Assembly: GCA_019594055.1 (NCBI GenBank)
Contig: JAFDTY010000004.1
Coordinates: 1-44,573 of the forward strand
DNA: 44,573 nt
Direction: 5' to 3'
From: Candidatus Haladaptatiplasma halalkaliphilum
Lineage (GTDB): Archaea; Thermoplasmatota; Thermoplasmata; Halarchaeoplasmatales; Halarchaeoplasmataceae
Notes under the pieces: model-generated
What the model saw: only the letters and a program-made list of their open reading frames with translations
Databases searched by the model: none
What the model was told of the DNA's origin: nothing
Position numbers and translations under genes: made by a program
Part shown: positions 1-44,573 of the stretch, in pieces
Position numbering within the stretch: the stretch's first letter is position 1
How the letters are laid out: each line of letters begins with the position of its first letter

Positions 1-497
1 CCGCTCACGTTTCCGTGGGCATACGAGTTCGACACAGTGCCTCTGTTAATTCCTACGAGCCCACCTACATACTCATCACCGGTCACGTCCATGTCCTCCA
101 GCCCCACGTTCTCCACCACACCGCCGCTGCCGACAACACCGAAGAGGCCGATGTAGTTGGTGCCCGGACGGTTGATATACAATCCGGTTACGGTGTGGTT
201 CTGCCCATCAAAGTTGCCTGTAAAAGTACCAACAGGCAACCACCCTGCGCCTCCATCGGCCTGGTCACTGGCATAGTCGTGATACCCCGCATCCTCCGGC
301 CCTAGGTCGTTCATCAACCTGTAATTCCCAGCAAGGTCATCACGCATGTTGTGGAGGTCATGCCATGTATATATCTCGATAACATAGCCCATGAGAGTGT
401 TCGCCCCGACATCACCCTCAAACAATCCACCTATAGTCACACCTGCCGTGCTCACTAAAAGCATCACCGTAATCCCGATTACTAACGTCTCTTTCAT
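1..497 (-). CDS. Secreted GLUG-repeat protein, N-terminal part (runs off the window edge)
   Basis: Minus-strand reading from ATG at 497: MKETLVIGITVMLLVSTAGVTIGG... (signal peptide) then FDGQNHTVTGLYINRPGTNYIGLFGVVGSGGVVENVGLEDMDVTGDEYVGGLVGINRGTVSNSYAHGNVSG, typical GLUG repeat. Absent from ORF track because it is open at the edge. Confidence 0.85.
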   Translation of the reverse strand, partial: MKETLVIGITVMLLVSTAGVTIGGLFEGDVGANTLMGYVIEIYTWHDLHNMRDDLAGNYRLMNDLGPEDAGYHDYASDQADGGAGWLPVGTFTGNFDGQNHTVTGLYINRPGTNYIGLFGVVGSGGVVENVGLEDMDVTGDEYVGGLVGINRGTVSNSYAHGNVS

Positions 498-782
498 GTT
501 ATCGACCGTTCCGCCCTTTTCACTACGTGGCGCATTTAATGTTCATGATGTGTATAATCGGAGAACATAAAAATGTTTTGTTTACTATGACACCGATAAT
601 GATCCGTGTTCGTTCGATTTTTCTCTTCGAAAAATCAAGAAAAAAACCATGGACGGATACCCCCCCTTTTATATCCGTTTCACCCGCTCCGCTCCTGAAA
701 CAAATATATGTTGCAGGAACTCGCTTCGCTCGCTCCTCACACTTTTTTCATTTCTTCCGCTTCGCTCCAGAACTAAAAAAAA

Positions 783-867
783 TGCGGGGGAAGGGATTTG
801 AACCCTCGAAGATCTATATCACAAGGTCCTAAGCCTTGCCCCTTTGGCCATGCTCGGGTACCCCCGC
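783..867 (-). tRNA. tRNA-Leu (anticodon UAG)
   Basis: Minus strand GCGGGGGTACCCGAGC...AAGGCTTAGGACCTT...GGGTTCAAATCCCTTCCCCCGCA: 7-bp acceptor stem, long variable arm, T arm; anticodon loop CTTAGGA. Confidence 0.93.
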
Positions 868-1098
868 GCTTCGAATGCGAATGAGAAAGCGGGTTAGTGG
901 AAATTCCTTTCCACGTCGACCCGCAGTTATGAGCGTTTGCGAATAACGAGGAGTTAGTGGAAATTCCTTTCCACGTCGACCCGCAAGAAGGTGTTGTTAC
1001 GACTTCTGAGGGTGGTTTGGAATCTCTGCTTCCAATCGCCACCCGCGCTTCGAATGGGATTAGAAAGCGGGGAGTTACATAGACAACCCGCGTGTAAC
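868..1098 (-). repeat. Array of hairpin-forming repeats directly upstream of tRNA-Leu (probable structured leader RNA)
   Basis: 33-bp exact direct repeat at 893-925 and 953-985 (60-bp period), each containing GTGGAAA/TTTCCAC; ~31-bp repeat at 863-893 and 1042-1071; hairpin 1010-1044 GGGTGG..TTGGAA/TTCCAA..CCACCC. Confidence 0.8.
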
Positions 1099-1208
1099 CG
1101 ATGTGTTCGGATACCAAACGAGCCGGGAACATGAACTATATACCTAAATATTTATCCCTCGATGACACGCAAAAAGTTTAACTCCCGAAATATATTGTCT
1201 ATCGTATC

Positions 1209-1424
1209 ATGAACAAAGAGGAAAAAAAGTACCTGGAAGATGCTCTGAGAACCAAAAGGCCCCACGAGCGTTTCAACAAAGCCCTGGCCAGGGCCATCAG
1301 GCGCAAGGAGGACGGCAAGGAGGGTTACAAACTGTACATCGATATGATAGGTGAGGTAAGAAAAGTAGCCGCGAAAAAGGGCATATCCGGCGAAGAGGCG
1401 GCCAAACGTATCCTGGGGCGGTAG
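1209..1424 (+). CDS. Small basic hypothetical protein (71 aa)
   Basis: ORF with AT-rich promoter-like upstream sequence; no family recognised. Confidence 0.6.
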   Translation: MNKEEKKYLEDALRTKRPHERFNKALARAIRRKEDGKEGYKLYIDMIGEVRKVAAKKGISGEEAAKRILGR

Positions 1425-1426
1425 TC

Positions 1427-3175
1427 TTACCGTAAAAAGCCTCTGCTACCCCTTATGTACAATACTATGATCAATACCACCAGTAATATCTGCAAGGACA
1501 ACACCAGCCACCGGAGGGATACGGGCTCCGGGTAGATGCTCACATCCACAACCTCTCCGCCACCGGAAGAAACCACTATCTCCCTTTTTACCTCAAGATC
1601 ACCGGAGGTGTACCTCAAAAGAAGGGGATCGCCCTGGGCACAGAAGTAGGGTACGTTCAACGACACGGAATAGTTACCCGGAGAGAAGGTAAAATTTTTC
1701 GCACGGGAGGTGCGCGGATTCATCACGCTGAGAGTCACATCATGCGGAGAATCCATCACCCCACGAACAACGAATGTTCTGTTCAGTTCGATGTATTCGT
1801 GTAAATGGGCCGCCAGGCCACCCTCGTATATCAGGGATACCTCCACACGATGATCACCCAAGCCGTGATAGATGAAGGTGGTACGGTTCTTCAGGGAAAA
1901 TTCCCTCCGGTAAGGACCGTCCCGGGGGATAAAATCTATCTCCACGGATGCGCCATGGAGAGCATGGGATACCCGTGTCTCGAGTAATCCTTCCCCATGG
2001 ATCAGCTCCAGGTCCAAGTAGGGATCCGGAATAATATCCGGTGGACGGATGAAACGCTCCAACCATGGGGACCATCCCAACCTCGAAAATTCCAGGTCGC
2101 CGTACCCGTGGTGGATGCCATGGGTGGGAAAGTAAATCCCTATGCCGTGGGCGTTCCGGGCAGGGTCCCTTTCCAGTGAGTGGACCCTGTGGGCGATAAG
2201 ACTGGAGTTCAACGCTTCCCTTAACATGATACCCGCACGTCCCAGGCGGTGGGAGTCTATACGATGATGCACGTTCATGGTGAAATGGTAAAGGTCCTTG
2301 GGATTGGGGAAGGGTTGGTAGCCCTCGGTCCCTTCCCACGCATCGTGAACTTCCTGATGATAAAGGGGAAGCACCAGTGACAACTCCGATGTGTAATGTT
2401 CGAATTCTTCCACGGGCAGCCTCGATGCGTCTACGGCGGTAAGGGTGGTGGATACGGCGCTATGATTGGCACCCCAATCCACGAACCGGTTCACTATGGC
2501 GGTTGCAAAGTCGGAGGCCTCCATCCCGGGCTCTTCCTTCAACGAGTTCATTATATCGGTGTAGGGCCAACCAGAGATGGGTTCTTCCTTTTCAGAAGCG
2601 ATCATTATACCACAGTGATCTGCAAGTTGGTAGTATACCTCGAACATGCCCATGGTGCACGAATCAAAACCTATTATGTCCAGGTGCAGGCCTTCGAGGG
2701 CCGCCTTCATTTCGGGTAGGGTTAGCAAACTGCCGTCCTCCTCCATGGACATACCCAACCAGCCGTTTCCGTGGCCCCAGAGATTGAGGAAATATCTGCG
2801 GGAAGGAAAATTGGCAGTGGTCCATCGAACGAAATCACCCAGGGTATTACCGTCTGACATGTCCACCTCATGGACCCAGGATGAATTGACCGAGTCCAGG
2901 GGTATATGGTTTATCTTCCCGTCGGCTATCTCCACCAGTCTGCTGTCACCGTAACCCTTCTCATCGGCGAGGACCACCACCGATACCTCACCCCCCATGT
3001 GGACCTTCCGTAAATCCTCGATATCACCCTCTATCATGTCGCTGAGGTCACCCTTGCCACCCATGTAGAACATCAGGGTCCATTCCCTTTCACCGGAGGC
3101 TTCCACACCGGAGTGGGTGATCAATACGGGTGTCAGTATCAACACGATTACCAGCGTTACCGGGATCCTGGGCAT
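1427..3175 (-). CDS. Clostripain-like (C11 family) cysteine peptidase, secreted and C-terminally membrane anchored
   Basis: N-terminal signal peptide; NLWGHGNGW (catalytic His) and IGFDSCTMGMFE (catalytic Cys); C-terminal TM helix followed by RGSRGFLR. Confidence 0.88.
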   Translation of the reverse strand: MPRIPVTLVIVLILTPVLITHSGVEASGEREWTLMFYMGGKGDLSDMIEGDIEDLRKVHMGGEVSVVVLADEKGYGDSRLVEIADGKINHIPLDSVNSSWVHEVDMSDGNTLGDFVRWTTANFPSRRYFLNLWGHGNGWLGMSMEEDGSLLTLPEMKAALEGLHLDIIGFDSCTMGMFEVYYQLADHCGIMIASEKEEPISGWPYTDIMNSLKEEPGMEASDFATAIVNRFVDWGANHSAVSTTLTAVDASRLPVEEFEHYTSELSLVLPLYHQEVHDAWEGTEGYQPFPNPKDLYHFTMNVHHRIDSHRLGRAGIMLREALNSSLIAHRVHSLERDPARNAHGIGIYFPTHGIHHGYGDLEFSRLGWSPWLERFIRPPDIIPDPYLDLELIHGEGLLETRVSHALHGASVEIDFIPRDGPYRREFSLKNRTTFIYHGLGDHRVEVSLIYEGGLAAHLHEYIELNRTFVVRGVMDSPHDVTLSVMNPRTSRAKNFTFSPGNYSVSLNVPYFCAQGDPLLLRYTSGDLEVKREIVVSSGGGEVVDVSIYPEPVSLRWLVLSLQILLVVLIIVLYIRGSRGFLR

Positions 3176-3306
3176 GAAGATTTTAGTTCTTTTTTACTAT
3201 AAATACTTTGCTTTCACGTGTCCTATAGGGGGGAATATTTAAATAGTACGTACATTTAGCTCGTAAGACGCTTGCTTAGAAAACGGGCCTGTAGCTCAGC
3301 CAGGTA

Positions 3307-3334
3307 GGATATAGCATCATGCTTTTCCCTGGAA
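3307..3334 (+). other. Predicted tRNA intron 1 (D-loop)
   Basis: CCAGG (3300-3304) pairs with CCTGG (3328-3332), flanked by bulges TAG and AAA; boundaries may shift 1-2 nt. Confidence 0.75.
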
Positions 3335-3373
3335 AGAGCATCTGGCTTTTAACCAGGTGGTCTGGGGTTCGAT

Positions 3374-3402
3374 AGGAATGCCTACCGGGCACTTCCCGAA
3401 AA
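3374..3402 (+). other. Predicted tRNA intron 2 (T-loop, about position 59/60)
   Basis: Textbook BHB: T stem TGGGG/CCCCA, central helix TTCG (3368-3371)/CGAA (3397-3400), bulges ATA and AAT; leaves a 7-nt T loop TTCGATT. Confidence 0.85.
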
Positions 3403-3423
3403 TCCCCACAGGCCCACTTGGAA

Positions 3424-3445
3424 AGACTATACCCGCAAGGGTAGT
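3424..3445 (+). other. GNRA-capped hairpin downstream of tRNA-Lys
   Basis: GACTA-TA-CCC GCAA GGGTAGTC: 8 bp with a 2-nt bulge and a GCAA tetraloop. Confidence 0.5.
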
Positions 3446-3521
3446 CGGAAAAAAATCGAGATGCAGAGACATGGAGAGAATCCACTATGGATCGCTATAA
3501 ACCAATAATCGGGGGCATAAG

Positions 3522-3779
3522 ATGGGTCGTCTGAACGTTATGAAGCATGCCTTGGTACCCATTCATCGACTGGTTCCTCGGGACGAGGAGGCAGAGATAC
3601 TTGGAAAGCTGAAGGCTAGTAAAGGTCAGTTACCAAAAATACTGAAAGCTGATCCCGTTCTTAAACAACTGATAGAAGAACACGGCGATATAGAAAAGGG
3701 ACGATTGATAGAGATCGAGAGAGTAAGTATGACCGCCGGAGTCTCGAAAGCGTATCGTTTGGTAGTAGAGAGAGAATGA
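3522..3779 (+). CDS. rpoH: DNA-directed RNA polymerase subunit H
   Basis: MKHALVPIHRLVPRDEEAEIL...LPKILKADPVLK; precedes rpoB; TATA-like CTATAAACC just upstream. Confidence 0.93.
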   Translation: MGRLNVMKHALVPIHRLVPRDEEAEILGKLKASKGQLPKILKADPVLKQLIEEHGDIEKGRLIEIERVSMTAGVSKAYRLVVERE

Positions 3780-3801
3780 TACTAAAGGATGTGAAGAAAA
3801 A

Positions 3802-6800
3802 ATGAGAGAATTAGTAGATGCTTTCTTTAAAGATAAAAGCATAGTCAGCCACCACCTGGAGTCCTACAACAATTTCATCCCCACCGCGGACAATCCCAAC
3901 AACAGAGCGCAAAAGATATTGGACAACGTGCGCATAGGTTACGACGACGTTAACTGGGGGATGATATCACTCGACCCCGAGAAGGTAGAGGGGAGAGAGA
4001 TCAAGATCCGTATAGGAAGGAAGAGGACCGAGGACGGGGTCATAGACCAGAACTCGGAGCAGACCATAAAATTGAAAAGGCCGACCATACTTGAGGCCAG
4101 CGGGTCAAAACATCAGCTGACGCCCATGGAGGCGCGATTGAGAGACTTTTCATACGAGGGTGAGCTGGAACTGTGTTTCATCGTGACAGAAGACGGGGTG
4201 GAAAGGGACCCGGAATGGGTGCCCATAGGCAAGATACCGATAATGATAGGTTCCAAGAGATGCAACCTGCACCCCATGAACATCGACAACACTGTCGAGG
4301 AGATCATGGACACGGATACCGAGAGCAAGGAATACGCATCCCTGACCTACGAGGATAAGCTGATCATGCTGGACGAGGACCCTGCGGACCCCATGGGTTA
4401 CTTCGTCATCAACGGAACCGAGAGGAACCTCATGGCAGTGGAGGACATGGCATCCAACCGAGTCATGTGCGAGATCGTCGAGAGGTACGGACGTGAGATG
4501 GAGGTAGTCAAGATATTTTCGCAGAAACACGGCTACCGCGCCCTTACCGTCATGGAGAAGAAGAGGGACGGGATGATACATGTCTCGGTACCCGGTACCA
4601 GGGGTTACATCCCATTGATAATCCTCATCAAGGCCCTCGGCCTTGACAGTAACGAGGACATATTCGATACCATAGTAACGGAACAGGATATGATAAGCAT
4701 AGTCATGGCGAACATAGAGATGTGCGAGGAGGAGGACGAATACTCGCCGGAAGGTGTTTACGATCAGGGTGATGCACTCACCTATCTCGAGCGCAAGTTT
4801 GCCCAGGGACAGGCCGAGGAATACAGAAAACGCAAGATAGATTCGATACTCGACAGGTCGTTGCTTCCCCACCTGGGAGATGAAGAGGAATCGAGGATAA
4901 AAAAGGCGGTGTTCCTGTGCAGGATGGCACGGGGTATGCTGGAGCTCGCAACCGGGAAGAGGACACCCGACGACAAGGACCACTACGCCAACAAGCGTGT
5001 GAAACTCGCGGGAGACCTTGTGGGGGACCTTTTCCGGGTTTCCATAGTCAACCTCCTCAAGGACCTGAAATATCAGCTGGAGAGAAATTACTCCAAGAGG
5101 GGGGAGGTACGCCTCAACTCCGCCATCAGACCTGACCTGATGTCCAACAAGATACAGCACGCCATGGCCACGGGAAATTGGGTGGGTGGACGTACCGGTA
5201 TATCCCAGTTGCTGGACAGGACCACGAACATGAGCGCCATCAGTCACTTGAGAAGGGTCAAATCGCCACTGTCCCGCAGCCAGCCTCACTTCGAGGCCAG
5301 GGAATTGCACCCGACCCAGTGGGGGAGGCTGTGCCCAAACGAAACACCCGAAGGTCAGAACTGCGGGCTGGTGAAAACTTCCGCATTGATAATAGATGTG
5401 TCCAGGGGCGCCGAGCCTCTCGACGTTCTCTGGGTACTGTACGATATTGGTTTGGTCAATATAGAGGAAAGTCGAAAGAATGTGTCCAAGGTATACCTTA
5501 ACGGTGACATCGTCGGCGGTGTGGAGGACCCCTCTTCCTTCGTTGATAATGCCAGAAAGAAGAGAAGGGCGGGCATCCTATCGGATCAGGTGAACATAAG
5601 ATACGACGACAACATGAACGAGGTGGTCATAAATTCCGACGAGGGTAGGGTTCGGAGGCCGCTGCTCATAGTGGAGGACGGAAGGCTGAAGATCACCCTC
5701 GATATATTGAAAGACCTGTCCGAGGGAAGGATAGGCGTCAAGAACCTCTTTGAAAATGGGATGATGGAATGGATGGATACCGAAGAGGAAGAGGATACCT
5801 TCATCGCCATGGAGCCCTTCCAGATGCCGGACACCTGTCCGGGATGCGAAAAGGCCCTGTCCGTTATCGATGTTAGATGGAAGAACATGGGTTGCGGTGA
5901 CGAGCCGAAGCTGGAATGCAAATTGTGCGGCGAGGAGATGACGAGTACCCTCAAACTCCGCAAGGCACATACCCATCTCGAAATCGACCCCGTGATGATA
6001 CTGGGTGCCGCAGCGGGACTGATACCATACGCGCCTCACAACGCCGCACCACGGTGTACCATGGGAGCCAACATGATGAAACAATCACTGGGATTGCCGG
6101 CGGCGAACTACAGGGGGCGGCCGGATACCAGGGAACATCTTCTGCACTACCCCCAGTTATCACTGCTTCAGACCAAGACCATGGAATTCGTCAAGTACAA
6201 TGACAGACCTGCCGGACAGAACTTCGTGGTGGCGGTGATGTCATATCACGGTTACAACATGGAGGACGCCCTGGTGTTCAACAGGGCATCCATCGACAGG
6301 GGGCTGGGAAGATCCAGCTTCTTCAGGACCTACACCACCGAGGAGAGGAGATATCCCGGGGGACAGGAAGACCATTTCGAGATACCCGACCCGGATGTTA
6401 GAGGTGCACGTAGTGACCAATTCTACCAGCATCTGGACGAGGACGGTCTCATAAACCCCGAAGTGAAGGTCAACGGCGGAGATGTCCTGGTGGGCAAGAC
6501 ATCGCCTCCCCGTTTCCTGGAGGAGGACACGGATTTCATGGCACCCCAGAAAAGAAGGGAAACATCGAAGATAGTGCGGCCCAGGGAAAGGGGCTGGGTG
6601 GATTCGGTGATGCTCACGGAATCATCCGATGGCAGCCGGGTGGTAAAGGTGAAGGTGAGGGATCAAAGGATACCCGAGCTGGGGGACAAATTCGCCTCGA
6701 GACACGGACAGAAGGGAGTGATAGGCAAGCTGGTGGAACCGGAAGACCTGCCCTTTGCGGAAAACGGGCTGGTACCCGACCTGATACTCAATCCCCATGC

Positions 6801-7422
6801 TATCCCGTCGAGGATGACCATAGGTCACGTTCTGGAGATGCTGGGTGGCAAAGCGGGATCCATGGAAGGACGGTTCATAGACGGGACCCCCTTCGGAGGT
6901 GAAAGGGAAAGGGCTCTTCGTGAATCACTTAAAAAGGCGGGGTTCAAGCACAACGGCGCCGAGGTATTCTACGACGGCCGATCCGGAAAGATGCTCCAGG
7001 CAGATATATTCGTGGGCGTGATATACTATCAAAAACTACACCACATGGTTTCCGGTAAACTACACATGCGCTCCAGAGGCCCGGTACAGATACTGACCAG
7101 ACAGCCCACCGAGGGAAGATCGAGACAGGGCGGTCTGAGGTTCGGAGAGATGGAACGTGACTGTTTGATCGGTCACGGGGCGGCAATGGTCATCAAGGAT
7201 AGACTCCTGGATCAATCGGATGGTACCACGGAGTACGTTTGCGGAAAACCCAACTGCGGACACATAGCCATGCTGGACAGCAACGGTGAACTGAGGTGCA
7301 CCGTGTGCGGAGAGCGTACCAACGTGCACAAGATACAGACCAGCTACGCGTTCAAGCTGCTGATGGACGAACTTAGGTCACTTGGAGTTACCATGAGACT
7401 GCAACTGGAGGACTTGAAATGA
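3802..7422 (+). CDS. rpoB: DNA-directed RNA polymerase subunit B (single, unsplit)
   Basis: Full-length RpoB with GDKFASRHGQKGVIG, RGPVQILTRQPTEGRSRQGGLRFGEMERD and C-terminal Zn motif. Confidence 0.98.
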   Translation: MRELVDAFFKDKSIVSHHLESYNNFIPTADNPNNRAQKILDNVRIGYDDVNWGMISLDPEKVEGREIKIRIGRKRTEDGVIDQNSEQTIKLKRPTILEASGSKHQLTPMEARLRDFSYEGELELCFIVTEDGVERDPEWVPIGKIPIMIGSKRCNLHPMNIDNTVEEIMDTDTESKEYASLTYEDKLIMLDEDPADPMGYFVINGTERNLMAVEDMASNRVMCEIVERYGREMEVVKIFSQKHGYRALTVMEKKRDGMIHVSVPGTRGYIPLIILIKALGLDSNEDIFDTIVTEQDMISIVMANIEMCEEEDEYSPEGVYDQGDALTYLERKFAQGQAEEYRKRKIDSILDRSLLPHLGDEEESRIKKAVFLCRMARGMLELATGKRTPDDKDHYANKRVKLAGDLVGDLFRVSIVNLLKDLKYQLERNYSKRGEVRLNSAIRPDLMSNKIQHAMATGNWVGGRTGISQLLDRTTNMSAISHLRRVKSPLSRSQPHFEARELHPTQWGRLCPNETPEGQNCGLVKTSALIIDVSRGAEPLDVLWVLYDIGLVNIEESRKNVSKVYLNGDIVGGVEDPSSFVDNARKKRRAGILSDQVNIRYDDNMNEVVINSDEGRVRRPLLIVEDGRLKITLDILKDLSEGRIGVKNLFENGMMEWMDTEEEEDTFIAMEPFQMPDTCPGCEKALSVIDVRWKNMGCGDEPKLECKLCGEEMTSTLKLRKAHTHLEIDPVMILGAAAGLIPYAPHNAAPRCTMGANMMKQSLGLPAANYRGRPDTREHLLHYPQLSLLQTKTMEFVKYNDRPAGQNFVVAVMSYHGYNMEDALVFNRASIDRGLGRSSFFRTYTTEERRYPGGQEDHFEIPDPDVRGARSDQFYQHLDEDGLINPEVKVNGGDVLVGKTSPPRFLEEDTDFMAPQKRRETSKIVRPRERGWVDSVMLTESSDGSRVVKVKVRDQRIPELGDKFASRHGQKGVIGKLVEPEDLPFAENGLVPDLILNPHAIPSRMTIGHVLEMLGGKAGSMEGRFIDGTPFGGERERALRESLKKAGFKHNGAEVFYDGRSGKMLQADIFVGVIYYQKLHHMVSGKLHMRSRGPVQILTRQPTEGRSRQGGLRFGEMERDCLIGHGAAMVIKDRLLDQSDGTTEYVCGKPNCGHIAMLDSNGELRCTVCGERTNVHKIQTSYAFKLLMDELRSLGVTMRLQLEDLK

Positions 7423-10085
7423 TGAGAAGGGGCATAGCCAAGAGGGTCGGGGCCATCCGATTCGCCTACATGTCACCCGATGAGATAAGGAAACTATCGG
7501 CGACCAAGATAATCACACCCGACACCTACGATGACGACGGATTTCCCATAGAGATGGGGTTGATGGACACCCATCTGGGAGTGATCGAACCTGGCCTCAG
7601 ATGTAAAAGCTGCGGAGGAAGGGTGGACCAGTGTTCCGGACATTTCGGGCACATAGAACTGGCCATGCCGGTGATCCACGTTGGCTTTGTGAAGGAGATA
7701 AAGAAATTGTTACGCTCCACCTGCAGCGAGTGCGGAAGGATCCTCATGAGTGATGAGGAACGAGACATGAACATCGGTGAGATGAGAGATCTGGAGAAGC
7801 TGGGAGGCGATTCCCTGGATGTCCGGAAGATGGCAAAGGAGATATCCGGAGATGCCAGGAAAAGCGATATCTGCCCCCACTGCGGGGCACAGCAGCTGAA
7901 GATAATGCTGGATAAACCCACTACCTTCAGGGAGGAGAACACGAAACTTACACCCAAGGAGGTCAGGGCGAGACTGGAAAGGATACCCGACAGGGACCTG
8001 ATACCCCTGGGTTTGAATCCCGAGTTCGTCAGACCGGAATGGTTCGTGCTCAAGGTCCTTCTCGTTCCCCCGGTCACGGTACGACCTTCCATAACCCTTG
8101 AGTCGGGAGACCGCTCGGAGGACGACCTCACCCACAAGCTGGTGGACATACTCAGGATCAACCATCGCTTGAGGGAGAACAGGGATGTGGGTTCACCACA
8201 GCTCATCGTTGAGGACCTCTGGGATCTTTTGCAGTATCACGTTACCACCTATATAGACAACCAGACCTCGGGTATACCACCCGCGCGACATCGCAGCGGA
8301 CGTTCACTTAAAACGCTGATACAGCGGTTGAAGGGCAAGGACGGTAGGTTCAGACAGAACCTCAGCGGTAAGCGGGTCAACTTCTCAGCGAGAACGGTCA
8401 TCTCCCCCGACCCCTGGCTATCCATGAACCAGGTGGGGGTACCGGTGAGGGCCGCCCGGGAGCTAACGGTGCCCATGAAGGTGACGGGTGAGAACATCGA
8501 ATTGATCCGCAACATGGTGTTGCGGGGACCCGAGCCCTGGGACAGGGACAGGTACATACCGGGGGTAAATTACATCATCCGCCCCGACGGTAGAAGGATA
8601 CGCCTTACGGAGACCAACACCGAGACGGTCGCCGAAAAGGTGGAGGTGGGATTCACCGTGGAGAGAGGGCTGATGGACGGTGATGTGGTCCTTTTCAACA
8701 GACAACCTTCCCTGCATCGGATGTCCATGATGGCACACGAGGTAAAGATAGTACCCGGAAAAACCTTCAGGATGAACCTGGCAGTCTGCCCGCCTTACAA
8801 CGCCGATTTCGACGGTGACGAGATGAACATCCATGTCCTCCAGAGCGAGGAGGCGCGGGCGGAGGCAAAGATAATGATGATAGTCCAGGAGCACATACTT
8901 TCACCGCGCTTCGGCGGACCCATAATCGGTGCCATACAGGACCACATAACCGGCCTGTTCTTCCTCACCCACAAGGACCCTCTCTTCACCAGAAGGGAAG
9001 TGGTGAGCATATTCTCCAACCTTGTGATGGAGGGTTCACCGGAGGCCATAGAGGTGGACGGAGAAAGGATGTGGCGGGGCAAGGAGATTTTCAGTCACTT
9101 CTTACCGGAAGGCTTCAATATCCAGCTGCGCTCATCCATATGTGAAAGTTGCGAAAACTGCAAAAAACGCGATTGCGAGAACGATGCCTACGTGGTCATA
9201 GAGGACGGTAAGCTGTTGACCGGCACCATAGACGAACGTTCTGTGGGTGCCTTCAAGGGGTACATCGTGGACAAGATAGCCCGTGACTTCGGAACCTCCG
9301 AGGCCCGATCTTTCATCGATCGCATAACCACCCTTGCCCTGGGCGTTATAACACTCAAGGGATTCACCACATCCATACAGGACGAAGACCTTCCCAGGAT
9401 GGCCATAAGGCAGATAGAGGATACGCTGCAGCAAGCCGAGGACGATGTGAGAAAACTCGCCGAATCGTACTGGAACGGAGAGCTGGAGCAGATGCCCGGG
9501 CGTACACTTCAGGAAACCCTGGAGGTCATGGCACTGCAGAGACTGGGCAAGGCAAGGGACAGCGCAGGTGGCATCGCGAGCAAACATCTCGGGCTCGGTA
9601 ACAACGCCGTAAAGATGGCCAGGACGGGCGCAAGGGCCAGCATACTCAACCTTACCCAGATGGCCGGTGCCCTCGGTCAACAGGCCATCAGGGGAGAGAG
9701 ACCCAGCAGAGGCTACGACAGGAGGACCCTACCTCACTTCGAGAAGGGTGAATTGGGGGCAGGAGCCAGGGGTTTCGTAAGATCATGTTACAAGGAAGGA
9801 TTGAACCCCATCGAATTCTTCTTCCACAGCATGGGTGGTAGGGAAGGACTGGTGGATACCGCTGTTCGAACCAGCAGGTCGGGTTACATGCAGAGAAGAT
9901 TGGTAAACGCCCTGGAAGACCTCATGGTCTACGACGACAAGAGCGTGAGGAATCCGGCGGACACCATAATCCAGTTCGAGTACGGTGAGGACGGCATAGA
10001 CCCCATGCGAAGCATAAAGGGAAAGGCCATCGACATGGACGACATAATCATGGAAATGAACGCGTTAAAGAGAGCGAGGGGATGA
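7419..10085 (+). CDS. rpoA1: DNA-directed RNA polymerase subunit A'
   Basis: [10 protein letters not shown] catalytic motif, [27 protein letters not shown] overlap with rpoB. Confidence 0.98.
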
Positions 10086-11545
10086 ATATGGCGAACGCAA
10101 GCACCGTTAAGGCATTGAAGGAAAGAGGCGTGGACGAAAAAACAGCCGTATCGATCTCCGATGCGGGCCTTCTGCTGGGTGACGTTAAAAAGGCCACCCT
10201 GGATGACCTGACCAAGATCGTGGGGAAGAAGAAGGCGGAAGAGGTCATGGATGCCATGGGAAAGAAGGCAGGTGCCGGTAAGAAGAAAAAAGCGGCGCCC
10301 AAGAAAAAACCCGGGGTGAAGACAGAGTACGAGAAGGACGTTTCGGAAAAAAGACTTCGATTATCCGCCACGGGAAACGAACTCATGAAAATTTGCCTTG
10401 AAAAGGGATTCGACCTGCCCCACTCCATAATCACTGAGGCGGCGGACAAGATAGACGAAGAGGGCATATCGAAGGAGGATCACCCGCTCATGCTGGAACT
10501 GATACACGACAGGTTCGAGAACCGCCGGGTGGACCCAAAGGAATCCGTGGGTATCGTCGGCGCTCAATCCATCGGTGAGCCGGGAACCCAGATGACCATG
10601 AAAACCTTCCATTACGCGGGTGTCGCGGAGGTTAACGTCACCCAGGGTCTTCCCAGGATGATCGAGATAGTGGATGCAAGGAAGGTTCCCAGCACCCCCA
10701 TGATGATAGTGTATCTTAAGGATAAATACAAGAAGGACAGGGACAAGGCCAAGGAACTCGCTTTCCAGCTCGAGGAAACCCATCTCATAGATATCGCCGA
10801 CGTGGAGATCGATCTGGTGGACATGAAGGTGGTGGTTAAACCCTACATGAAGAAGGCGAAGGCGGACAACATAAAACCTGATGATATAGTGGAATGCCTT
10901 AAAAAGACCAGAGGTGTAACGGGAAACGTGTCAAGGGAAGGGGATTCCATCATCGTAACCCTGAGTGAGGAAAAACGCAAATACTCCGTACTGCACACCA
11001 CCGTGGAGGAGGCGAAGAGGGCAAAGATAAAGGGGCTTGACGGAGTGAAAAGGGCGATAATCAGGGACACGGGCGAGGAGTGTATCATCTATACCGAGGG
11101 TTCCAACCTTGCAGGTGCGCTCAAGATAGATATGGTTGACATCGTCAAGACCACTTCCAACAGCCCCATGGAGATATTCGAGGTCCTGGGGGTCGAGGCT
11201 GCAAGGAACGCCGTGATCAAGGAGGCCATGGACACCCTCAACGAGCAGGGACTGGATGTTGACGTTCGTCATATAATGCTGGTGGCTGACATGATGACCA
11301 ACGAGGGAAGTGTGAAGGCCATAGGAAGGCACGGCATCTCCGGTAAGAAGACCAGCGTACTCGCCAGGGCGGCCTTCGAGATAACCAGCACCCACTTGCT
11401 GAGAGCGGCCATACTGGGTGAGGTGGACCGCCTTGACGGGGTGACGGAGAACATCATAGTGGGCCAGCCCATAACCCAGGGAACCGGGGCCATCGAGGTC
11501 AAATATCGACCGGTCGATATGACCGAGGGGGGCGGGGGCAAGTAG
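10082..11545 (+). CDS. rpoA2: DNA-directed RNA polymerase subunit A'' with N-terminal extension
   Basis: [43 protein letters not shown]; about 80 aa HhH-like plus Lys-rich linker before the conserved domain. Confidence 0.97.
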
Positions 11546-11597
11546 CACCGGGATCAGATATGATGATAGGATATGAATGATAAACGGAGGAATAGCA

Positions 11598-11885
11598 ATG
11601 GATGTAAACAGAAACATAAGATCGGCCGTGAACACCGGTAAAACTGTTTTCGGGATCAAAGAGGTAAAAGCAGCAGCCAAGGGAGCAAAGGCGAAGCTGA
11701 TAATAGTGGCGAACAACTGCCCTGACAAGGAATTGAAGGGGAAGAAGTACAAGAAGATCGAGATATACCATTTCAAGGGAAACAGCCACGACCTGGCAAC
11801 AGCAGCGGGAAAACCCTTCTCCATGTCCGTTCTGGCGGTAATAGAACCCGGTGAATCGAACATACTATCTCTCAAAGAGGGTTGA
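11598..11885 (+). CDS. rpl30e: Ribosomal protein L30e
   Basis: MDVNRNIRSAVNTGKTVFGIKEVKAAAKGAKAKLIIVANNCP; between rpoA2 and nusA. Confidence 0.92.
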   Translation: MDVNRNIRSAVNTGKTVFGIKEVKAAAKGAKAKLIIVANNCPDKELKGKKYKKIEIYHFKGNSHDLATAAGKPFSMSVLAVIEPGESNILSLKEG

Positions 11886-11888
11886 GCC

Positions 11889-12314
11889 ATGGAAGAGATT
11901 AAATTCACCGAGAAGACCCTGAGATATCTCTCTTTGTTCGAGGATGTTACAGGTGCAAAGGTGATCGACTGTATAGACATCCCCGAGAAGGTAATATTCC
12001 TGGTCAAGAAGGGTGAGATAGAGAAGGCCATAGGAAAGGGAGGTAAAAACGTTACCAGCGTGAGCAGCAAGATAGGGCGTAACGTACACGTGATAGAGCA
12101 TTGCGAAGACCCGGAACAATTGCTCAACAACATCTTTTACAGCTACGGTGTACAGAACATCGGCATAATCGAGAAGAACGGTGTACAACACGGTACCGTC
12201 GAGGTAAAGCCCGAGAACAAGGCCCGGGCCATCGGCAAGAAGGGGCGTAACCTGTCCATCGCCCGCATGATAATGATGAGACATTCACATATATCCAGCG
12301 TATCTATCGCATAG
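11889..12314 (+). CDS. nusA: NusA-like KH-domain transcription factor
   Basis: Two KH-type segments (AIGKGGKNVTSVSSKIGRNVHVIE; AIGKKGRNLSIARMIMMRHS); conserved location. Confidence 0.93.
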   Translation: MEEIKFTEKTLRYLSLFEDVTGAKVIDCIDIPEKVIFLVKKGEIEKAIGKGGKNVTSVSSKIGRNVHVIEHCEDPEQLLNNIFYSYGVQNIGIIEKNGVQHGTVEVKPENKARAIGKKGRNLSIARMIMMRHSHISSVSIA

Positions 12315-13313
12315 TATCTCGTGGGAACCCCTGTAATGAAGCAGCGCTGATATGTCCTTTTGAGCGGCCCATTCCCGGGTGCAATCACACACAGAAAAAC
12401 TTCTCTTCAATATCTCCGTGTCACCGGTAAGGTTGAAATCGTCTATATTCCCCAGCAAGACATCGTGGCACGAGCCGCAATTTTGGGCACCCCGTTTCGA
12501 ACCCACCCCCGCCCTCGATATGACCAGGGGACCTCTGATTTCAGATGAGAGGATAGCCTGGAAAAGTGACCATATCCAGGGTGGTCGATACTCCCTCCTG
12601 TACCACAATCTCTCCACCAGGGTGTCCTTCTGGACGTTCAGGGGGTTGACGGAGACGGTATTTTGTGGGTGAGATACCGCGGTTATGGATGATGCGAGGT
12701 CTTCCATGGCCTCCGTTTCAGTCAGGAAAGGTGGCTTCAGAAGCAGGTAGGTCCTCAGGTGACAGTCATTTGCGAGTATGATGTCCCTTGCAACCCGGTA
12801 ATCTTCCACGGTGAAGCCCTTGTTGATGCAGTGTTCAAGGATGAAGTCGTTGGACGATTCCAGGCCCATGGCTATCTCCAGCTGGGGGGCGGAGTCCGCG
12901 TAGGATTCCAGTATCCCGGTGTTCACGTACTCGGGCCTGGACTCCACTATTATCCTTTTGGCATCAAAGGCTTCCAGTATGGAAATGGCTACGTCTCCGG
13001 GCACCTCTCCTTCATCCAGAAAACTGCCGGAGGTGTATATCTTCACCACCGCCTCGCCGTCATATCCGGATAGCGCCTCCTCCAGCTGTAGCTTCAATGC
13101 TTCGGAGCGGATGGAGGGGTTGGATGCGGCGTGGTAGCCGCACATGGTGCAGCCGCTCTTGAGTGACCACGAGCAGCCCCTTGTGCGCATTATCACTGTA
13201 AAACTCCTTTCCGGCTTTCCGTTCAAAAGCTCTTCGCCGGTCCATGTGGACACCAGGTCCTGCCTGCTGCAGTCGTAAACCTTTTTGTATGTTTTTGAGG
13301 GGAGCGCCATCAC
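12285..13313 (-). CDS. raSEA: Archaeosine biosynthesis radical SAM protein RaSEA
   Basis: RTRGCSWSLKSGCTMCGYHAAS cluster; IYTSGSFLDEGEVP; C-terminal CGSCHDVLLGNID. 3' end overlaps nusA by 30 bp (convergent). Confidence 0.82.
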   Translation of the reverse strand: MMALPSKTYKKVYDCSRQDLVSTWTGEELLNGKPERSFTVIMRTRGCSWSLKSGCTMCGYHAASNPSIRSEALKLQLEEALSGYDGEAVVKIYTSGSFLDEGEVPGDVAISILEAFDAKRIIVESRPEYVNTGILESYADSAPQLEIAMGLESSNDFILEHCINKGFTVEDYRVARDIILANDCHLRTYLLLKPPFLTETEAMEDLASSITAVSHPQNTVSVNPLNVQKDTLVERLWYRREYRPPWIWSLFQAILSSEIRGPLVISRAGVGSKRGAQNCGSCHDVLLGNIDDFNLTGDTEILKRSFSVCDCTREWAAQKDISALLHYRGSHEILCDRYAGYM

Positions 13314-13335
13314 CCAGGTCAGGTCTTCCGCCTAG

Positions 13336-16200
13336 TTAAAACCTTTTGTCCATATGCTCCAACAGGTCAGCTAACACATCAGGCCCCTCTTCACCTACGG
13401 TAAAAAGTTCCACCGTCTCGCCGAATATGTTCATGAAGGTGCCCTTTCTTGCCAGCCAGTTACCGTAACGCTCCACCTTCATCACGGAGACTGTCTCCGT
13501 GTTTATACTCTCCAGACCGTAAAGAAGGGCTTTATGTTTGTCGTCACCCCGGGTGGGTATCCCGTGAAGAGCCGTTGCGTTGGTATACCGCTGTGCCACT
13601 ACCCGCCTTTCCGCAGTGGCCTTGGTTTCGGAAGCGAGTACGGCGATGCCGTCACCGAGTTCGTCCAGATCGGATACGGATACGGCTCCGGCCTTCAGAG
13701 CACGACCGACAAAGATCTTTAACAGTGGACTTTCCCGGTAAGCCTCCTCTTCAACGTATATCTTCTCCGCCTCCAAAAGTTCTTCCAACCCAACATTGGA
13801 TATCAGTGAGGGTGCGTGAGGAGAGTATAGACCGCCTCCCGATGCCTCGGCTATTTTCTCCAGCAGCTCCAGTTCCCGGAATGTCACGTCACCCGTGAAG
13901 TATATGTCCACGGGTCCGTCCGCCAGGTATTCGCATATACCGGAGATGTCCGGGGTTTCCGGTCCGTCGATCATGGGCATGGGGAATTTACCCATATCAC
14001 ACAGGTGGTTGTATACGGGTGAATCCGTGGGTGCGAGTTTGACGGGTATGCCGTCAACACCCATGACCTTGGCAGGGCAGCCCATACCACAGCCGGCGCA
14101 ATGGGTAACGGCGAGTTCATGTAGTGCAAATGGCCCGGGCTTACCGGAGGGAACTTCTTCCAACGCCCCGGTCGGGCATGCGTCCGCCAGGGCACCTACC
14201 AGCAGGCTGTCCGTATCTCCAAGGGGATCGCCGAATGCAGGTTCCACCGTGGTGATGAAACCCCGATGGGCGAACTGCACCACGCCTTCACCGAATTCAT
14301 CGGTAGTACGAACGCAAGTTCCGCAGAGGATGCACTTGCCCGGGTCCCGGATGACATATGGGTGAGACACATCGGACTCCGGTTCGTTCTTGGAACCCTC
14401 GTATCCGTATTGACCGGCACCGTACAGGGTGGCATAATCCTTCAACTTACATTGGAATCTGTCCAAACAACCGCATTCAAGGCATCTCTCCGCTTCTTGT
14501 TCCGCTGTGTTATCATGGAATCCGAGTTCTATGACCTCAAAATCCTTGACCCTTTCAAGGGGGGAGCGTTTTGGCATCAAGGCTCTCGAGATCTTTTCAC
14601 GGTGGACAAGATCATCCTCTGACTTAATATCGGTATGGGCGTATCCGAAGGGTAATCTGTAGTCCTCGGGTGTTTCGTAATAATCCAGGTTTCCACACAC
14701 ATAAGCATCCATGGCGTAGGCCGCCTCTCTTGCCTGTCCGGTACATTCGACTATGGATGAAGGTCCTATCAGTGCGTCGCCGGCGGTGAATACCCCTTCC
14801 AGATTCGTCATGAAATTTCTGTCGCACTTCATGGTGTATTTTGCAGTCTCGAGTCCTTCATTCCGAAGTGTTTCGAGGTCGGGTGATTGACCGATGGCGA
14901 GTATCACGCTATCCGCTTCCAACGAAAGGGGTTCGCCTTCGATCCGCACCGGGCGAGGTCTGCCCGATGCGTCCGGTTCTCCCAGTTCCATACGTGCACA
15001 CTCCACTTTCTGTACACCGTTCACTTCGCAACCGCATATCTTCTCCGGATTGGTGAGGTACATGAATTTGACCCCTTCCTCTTCGGCCTCTTCCCGCTCC
15101 TCGACGGATGCAGGTGCTTCATCCGATGTTCGTCTGTATGCGATGGTCACATCTTTACCCATTCTTCGGGCGGTCCGGGCGACGTCCATGGCGGTATTGC
15201 CGCATCCGACCACCATTACCTTATCACCCAGTGAAACTTCCTTTCCCAGTGTAACATCCACCAGGAAATCTATGCCACCGTATACCCGTGGAAGGTCTTT
15301 ACCTTCTATGGGTACCAGCCAGCTTTCCCAGGCACCCGAGGTAACGAAGACCGCATGGTGTTTTTGACGTAGCTCCTCCAGGGATATGTCAGTGCCCAGT
15401 TTGGTCTCCGTTTTTACATGGATCCCCAGGTCGAGGATCCATTTGATCTCCAGGTCAAGTAGGTCCTTGGGCAGCCGATAATTGGGGATGCCGTATCTCA
15501 TCATACCTCCCAGCTCCGGCATCATGTCGTAGATGGTTACACTGTGACCTTTTAACCTGAGGAAATAGGCGGCGGTGAGTCCTGCAGGTCCGCCCCCCAC
15601 TATACCGATGCTCTTTCCCCTTTCATCGGGGATAACCGGTGTCCACGGATCCCCTATGTCCACCTCGGCGGCGTACTGCTTCTCCTGGCGTATGGCGATG
15701 GGGTCTTCCACGAGGGTTCTTCTGCATTCTTCCTCGCAAGGTGCGAAACACGCCCGCCCCAGGGATATTGCCAGTGGTGATTTTTCCTTTATCAGTTTTA
15801 CCGCTTCACGGGGTCGGCCGTTGGCGATATGGGCCAGATATCCCTGTATATCAAGACTGGCGGGGCACTCCCTTGAACAGGGGGCCACACAATCACCGGT
15901 GTGCTCGGAAAGTAACAGTTCTATGGCGGCTTTCCGCCCCTGGAATATCTCAGGCGACTCCGTACGTACCTTCATATCCGGAGTTACCGGGGTGTCGCAT
16001 GAAGTTGTGATCATGGTGCCCCTGGGCCCCGATATTTCCACCAGGCATACCCTGCATCCGCCGAAGGGCTCGTCTATCTCCTGGATCTCACACAGTGTCG
16101 GTACGAATATTTTGTGGCTTCGGCAGGCATCCAGAACACTGTCACCGTTTTTACACTGGAATTTTTTGCCGTTTATCTCTATATCTATCGTATCGGGCAT
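13336..16200 (-). CDS. NuoG-like iron-sulfur protein fused to GltD-type FAD/NAD(P) oxidoreductase, with truncated molybdopterin-oxidoreductase-like C-terminus
   Basis: N-terminal 2Fe-2S domain (CEIQEIDEPFGGCRVCLVEI), GltD Rossmann motifs (IGIVGGGPAGLTAAYFL; VMVVGCGNTAMDVART), CILCGTCVR, CAGCGMGCPAKVMGV...NHLC. Confidence 0.88.
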   Translation of the reverse strand: MPDTIDIEINGKKFQCKNGDSVLDACRSHKIFVPTLCEIQEIDEPFGGCRVCLVEISGPRGTMITTSCDTPVTPDMKVRTESPEIFQGRKAAIELLLSEHTGDCVAPCSRECPASLDIQGYLAHIANGRPREAVKLIKEKSPLAISLGRACFAPCEEECRRTLVEDPIAIRQEKQYAAEVDIGDPWTPVIPDERGKSIGIVGGGPAGLTAAYFLRLKGHSVTIYDMMPELGGMMRYGIPNYRLPKDLLDLEIKWILDLGIHVKTETKLGTDISLEELRQKHHAVFVTSGAWESWLVPIEGKDLPRVYGGIDFLVDVTLGKEVSLGDKVMVVGCGNTAMDVARTARRMGKDVTIAYRRTSDEAPASVEEREEAEEEGVKFMYLTNPEKICGCEVNGVQKVECARMELGEPDASGRPRPVRIEGEPLSLEADSVILAIGQSPDLETLRNEGLETAKYTMKCDRNFMTNLEGVFTAGDALIGPSSIVECTGQAREAAYAMDAYVCGNLDYYETPEDYRLPFGYAHTDIKSEDDLVHREKISRALMPKRSPLERVKDFEVIELGFHDNTAEQEAERCLECGCLDRFQCKLKDYATLYGAGQYGYEGSKNEPESDVSHPYVIRDPGKCILCGTCVRTTDEFGEGVVQFAHRGFITTVEPAFGDPLGDTDSLLVGALADACPTGALEEVPSGKPGPFALHELAVTHCAGCGMGCPAKVMGVDGIPVKLAPTDSPVYNHLCDMGKFPMPMIDGPETPDISGICEYLADGPVDIYFTGDVTFRELELLEKIAEASGGGLYSPHAPSLISNVGLEELLEAEKIYVEEEAYRESPLLKIFVGRALKAGAVSVSDLDELGDGIAVLASETKATAERRVVAQRYTNATALHGIPTRGDDKHKALLYGLESINTETVSVMKVERYGNWLARKGTFMNIFGETVELFTVGEEGPDVLADLLEHMDKRF

Positions 16201-17949
16201 CTAGTTCACCTCCACCGCGTTCACGGGACAAACTTCCTGGCAGATCCCGCATGTTATACACAAATCCTTGCGGATAACATGCTTTTCCCGTCTATCACCG
16301 CCGATGGCCCCCACGGGACATTCCGTCGCACACTTGGTACAGCCTATGCAGTCATCGGTAATATCGAAGGATATCAAACTTCTGCATACCTTGGCCGGAC
16401 AGGTATTTTCGTCTATGTGTGATATGTATTCGTCCTTGAAATATCTAAGAGTTGTGAGCACCGGGTTCGGTGCGGTCTGCCCCAGACCGCACAGAGAAAA
16501 GGCCTTGATACGGTATGCCAGGGATTCCAGCTTCTCTATGTCCTTGACGGTACCGCTACCCTGTGTGAATCGTTCTAGTATCTCCAGCATGCGCTTGGTT
16601 CCCACCCTGCAGAAGGTGCACTTACCGCACGATTCTTTCTGGGTAAAATCAAGGAAATACTGGGCCACATTGACCATGCAGTCTCCTTCGTCCATCACTA
16701 TCATACCGCCGGAACCCATTATGGCTCCCGCCTTGGTCAGCGTTTCGTAATCCACCGGTGTATCCAGATATTCCGCGGGTAAACACCCTCCGGAAGGGCC
16801 GCCCAGCTGTACCGCCTTGAATTCCTTATCTCCCTCGATGCCGCCGCCTATGTCGTATATTATCTTCTTCAACGGTGTGCCTATGGGCACCTCTACCAGA
16901 CCGCCACGCCTTATCTTGCCCGCAAGAGCGAATACCTTGGTGCCGCCGCTCTTCTCGGTACCGTATTCCGTGTATTTATCGGCACCTTCGCGCAGTATAT
17001 ATGGTATGTTGGCCAGTGTTTCCACGTTGTTTATATTGGTCGGTTTACCGAAAAGTCCCTTCTGGGCGGGGAAGGGCGGTCTCGGTCTTGGCATGCCCCG
17101 GCCGCCTTCTATGGAGTGCATCAACGCCGTTTCCTCACCGCATACGAAGGCACCGGCGCCTTCCTTTACATGTACATTGAATGAAAAATCCGTACCCCGA
17201 ATATTTTTTCCCAAAAGCCCTTTTTCCCGGGCCTGTCCGATACCGATCTCCAGTCTTCGTATTGCCAGGGGATATTCCGCTCTGCAGTAGATGTATCCCT
17301 CGTCGGCGCCGATGGCGTAGGCGCAGATGGCCATGCCCTCCAGGATAGCATGGGGGTCACCCTCGAGGATTGAGCGGTCCATGAACGCCCCGGGGTCGCC
17401 TTCGTCGGCATTACAGATAACATATTTCTTGGGACCGGACGCACCCCTGGCGAATTGCCATTTTAGACCCGTGGGGAATCCGGCGCCGCCCCGTCCCCTC
17501 AACTTGCTTTTCTTTATCTCATCGATGACCTCCTCGGGCTCCATCTCCATGGCCCTTTTCAATCCCAGGTAACCGCCCCTTTCCATGTATTCGTCTATGT
17601 CTTCCGGGTCGATGACGCCGCTGTTCCTCAGCACTATCTTCTTCTGCTCCGCAAAATAGTCGTAAGTATCATCCGGAGAACCGATGAGTTTTTCGTGATA
17701 TGGGATACCCCCGACTATGTGTTCCGATACTATCTTGGTGGCATCATCGGGTTCCAGGTTTCCGTAAGTGTAAGTTCCGGTTTCATCCACCACCTCAACT
17801 ACGGGTTCGTTGTGGCACATCCCCACACAGCCGACCCTCTTGATGGGCAAATCCATCCCCTCCTTGTCCATGGCGGTTCTGAGGGCACTTTCCACCTGTG
17901 CGGCGCCAGCGGCTATCCCGCATGACGCGTATCCCAGGAGCACCTTCAT
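16201..17949 (-). CDS. NuoF/HndC/HydB-like NADH-binding flavoprotein with N-terminal thioredoxin-like and C-terminal 2[4Fe-4S] ferredoxin domains
   Basis: KLRGRGGAGFPTGLKW, ICNADEGDPGAFMDRSILEGDPHAILEGM, ESCGKCTFCRVGT, CIGCTKCATECPVGAIGG...CITCGICQEVCPVNAV. Confidence 0.93.
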   Translation of the reverse strand: MKVLLGYASCGIAAGAAQVESALRTAMDKEGMDLPIKRVGCVGMCHNEPVVEVVDETGTYTYGNLEPDDATKIVSEHIVGGIPYHEKLIGSPDDTYDYFAEQKKIVLRNSGVIDPEDIDEYMERGGYLGLKRAMEMEPEEVIDEIKKSKLRGRGGAGFPTGLKWQFARGASGPKKYVICNADEGDPGAFMDRSILEGDPHAILEGMAICAYAIGADEGYIYCRAEYPLAIRRLEIGIGQAREKGLLGKNIRGTDFSFNVHVKEGAGAFVCGEETALMHSIEGGRGMPRPRPPFPAQKGLFGKPTNINNVETLANIPYILREGADKYTEYGTEKSGGTKVFALAGKIRRGGLVEVPIGTPLKKIIYDIGGGIEGDKEFKAVQLGGPSGGCLPAEYLDTPVDYETLTKAGAIMGSGGMIVMDEGDCMVNVAQYFLDFTQKESCGKCTFCRVGTKRMLEILERFTQGSGTVKDIEKLESLAYRIKAFSLCGLGQTAPNPVLTTLRYFKDEYISHIDENTCPAKVCRSLISFDITDDCIGCTKCATECPVGAIGGDRREKHVIRKDLCITCGICQEVCPVNAVEVN

Positions 17950-18416
17950 TGGTCCCCCCCCTTGTATTCCCGGAGTACCTTTTTTACCTTGTTCCTGTCA
18001 AGATTACCGTGGGCCGTATCGTCTATCATTATCACCGGAGCCAGACTGCAACAACCCAGGCATGCTACCCGCTCCAGGGTGAACATGCCGTCTTTCGTGG
18101 TTTCCCCACTCTTTATTCCCAGCTCCGTCTCCATGGTTTCGTTTATCTTATCGGCACTCTTTACATGGCATGCCGTTCCATGACAAACCTTGATCATATG
18201 CTTTCCCAGGGGCTCGAACCTGAACTGTGCGTAAAAAGTTGAAACACCGTATACCCTGCTCACAGGCATATCCAGGTATTCCGCGATGGACTCCATCACT
18301 ACCCGGGGTAAATACCCGTATTCCTTCTGTGCCGCCTGCAGCAAGGGTATGAGTGAACTCGCCGCCGGAGGATACTTTTCCAACAAAATCTTTACTGTTT
18401 CATTATCCATATCCAC
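17946..18416 (-). CDS. NuoE/HndA-like 2Fe-2S thioredoxin-fold subunit
   Basis: CHGTACHVKSADKI...CLGCCSLAPVIMIDD; overlaps the NuoF-like gene. Confidence 0.93.
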   Translation of the reverse strand: MDMDNETVKILLEKYPPAASSLIPLLQAAQKEYGYLPRVVMESIAEYLDMPVSRVYGVSTFYAQFRFEPLGKHMIKVCHGTACHVKSADKINETMETELGIKSGETTKDGMFTLERVACLGCCSLAPVIMIDDTAHGNLDRNKVKKVLREYKGGDQ

Positions 18417-18578
18417 ACCTCGTTGGATGCCCCCGGAGAAAAACTCGTACGGAAGAATGACCGTGTCCCTTGGGGTATCGCATCATGGTAGGTGGAATTT
18501 CGGATATTTTATAAAGTTTTTCATGTGATCGACCCCGGGTTCCAAAAGGTTTTTTGCGGTGTGGTATCATAGGCATCC

Positions 18579-19055
18579 ATGAGTTCCGTGGACGAATGTT
18601 ACCATCTGGTGAAGGATATAATGGATAGGGAAGGATTCCTGGATAAGATAGAGGAGGGACGGGAACGCTACGGTGATCTACTGGACCAGGAGCTCCTGGC
18701 GAGACTCATTGTTGCCGGGGAAGGCAGGAATGAGGACCCTGCCAAAAAGATCGGGGAGCTGAGGACGGGAGAGAGCGCCACGGTCACCGGTATGGTGGTG
18801 GATCTGGGGGTCCTGCGCACCTTCAAACGGGGAGCGGCAAAGGGCAGGGTCAGGAACCTGCGTGTGGATGACGGCACCGGCTCGGTAAAACTGGTTTTAT
18901 GGGACGATGACGCGGACCGTGTGGGTGACGATATAGTGGAGGGCTGCACCGTCACCGTGGTCAACGGGTACGTGCAGGACAGGGGGTACGGCCTTCAGAT
19001 ATCTCCGGGCAAATGGGGGATGGTCAACCTTGAGATGGATGGGGAAAAGGATTAA
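18579..19055 (+). CDS. OB-fold nucleic-acid-binding protein (RPA-like)
   Basis: ATVTGMVVDLGVLRTFKR...GRVRNLRVDDGTGSVKLVLWDDDAD. Confidence 0.8.
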   Translation: MSSVDECYHLVKDIMDREGFLDKIEEGRERYGDLLDQELLARLIVAGEGRNEDPAKKIGELRTGESATVTGMVVDLGVLRTFKRGAAKGRVRNLRVDDGTGSVKLVLWDDDADRVGDDIVEGCTVTVVNGYVQDRGYGLQISPGKWGMVNLEMDGEKD

Positions 19056-19081
19056 TACCGTAAAGACGATTTGTGGTAAGT

Positions 19082-19297
19082 ATGAGCACTGAAGAGAAAA
19101 GCCCGGGATACATAGACATACTCATAGAATGTAACTTCTGCGGGGGACTCGTACCCGACGATTTCGAGTGTATCAAATGTGGTGCTGAACTATTGGAAGA
19201 TGATCCGGAAGCCGAGCTGATCTACGTATGCTCCGTTTGCAGGGCCGATGTGAACGAGGATGCCGCCTACTGCTCCGGCTGCGGAACCATATTCTGA
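19082..19297 (+). CDS. Small zinc-ribbon protein
   Basis: Four CxxC pairs: CNFCGG, CIKCGA, CSVCRA, CSGCGT. Confidence 0.75.
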   Translation: MSTEEKSPGYIDILIECNFCGGLVPDDFECIKCGAELLEDDPEAELIYVCSVCRADVNEDAAYCSGCGTIF

Positions 19298-19344
19298 TAC
19301 TCCTTTCCGAAAAGGATATTACGGGGCACGGGGATACGACGGGG

Positions 19345-20016
19345 ATGGCAGAAAAGATCTTCCAGCTACAGACACTGCTCAACGCACTAGAGGATGAAAA
19401 ATCGTCCAAGACACTGGGTCATCTGGAACCGGGTTTTTACCCGCAACTGAGGGAATACCTGAACGACCTGGAGGCGAGGATAGAGGACATGGGAGTATCC
19501 ACATCCGGCGATAACGAGAGGTTGCGAAGGGAGTTCATAAAGGCCAAGAACATAGCGGACAGGCTGTTCACACTGAGGATAAAGAAGATAGCACTATCGG
19601 CACTTCACCATTTCAGCGGTGTGGATAAGGTCAAACTGGATAAGATGACGGACAGGGAGAGCGAATTCTTCAACGACATGAAGGTACTCCTGAAGAACGT
19701 GAAGGAGGAGGTCTTCTACGGAGGATACCGTAGAAGTGCGCCCGAGGAGGATACCGACCAGGAGGTGCGGGTGGAGGAAAAGACGGTTGAGAAGGAGGCG
19801 CCGAAGAGCAAGTCACGGGAGAAGGAGGTCATCCCGGGCAAAAATGTCGATGTGGATGCGGGGGAGGTACTGATACACGTGATAGAGGATATGCCCGCCT
19901 TCATAGACATAGAGACCACATACGATCTGAAGAAGGAAGATGTGGTCACCCTCAGGGAGGATATCGCCAACGTGCTCATATCCAAGGGGAAGGCTAGAAA
20001 GGTGGTCCTTGATTGA
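19345..20016 (+). CDS. Archaeal GINS complex subunit (Gins15/51-like)
   Basis: Helical A domain (RREFIKAKNIADRLFTLRIKKIALSAL), linker, C-terminal B-like domain (VLIHVIEDMPAFIDIETTYDLKKEDVVTLREDIANVLISKGKARKV). Confidence 0.82.
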   Translation: MAEKIFQLQTLLNALEDEKSSKTLGHLEPGFYPQLREYLNDLEARIEDMGVSTSGDNERLRREFIKAKNIADRLFTLRIKKIALSALHHFSGVDKVKLDKMTDRESEFFNDMKVLLKNVKEEVFYGGYRRSAPEEDTDQEVRVEEKTVEKEAPKSKSREKEVIPGKNVDVDAGEVLIHVIEDMPAFIDIETTYDLKKEDVVTLREDIANVLISKGKARKVVLD

Positions 20017-20018
20017 GG

Positions 20019-20498
20019 CTACTCGAATTGATGGTCGTATTCTCCCATATCCAGTGCCCTCTGGGCGTCTTGCGGTGACTTTCCATCAACTGTTATACCC
20101 ATGGACACACATGTACCCAATACCTCTTTTACCTTTGCCTTGAGTGTGTTGCCCAGCAGGTCGTCCGCCTTCATCTCGGCGATCTCCTTCGCCTGCGGTA
20201 TGCTGAGGTCGGCCACCTTGTGGCTCGACGGGCTGCCACTGCCCTTGGCTATACCCAGCTTTTCAAGTATAAGGGCCGATGTGGGGGGTATTCCCACCTT
20301 GATATCGTATTTCTTCGTGGTGGTGTCTATGTTTATGGTTACGGGAACCTTCATCCCCCTGAACTTTTCCGTTCTCTCGTTAACTGCATTGATGATATCC
20401 ATCATGTTCACCTGAAGGGGACCCAGTAACGGTCCCAGGGGCGGTCCGGCGCTGGCCGCTCCGCCATCAACAAGTGCCTCTATCGTCTCCGTTGGCAT
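20019..20498 (-). CDS. rpl11: Ribosomal protein L11
   Basis: ALVDGGAASAGPPLGPLLGPLQVNMMDIINAVNERT. Confidence 0.96.
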   Translation of the reverse strand: MPTETIEALVDGGAASAGPPLGPLLGPLQVNMMDIINAVNERTEKFRGMKVPVTINIDTTTKKYDIKVGIPPTSALILEKLGIAKGSGSPSSHKVADLSIPQAKEIAEMKADDLLGNTLKAKVKEVLGTCVSMGITVDGKSPQDAQRALDMGEYDHQFE

Positions 20499-20517
20499 TT
20501 TTGTTCAACTCCTATCG

Positions 20518-21438
20518 TTATCTTTTCTTTTCTTTTTCCAGTACCCTCACATGGTCACCCCTGACCGTAACGGGTATGGGAACGGTGGCCTCGAATAGCT
20601 CCACGGTTATCTCATCGTTGGACGCGTCTATCTTGATCACCCTTGCCTTCTCGCTCTTGAAGGGACCCGCGGAGAGTTCGACGATGTCTCCCTCGGCGAT
20701 ACCCTCCACGGCGAGCTTGGGAGTCAGGAAGTGTTCTATCTCGTCTATGCTGCTCTCTCCCGCAACCACACCCCTCACCTTTCGCATACCGCCGATGGCC
20801 TCCTCTATCAGCACCGGGCTCATCACCTCCAGGAATATGTAACCCTTTACGGGTTTCGGGCTCAGTATGGAATATATACCGAGGTTCCGTCTTTTTGCCA
20901 TACCTGCGAGGTAATCCGCTATGTTCTTCTCCTGCCCTATCTGAGTCTTCACGGCGATGACCGTAGGCTTCGCCGTGGTTATCAATGTTATGGAATCGGA
21001 TAGGAACTGGTCCCTGATGGAGGTGGCGTCCATAACTATCTCGAATCGTTCACCGTAGATGGCCCCCGGCGGGGGGTTCACCGTGATCCGGACCTTCTCG
21101 TGTTTTCCGCTGGCCACGGAAAGCTCCATTGTGAAGGAATCGTCTCTGTCCGATGGTGTCTTCTCACCGTTAACGTAGGTATCCCAGACCATCTGGTTTT
21201 CACCTTCAGTGTTGTACAGGAACTTCAACACAAGCCTTATGTCCTGGTCCACCGAGGTCTCGTTTATGACCTTTACCTCGTAGGATGCGTCCTGTTTTGT
21301 GGATACCATCTCGTGCTTGCTGTTGGCGTCGAGACGGATACCACCGTATTTCTTTTCAACCTCGGGCTTGGCCTCTTCCTTCCGCTCCTTCCTTATCTCT
21401 TCCTCGATAAAATCCTCAAGTAGACCCATTATCATCAC
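20518..21438 (-). CDS. spt5: Spt5/NusG transcription elongation factor with about 150-aa N-terminal extension
   Basis: C-terminal NGN-KOW (VIAVKTQIGQEKNIADYLAG...GYIFLEV...IAEGDIVELSAGPFKSEKARVIKI) after a beta-rich extension. Confidence 0.92.
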   Translation of the reverse strand: MMIMGLLEDFIEEEIRKERKEEAKPEVEKKYGGIRLDANSKHEMVSTKQDASYEVKVINETSVDQDIRLVLKFLYNTEGENQMVWDTYVNGEKTPSDRDDSFTMELSVASGKHEKVRITVNPPPGAIYGERFEIVMDATSIRDQFLSDSITLITTAKPTVIAVKTQIGQEKNIADYLAGMAKRRNLGIYSILSPKPVKGYIFLEVMSPVLIEEAIGGMRKVRGVVAGESSIDEIEHFLTPKLAVEGIAEGDIVELSAGPFKSEKARVIKIDASNDEITVELFEATVPIPVTVRGDHVRVLEKEKKR

Positions 21439-21444
21439 ACCTCG

Positions 21445-21678
21445 TCAGACATAAAAGGACAGATACTTGGGAACATTGGCGAAAAGCCAGTAGATAAGGA
21501 AACCGACGCCACCTATGAGCAAGATACCCAGGAGGCAGATGGAAATGGTCTTCTTGTACTCCTCGGAATCCGGCTTTCGTGCCATCTTCAGGATACGACC
21601 GTACTTGCCCTTTCCGATCCTGCCGGCCCTTTCCTCTATCCTTCGCTGTACCTTCCAGGTTCTCTCCAATATATCCAT
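21445..21678 (-). CDS. secE: Preprotein translocase subunit SecE (Sec61-gamma)
   Basis: Single C-terminal TM after amphipathic region RKPDSEEYKKTISICLLGILLIGGVGFLIYWLF; ftsZ-secE-spt5-rpl11 order. Confidence 0.88.
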   Translation of the reverse strand: MDILERTWKVQRRIEERAGRIGKGKYGRILKMARKPDSEEYKKTISICLLGILLIGGVGFLIYWLFANVPKYLSFYV

Positions 21679-21688
21679 ATACCAGACC

Positions 21689-22795
21689 TCATGCGACCGT
21701 CTGTATCCCCTGTCTGCTCAGGGTAGATTCCCGGCCGAATATCTGTTTCGATTTCACACCGGTTATGACCACCATCACCCTCATTGATTTCTCGAGGGTG
21801 GGCTCCACCGAAGCACCCCAGATGATCCTTGCGTTATCGCCTATCTTGCTCTCAACTATCTCTGCCACCTTCTCTGCCTCGGATATGGTCATGTCATTGC
21901 CACCGACCACGTTAACAAGGGCCGCATTGGCTTGACTTATATCAACTTCCAGCAGAGGTGAGTTAATGGCCTCCTCTATGGCCTTCTCGGCCCTGTTCTC
22001 CGAATCGTCCTCGCCCATACCTATCATGGCAACCCCGGCACCTTCCATCACCGTCTTGAGATCGTTGAAGTCGAGGTTGACCAGTCCCGGCTTGGTGACT
22101 ATCTCCGTGATGCCCTTTATGGAGCGTGTGAGTACCTCGTCCGCCACCTTGAAGGCCTTGTTGATGGAAAGTCTCGGTACCAGCTCCAGCAACCTGTCGT
22201 TGGGTATGGTTATGACGGTATCCGCAACAGTTTTCAACCGTCCCAGCCCCCACTGGGCGTTCTCCATCCTCGAGCCGCCCTCGGCCTTGAAGGGGGTTGT
22301 GCATACGGCAACCGTCAGGGCTCCCTGGTTCTTGGCTATCTCCGCGATGACGGGTGCGGCACCGGTACCGGTACCTCCGCCGAGTCCGCAGGTGACGAAA
22401 ACCAGGTCGGTACCCTCCAGGAGGGCCGATATGTCTTCCCTCGCCTCATCGGCGGCTTCTGCACCCACCTGGGGCAGTGCACCTGCGCCCAGACCCCGGG
22501 TTTTTCTCTTCCCCAGCAGTATCTTCCTCTGTGCATGAACGGTGAGGAGATGCTGGGCATCGGTGTTCGCGGCTATCAGCTTGGCGCCAAGGATTCCTTC
22601 ATTGGACATCCTGTCAATGGTATTGGAGCCACCTCCACCCACACCGATTATCTTTATATCGGTCTTCAGGCTGGAAAGTATCTCCTGCAGTTCCAGGTCA
22701 TCGGCAGATAGGTCACGCACATCTCGTACCTTCTCTTCCCTAGGCCGGCGGGTCGTTGTACGTGATAGGGCTTCTTCCACAATCGAGTCCATCAA
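21689..22795 (-). CDS. ftsZ: Cell division protein FtsZ
   Basis: [35 protein letters not shown]. Confidence 0.98.
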
Positions 22796-22927
22796 TATAC
22801 ACTCCGTAAATAATTATTCGATAACTGTAAACATTTACCTATATATAAAACATTTGCCCGCAAAATGTCAAAAACCGCCTTTTCAACGCCTTCCGGGTCC
22901 GACGAATGTTTTATAAATGAAAAGAGA

Positions 22928-25690
22928 ATGGTTCCCATGATGTTCAAGGAAGAGTACAATATCGACTTCTTCGAGGAAAGAGGATTCGTGCGAAAACGTT
23001 GCACGGGATGCGGCGAGGCTTTCTGGACCCTTGACGGAGAGATGGAAACGTGCCAGGACACACCCTGCACGAGATTCGATTTCATCGGTAGCCCGCCCAC
23101 CGACAGGCGGCTCACCGTTCCGGAGATGAGGAGATACTTTCTTGATTTTTTCAGCGAAAGGGGTCATGTACCCCTGGAGAGGTACCCCGTGGTCGCCAGA
23201 TGGAGGGATGATGTGTTTCTGGTCCACGCGAGCATCTACGATTTCCAGCCCCATGCCACCTCTGGCCTCGTTAAACCTCCGGCAAATCCACTGGTTATTT
23301 CACAACCCTGCATACGCATGCCCGACCTGGATGACGTGGGCCGTACGGGGAAGCACATGACCAGCTTCGAGATGATGGGACACCACGCCTTCAATTCCAG
23401 TGACGAGTACGTTTACTGGAAGGACGAAACGGTGAGGTACTGCCACGAGATGCTCGTGTCCCTGGGTGTGGACGAGGGGTTGATCGCCTACAAGGAACAC
23501 CCGTGGATAGGAGGGGGTAACGCCGGGCCGTCACTGGAGGTGAACGTTTGCGGACTGGAGATAGCCACACTGGTGTTCATGAACCTGGAAAGGCACCCCG
23601 AAGGTGAGGTCGAACTCGAGGGTGACAAGTATCGACCACTGGCCCTTAACGTGGTGGATACGGGATACGGTCTCGAACGCTGGGTGTGGATGTCAGACGG
23701 TGCCCCCACCATCTACGATTCCATATATCCCGACATAGTGCAATACATATGCGACGAGGCCGGTCTGGAGCACGACCTTGAAAGGGACGATCACAGGGTC
23801 ATGCTGGAGGAGTACACCAGGCTTGCGGGCACCTTGAAAAGGGATTTTACCCATAGGGGGCTCATGGACGAGCTGGTGGAGCGGCTCTCGGCCATGGGAT
23901 ACGAGACCCGTCGATCCGTTGCGGAGGAAAAACTCGGGGCGCTTAAATCCGTTTACACCATAGCCGACCACAGCAGGACCGTGGCCTTCATGCTATCCGA
24001 CGGTATAGTACCTTCCAACGTCGCCGAGGGTTACCTTGCCAGACTTATGATCCGGAGAACTCTGAGGCAGATAGCACGTCTGGGGGGCGATATATCGTTG
24101 AAGATGGTGGTCAAGAAACAGATGGAAAAATTCGGGGATATCATAGACACCTCCAAGGAAAAGGTTGTTTTCGAGATGCTGGACAGTGAGATCCGGGGTT
24201 ACGGGGAGACACTGGAACGGGGAAAGCGACTGGTCAAGCGCGCACTGGAAGGCTTGAAGGGAGACAATATCCCCTTGGAAAGCCTGATCGAATTCTACGA
24301 CACCCACGGGATACACCCCACGGTGGTACGGGATATGGCGGACGAGCTGGGCGTTTCGGTTGACATACCCGGGGACTTCAACGTACTTCTCGCCAGGATG
24401 CATGAAAGGACGGACATGCCGGTAGATGAGGAGGCGAGGGTTGATCACCACGTGCCGGATACGGAGATGTTGTACTACCAGGATCAACATTGTCGAACCT
24501 TCCATGCCGTCGTGCTACATTCACGTAACGGCGAGGTCATACTTGATGGGACGGGGTTCTACCCGGAGGGAGGGGGTCAGGAGGGCGATACGGGGGTGAT
24601 GGAGAGTGACGGACGTACCTTCAAGGTAATAAACGTGAGGAAGGAAGGGGGTGTTATCATACATGAAACCGAGGGAGACATACCCGTGGGGAAGACCGTT
24701 CAAGGCCGCATAGACGGGGAGAGGCGAGAGGCCATGACGAGGCATCACACCGCAACCCACATAATCATCAGCTGCGCACGGAGGGTCCTGGGGGACCACA
24801 TATGGCAGCGAGGTGCCCACAAAAGCCCCGAGAACGCCCGGTTGGACATATCCCATTACAAGCGTATCACCAGGGCGCAACTGAAGGAGATAGAGAGGAT
24901 GGCCAACGTGCTCGTACTCCGGGATATACCGGTTCACACGGAAAACCTTTCACGTGACGACGCCGAGGAGCGTTTCGGATTCGAACTTTACCAGGGAGGG
25001 GTTCCCGCCAGTGACGTGATACGGGTGGTCCACATCACCGATGTGCGGGACTACGACGCCCAGGCCTGCGGCGGAACCCATGTTGATCGTACGTCGGAGA
25101 TCGGGGCCATCAAGATACTGGGTTCCCAGAGGATACAGGACGGTGTCGAGCGCTTGACCTTCACCGCCGGTATGGCCGCCGTGGAATACGTACAGCACAT
25201 GGAGGACCTGCTGATAAAAACAGGTGATATTCTTTCAGTCGATATCGAGAGGGTACCGGAAACCGCCAGGCGCTTTTTCCGGGAGTGGAAGGACCGGGGC
25301 AAGGAACTGGAGAAACTAAAGGGGTACAGGGCCATGGCCATGGCCCACGAGCTGCTACCCGGAGAGGTGGAAAGAGATGTGGAGTTCGTTACCGCCGTGC
25401 TGGATGATATGGATACCCGGGAGATGCTGGCCCTGGCGGAAGATATCACATCCGGTGAAGGAAGGGTGGTGCTGCTGGCTTCCCTTTGCCATGGGGTGCA
25501 GTTGGTGTTTTCCAGAAGTGACGATGTTGATATTGACATGGGTGAGGTGTTGAGGGAAGCCGCAAAGGAGATCGGCGGGAGCGGGGGTGGTACCGGTAAG
25601 ACCGCCCAGGGTGGCGGTAAGGATGCCGAAGGTGTGGAAAGAGCCCTGGTGGCTGGTAAGAATGAGGCCCTGGCAAGGTTATTACCCTAA
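22928..25690 (+). CDS. alaS: Alanyl-tRNA synthetase
   Basis: HHTATHIIISCARRVLG, CGGTHVDRTSEIG, archaeal-type N-terminus; start uncertain (ORF from 22865). Confidence 0.95.
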   Translation: MVPMMFKEEYNIDFFEERGFVRKRCTGCGEAFWTLDGEMETCQDTPCTRFDFIGSPPTDRRLTVPEMRRYFLDFFSERGHVPLERYPVVARWRDDVFLVHASIYDFQPHATSGLVKPPANPLVISQPCIRMPDLDDVGRTGKHMTSFEMMGHHAFNSSDEYVYWKDETVRYCHEMLVSLGVDEGLIAYKEHPWIGGGNAGPSLEVNVCGLEIATLVFMNLERHPEGEVELEGDKYRPLALNVVDTGYGLERWVWMSDGAPTIYDSIYPDIVQYICDEAGLEHDLERDDHRVMLEEYTRLAGTLKRDFTHRGLMDELVERLSAMGYETRRSVAEEKLGALKSVYTIADHSRTVAFMLSDGIVPSNVAEGYLARLMIRRTLRQIARLGGDISLKMVVKKQMEKFGDIIDTSKEKVVFEMLDSEIRGYGETLERGKRLVKRALEGLKGDNIPLESLIEFYDTHGIHPTVVRDMADELGVSVDIPGDFNVLLARMHERTDMPVDEEARVDHHVPDTEMLYYQDQHCRTFHAVVLHSRNGEVILDGTGFYPEGGGQEGDTGVMESDGRTFKVINVRKEGGVIIHETEGDIPVGKTVQGRIDGERREAMTRHHTATHIIISCARRVLGDHIWQRGAHKSPENARLDISHYKRITRAQLKEIERMANVLVLRDIPVHTENLSRDDAEERFGFELYQGGVPASDVIRVVHITDVRDYDAQACGGTHVDRTSEIGAIKILGSQRIQDGVERLTFTAGMAAVEYVQHMEDLLIKTGDILSVDIERVPETARRFFREWKDRGKELEKLKGYRAMAMAHELLPGEVERDVEFVTAVLDDMDTREMLALAEDITSGEGRVVLLASLCHGVQLVFSRSDDVDIDMGEVLREAAKEIGGSGGGTGKTAQGGGKDAEGVERALVAGKNEALARLLP

Positions 25691-25696
25691 ATCTGT

Positions 25697-26119
25697 TTAT
25701 TCCGTATGATCGGCGTAACCCTCCTTTTCCATATCCTCTTCGGGGATGAACCTCAGTGACGCGGAGTTGATACAGTAACGTTTACCGGTGGGCGGGGGGC
25801 CGTCGTCGAAGAGGTGACCCAGGTGTGACCCGGCGTGTTTGCTCAACACCTCGGTCCTGCTATCCAACAGGCCTTTACGGGTTACTATGTTTTCCGGCAC
25901 CAGTGGTTTCGTGAAACTGGGCCAGCCCGAGCCCGAATCGTACTTATCCTTGGAGCTGAAGAGGGGCTCGCCGGAGACCACGTCGACGTAGATACCCTCA
26001 CGTTTGTTGTTCCAGTAACGGTTCCTGAAGGGGGGTTCGGTACCCCCGTGCTGGGTTACCTCGTACTGCTCGGGAGTTAGCTCCTTTTTCAGTTCTTCCC
26101 GGGAAGGTCTTTCGTACAT
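25697..26119 (-). CDS. msrB: Peptide-methionine (R)-S-oxide reductase
   Basis: [39 protein letters not shown]. Confidence 0.95.
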
Positions 26120-26123
26120 AGCA

Positions 26124-26822
26124 TCAACCCATATGTTCCAACAGCTGAGATATCTCTCTTATCTCCATATCGGGAGCGGGCCCTTCGGGGACGTCACCCC
26201 GGGGGTTTATCCAGCATGTGCGCATGCCCGCCTTCCCCGCCCCCAGTATATCCGCCCGGTAGGAATCGCCCACGTAGAGACATTTTTTTGTATGTGTTTT
26301 CATCTCGTTCGCCGCATACATAAATATTCTTTCGTCGGGCTTCCGATGACCCAGGTCTTCGGAAAAAACCATGACCTCGAAGTGGTCTTCCAACTTCAGG
26401 GTTCTCAATTTCATCAGCTGTACGTCCCTGCTTCCGTTGGAGATCAGGCCGACCCTGTGATTTTTTCGTGCTTTTTTTATCACCTTTTCACCGTCCCTGA
26501 ATCCCGCGTTCACACGGGGATAGGTATGGTAGAATACGGACGTTAATTCATCTGCAAGAGCGGTGTCCATCTTCAGTGTTTTCAAAATGCCCTCGCTCCT
26601 CTCGTGCCTGAGCTTATCCAGTGAAACGCCGTCCTTGAATGCGGCAAAGGCCTCCGCATCCGCCACGTTGAAGGCCGACACCAGGTCCTGCACGTCAACA
26701 TCGTGAAAGGGTTCGTACACCCGGGGTAGCTCCCTCATGGCCGTGATGTGGGCACGGCTCTGGTCGAAAAGGGTGCCGTCCAGATCAAAGAATATCACGT
26801 CGATATCACTCAGGTTGTCCAT
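26124..26822 (-). CDS. HAD-superfamily hydrolase
   Basis: [41 protein letters not shown]. Confidence 0.92.
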
Positions 26823-26876
26823 GGCTACGTATAAAAACAGCCCGTTTTAAACGTTATGTTCTCCGGCCCGGTACCG

Positions 26877-27551
26877 TCACCGGGAGCATGTCGGGGAGGC
26901 CCGCTTCCATATCTCATACACCCGTCTGATGCCTGTTTCCGACAGCCCCAGAGTCTTAAGGTCGTCTTCCGAGGTTATGTTACCGTATCCGGACACGTAC
27001 CCGTTGACCCTGGCAACCCCGGTGGAGTCAACGAAATCCTTCATCCCGGGGTAGATACTCCTGAATGCTCTGTAGAGTGATCCGTGGGTAGATAGATGGT
27101 ACTTTTGATGATAGTCCTCGGCAATGTAAAAGTGCGAATACCGCCTAATGACGGTGTTCACAGAGGGATCTTCGTCCTTCGCCTTGAGGGCCAGGGCCTC
27201 CTGTTCCCGGTTGTGATAGAATATCATGGAACGATACTGGACTGAGGTGGTATACGAGGTATCGTGATGGCTCATGAAAGTATTCAGTAGCTCGATGTAG
27301 TCTGTCACGCCGGGGTCGTAATCCAGCTGTACGGTTTCCGTATGCCCGCCCAGGTTACGGTACGTAGGAAAACTTTCATTTCCACCTGCATAACCCACCC
27401 TGGTCCTCACCACACCCGGTAGTGCTCCGAAGAGTGCGTCGGGACCCCAGAAGCATCCCATGGCGAAGGTGGCGGTCCTTGTTTCCCGGGGTGGGGCCCG
27501 GTCCAGTGCCGGTATGTCCCCGGTGTTCAGGGGGCGGATAGCTTTCCACAT
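26877..27551 (-). CDS. msrA: Peptide-methionine (S)-S-oxide reductase
   Basis: TATFAMGCFWGPDALFGALPGVVRTRVGYAGG; TATA-like element ~24 nt upstream of the ATG at 27551 (longer ORF to 27623 possible). Confidence 0.93.
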   Translation of the reverse strand: MWKAIRPLNTGDIPALDRAPPRETRTATFAMGCFWGPDALFGALPGVVRTRVGYAGGNESFPTYRNLGGHTETVQLDYDPGVTDYIELLNTFMSHHDTSYTTSVQYRSMIFYHNREQEALALKAKDEDPSVNTVIRRYSHFYIAEDYHQKYHLSTHGSLYRAFRSIYPGMKDFVDSTGVARVNGYVSGYGNITSEDDLKTLGLSETGIRRVYEIWKRASPTCSR

Positions 27552-27716
27552 CAGTTCATACTTGGTCCCCGGGGTATTAATAGGTTTTTGGTACGGAACC
27601 CTCGGTTGTCCGTGATCTGACATGGGGACGACGGGTATGATGTGAGGTGGTCATCACGCGTGTTCGAGATGCCATAATTTATATCAAAGTAGTACATTGG
27701 TGAACACCGTGGTAAT

Positions 27717-28547
27717 ATGGTAAGAATCTTCGGATCCGTAAGGAATGCTCTGACCATTGAATGGTACCGTTTTACCGAGATGACCTTGACACTGGACGAG
27801 GAGATATATGTTCTCGGAACGGCGGCACCCTGCAGGGATAGGAACACGAGGGCTTCAAAAGATCTGATGGTGAGGGCAGCCAAGAGAAAAAATTCCATGC
27901 TTTTGACCGATATGTCGGCAGGGGATATTTTCCGGACCCCCGTGGTGATCAGACACCTGATAGTAAGCATTCTGTTTTTCCTGATATTTTCCAGCATCAT
28001 ATTCATAGCAGTATCAAATTATGAGAGTGCACAAGAAGGGTTTTTGATGTACATGATACTATTTATTGCCGCCGTATCATTAATAGCTTTGATTCCTGCC
28101 TATGGAAACCTGAGGTGGGCGTTATCGTCAAAGAGAAGAAAGATGCCCGATATATATTCCATGGAGCCCGGCCCGGTCAAAGTGAAGGGGGTAGCTAAGC
28201 CGGTGGACGATATCACCGTGATATCCCCCTTCACCGGAAAAAGATGCCTGGCTTATACGGCAACCGTGGAAAGGCTCGTAGGGAGACGTGGATTGGTATA
28301 TACTGGGAGACCCTCGATCACCGGTTGGGCTAAAATAGCTACCTTCAGATACTGTCCGAAATTCTACATCGAAAATTATACCGGGAGGATACCCGTTAAC
28401 CCCATGGGAGCGGTAATACTCTCAAAAAACGTATTTCAGCTAAAAACCAGCAATCTGAAAGAAACTCCGAAGAATGTCCAGAAACTTTTGAGGAAGGGCA
28501 TGGTTAATGGTATCCGCTGGAGGGAAGACCGTAAAAGGGGATATTGA
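27717..28547 (+). CDS. Two-TM membrane protein with C-terminal GIDE/MULAN-like domain
   Basis: Two TM helices then PGPVKVKGVAKPVDDITVISPFTGKRCLAYTATVER, resembling the GIDE domain; no RING. Confidence 0.55.
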   Translation: MVRIFGSVRNALTIEWYRFTEMTLTLDEEIYVLGTAAPCRDRNTRASKDLMVRAAKRKNSMLLTDMSAGDIFRTPVVIRHLIVSILFFLIFSSIIFIAVSNYESAQEGFLMYMILFIAAVSLIALIPAYGNLRWALSSKRRKMPDIYSMEPGPVKVKGVAKPVDDITVISPFTGKRCLAYTATVERLVGRRGLVYTGRPSITGWAKIATFRYCPKFYIENYTGRIPVNPMGAVILSKNVFQLKTSNLKETPKNVQKLLRKGMVNGIRWREDRKRGY

Positions 28548-28630
28548 CAGGGATAGGTGCTATTTTCTTAGGATCAAAGCATCTCGGGGAACTACGGTAT
28601 CGTGGACACAACACCGCCTGGGGAGGAATT

Positions 28631-28664
28631 ACCCCAGGGGGATATCTCGATAGGGAGCATGTAT
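28631..28664. repeat. 34-bp perfect direct repeat, intergenic copy
   Basis: accccagggggatatctcgatagggagcatgtat, identical to 29338-29371 inside the GNAT gene. Confidence 0.9.
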
Positions 28665-28776
28665 CACCCGAACAGCCTGTGGTCGACGGGATGGATACCC
28701 CTCCGTCCCCCGAGGATAGTCGGTAAGAACCTTCACAACGGAGTCATTACCCTCTTGCCATAAAAAAGCGGTGTTT

Positions 28777-29565
28777 TCAAATCTCCCTGTCGATGGCCTC
28801 CCGTATCCCGTCTTCGGGTGCTTCGTACCCCCAATATATCTCTTTACCGTTCACGTATATCCCCCTGTAGATGCCGTGTTCCAGGAGGTCGTCCCTGTCA
28901 TCCACACGGTGCTCATTCAACAATACTAATTCACCGTATCCTTCCACTACCCTTCTTACCCTGTTTGCCTCGATCACACTGGTCTGACAGAAGGTGTTCC
29001 AGAACAGGTCCACAACCACCTTCCCCTCTGCGGGTTCGTATATGTAATTACCATCCGGGAAGTCTACCTTTACCTGGGAACCGTCCAGGGACTTCAGCAT
29101 CAAGGCCTCGGTCAAACCTCCTTCGATGTTCCTGCTCCTGACAGCTTCAAATCCGCATCTCTCGAAGAACTCTCCGGGCATGAAGAAGAACTTCGGGGTA
29201 TATGCCATGGTCAAAATACCTTTCATTCCCTGTTCCACGGCCACTTTTACGGCTGAATCCATCAGTGCTCTTCCCACCCCCCGACCCCTAACGTCGGAGA
29301 CCAGGCACGGTACGAACAGTAAATCCTCGCCTAGAGGACCCCAGGGGGATATCTCGATAGGGAGCATGTATACGAAACCCACATGTTTTCCGTCAAGAAT
29401 AGCCACCTTTATTCGCAGTCCTCTCTTGTACATGTCCCTGAACCAATCGTTTCGTATCCCGGAACAAATATCGGTCTCACGGGATTCATGGACATGGGTA
29501 CAGGTACCCACGTAATACGCGTCTTGCTCGTCCATATCCTTTATGATCAGTTCATTTGATACCAT
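28777..29565 (-). CDS. GNAT-family N-acetyltransferase
   Basis: LVSDVRGRGVGRALMDSAVKVAVEQGMKGILTMA. Confidence 0.82.
   Translation of the reverse strand: MVSNELIIKDMDEQDAYYVGTCTHVHESRETDICSGIRNDWFRDMYKRGLRIKVAILDGKHVGFVYMLPIEISPWGPLGEDLLFVPCLVSDVRGRGVGRALMDSAVKVAVEQGMKGILTMAYTPKFFFMPGEFFERCGFEAVRSRNIEGGLTEALMLKSLDGSQVKVDFPDGNYIYEPAEGKVVVDLFWNTFCQTSVIEANRVRRVVEGYGELVLLNEHRVDDRDDLLEHGIYRGIYVNGKEIYWGYEAPEDGIREAIDREI
29338..29371. repeat. 34-bp perfect direct repeat, genic copy (GNAT)
   Basis: Same 34-mer; encodes YMLPIEISPWG on the minus strand. Confidence 0.9.
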
Positions 29566-29684
29566 GTTTTCGAACCTTTTTACTTCGAATCCCTATCCGC
29601 CCTATATATGTTTTTATGGACCACGGAATAGTGTGGCTTTACCAAAATTCTAAAAACTCCCGTTGGTATACCGTGAGGATATCA

Positions 29685-29888
29685 ATGGATTTCGACCAGG
29701 AACTGGACCGAAGGGGAACGTGCTGTGCCAAATGGGACTGTATGGAAGAATATTACGGTAGGGAAGACCTGCTGCCCATGTGGGAGGCGGACTCCGACTG
29801 GAAGACCTGCCGGGCCATAACGGAGGCCCTGGGGAAAAGGGTGGAACACGAAAGTGCGTTGCTGTACGGGAGAAAGGTGATGGGATGA
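29685..29888 (+). pseudogene. Truncated N-terminus of MalY/PatB-type PLP-dependent C-S lyase
   Basis: MDFDQELDRRGTCCAKWDCMEEYYGREDLLPMWEADSDWKTCRAITEALGKRVEHE, matching the first ~60 residues of the family, then stops at 67 aa. Confidence 0.7.
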
Positions 29889-30253
29889 GGAGGACCTCTG
29901 ACGTGTTTTTTTCCTACAGCCTCTGGAGGTTGTTTTCGTTTGGTATAGGTGCCATCTTCTTCGGTATAATATCCATCGCCCTGTGGATATGGTTCGGGGA
30001 CCCGCTCCCCATGTTTTTTGGCATACCGATGTTCGTGATAGGCACCATTACATTATACTTCGCCCACAAGATTTATGAAGAATCGGAAGAAAGTAAAAAT
30101 TACGTGAGAAGTGATCATATGATAGGCTCTTTCAGACCACACCGGGATATGGTCTGCCCGAAGTGCGGGGGTGAGAAGATGGCCGTATATCACGACCGCT
30201 CGGGTAAATGCAGGGATTGCGGTTACCTAACGGGAGATCACGGTAAGAGGTGA
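29885..30253 (+). CDS. Small two-TM protein with C-terminal zinc ribbon
   Basis: Two TM helices, then CPKCGGEKMAVYHDRSGKCRDCG; ATGA overlap with upstream remnant. Confidence 0.65.
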   Translation: MRRTSDVFFSYSLWRLFSFGIGAIFFGIISIALWIWFGDPLPMFFGIPMFVIGTITLYFAHKIYEESEESKNYVRSDHMIGSFRPHRDMVCPKCGGEKMAVYHDRSGKCRDCGYLTGDHGKR

Positions 30254-30340
30254 ACCCAAAGAATATTTTGAAAAAAACCAATAAAGCTCGAAAAAACTCT
30301 TGTCCTTCAAACCCTTTTTGGAAAGGTTAATCGAAATCCT

Positions 30341-30592
30341 CTACAGTATATCAAAACCCAATTTTTTCTTCGACCAATTACGCTCTCCGAAAAGGATCTT
30401 GTATTCGTCCTCGTTCAGACCGACCGGGTCTATCCCGTCCCATGTATACCTCCGACGCCCCGCTGATCTCAGGAGCTCTCTGCAAACATCTTCGAATACC
30501 GATCCGAGATATCTATCAAGTTCCGTACATGCTAGCTCGTCTTTCGAAAGAGAGTATCGAATGCAAAGATTCTCTTTTAGCGATTGTTCTAC
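30341..30592 (-). pseudogene. C-terminal remnant of archaeal ATPase (DUF234-like domain)
   Basis: Minus reading VEQSLKENLCIRYSLSKDELACTELDRYLGSVFEDVCRELLRSAGRRRYTWDGIDPVGLNEDEYKILFGERNWSKKKLGFDIL*. Confidence 0.6.
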
Positions 30593-31019
30593 CCTCTATT
30601 CGCCTTCGCCAGCGGGATGAGCAGATGTGTAGCTCGGACAGGCTGCGATAAAATTCGATACAGGCACCATCAGGGTCCATGTCGTGATCCTGCATCAACT
30701 GGTCAAATATCTTGCCGATATCATCCTTGTGATTCCGCCAATCATTCAACTTGACTCTGGCATACCTACCGCTTTTAATCATCATAGTCGGCAGTCCGAG
30801 CTTCCCGATCTCTTCATGGTCGGAAGTCTCTACCCCGGCGAAGTAGGCTAACCCGTCTCCTTCGCAGACCGTGAGGCCGTAGAACCTGCGACCTTTGAGC
30901 GTTGTCAGTTTCGACTCAAGATCCTTCCACGCCGCCTCGATACCTTCCGGAAATCTGTCCGCACGGTTAACCGCAAGGTTCACATCCGGCAGTTCGACTA
31001 TGGTCGCCTTGTAGGTCAT
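30589..31019 (-). pseudogene. GyrI-like small-molecule-binding domain protein, frameshifted near its C-terminus
   Basis: Start MTYKATIVELPDVNLAVNRADRFPEGIEAAWKDLES...; shift near 30626 would give SELH-LLIPLAKANRG*, a typical GyrI-like ending. Confidence 0.65.
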
Positions 31020-31024
31020 ACGTA

Positions 31025-31165
31025 CCCTCCTCTGAGCACTGATCGTGCTCTACTCTGCCCAGATCCTGGGGCGTTCTTCGAAGGATCGATATCTGAGATG
31101 GAGTGAACACGATGCTGGACGCTTCCAATCTTTTAACCAGGGTCACTTGATCCATCATATGGAAA
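31025..31165 (-). pseudogene. AbiEi antitoxin N-terminal remnant
   Basis: MIFHMMDQVTLVKRLEASSIVFTPSQIS versus MIYHMMDRLTLVKRLESSSIPVFTPSQIS in the intact copy at 34043-34807. Confidence 0.75.
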
Positions 31166-31316
31166 ATCACTGCCGGTGCTTATAAGTGTTTTGTTAGTTG
31201 TAAATTAACAATACTGTAATTATGAAGAAACAAAAGACATGCGTTTTTGGTAGATATGTGCCTTACGTAGGTTAATTATTTAAATAGATCATATTACTGA
31301 TGTATAGATAAATACA

Positions 31317-31739
31317 TCAGGTTAATTCTTTTGCTTTTTCAAGAAATCTTGTGGCGTTTTCGATTGTTTCTTCAGCACCGGAAGGATAGTAGCTAAGGCC
31401 GTAGTCCGCCTGTTCTCTCAAAGACTTCGCCTCTTCGAGGAAGTCTACAAATTCGGAATCCAATTCATTTGTGTAAACAAACAATTCTTTTACAGCGATC
31501 CTCAGACAGTAATGACTCCTTTCCCTGTAACCCTTAGAAAAAATCAACGCTCTAGCTGAGTGGAACATGGAATAGTATCCCTGGATGGTGGCCCATTTGG
31601 AGTCGCCTTGTTCCAGAGTTTCCTTTGCCCGGTTCAAGTCATGTTCCGCTGCATCGATCTCCAGGAGTATCATATCATCTGAGATATCTTCTTTGACCAG
31701 ACCTCGATTTTCCATACATTTGTCAAATTTATAGGTCAT
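31317..31739 (-). CDS. HEPN-domain protein (putative toxin of MNT/HEPN pair)
   Basis: GYYSMFHSARALIFSKGYRERSHYCLRIAVKELF; overlaps the MNT gene. Confidence 0.82.
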   Translation of the reverse strand: MTYKFDKCMENRGLVKEDISDDMILLEIDAAEHDLNRAKETLEQGDSKWATIQGYYSMFHSARALIFSKGYRERSHYCLRIAVKELFVYTNELDSEFVDFLEEAKSLREQADYGLSYYPSGAEETIENATRFLEKAKELT

Positions 31740-32265
31740 CTTCTCGGCTCCACAATACTATCCCTCTTTTTATGTTTTCGTAGAGTACTCCGTTCTCTTT
31801 TTTGAATACCATAAAATCTCCGGATCTAACGATGATCGGTGAGATCATTTCGTTTCCTCTTATACTTTCTTTCACGTCATCCGGGTTGTTTGTCTTTATA
31901 AATATGTCTATATCGCTTTTTTTTGTGTTTGTTCCCTCTGATGCACTCCCGAATAACACTATCTTATCGGATACATCTTTTATCTTGTTAACCATGTCAT
32001 ACAAGTTCAAAACATTGTCGAATACCTTGAACTGTTTTATCACCGGATTCTTCATGTTTACCGAGTAAAAAGTCTGCCTCCCCACGACTTCCTTCGTAAG
32101 CATATTTTCCTTTTCGAGCTCTCTCAGTATGTTGCTGGCAGTTGAAGGACTGATGTCCGAACGCCTGGCGATCTCTCTTACGTGTAGGCGTACACTGGGA
32201 TCGGCGGACAGCACTCTCAGGATTTTGTATGTGGATCTCGACCATATGTTTAATTTATCGAACAT
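31729..32265 (-). CDS. wHTH plus minimal nucleotidyltransferase (putative antitoxin)
   Basis: N-terminal winged HTH (HVREIARRSDISPSTASNILRELEKENML), then IVLFGSASEGTNTKKSDIDIFI. Confidence 0.85.
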   Translation of the reverse strand: MFDKLNIWSRSTYKILRVLSADPSVRLHVREIARRSDISPSTASNILRELEKENMLTKEVVGRQTFYSVNMKNPVIKQFKVFDNVLNLYDMVNKIKDVSDKIVLFGSASEGTNTKKSDIDIFIKTNNPDDVKESIRGNEMISPIIVRSGDFMVFKKENGVLYENIKRGIVLWSREDDL

Positions 32266-32399
32266 ATGTACTTCTATACGAACAATTGTTTAAATAATTT
32301 GTGCTTTTGTGCCTTTCCAAGAGTAAATATCTGGGAGAAAAGTACAGAACCTTTTTTATGCTGATCGTCATCTTGAAAGAGATAACTACGAACTCCAGG

Positions 32400-33245
32400 A
32401 TGATAAAGATGGAAAAGGAATTTTATCGGGAACACGGGCCGATCACTGACCCGGGGGAATATGCTTTCCTGTATGAAGAGTTACCCCGGGATGTGGGGTC
32501 TTTATGCTCTATGATCCAAGGTTTGATTGTTCATCGTGAGTCGGTAGGGCTTCACGGCGGAGAAACAAGAAATGGGAAAGACGTAGATGTGGATCACAGA
32601 AAGGTGGAAAGACTGCTCGAAAAGATAACAGGACTAAATGACAGCCCTCTATCCATTGAAAGGGGGATAGAAGAACGAGCGAGGGTGGTGTGTCGAGACT
32701 TTTCCGTCCTCCTTTGTTCCATGCTGAGGCATGGAGAGATACCGGCCCGTTCCAGATGTGGATATGCAGTGTATCTCACGGATCCCGATAGGGATTTCGT
32801 TTACGATCACTGGCTGTGTGAATACTGGGATGGTGATAAATGGATAAAGGTGGATGCTGAGATAGACCAGCTGGAGTTGGACGCATGGACTAGAGGGGAT
32901 GTGGATCCCTTAGATGTGAGTTCCGATCTGTTCATGGGTGCGGGAGATGCTTGGAAGGCTGTGAGAGAGGGTAGGTACGAGGAACACTATTTTGGAGAGC
33001 CAGAATCACATTACAATGGATGGAGGCTGTTGAAGATGCAGCTTTTACTGGATCTGGCATGCTTGAATAAAAGGGAGATGCTCGCTACGGATACATGGGG
33101 TCTAGCTGAGAAGGATTATAAAGAATTGAACGAGAAGGAACTGGGGCTGTTGGATGAAGTTGCGGATCATCTAGATGATTTTGACGAGATGCGAAACCTG
33201 TATGAAAACAATCCGGAGCTAAGGATCGATCGTGTTGATATGTGA
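32400..33245 (+). CDS. Transglutaminase-like superfamily protein
   Basis: Cys-His-Asp-type motifs: RVVCRDFSVLLCSMLRHGEIPARSRCGYAVYL...FVYDHWLCEYWDGDKWIKVDAEID. Confidence 0.7.
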   Translation: MIKMEKEFYREHGPITDPGEYAFLYEELPRDVGSLCSMIQGLIVHRESVGLHGGETRNGKDVDVDHRKVERLLEKITGLNDSPLSIERGIEERARVVCRDFSVLLCSMLRHGEIPARSRCGYAVYLTDPDRDFVYDHWLCEYWDGDKWIKVDAEIDQLELDAWTRGDVDPLDVSSDLFMGAGDAWKAVREGRYEEHYFGEPESHYNGWRLLKMQLLLDLACLNKREMLATDTWGLAEKDYKELNEKELGLLDEVADHLDDFDEMRNLYENNPELRIDRVDM

Positions 33246-33291
33246 TCATTTCGTTCTGTTTTTGGGGATAAAGGAGGCCTTCCATGACTTA

Positions 33292-34059
33292 TCAACAAAT
33301 CTTACTTATCTCAGATTTAACCCTGGCTAAAGCATTTTCCTTCGGAGGGACATTTTCCATCAAGCTGCTCAGATCCTTATCCCATCTTTTTGCCAGCTCT
33401 TCGCATCTGTCGGAAACAACCGAAGGATCTAGGGAGAGATGGTAAAATTTCAGTTTCTTTTCTACCATATCCCTATCTAGACTCGCTCCGTGTTCTATCA
33501 ACATGTACAGGTCGTAAAGGTCTCTCACCTTATCCCTGGTCATCACCGCACGGATCTTTTCTGCGACTATCTCATCTCTGTCCATCACCCTGACCACATA
33601 GGGGAGCACATCTTTGTATGGGGGGTTTATCTCTTGGACTTCCGGGTCCATAAGGACTTCTTCTCTTCTGCTTATCTCCACCCGGATGGTACAGATACCT
33701 CTGTTATTTCGGTATAAAGGTCCTCGTATCTTCACCCGGAATCCTGCGGTCATCTCCGTATCCGTTAGATTGTCTGTTTCCACCGGAAAATTATAGGATT
33801 CTATGGCTCTGACCACGTTCTCGGCGATGATATCTATGGAAATCTCCTTGTCTTCCGTAAAATCCAGATCTTCACTGAATCGCGACAGCAACCCTATCTT
33901 TTGCAGGGCCGTACCACCTTTGAACACCAGATATGACCCCCATCTTCTCGAAAGGGTGTTCAGCACGATATGTTGAAAATAATCCTTCTCCACATGACCC
34001 AGGGAGAAGGCTGTCACGCCGATATACTTTTTGAGTTCTTCTCTATTCATGGTTACCAC
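33292..34059 (-). CDS. abiEii: AbiEii-type nucleotidyltransferase toxin (copy 1)
   Basis: YLVFKGGTALQKIGLLSRFSEDLDFT; DEIVAEKIRAVMTRDKVRDLYDLYMLI. Confidence 0.9.
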   Translation of the reverse strand: MVTMNREELKKYIGVTAFSLGHVEKDYFQHIVLNTLSRRWGSYLVFKGGTALQKIGLLSRFSEDLDFTEDKEISIDIIAENVVRAIESYNFPVETDNLTDTEMTAGFRVKIRGPLYRNNRGICTIRVEISRREEVLMDPEVQEINPPYKDVLPYVVRVMDRDEIVAEKIRAVMTRDKVRDLYDLYMLIEHGASLDRDMVEKKLKFYHLSLDPSVVSDRCEELAKRWDKDLSSLMENVPPKENALARVKSEISKIC

Positions 34060-34807
34060 CTGTATCCTTGATACTTTTTACTTCCGCTGTGTTATCTATC
34101 ACCCTCCACTTCGGATCGTAAGTTCCTCTACGGGGAAATGAAGGGTCCAGGGGGACGTAGGTTTTGGAGATCTCTATGGGATCGAGTTCAATGCCTTCCT
34201 GGCTCAACAGATAACCTAGGCGTTTGATGACCACCTGCTTTCCACATCTCCTTGCATATTCCATGGCCTTTTTACCGTCTATCCCGTCTTTGATGACCTC
34301 AACCACCTCTCCCAGGGGGACGTAGTCATTGAACAACAGACCGTCGACCACCGCCTTTTCCTTCCGGGCGATGAATGCGGTTTTACCGTCCATATATACC
34401 TTATCCATACCGTACAATAATGATCCACTTGTTTTTATGAAGCGTAGTCGGTATCTTCCGGTTTCCAGGGACAGTTCCCATGTACCGGATCTATGGGTGT
34501 TGATAACATCTATTATCCTGGGCGACTGTGTGGTAGTTCCGTGGTACTCGAAGGCCGCCCACAGGGATACATAGGAAGGCGAGTAGATGCCGGATGCCAC
34601 GCACAAGATGTTCGAAGACGGCAAACAATAGTAGCCCCTTTTCACCCTCACCATGGTTCCCTCATGGGCAAATCTGCTCAATAATACCCTGGTACTCTCT
34701 ATGGTTTGATCCGATATGGCCGATATCTGAGAGGGAGTGAACACGGGGATGCTGGATGATTCCAATCTTTTTACCAGGGTCAGTCGATCCATCATATGGT
34801 AGATCAT
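34043..34807 (-). CDS. abiEi: AbiEi-type antitoxin (copy 1)
   Basis: N-terminal wHTH (FTPSQISAISDQTIESTRVLLSRFAHEGTMVRVKRGYYCLPSS), pairs with AbiEii. Confidence 0.85.
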   Translation of the reverse strand: MIYHMMDRLTLVKRLESSSIPVFTPSQISAISDQTIESTRVLLSRFAHEGTMVRVKRGYYCLPSSNILCVASGIYSPSYVSLWAAFEYHGTTTQSPRIIDVINTHRSGTWELSLETGRYRLRFIKTSGSLLYGMDKVYMDGKTAFIARKEKAVVDGLLFNDYVPLGEVVEVIKDGIDGKKAMEYARRCGKQVVIKRLGYLLSQEGIELDPIEISKTYVPLDPSFPRRGTYDPKWRVIDNTAEVKSIKDTGGNHE

Positions 34808-34929
34808 TGTCGGCGTATATATGTGTTTTGTTGGTTGTAAATTAACAATAATGTAATTATGAGGAAACAAAAGACATATCCTCTGCGGGAAATATGCTTT
34901 GGTTCCATTAACGAGATGGCAATGATCTC

Positions 34930-35880
34930 ATGGACGGAATCGTTATAACCCATGATAACTATCTCGAGATCATGTGTGAAAAGGAACCGTCAAAGGAGGG
35001 ATGGAAGGCACTTTACGATGCTACGAATAACGATACCGGTATGGACCGGTTCAATATGCCCACGAACAGATACCCCCTCGATGATTTCGAGGGGTTTACG
35101 CCCAACGAGATGCACGGCCTTCTCTACACCCCCTACGACGATGAAAGATCTCCTCTTTACATCGATCCGGAGCTAGATGACGAGCGAGTGGATGACGTTA
35201 GGATATGCCGACACGTGAAGAAATATCTGGGTATGTTGAGGGAGAGGCAGCCGTTGAAACTGACCGCAAAAGGAAACCTGCCGAGAAATTTTTGTAGGGA
35301 ACTCTGTGAAGCGGATATTCTGGAAGGCGATAGATTTGCCTTCAAGGATCGTCTGATAATGAGAGAAGAGGCGTCTTACTACATACATTTCATGAATGTA
35401 TTCACACAACTCATCGGATTCTCATCTATGGATAAAGGGTACGTATCATTGACCGAAAACGCCGAGGAATATCTGGATGGTAGATCACCTTCGGAATGGT
35501 TCACATATCTTTTCAAAGCTCATACTGAAAAATTCAACTGGGGGTACAGTGACTACTATTCTGAGGCGGAGATCATCCAGGGTGGTTTTGGTTTTTCAAT
35601 ATTCCTGGTTCAGAAATATGGTGATGAGCCCAGGAAAGTTAAATTCTATACGGATAAATTCCTGAAAGCATTTCCATCGGTTCTGAGTGAGGTTCCGGAC
35701 AAAGGATCTTTTTCAGGAAGGAAACTGTTTGGATATTGTTATGAAACAAGAACGTTCGAGCGTTTTTTAGAACGATTCGGATTGATTGAATATCCGGGGG
35801 CAGAGGGAATTTTTTCCATGGATAGATCCTTGGTGAAGAAGGACCTCATCGACCATGTTTTCAAATGGAGGATATTGTAA
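34930..35880 (+). CDS. Hypothetical protein (316 aa)
   Basis: Long ORF with internal wHTH-like segment (PLKLTAKGNLPRNFCRELCEADIL); no family assigned. Confidence 0.6.
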   Translation: MDGIVITHDNYLEIMCEKEPSKEGWKALYDATNNDTGMDRFNMPTNRYPLDDFEGFTPNEMHGLLYTPYDDERSPLYIDPELDDERVDDVRICRHVKKYLGMLRERQPLKLTAKGNLPRNFCRELCEADILEGDRFAFKDRLIMREEASYYIHFMNVFTQLIGFSSMDKGYVSLTENAEEYLDGRSPSEWFTYLFKAHTEKFNWGYSDYYSEAEIIQGGFGFSIFLVQKYGDEPRKVKFYTDKFLKAFPSVLSEVPDKGSFSGRKLFGYCYETRTFERFLERFGLIEYPGAEGIFSMDRSLVKKDLIDHVFKWRIL

Positions 35881-35894
35881 ATACAGTTCCTGTC

Positions 35895-36011
35895 TTGCTT
35901 GGCATTATCTGTTGTACGGTCAATTATCTTGAAGGGGGGGCATAACTCTCCAGGGTACGCAGCAGCAAAAGGATACTACCGTCTAAGCGTGTCAAAGATT
36001 ATGCCAAGCAA
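35895..36011. repeat. 117-bp segment bounded by 16-bp near-perfect inverted repeats
   Basis: ttgcttggcattatct (35895-35910) and agattatgccaagcaa (35996-36011), 15/16 complementary. Confidence 0.7.
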
Positions 36012-36082
36012 CATATATGCTCTAAAACTTAGTTATTTTGTATGCCGTAAAACTTATATGTTGTAAAACTTATTGTCTGCTC

Positions 36083-37246
36083 ATGAACGAGATACCATTC
36101 AAATACGGAAAACCGGTCACGGCCCCTTACTTCATCGACAGGGAAAGCGAACTTGAAGAGCTGTATCACGACTGTTCGAAGGTGACCGCCGGAGGGGAGA
36201 TCAATATAGCTCTCCTGGGTCTTAGAAGGACTGGGAAGACGTCCCTTCTACGTAACCTGATAGATAATTTGAAAGACGACAAGAAGATCGTACCGGTTTT
36301 CATGGATTGTTATGGCATACCTTCGCGGTCCACCTTTGGTAAACAGATGGGGGAGTTGATCAAGGATGCATACATCGAGAAGACGAAGGATATGGGGTAC
36401 AAAGAGAGGATAAAAAGTTTGGTGAAGAAAAAGACCTCTGACTTACTGTCAAGGACATCTGAGATGGAGATATCGATAGCTAATTATCTGAGCATAAGGA
36501 TCGGGCTTCAGGAGGGGGGCATAGATGTGTGGGAGAGATCCCTGGAGTACGCGGAAAATATAGGCAAAGAAAAGGATGTATACTTTGTGATGATCCTGGA
36601 CGAATTCCCGGATATCGCCATCAGGTGGGGAGATGATTTTGTGAAAAGGTTTAGGGCGGTCGTTCAACACCAGAGCAGATGTATGTATATCATAGCCGGG
36701 TCCGCGGTGACCTACATGACGGAACTGGTACATAGCGAGGGATCGCCGTTTTATAGACAACTAAAAACGGTTAAACTGGAAAAACTTCCCGAGGATATCA
36801 CCAGATCCTTCGTCGGAGAACGTCTTGATATGGAAGAAGATGCCATGGACAGGTTCATAGATTTAACGGGAGGATTTCCCGATTATACCCAGCGATTGGG
36901 TTACATCTTATTCAGGAGATATGGTAAGGAGGATTTATCCCTGGAAAGACTAGAAAGGGGTTACGAAGAGATGTTGGACGAGCTCCAGATTGAATTCAAG
37001 GAAACACTGAGTAGATTTAATATGAAATCCGGGACGTACGGGGATATCATCTTATCTTTGGCGTATCATAAAAGGGCATCGGATGTAGCACGAGATGTGA
37101 ACATGCCTCTCTCAGCACTCCCCGGTTATATGGACTATCTGATGAGGGTGGGGATGGTAGAGAAGGAAAAACGGGGAATTTACCGATTGTCGGACCCGGT
37201 GTTCAATGAGTGGGTAAAACGGATGCAAGTGATCCCGTACGACTAA
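36083..37246 (+). CDS. Archaeal AAA-family ATPase (STAND-like P-loop)
   Basis: PYFIDRESELEEL, Walker A GLRRTGKTSLLRN, Walker B YFVMILDEFPDI, C-terminal wHTH. Confidence 0.85.
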   Translation: MNEIPFKYGKPVTAPYFIDRESELEELYHDCSKVTAGGEINIALLGLRRTGKTSLLRNLIDNLKDDKKIVPVFMDCYGIPSRSTFGKQMGELIKDAYIEKTKDMGYKERIKSLVKKKTSDLLSRTSEMEISIANYLSIRIGLQEGGIDVWERSLEYAENIGKEKDVYFVMILDEFPDIAIRWGDDFVKRFRAVVQHQSRCMYIIAGSAVTYMTELVHSEGSPFYRQLKTVKLEKLPEDITRSFVGERLDMEEDAMDRFIDLTGGFPDYTQRLGYILFRRYGKEDLSLERLERGYEEMLDELQIEFKETLSRFNMKSGTYGDIILSLAYHKRASDVARDVNMPLSALPGYMDYLMRVGMVEKEKRGIYRLSDPVFNEWVKRMQVIPYD

Positions 37247-37279
37247 ATATCCTAGTCGACAAACATGTTCAGACTGTTG

Positions 37280-37390
37280 TTACAATGTTATTCTATCGCT
37301 GACCCCCATGGACACGAACCCATCTATGTGGTGATGGTTCTTCAGTGATGTGAGTTCCTCTCTTCGGTTCACGAAGGGTTTTCGAATCAT
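37280..37390 (-). pseudogene. N-terminal remnant of an archaeal ATPase
   Basis: Minus reading MIRKPFVNRREELTSLKNHHHIDGFVSMGVSDRITL*; FVNREEEL-type start. Confidence 0.5.
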
Positions 37391-37538
37391 GACTATATGA
37401 TCCGATCCATATTGTTTAATGTTTAGGTGGTGTTTGCTATTCAGAGTAAAAGATGTCATCGTCTTGGAAAATTATTCAAAATAAAGTAGTCTGGTTGAGA
37501 AAATAAATGGATCCTAATACTGATGCGTTCGTTACACA

Positions 37539-37604
37539 TCAGGTTAATTCCTTTGCCTTTTCAAGAAACCTTGAGGTGTTGTCGATTGTTTCTTCAGCAC
37601 CCGG
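37539..37604 (-). pseudogene. HEPN C-terminal remnant
   Basis: Minus reading GAEETIDNTSRFLEKAKELT*, versus SGAEETIENATRFLEKAKELT* at the end of the intact HEPN 31317-31739. Confidence 0.85.
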
Positions 37605-37690
37605 GTCGTAGAGGTGTTCCCGGATAGGGGCCAGTGCTTCTTCCGGGAGAGGAAGATTTTATATATGGATGTTGCATATCTTTCCTGGTC

Positions 37691-38092
37691 ATGGTCGATA
37701 GTTCCCTCGAATCAAGGATCGTTTCCGTTCTGGACAGGAGAGATGAGATACTGTTCGCCTATCTGTACGGCTCCTTCGCACGGAACACGGCGGACGACAA
37801 AAGTGATATGGATATAGGGGTGTATCTGAAGGAAGGTGAACACGGTGTGTTCTATCCGGAACGATTGGCCCGTGAACTTGAGGAAGTCCTGGATCGTGAA
37901 GTAGATGTGAGGATACTTAACAAAAGGAACATCACCTTTCTACATCAAGTATTGAAGGATGGTAAACTGCAGTTCTGCAGGGATGAGGATAAGAGGGTGG
38001 AATTCGAAACAAAAGTGTACGATATGTATCTGGACATAAAGTACTACCTTGACATGTACAACGAGATAAGGAAAGAGAGGGTCTTGACATGA
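37691..38092 (+). CDS. mntA: MntA-type nucleotidyltransferase antitoxin
   Basis: FAYLYGSFARNTADDKSDMDIGVYL; ATGA overlap with downstream HepT-like gene. Confidence 0.85.
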   Translation: MVDSSLESRIVSVLDRRDEILFAYLYGSFARNTADDKSDMDIGVYLKEGEHGVFYPERLARELEEVLDREVDVRILNKRNITFLHQVLKDGKLQFCRDEDKRVEFETKVYDMYLDIKYYLDMYNEIRKERVLT

Positions 38093-38505
38093 TAGACAGG
38101 GATATCTTTGAAAGTAAGATAGATCTGATGATGAAAAATCTGGAATATCTTGATGAAGTCAAGATGGAGGATTCTGAGGATTTTTTAAGGTCCTTTGAAA
38201 AGATACAGGCAACAAAACATTCTCTGCAGGAAGTGATAGAAGCTTCACTGGATATCGCCAATAATCTGATATCACGCCAGGGATGGCCCAGGGCGGAGAC
38301 CTACGCCGAGATGTTCGAACGCTTGTGTGAAAACCAAGTGATATGTGAGGACCTGAAAGACAAATTGGTGGACATGGCCAGGTTCAGAAATCTGCTGGTT
38401 CATAGATATGGTAGTATCGATGACGAAAGACTCTTTGAGATCTTGCAGGAGAGCCTCGGGGACATACACAGATTCATCGAGGTTATCTATGCTTATATGG
38501 AATAG
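38089..38505 (+). CDS. hepT: HepT-type HEPN toxin (DUF86)
   Basis: RNLLVHRYG (Rx4HxY) motif; four-helix HEPN pattern. Confidence 0.88.
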   Translation: MIDRDIFESKIDLMMKNLEYLDEVKMEDSEDFLRSFEKIQATKHSLQEVIEASLDIANNLISRQGWPRAETYAEMFERLCENQVICEDLKDKLVDMARFRNLLVHRYGSIDDERLFEILQESLGDIHRFIEVIYAYME

Positions 38506-38613
38506 GTATGATCCTTATCCGATAGTACCATGGCTGTTTCGATACATATAATTCGAACCTGTAAGTTCGGTTTCACAGATCAAATCGTTATACATAAAAA
38601 CCAATGACCGGGG

Positions 38614-39369
38614 TCAATCACCCAGCATACCCGAGTTCAACATCAAGAGTAGGGCAACCATCAATCCCAAAATATTGATGAAATGGGGGATGGCAATTTT
38701 TACCATCTTTTTACCGAACAGGGATACATCCTGAAAAAGTGGGGGTGTTATCCTGAACATATAGCCCATGGCTATGGTCCCACTTGCGGACAGTCCCAAA
38801 ATCACAGATCCCAAAAGAAAGCTGTTGGCAGTATCCATACCGAATTCAGGTGTGGTTCCCATGTTTATTCCAGAAAAAATTAAGCCCAGTATCGCTATTT
38901 GAAGACCATATATGAGTGCGGGCTCCGGAAGAACAAGGAAAACCATGTATTTTCCGAAGTACTCCAAGCTCCCTTCACCCTTCTCGTCTATGCCCTCCAT
39001 GACCTCTCTGTAGAACATACTCCTTCCAAGGTTTCCGAAGAGGGCGCTGAGGCCTACGGCCAAGAGGGAACCAACGGCCACCCTGTGCTGAACGTCCGTT
39101 TGAACTCCGAAGACGAATATCAGCAGTGAAATCAGAATGCAGTATATAGTCCCAGTGATGGGATATATGGAATATATCAGGGATATGTTGGTGAATGTCC
39201 CTTGACCCTTATCCTTTTCCGTAGAAAGAGCATCGTAGGGGTCAAGGCTGGACATGATCTCCCGTCTCTTCCTCAGGGCGGTTAGCATCGCCACTGCCGT
39301 GCCTATCATGCCCAATCCTATGGATATCACCATCCACTGAACTATGGATTCCATGGAACCATGATTCAC
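38614..39369 (-). CDS. Multi-TM protein resembling V/A-type ATPase membrane-ring subunit K (divergent, orphan)
   Basis: About 6 TM helices; LPEPALIYGLQIAILGL resembles the (L)PE-TQAIYGLLVAIL signature of K/c subunits. Confidence 0.4.
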   Translation of the reverse strand: MNHGSMESIVQWMVISIGLGMIGTAVAMLTALRKRREIMSSLDPYDALSTEKDKGQGTFTNISLIYSIYPITGTIYCILISLLIFVFGVQTDVQHRVAVGSLLAVGLSALFGNLGRSMFYREVMEGIDEKGEGSLEYFGKYMVFLVLPEPALIYGLQIAILGLIFSGINMGTTPEFGMDTANSFLLGSVILGLSASGTIAMGYMFRITPPLFQDVSLFGKKMVKIAIPHFINILGLMVALLLMLNSGMLGD

Positions 39370-39546
39370 CTTATAATAAAAAAGGTTGTGTACAACATAT
39401 GAACTGCTGTAACAAGTTCTTCCATTCTTTCGCTATGATGCGAGAGCATTTTCTCACGCTTGCCCATATGGTTGTATATATCGAGGATTCATGTGTCGAA
39501 AACAAAGGCGATACCTTGAAATATTTCACCATATTAGAGTGATATC

Positions 39547-40491
39547 ATGACGGGACTAGAAAGAAACGGAATAGCAAGGAACATAACCGGACTTGTGGGC
39601 AGGACGCCCATGGTATACCTGGACAGGATGGCGGCCGATCTCCCGGGAAGGGTGGCCGCCAAGCTGGAGATGTTCAACCCGTGCAGCAGCGTCAAAGACA
39701 GGATAGCCCTGAGCATGATCGAGGCGGCGGAAAGGGCCGGTGCTATAAAGGAGGGCACTGTGCTGGTGGAGCCCACCAGCGGCAATACAGGTATAGGTCT
39801 AGCGTTCATCTGTGCTGCGAGAGGTTATAAACTGAAGCTCACCATGCCCGATACAATGAGTGTTGAGAGGCGTAAGCTGCTCTCTGTTTTTGGAGCTGAA
39901 TTGATACTCACCCCGGGCTCCGAAGGCATGAAAGGGGCCGTCAACAAGGCCAAAGATATCGTGGAAACAACTCCTAATTGCATATTACTCCAGCAATTCA
40001 GCAACCCGGCCAATCCTGAGATCCACAGGAAAACAACCGCCGAGGAGATTTGGGCAGATACCGAAGGCAATATAGACATACTCGTGGCCGGTGTCGGTAC
40101 CGGTGGTACCATCACCGGTGTGAGCCAGGTATTGAAGTCGCGAAAGCCAGGAATGAAGTCCGTAGCAGTGGAGCCCTCAAGCTCACCTGTACTCTCAGGC
40201 GGTGATCCTGCACCACATAAGATCCAGGGGATAGGTGCCGGTTTTGTTCCGGAGGTCTATCGGCCCGAACTCGTTGATCGTATAATCCAAGTTACGGATG
40301 ATGATGCCGGGAAAACAGCCCGTCGTCTGGCCAGGGAAGAGGGAATACTGGCCGGCATATCCTGCGGTGCTGCGGTTTGGGCAGCTTTGGAGGTGGCCGG
40401 GGAACCGGAAAACCAGGGTAAGTTGATCGTGGTTGTATTGCCAGATACAGGTGAAAGATATCTCAGCACTTGGCTGTTTCAAGGAGAATAA
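39547..40491 (+). CDS. cysK: Cysteine synthase (O-acetylserine sulfhydrylase)
   Basis: [49 protein letters not shown]. Confidence 0.96.
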
Positions 40492-40492
40492 C

Positions 40493-41455
40493 ATGTCCGA
40501 AGGCCATGAACACCGATGCCCTGTGGATCCAGGCAGCACCAAATTCAGTGGGCTCGGTTCAGTTGTTGACGAACTATGCCAGACCAATGTCCGCCTGGTG
40601 CAGAAAGTGTGCCACCATGGCAATGATCAAGCCTTGCCCTCCAAGACAGCGGTTATCGGCATAATGGAGGACCTGAGAGCAACACTGTTTCCCGGATACT
40701 TCGGCATATCAAGGCTGGATATGTGCAGCATCGGGTATCATGTGGGTTCTTTATTAGATAAGGTGCTGAGGGATCTGCAGGTGCAGGTACTCAGGAGCTT
40801 GTGCTTCGTGTGTGCCGGAGAATCCGAGGGAAAGTGCACAGAGTGCTCCAAAAAGGCTCTGGATATAGCCAGTGATTTTCTGGAGAGGCTCCCTGGCATA
40901 CAGAAGCTGCTTGCCAGGGATGTGGATGCGGCTTACAGGGGAGACCCTGCCGCCACCAGCCCTGACGAGACCATTTTTTGCTATCCCGGTATAGTGGCCC
41001 TGGCCAATTATCGTGTGGCCCACGAGCTTTATGAACTGGGGGTTCCACTTATCCCCAGGATGATCACCGAACATGCACATTCGGTCACCGGTATAGACAT
41101 ACACCCCGGCGCTGAGATCGGTGAATCGCTTTTCATAGATCATGGGACCGGCATAGTCATCGGGGAGACCTGCGTGATCGGTGGGAACGTCAGCATATAT
41201 CAGGGCGTCACCCTGGGTGCAAAGTCCTTTCCGATGGATGAGAGTGGTATGAGGATGAAGAGGCTGCCCAGGCACCCCATAGTGGAGGATGATGTCATCA
41301 TCTACGGTGGCACCAGAATACTGGGCAGGGTAACCATCGGTAAGGGCTCGGTAATCGGTGGCAATGTATGGCTCACAGAAAGTGTTCCCCCGGGGAGCAG
41401 GGTGCTGCAATCCGGTGTACGGTTTGAGCAGTTCCAGGATGGCGAAGGGATTTAA
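40493..41455 (+). CDS. cysE: Serine O-acetyltransferase
   Basis: GVPLIPRMITEHAHSVTGIDIHPGAEIGESLFIDHGTGIVIGETCVIG hexapeptide repeats; follows cysK. Confidence 0.95.
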   Translation: MSEGHEHRCPVDPGSTKFSGLGSVVDELCQTNVRLVQKVCHHGNDQALPSKTAVIGIMEDLRATLFPGYFGISRLDMCSIGYHVGSLLDKVLRDLQVQVLRSLCFVCAGESEGKCTECSKKALDIASDFLERLPGIQKLLARDVDAAYRGDPAATSPDETIFCYPGIVALANYRVAHELYELGVPLIPRMITEHAHSVTGIDIHPGAEIGESLFIDHGTGIVIGETCVIGGNVSIYQGVTLGAKSFPMDESGMRMKRLPRHPIVEDDVIIYGGTRILGRVTIGKGSVIGGNVWLTESVPPGSRVLQSGVRFEQFQDGEGI

Positions 41456-41634
41456 CGGAGATAAAGTGTCTTTACCGATTATGGTCATGGACACGACTTT
41501 TAAGCATATTTGGGGCACGTATAAGACACTATGTGTTTTGGGTGAATGTAGAAGCAATTTGATATTTTACCATAAAGCTGAACCGAAAAAATTGAGTTGT
41601 TTGTGGAGATCGTAGAAAGATAATTGGATTACAT

Positions 41635-42218
41635 TTATTTAAGATGCTCTATGCTTCTCAAATCAAAAAACATAGTTCTTGTTCCTCTTGCTTTAAATCT
41701 TTTTTTCTCGTTCTTAGTTTCAACTGCAAATTGAAAACCTAATTTTATATAAAATTCAAAAGCATCTTCTTTAGCTTGCACTAATAATAACCTTAACCCA
41801 GCATATCTAGAGCTATCTAGTCCATGCATCGCGATCTTCTGAATCATTGTCCTCCCTATACCTTTATTTTGATATTTTTTATCAACGGCCAATCTACCGA
41901 TGGTTAAAGAGGGTATACCTTCTAGGTGAAATTTATCCAATTTAAAACCATGTTTCCTTTCGACATATGCTTTTTTTAGTAAATCATTACTTAGTGTATA
42001 ATAAGCTACCAACTCACCATGATAATAAACCAATGTAGTTTTTCCAAATTTTTCGTCCTCGTATTTGATTACTTCGTCAGTACATAAAAACTCGTTGAGG
42101 TCATTATTGCCACAATCAAAATTTTTTATCTTGTGAGTGTCATTACAAAAGGTTCAAAATCCAGTTCAGATGGTTCAATAGCTATAGGGTGGCTAAAAAG
42201 TTCTGAAATACCTATCAC
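41635..42218 (-). pseudogene. GNAT acetyltransferase (TacT/RimI-like) with a single-nt frameshift
   Basis: Frame 1 VIGISELFSHPIAIEPSELDFEPFVMTLTR* joins frame 2 KIKNFDCGNNDLNEFLCTDEVIKYEDEKFGKTTLVYYHGELVAYYTLSND... at the A-rich ATAAAAAATTTT tract. Confidence 0.75.
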
Positions 42219-42229
42219 CTATTTGATGT

Positions 42230-42370
42230 TTAATCATCAGGTTTGAATAATTTCCGCCCTTCTTTATAAAATTCTTTTTGCGCTTGTGAAAGTTTAAACT
42301 CCGATAATCTAATATTAAATATCTTTGAATCTTTCTTTTTTAATGTCGGGACGGGGTCGGGGTATGCCAT
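42230..42370 (-). CDS. 46-aa small protein directly upstream of the GNAT gene
   Basis: MAYPDPVPTLKKKDSKIFNIRLSEFKLSQAQKEFYKEGRKLFKPDD*; below the ORF-track length cutoff; 11 bp from the GNAT GTG start. Confidence 0.6.
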   Translation of the reverse strand: MAYPDPVPTLKKKDSKIFNIRLSEFKLSQAQKEFYKEGRKLFKPDD

Positions 42371-42476
42371 TTGTTACACCTTAGATCATTTTACACAACA
42401 TATGTCTATGGTTTTCAATTCTTAATATCACAATGGTGTCAAGTGCAATAAATAGTTTACTAAAGCCGTTTTAGTA

Positions 42477-42520
42477 TGTGATTCTGTAATTGTTTCGCTC
42501 TGTTTTTTGGAGATAAAAGG
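42477..42520. repeat. Conserved element copy B, flanking the AbiE copy-2 cassette
   Basis: tgtgattctgtaattgtttcgctctgttttttggagataaaagg, versus 44472-44516 and shorter copy 33241-33273. Confidence 0.75.
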
Positions 42521-42834
42521 GGATGAGCGACGAATATATGAAAATGTCTCTATGAACGGTGGTTGATAACTGCCGACTTTTGCGATATTTTTGAGGGAAA
42601 CTGCCGGTTTATGCAGAAAAGATAGAAAGATGCCTGTGATGTTGGTCTTTGGAGATGTAAGGTGGATTTTCGAACTGCTGGAAAGGGTGGGGGGTCTGCT
42701 GATTTTTGCGTGCGAAATGTGGCAGGTCGCTATTGGTTTTTGCTGAGGCTTGGAAGGAGGGATCATTTGGTGGAAACTTCAGATAACTTTAGCCTCTTCC
42801 CAACCCCCTAACACATACCCCGTCTCTCAACCCT

Positions 42835-43651
42835 TCAATATATCTCAAAGCCTTGTTGTGTTAAACTTATAACGACCTCTTTCTTAACGTCTTCGTACTC
42901 GGGCGGATTGACCAGAAGTACCTTGAGGTCCCTCAACCATTCCTCTTTGGAAATACTTATGGGGACCTCACCGATCCTGTTCACGACCTCCATCTTTTCA
43001 AAGAACAATCCCTTGTTCAACGGTGTACCCTGTTTCAGCAAGAACCAAACATCGTAGAGGTCTCTTCCCTTGGATCTGGAACTCAGGGCGCGCAATTTTT
43101 CCGCAAAGACTTCCTCCTTTTGAAGACCCAAAGCAGAAATCACCCTGACCTCGGGATATTCAAAAAATAGTCTTGTCCATTTAGGTTCTAACAACACATC
43201 TTCTCTTTTCGATATCTCTATGTTGATACTGCCCATGGATTTTTCAGAACCTCTGTAAAGAGGACCTCGATATCTCAACCTTGCGTTGAACGATATATCT
43301 TTATCTTCCACCTTATCGACGGCAGCTTCCACACCGTAAGACATCAGATCGTCTGCAGCCGCATCCATGATCTCATCTATCTTCACTTCATCGTAAACCG
43401 TAAAATCCAGATCTTCGGAAAATCTGTCCAAACCAAAAGCGTGTTTCAGGTAAGTTCCGCCTTTGAATACCAAAGAGTCGCCTCTACGATAAAGCTCATT
43501 CAAGAACAAGGATTGGATATAATCCTGTTCAAGTATACGTTTCGGAATTGTCGTTACAATTCCAAAGGTCGGTGGAATTGCAAAGCAATTCCAGCAGATG
43601 CAACGGTAATTCTTTCCTATGGATCTCTCTCAATTGGATTCTTGTTATCAT
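42835..43651 (-). pseudogene. abiEii: AbiEii-type nucleotidyltransferase toxin (copy 2), interrupted by a 49-bp double-hairpin element
   Basis: LVFKGGTYLKHAFGLDRFSEDLDFT; ATG at 43651 overlaps the AbiEi stop (ATGA); frame broken by 43544-43592. Confidence 0.88.
43544..43592. mobile_element. 49-bp double-palindrome insertion (REP/MITE-like)
   Basis: GGAATTGT-CGTT-ACAATTCC, 10-nt spacer, GGAATTGC-AAA-GCAATTCC; removal restores the AbiEii frame exactly. Confidence 0.8.
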
Positions 43652-44376
43652 CTTACATCCCTCTTAACGTATAATTTCCACTCGGAATTCAACACGGATC
43701 CCTTTTGCTTGGGGTCGAGTTTTGTGTAGGTATCGATGAGTTCCTTCAGTTCTCCCTCACGGAACTCTATATCTTTTTCTTCCAACAGATATCCCAAACG
43801 GGAGGCAACTGCGGAGCTTCCGGTTAACACACAGTACTCTATGAGCCTATCCGTATCCAGCTCATCCGATATGGATTCTCGTATCTGAGATATACCTCCG
43901 GAGTACTCCGGATTTCTTAAACAGTCGATCAGGGTCTTCTCCATATCGGAAACTACCACCTTATCATATCTCTCGTACCCGAAGAACAGCGATCTTTTTA
44001 TGGTAATGTACTTGATATTCTGCCCCTGAAGTCGTAAAGGCTTTTTTCTCTTTGTGGTAACAAGGAACACCGTCCGTGGAACTTGATCTGTCATTTTATG
44101 GTAGTGTAAAGCACTCCAGAAAGCTATGTAAGACGGTTGAAATATATGGGGTACGATCTCGTAGATATCGAGTTCATTCCACACCTCGGTCAAGATGTAT
44201 TTGCCTTTTTCCACCCGTTTGACCAGGTCCTTCTCCAACATATTACCGATTATCCGATAAGTATTCTCTTTTGATGTATCCAGGAAACGAACGATATCTT
44301 TGTTTGTGAATACGACCATATCCCTGGATCTGATCTCTGTGATCACCTGAGCTTCCCGCCTAGCGATACTTTCCAT
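43648..44376 (-). CDS. abiEi: AbiEi-type antitoxin (copy 2)
   Basis: N-terminal wHTH (FTNKDIVRFLDTSKENTYRIIGNMLEKDLVKRVEKGKYIL), PSYIAFWSALHYHKMTDQ, paired with AbiEii. Confidence 0.87.
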   Translation of the reverse strand: MESIARREAQVITEIRSRDMVVFTNKDIVRFLDTSKENTYRIIGNMLEKDLVKRVEKGKYILTEVWNELDIYEIVPHIFQPSYIAFWSALHYHKMTDQVPRTVFLVTTKRKKPLRLQGQNIKYITIKRSLFFGYERYDKVVVSDMEKTLIDCLRNPEYSGGISQIRESISDELDTDRLIEYCVLTGSSAVASRLGYLLEEKDIEFREGELKELIDTYTKLDPKQKGSVLNSEWKLYVKRDVR

Positions 44377-44471
44377 GTAATCATGTTATACACTGATCAT
44401 ATAAATAGTTTACACAGTTTGTAATGTGTCGTACAGCGGTAGCTATTCACTAAAAACACACCTTTGTAGAA

Positions 44472-44516
44472 TGTGATTCTGCAATTATTTCGTTCTGTTT
44501 TTTTGAAGATGAAAAG
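44472..44516. repeat. Conserved element copy C, flanking the AbiE copy-2 cassette
   Basis: tgtgattctgcaattatttcgttctgtttttttgaagatgaaaag, same orientation as copy B. Confidence 0.75.
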
Positions 44517-44573
44517 CGGTTAATTCAGGAAAAATATCATTATGATCCATAGTTGTTTTTGGTCATGAACGGC

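Follow-up and report, generated by a model that had tools for sequence, protein, structure and literature searches.

Non-canonical D-loop and T-loop introns in a tRNA-Lys(UUU) gene of a Thermoplasmata archaeon and its relatives across Thermoplasmatota

In Thermoproteales, other Crenarchaeota and Nanoarchaeota, small introns with bulge-helix-bulge (BHB) or relaxed motifs interrupt the D, anticodon and T loops of tRNA genes, with up to three per gene, and 20/21 and 59/60 are among the positions listed for them (PMC4090602, PMC4033280). Outside Thermoproteales, introns at non-canonical positions, several per gene, are described for the Asgard lineages Atabeyarchaeia and Freyarchaeia, where 92-95% of tRNA genes carry introns (PMC11291895); non-canonical introns also occur in Korarchaeum cryptofilum and Methanopyrus kandleri (PMC4033280, PMC6379350), and the tRNA-Pyl of Ca. 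Methanohalarchaeum, a euryarchaeal tRNA, has one or two BHB introns (PMC9071458). Euryarchaeota are described as carrying single canonical introns (PMC4090602), and their alpha4 and alpha'2 endonucleases as cleaving canonical BHB motifs only (PMC4033280), broad specificity being conferred by a CSL or ASL (PMC6379350, PMC12397907). In the accepted picture, non-canonical or multiple introns are tied to (alpha beta)2 or epsilon2 endonucleases, or to a specific loop. Here we describe a tRNA-Lys(UUU) gene of a Thermoplasmata archaeon that very probably, judged from its sequence and that of its relatives, is a functional, single-copy gene with two protein-spliced introns, processed by EndA and RtcB and vertically inherited.

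Gene anatomy and splice motifs

The window, a stretch of 44,573 nucleotides, encodes a complete tRNA-Lys(UUU) on the + strand at 3285-3416, which by sequence reading carries two 29-nt introns, matching the inserts of about 28-29 nt that the initial annotation had placed in the D and T loops. Its layout is GGGCCTG-TA-GCTC-[38-nt D loop]-GAGC-A-TCTGG-CTTTTAA-CCAGG-TGGTC-TGGGG-[36-nt T loop]-CCCCA-CAGGCCC-A. The acceptor stem pairs GGGCCTG (3285-3291) with CAGGCCC (3409-3415) and is followed by the discriminator A3416; the D stem (GCTC/GAGC), anticodon arm (TCTGG-CTTTTAA-CCAGG) and T stem (TGGGG/CCCCA) are equally perfect, their coordinates agreeing with the earlier reading, and the anticodon loop of this gene has no intron, as had also been noted. 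The D loop is 38 nt long against 9 nt in intronless relatives and the T loop 36 nt against 7 nt, and taking out both inserts leaves a perfect cloverleaf. The features of the locus are as follows.

3238-3245, + strand: putative TATA-like box TTTAAATA, 40 nt upstream of the tRNA-Lys gene, assigned from sequence
3285-3305, + strand: exon 1 (acceptor 5' strand, D-stem 5' strand, D loop to position 20)
3306-3334, + strand: intron 1, 29 nt, in the D loop at position 20/21
3335-3373, + strand: exon 2, first A21, the D-stem 3' strand and the anticodon arm (UUU), then, up to its end at 3373, the variable loop, the T-stem 5' strand and the T loop to position 59
3374-3402, + strand: intron 2, 29 nt, in the T loop at position 59/60
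3403-3416, + strand: exon 3 (T60, T-stem 3' strand, acceptor 3' strand, discriminator A73)
3522-3779, + strand: rpoH (RNA polymerase Rpb5 C-terminal family), followed by rpoB

The TATA-like box has a counterpart stretch upstream of the gene in one relative (L035), and the position of the tRNA upstream of the rpoH/RNA polymerase operon is shared with many relatives. Adjoining the tRNA, a 582-aa protein with a weak clostripain-like match is encoded at 1427-3175 on the - strand. ARAGORN and Rfam at the gathering score missed the tRNA-Lys(UUU) and reported only a tRNA-Leu at 783-867; the Rfam score of the tRNA-Lys locus is 17.9 bits, below the gathering score, and an intron-tolerant tRNA model that we built for this analysis scored it at 41 bits, the gene itself being in the training set. 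Three tRNA-Pro genes of the same genome (L221, C90; L224, C51; L226, C83) are missed by the Rfam tRNA model and detected by the local model and by ARAGORN.

The T-loop intron motif is a strict BHB: the helix TTCG (3368-3371)/CGAA (3397-3400) is flanked by the bulges ATA (3372-3374) and AAT (3401-3403), and the T stem serves as the outer helix, just as first annotated. The D-loop intron motif is a relaxed BHB, that is, a bulge-helix-loop (BHL) with a 3-nt bulge, a 4-bp helix and an internal loop. Here CCAG (3300-3303) pairs with CTGG (3329-3332), the 5' and 3' bulges are GTA (3304-3306) and AAA (3333-3335), the inner helix is GGA (3307-3309)/TCC (3326-3328), and the outer side is an internal loop AG/AAA next to the D stem, a perfect outer helix being precluded by the conserved A14-G15. 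For this insert the initial annotation was right about a central helix, the AAA bulge and a loose outer side; its 5-bp helix CCAGG/CCTGG with a TAG bulge was dropped for the 4-bp CCAG/CTGG register with a GTA bulge, which covaries across relatives. In the minimum-energy fold, the T arm takes up the strict BHB and the D arm a bulge-helix-internal-loop; the whole precursor folds 4.3 sd more stably than shuffles.

We compared a non-redundant set of 104 tRNA-Lys(UUU) genes of Thermoplasmatota, drawn from the genes upstream of rpoB in named relatives and from pattern matches in 295 genomes of the phylum. The exon-intron helix of the D loop, whose exon 4-mer varies (CCAG, CTAG, ATAG, GTAG, GCAG, TTCG, TCCG and others), is paired at 97.2% versus 84.8% with shuffled partners, a level reached by none of 2000 shuffles (kinship uncorrected), and versus only 25-46% when the register is slid by 1-2 nt. 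Pairing of the inner helices also exceeds that with shuffled partners (94.4% versus 72.3% in the D loop and 79.2% versus 48.0% in the T loop; 0 of 2000 shuffles in each case, kinship uncorrected). The T-loop helix itself is uninformative within tRNA-Lys because the exon TTCG hardly varies; a tRNA-Glu whose T loop holds an intron has TTCA opposite TGAA, a change that matches on both sides. Cutting after the second bulge nucleotide reproduces the T loop of intronless relatives in 59 of 59 genes and gives D loops ending in GGTA or GGCA in 61 of 62, and cuts after 0, 1 or 3 nucleotides perform worse; the product of excising both introns is a canonical tRNA like that of intronless relatives. Anatomy and relatives together bear out two non-canonical, BHB-type introns, which on this sequence evidence are almost certainly real. 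In the mechanism that we propose, EndA would cut each intron after the second nucleotide of both bulges and RtcB would join the exons into a standard 74-nt tRNA.

Splicing enzymes and the D-loop site

The host genome is that of a Thermoplasmata archaeon (1.82 Mb, 108 contigs, 90% complete). Its RpoB is nearest to that of MAG HAP25 (87%), followed by a MAG group to which Candidatus Halarchaeoplasma halalkaliphilum belongs, and the names of these related MAGs suggest a salt-lake habitat. The initial annotation had made its reading depend on an endonuclease able to process BHB motifs; the genome encodes both EndA and the ligase RtcB. EndA, for which one gene was found, is a complete protein of 353 aa with two repeats, a structural N half and a catalytic C half, in which two PF01974 and two PF02778 stretches are recognized and the Tyr/His/Lys positions of the catalytic repeat are present. 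Its AlphaFold2 monomer model (pLDDT 91) has the M. kandleri subunit fusion 5x89 as the nearest solved structure (TM 0.88/0.92) and matches the A. fulgidus alpha'2 enzyme with a TM of 0.78; by sequence and predicted fold, EndA is a fused two-repeat, alpha'2-like enzyme.

By alignment, EndA has no CSL/ASL, the loop of ~10 residues with a conserved Lys near the active site: its FYG..LSL stretch aligns without gaps to native A. fulgidus, and the alignment is interrupted at this point in the CSL-bearing chimera 3p1y and in A. pernix. The Arg and Trp bulge-recognition pair, which in enzymes of broad specificity stands in place of two Arg, was not found in EndA, whose C-terminal motif IKRETP has its Arg at the column where two aligned sequences (L080 and L101) have Trp. 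A. pernix EndA also has Trp at this column. The earlier claim that relaxed motifs need an endonuclease of broad specificity is challenged by the only EndA found being without CSL/ASL, and a crenarchaeal-type enzyme was rejected as a requirement, since the 90% complete genome yielded neither a CSL/ASL nor a further EndA gene.

By the published rule, EndA should cut the D-loop site poorly, because the site has no proper outer helix and the enzyme no CSL/ASL. A BHL motif together with such an enzyme would suit a pathway in which the introns are real but EndA does not act alone on the D-loop intron, a further factor assisting or removal of the T-loop intron coming first. We regard such a pathway as unlikely, if still deserving some weight, since homodimeric enzymes are stated to cut BHL-like motifs (PMC8707768) and no second EndA gene turned up. 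The literature on homodimeric enzymes and BHL substrates is split, PMC4033280 and PMC12397907 standing against PMC8707768 and PMC6379350, the last of which has the A. fulgidus enzyme cutting a BHL-like motif at 37/38 in full-length pre-tRNA. We lean, without strong conviction, towards the loop-less fused EndA of Thermoplasmatota removing both relaxed D-loop introns and strict introns of the T and anticodon loops.

The locus differs in several ways from the closest described systems. Thermoproteales, other Crenarchaeota and Nanoarchaeota are described with (alpha beta)2 enzymes, whereas Thermoplasmatota combine two fixed sites over many families with a fused EndA without CSL. The EndA of K. cryptofilum and M. 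kandleri is near the present type, but the korarchaeal homodimeric enzyme is said to have a specific loop and that of M. kandleri is described as two subunits, (alpha beta)2, with constrained broad specificity (PMC4033280, PMC6379350). The tRNA-Pyl introns of Ca. Methanohalarchaeum concern another tRNA and another class (PMC9071458), and the genome studied here, unlike those of Atabeyarchaeia and Freyarchaeia, shows non-canonical introns in just two of the tRNAs found, Lys(UUU) and Arg(CCG).

Distribution, copy number and inheritance

A D-loop intron is present in 62 of the 104 genes (24-62 nt), a T-loop intron in 59 (19-66 nt) and a canonical 37/38 intron in 22; 36 genes combine just the D-loop and T-loop introns, 13 carry the full set of three and 32 are intronless. 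Methanomassiliicoccus-type genomes (L046, L060) are among the carriers. When 60 sampled genomes, the intron states of six of them assigned by hand, were grouped by family code into 28 families, the D-loop intron was found in 15 families, the T-loop intron in 10 and either in 17, so the rarity that had been assumed for euryarchaeal-type genomes does not hold in this phylum. Intronless genomes include those of Ferroplasma, Acidiplasma and Aciduliprofundum, which may be why early surveys overlooked the pattern. The inserts are more than chance events because they recur at identical positions in dozens of independent assemblies; their sequences diverge between relatives. Three close relatives from the window's own clade (L038, L039, L076) have a precisely empty D site and keep the T-loop intron. 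On an rpoB FastTree tree of 68 genomes, three changes are needed for the D-loop intron, three for the 37/38 intron and six for the T-loop intron; these few changes therefore point to vertical inheritance with occasional loss or gain, between which the counts cannot separate. In our proposal, vertical descent would have carried the introns through much of Thermoplasmatota, with precise losses in several lineages.

The N-terminal repeat of EndA matches PF01974 with a median of 55.8 bits in genomes with a D-loop or T-loop intron and 28.9 bits in those without (58 genomes; Mann-Whitney p = 2e-8, phylogeny uncorrected; exceptions include families f21, f29 and f34). Most intron-bearing lineages keep the repeat well conserved; it is degenerate in Thermoplasmatales and in families f31 and f37, which are without the introns. 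Co-evolution of repeat and introns is possible on these sequence scores, which are uncorrected for phylogeny.

Non-canonical inserts were also seen in other tRNAs. The tRNA-Arg(CCG) of the same genome (C61:262-368, - strand; L034/L249) has a D-loop insert with TAGC facing GCTA; four relatives (L250-L253) have a D-loop insert at the matching site with diverged sequence, and three of them (L250, L252, L253) a T-loop insert besides. Elsewhere in Thermoplasmatota (L241, L242, L243, L246), non-canonical introns occur in the T loop of Arg(UCU), the D loop of Asn(GUU), the T loop of Glu(UUC), with TTCA facing TGAA, and the T loop of Lys(CUU).

An intact intronless tRNA-Lys(UUU) elsewhere in the genome had been named as evidence that would count against the gene; a pattern search of the ~90% complete genome found no second tRNA-Lys(UUU), intronless or otherwise, the window gene being the sole match. 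AAA codons occur 100 times in seven large window genes. A decayed pseudogene, with disruptive inserts and with the intact tRNA-Lys(UUU) encoded on sequence absent from the assembly, would be allowed by ~90% completeness and would be in keeping with a locus that standard tRNA finders overlook. We consider it very improbable, since every stem is perfect, insert positions and compensatory changes recur in dozens of genomes, and the UUU pattern usually has one match per genome across the 295 genomes. A mature tRNA that keeps the inserts, with its D and T loops enlarged, is just as improbable, because D-/T-loop contacts would be disrupted, exon-intron pairing covaries in the manner of a splice motif, intronless orthologues have exactly the spliced loops, and the splicing enzymes are encoded in the genome. 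For the spliced, functional gene that we favor, we infer expression, the actual cuts, ligation and EndA as the responsible enzyme.

Implications for the enzyme-intron rule

Non-canonical tRNA introns are an already known kind. A limited literature search found no reports of them in Thermoplasmata, and within that search their phylum-wide, vertically inherited presence in Thermoplasmatota appears to be new. Interest centers on this distribution and on its pairing with a loop-less fused EndA. Common tools undercount archaeal tRNAs in Thermoplasmatota, and D-loop and T-loop introns alongside such an enzyme make the enzyme-intron rule directly testable. If our reading is true, the two- or three-intron tRNA-Lys(UUU) would date far back in the phylum, and non-canonical introns would not be linked to loop-bearing enzymes as a general rule.

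Follow-up and report, generated by a model that had tools for sequence, protein, structure and literature searches.

A double-hairpin repeat that breaks the frame of an AbiEii gene in Candidatus Haladaptatiplasma halalkaliphilum is probably a mobile palindromic element

A PF08843 (AbiEii) toxin gene on the minus strand of the window (the whole 44,573-nt stretch of Candidatus Haladaptatiplasma halalkaliphilum DNA analyzed here) carries, at positions 43592-43544, the sequence GGAATTGC TTT GCAATTCC - ACCGACCTTT - GGAATTGT AACG ACAATTCC, and the question is what a structured insert does inside this gene. The first-pass annotation had described it as a 49-bp double hairpin that frameshifts the toxin, and had offered a REP/BIME- or MITE-like insertion, RNA-level excision and translational bypassing as explanations. 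The insert looks like a selfish repeat and not like a hidden intron or a ribosome-hopping signal, and it is considered likely that it is a mobile palindromic REP/RPE-like repeat frameshifting the AbiEii gene of an otherwise intact operon.

The features of the operon and of the insert are summarized in Table 1. The nucleotidyltransferase motifs of the AbiEii 3' part are intact as judged by reading, and the PF09407 score of the AbiEi-like gene lies just under the curated cut-off. A second AbiEii gene, uninterrupted and with an open frame of 261 aa, is found at 33331-33945 (minus strand), and six AbiEii matches occur in the source genome in all. A nucleotidyltransferase-like gene beside a HepT-like gene at 37634-38505 (plus strand) was judged by reading to be a probable MntA/HepT toxin-antitoxin pair.

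Table 1. Coordinates of the interrupted AbiEi/AbiEii operon and of the inserted element.
Feature	Position	Strand	Description
Complete double-hairpin element	43538..43598	-	61 nt, TCTGCT-HP1-ACCGACCTTT-HP2-GAAACG; edges from the uninterrupted orthologues L103 and L109
Hairpin 1 (HP1)	43573..43593	-	TGGAATTGC TTT GCAATTCCA, 9-bp stem; basis: sequence, fold, family covariation
Hairpin 2 (HP2)	43544..43563	-	GGAATTGT AACG ACAATTCC, 8-bp stem; basis: sequence, fold, family covariation
AbiEii 5' part	43599..43651	-	ATG + 16 codons + 2 nt
AbiEii 3' part	42835..43537	-	open to TGA stop; PF08843 E 1.9e-27 for 42835-43509
AbiEi-like antitoxin gene	43648..44376	-	intact; overlaps AbiEii start (ATGA); PF09407 E 6.5e-4
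CCG codon (Pro16)	43604..43606	-	CC at -8/-7 from insertion point: favored target context, hypothetical take-off codon
CCG at right end of element, downstream frame	43543..43545	-	hypothetical landing codon
TGA ending upstream AbiEii frame after read-through of element	43529..43531	-	sequence
TTG, possible internal start of shorter AbiEii	43507..43509	-	ORF list; 19 nt past TGA 43531-43529

The boundaries of the insert were determined from uninterrupted AbiEii genes, whose comparison the first-pass annotation had itself proposed. The junction reads ...RKELPFHVLEQDYIQS... in the orthologue L103 (G003:C70, from another genus) and ...VPLHILELDYIQS... in L109 (G001:C1), the empty member of the second, paralogous AbiEii group, whereas that of the window reads ...CCGTTGCA-TCTGCT-(49 nt)-GAAACG-TATACTTGAA... 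and holds 61 nt more. Since both uninterrupted genes are without these bases, the insert extends from TCTGCT to GAAACG; a covariance-model match to it spans 43536-43598 (E 2.7e-17). The two hairpins first described are thus present, separated by the 10-nt spacer ACCGACCTTT, but the 49-bp limits were too narrow, and while the second stem does have 8 bp, the first has nine, as T43593 and A43573 also pair. The proposal that exact removal of 49 nt restores the native AbiEii N-terminus did not hold: the residues LLKR retained by that deletion are encoded by the ends of the element and are absent in intact homologues, so that it fails to recreate the native protein. Removal of 49 or of 61 nt opens the frame alike, because both lengths are 1 modulo 3, and the frameshift of the toxin gene stands with the corrected length. 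When an 81-nt segment with the hairpins was folded, its z-scores against shuffled sequences were -5.4 as RNA and -4.9 as DNA, with 0 of 200 shuffles as good. The first palindrome would not be expected to occur in the window by chance.

Further copies of the first palindrome were found elsewhere in the source genome, and dispersed copies of the insert, sought at the suggestion of the first-pass annotation, are present across this genome and its relatives. A pattern search of 61 genomes detected double hairpins in 14 of the 16 members of the family to which the window belongs and in one other genome. A covariance model built from 20 copies yielded 84 strong matches (E<=1e-7) in all 16 genomes of the order (haloalkaliphilic Thermoplasmata), 12 of these matches in genome G010. 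Sampling of 88 genomes across 25 further families of the class gave no match. The copy census was drawn from these searches and from fetched stretches of the genomes. A DNA-pattern scan covering 85,488 species gave matches in this archaeal group and in a few isolated bacterial contigs, the hosts being named as Candidatus Saliniplasma, Candidatus Halarchaeoplasma and other Thermoplasmata metagenome-assembled genomes, some of them labelled Great Salt Lake-like (GSL). The pattern was present in no viral contig, and phage records held nothing matching the locus. In Rfam, the window yielded a single tRNA, and eight element loci yielded no family above the gathering threshold. Titles and abstracts of the open-access literature on the lineage or on archaeal palindromic repeats contained no description of the family, which is apparently restricted to one order of haloalkaliphilic Thermoplasmata and new to the literature.

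Members of the family are about 55-66 nt long (the shortest copies in transposon genes have 54 nt) and share the layout TCTAC-(HP1)-TCGA-NTTT-(HP2)-GAAAC(A/G), in which the connectors around the two hairpins are constant. In 50 of the 84 parsed copies HP1 is preceded by TCTAC, whose complement reads GTAGA; the two ends, TCTAC and GAAAC, do not form an inverted repeat. The 12 base pairs of the model were standard in 98.7% of cells when 92 distinct matches were compared, and 55 doubly changed cells were counted in the stems versus 6.4 in shuffles and far fewer with the partner slid; as the alignment was fitted to the covariance model, these values lean toward structure. Parsing copy by copy gave two perfect stems in all but 8 of the 92 and distinguished 46 HP1 arms and 59 HP2 arms, so the stems are hypervariable, the self-complementarity of the parsed arms being a consequence of the parsing procedure. 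The left neighbor of the element is another hairpin in 25 of 76 copies, and some copies sit within longer hairpin arrays. Arrays of at least three hairpins with recurring connectors were seen at L074 (G009:C53), L080/L082 (G000:C55 and C104), L067 and L068, some of them bounded by longer inverted repeats. In three genomes (L226, L086, L087) the DNA immediately upstream of tRNA-Gln(CTG) holds a related hairpin, with the opening bases of the tRNA (AGCCCCGTA) repeated almost identically on either side of it.

Empty and filled sites side by side suggest that the elements are mobile. As had been noted at first, the window element is without a target-site duplication; none of 4-8 bp was found in 72 copies, and the similarity of the element tail to the left flank, taken as a duplication signal, was at chance level. 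The preferred insertion site lies 6-7 nt downstream of CC: among 51 isolated copies (which include the three in AbiEii genes and are not all independent) a CC ended at -7 in 12 and at -8 in 6, 18 together, against a background of about 2 of 51 per position, and this CC is already present in the empty AbiEii orthologues. A symmetric preference for GG on the right flank was considered and dropped, the signal being weak (5 of 47 at +7, 4 of 47 at +8).

Sequence searches pinpointed no transposase that would mobilize the repeats, whose mobility is deduced from the comparison of sites. Y1_Tnp matches occur in 13 of the 16 genomes; of the two incomplete assemblies concerned here, that of the source genome (G000) has only 30-aa fragments at contig ends, and that of G010 has none. 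Of ten Y1 loci inspected, one (L156) had a TCTAC-hairpin nearby, and a link of the repeats to intact Y1 transposase genes was rejected, the association being inconsistent among these loci. Comparison with L072 (G010:C45) showed that in L059 (G008:C52) a single element links a transposon's left end with the end of its transposase gene, as would result from recombination between two elements with loss of the middle.

Coding sequence is avoided. Among the 68 copies with sufficient flank, 17 (25%) had, on one strand, an open frame of 50 aa or longer to the left as well as to the right, versus 65% of random control positions in the same loci; for random positions in the window the value was 80%. 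The host genes encode transposases of several types, TnpB-like proteins, a Zn-ribbon transposase protein, AbiEii, AAA_16-TPR and RHS/YD-repeat proteins (RHS and TnpB were named by motif, Pfam giving no match for the pieces tested), and no housekeeping gene was seen among them. Inserts in transposon genes have any length (54, 58, 61 and 62 nt), those in the AAA_16-TPR gene (63 nt) and in RHS/YD-repeat genes (60 nt, where the site could be fixed) are in frame, and both orientations relative to the host gene occur. General splicing or bypassing would make the elements common in ordinary genes; avoidance is seen instead, and together with the host spectrum it is the pattern of disrupting inserts. 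Two transposase genes, the IS481-like genes at L066 and L072, were read along their whole length. They were considered as carriers of tolerated introns and rejected, since further lesions (frameshifts, a stop or a large deletion) mark them as dead. RHS-type genes of two genera, L058 (G003:C3) and L071 (G007:C26), share the insertion site of an in-frame copy of 60 nt, with RFIS(R/N)D before it and GMVDGPNMY after it. In L083 (G009:C82) an in-frame 54-nt element brings a TAG at its end into a TnpB-like gene, and a second element follows the gene, ahead of the right-end hairpin of the transposon.

The same codon of AbiEii has been struck repeatedly. Three AbiEii genes among the 16 genomes carry a sister element there. 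It has 61 nt in the window gene and 62 nt in the other two, namely the G010 orthologue and a paralogue from the source genome whose sequence is split between contigs C8 and C49; both lengths are frame-breaking. The genes fall into two groups with about 41% protein identity; each has empty members too, and therefore the site was struck at least twice or the element was copied between paralogues. The paralogue belongs to a second AbiEi/AbiEii operon (G000:C8:1-110 and G000:C49:1-98; L076, L077) with the contig break inside hairpin 1 of the element, a break that may reflect mixed alleles in the population. At the contig end G010:C63 (L056) a fold-back with AbiEi sequence in both orientations is probably an assembly artefact.

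Some features of these genes count against an inactivating repeat, namely the strikes on one codon in two paralogue groups, the flanking halves of all three filled genes, which are free of other stops and frameshifts, and a dN/dS of 0.20 (dS 0.29) between the filled orthologues of the window and G010, lower than expected of an inactivating insertion older than their split. If the insertion did predate this split, selection persisted afterwards. Over 62 nt the two elements show 3 substitutions and a single indel, a divergence below that of the gene's synonymous sites, which speaks for separate insertions at a later time or for constraint acting on the element. Changes by codon position (11/7/11 on the window branch, 5/6/22 on the G010 branch) make the former look relaxed and the latter constrained, and in the 5' part three of four changed codons, a small sample, are synonymous. 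The evolutionary evidence would thus be compatible with function as well as with its loss.

Under the preferred reading, a non-autonomous mobile palindrome of two hairpins would insert without target-site duplication, favoring positions 6-7 nt past CC, and its copies would for the most part be retained in intergenic DNA, in transposon genes or, when in frame, in genes that tolerate them. The copy in the window frameshifts AbiEii and would most likely abolish the full-length toxin, loss of toxin function being the simplest reading of the sequence.

Selection on the 3' part could also be maintained by a shorter AbiEii, re-initiated at TTG 43509 after the upstream frame has ended. The TGA at 43531-43529 with an in-frame TTG 19 nt on, and the nucleotidyltransferase motifs kept in the 3' part, agree with this; however, the TTG is a candidate start only, the conserved E-x-DY helix would be lost, and the mainly synonymous changes in the 5' part (three of four codons in that small sample) look as if it were still translated within the protein. 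Re-initiation is therefore considered unlikely.

Programmed bypassing, with release at the CCG of Pro16 and re-pairing at its counterpart in the element's right end, would give ...KELP-KRILEQDY..., a product as long as the intact orthologue whether 61 or 62 nt are inserted. The CCG/CCG match is in register in all three filled AbiEii genes, their halves are intact with a dN/dS of 0.20 between two filled copies, and translation in yeast mitochondria compensates for 81 inserts that disrupt the frame (PMC5009743). The match is, however, sufficiently explained by the CC-N6 rule at the target together with the element's own CC-N6 right end; coding sequence is avoided, both orientations occur in genes, the inserts seen in large non-transposon genes (RHS, AAA-TPR) are in frame, and past the take-off codon there is no stop-codon arrangement of the phage T4 gene 60 type. 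Bypassing at this locus is accordingly held to be very unlikely. The wider proposition that the repeats are prokaryotic counterparts of mitochondrial byps, in which a CCN-to-CCN hop would restore frame and length at any insert length and leave AbiEii functional or tunable, is regarded as highly improbable.

Little credence is likewise given to reversible switching at the DNA level, in which precise excision in some cells would let selection still see intact alleles. Intact and interrupted alleles do stand side by side among relatives, and the break of the paralogue within the element (C8/C49) could reflect mixed alleles, but contig breaks are common at such repeats, and we know of no enzyme that excises such elements. 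RNA-level removal by the archaeal tRNA splicing endonuclease, which the archaeal host and the short, structured insert might suggest, is scarcely credible: no bulge-helix-bulge motif (a shared 4-bp central helix with flanking helices) was found at the three AbiEii junctions, and the elements lie in both orientations in other host genes. An assembly artefact, conceivable for a metagenome-assembled genome in which many copies lie near contig ends, can practically be dismissed, as the same insert was assembled independently at the same site in G010 (L056) and in the paralogue (C8), and the empty sites in relatives agree with the deduced boundaries.

The dispersed copies and empty sites support the REP/BIME- or MITE-like option among the explanations first offered. 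The GTAG- and CGTC-tagged REP superfamilies are short hairpins with 5-13 bp stems, whose families differ in stem and loop with complementary changes; they frequently form dimers and clusters and are mostly extragenic (some are intragenic), and the GTAG families are associated with Y1 transposases (PMC3733652). The present elements are like REP/BIME in their short hairpins and complementary stem changes, in the clusters (25 of 76 copies with a hairpin as left neighbor) and in being mainly extragenic (25% versus 65% of controls between open frames). TCTAC, GTAGA on the other strand, may correspond to the GTAG tag, although it would then lie on the opposite side of the hairpin from the usual REP layout. 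Unlike REPs the elements form a constant two-hairpin unit with fixed connectors; of Y1 transposases the source genome, in its incomplete assembly, shows only fragments. The terminal inverted repeats and target-site duplications of MITEs are absent. MITEs derived from IS200/IS605 (such as the haloarchaeal PATEs) have hairpin ends, are not known to leave a target-site duplication and have a fixed tetra- or pentanucleotide target; the first two traits are shared, whereas the CC-N6 context is loose. Rickettsia palindromic elements (RPE) are mobile palindromes of about 150 bp inside protein-coding genes, largely in frame (PMC10969869, PMC3733652); in-frame copies add a peptide here too (RHS 60 nt, AAA-TPR 63 nt), but the elements have about 60 nt and those in AbiEii (61, 62 and 62 nt) are frameshifting. 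Yeast mitochondrial GC clusters, fungal double-hairpin elements and sponge RHEs are dispersed short hairpin repeats thought to be mobile (PMC4478555, PMC2800124); likened by description, the archaeal elements are similarly dispersed and merge into arrays, while those are organellar. Mitochondrial byps and the gap of phage T4 gene 60 are short structured frame-breaking inserts bypassed in translation (PMC5009743), which the AbiEii inserts resemble in being short, structured and frame-breaking and in the matched codons on both sides, but coding sequence is avoided here.

To such repeats the family adds stems that stay self-complementary despite unusual variability, and a target rule that can be detected. 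The repeated strikes on the same AbiEii codon constitute a natural test of the tolerance of a gene to a frame-breaking hairpin insert; if the toxin were active, mobile bypassing elements would exist beyond mitochondria and phages.
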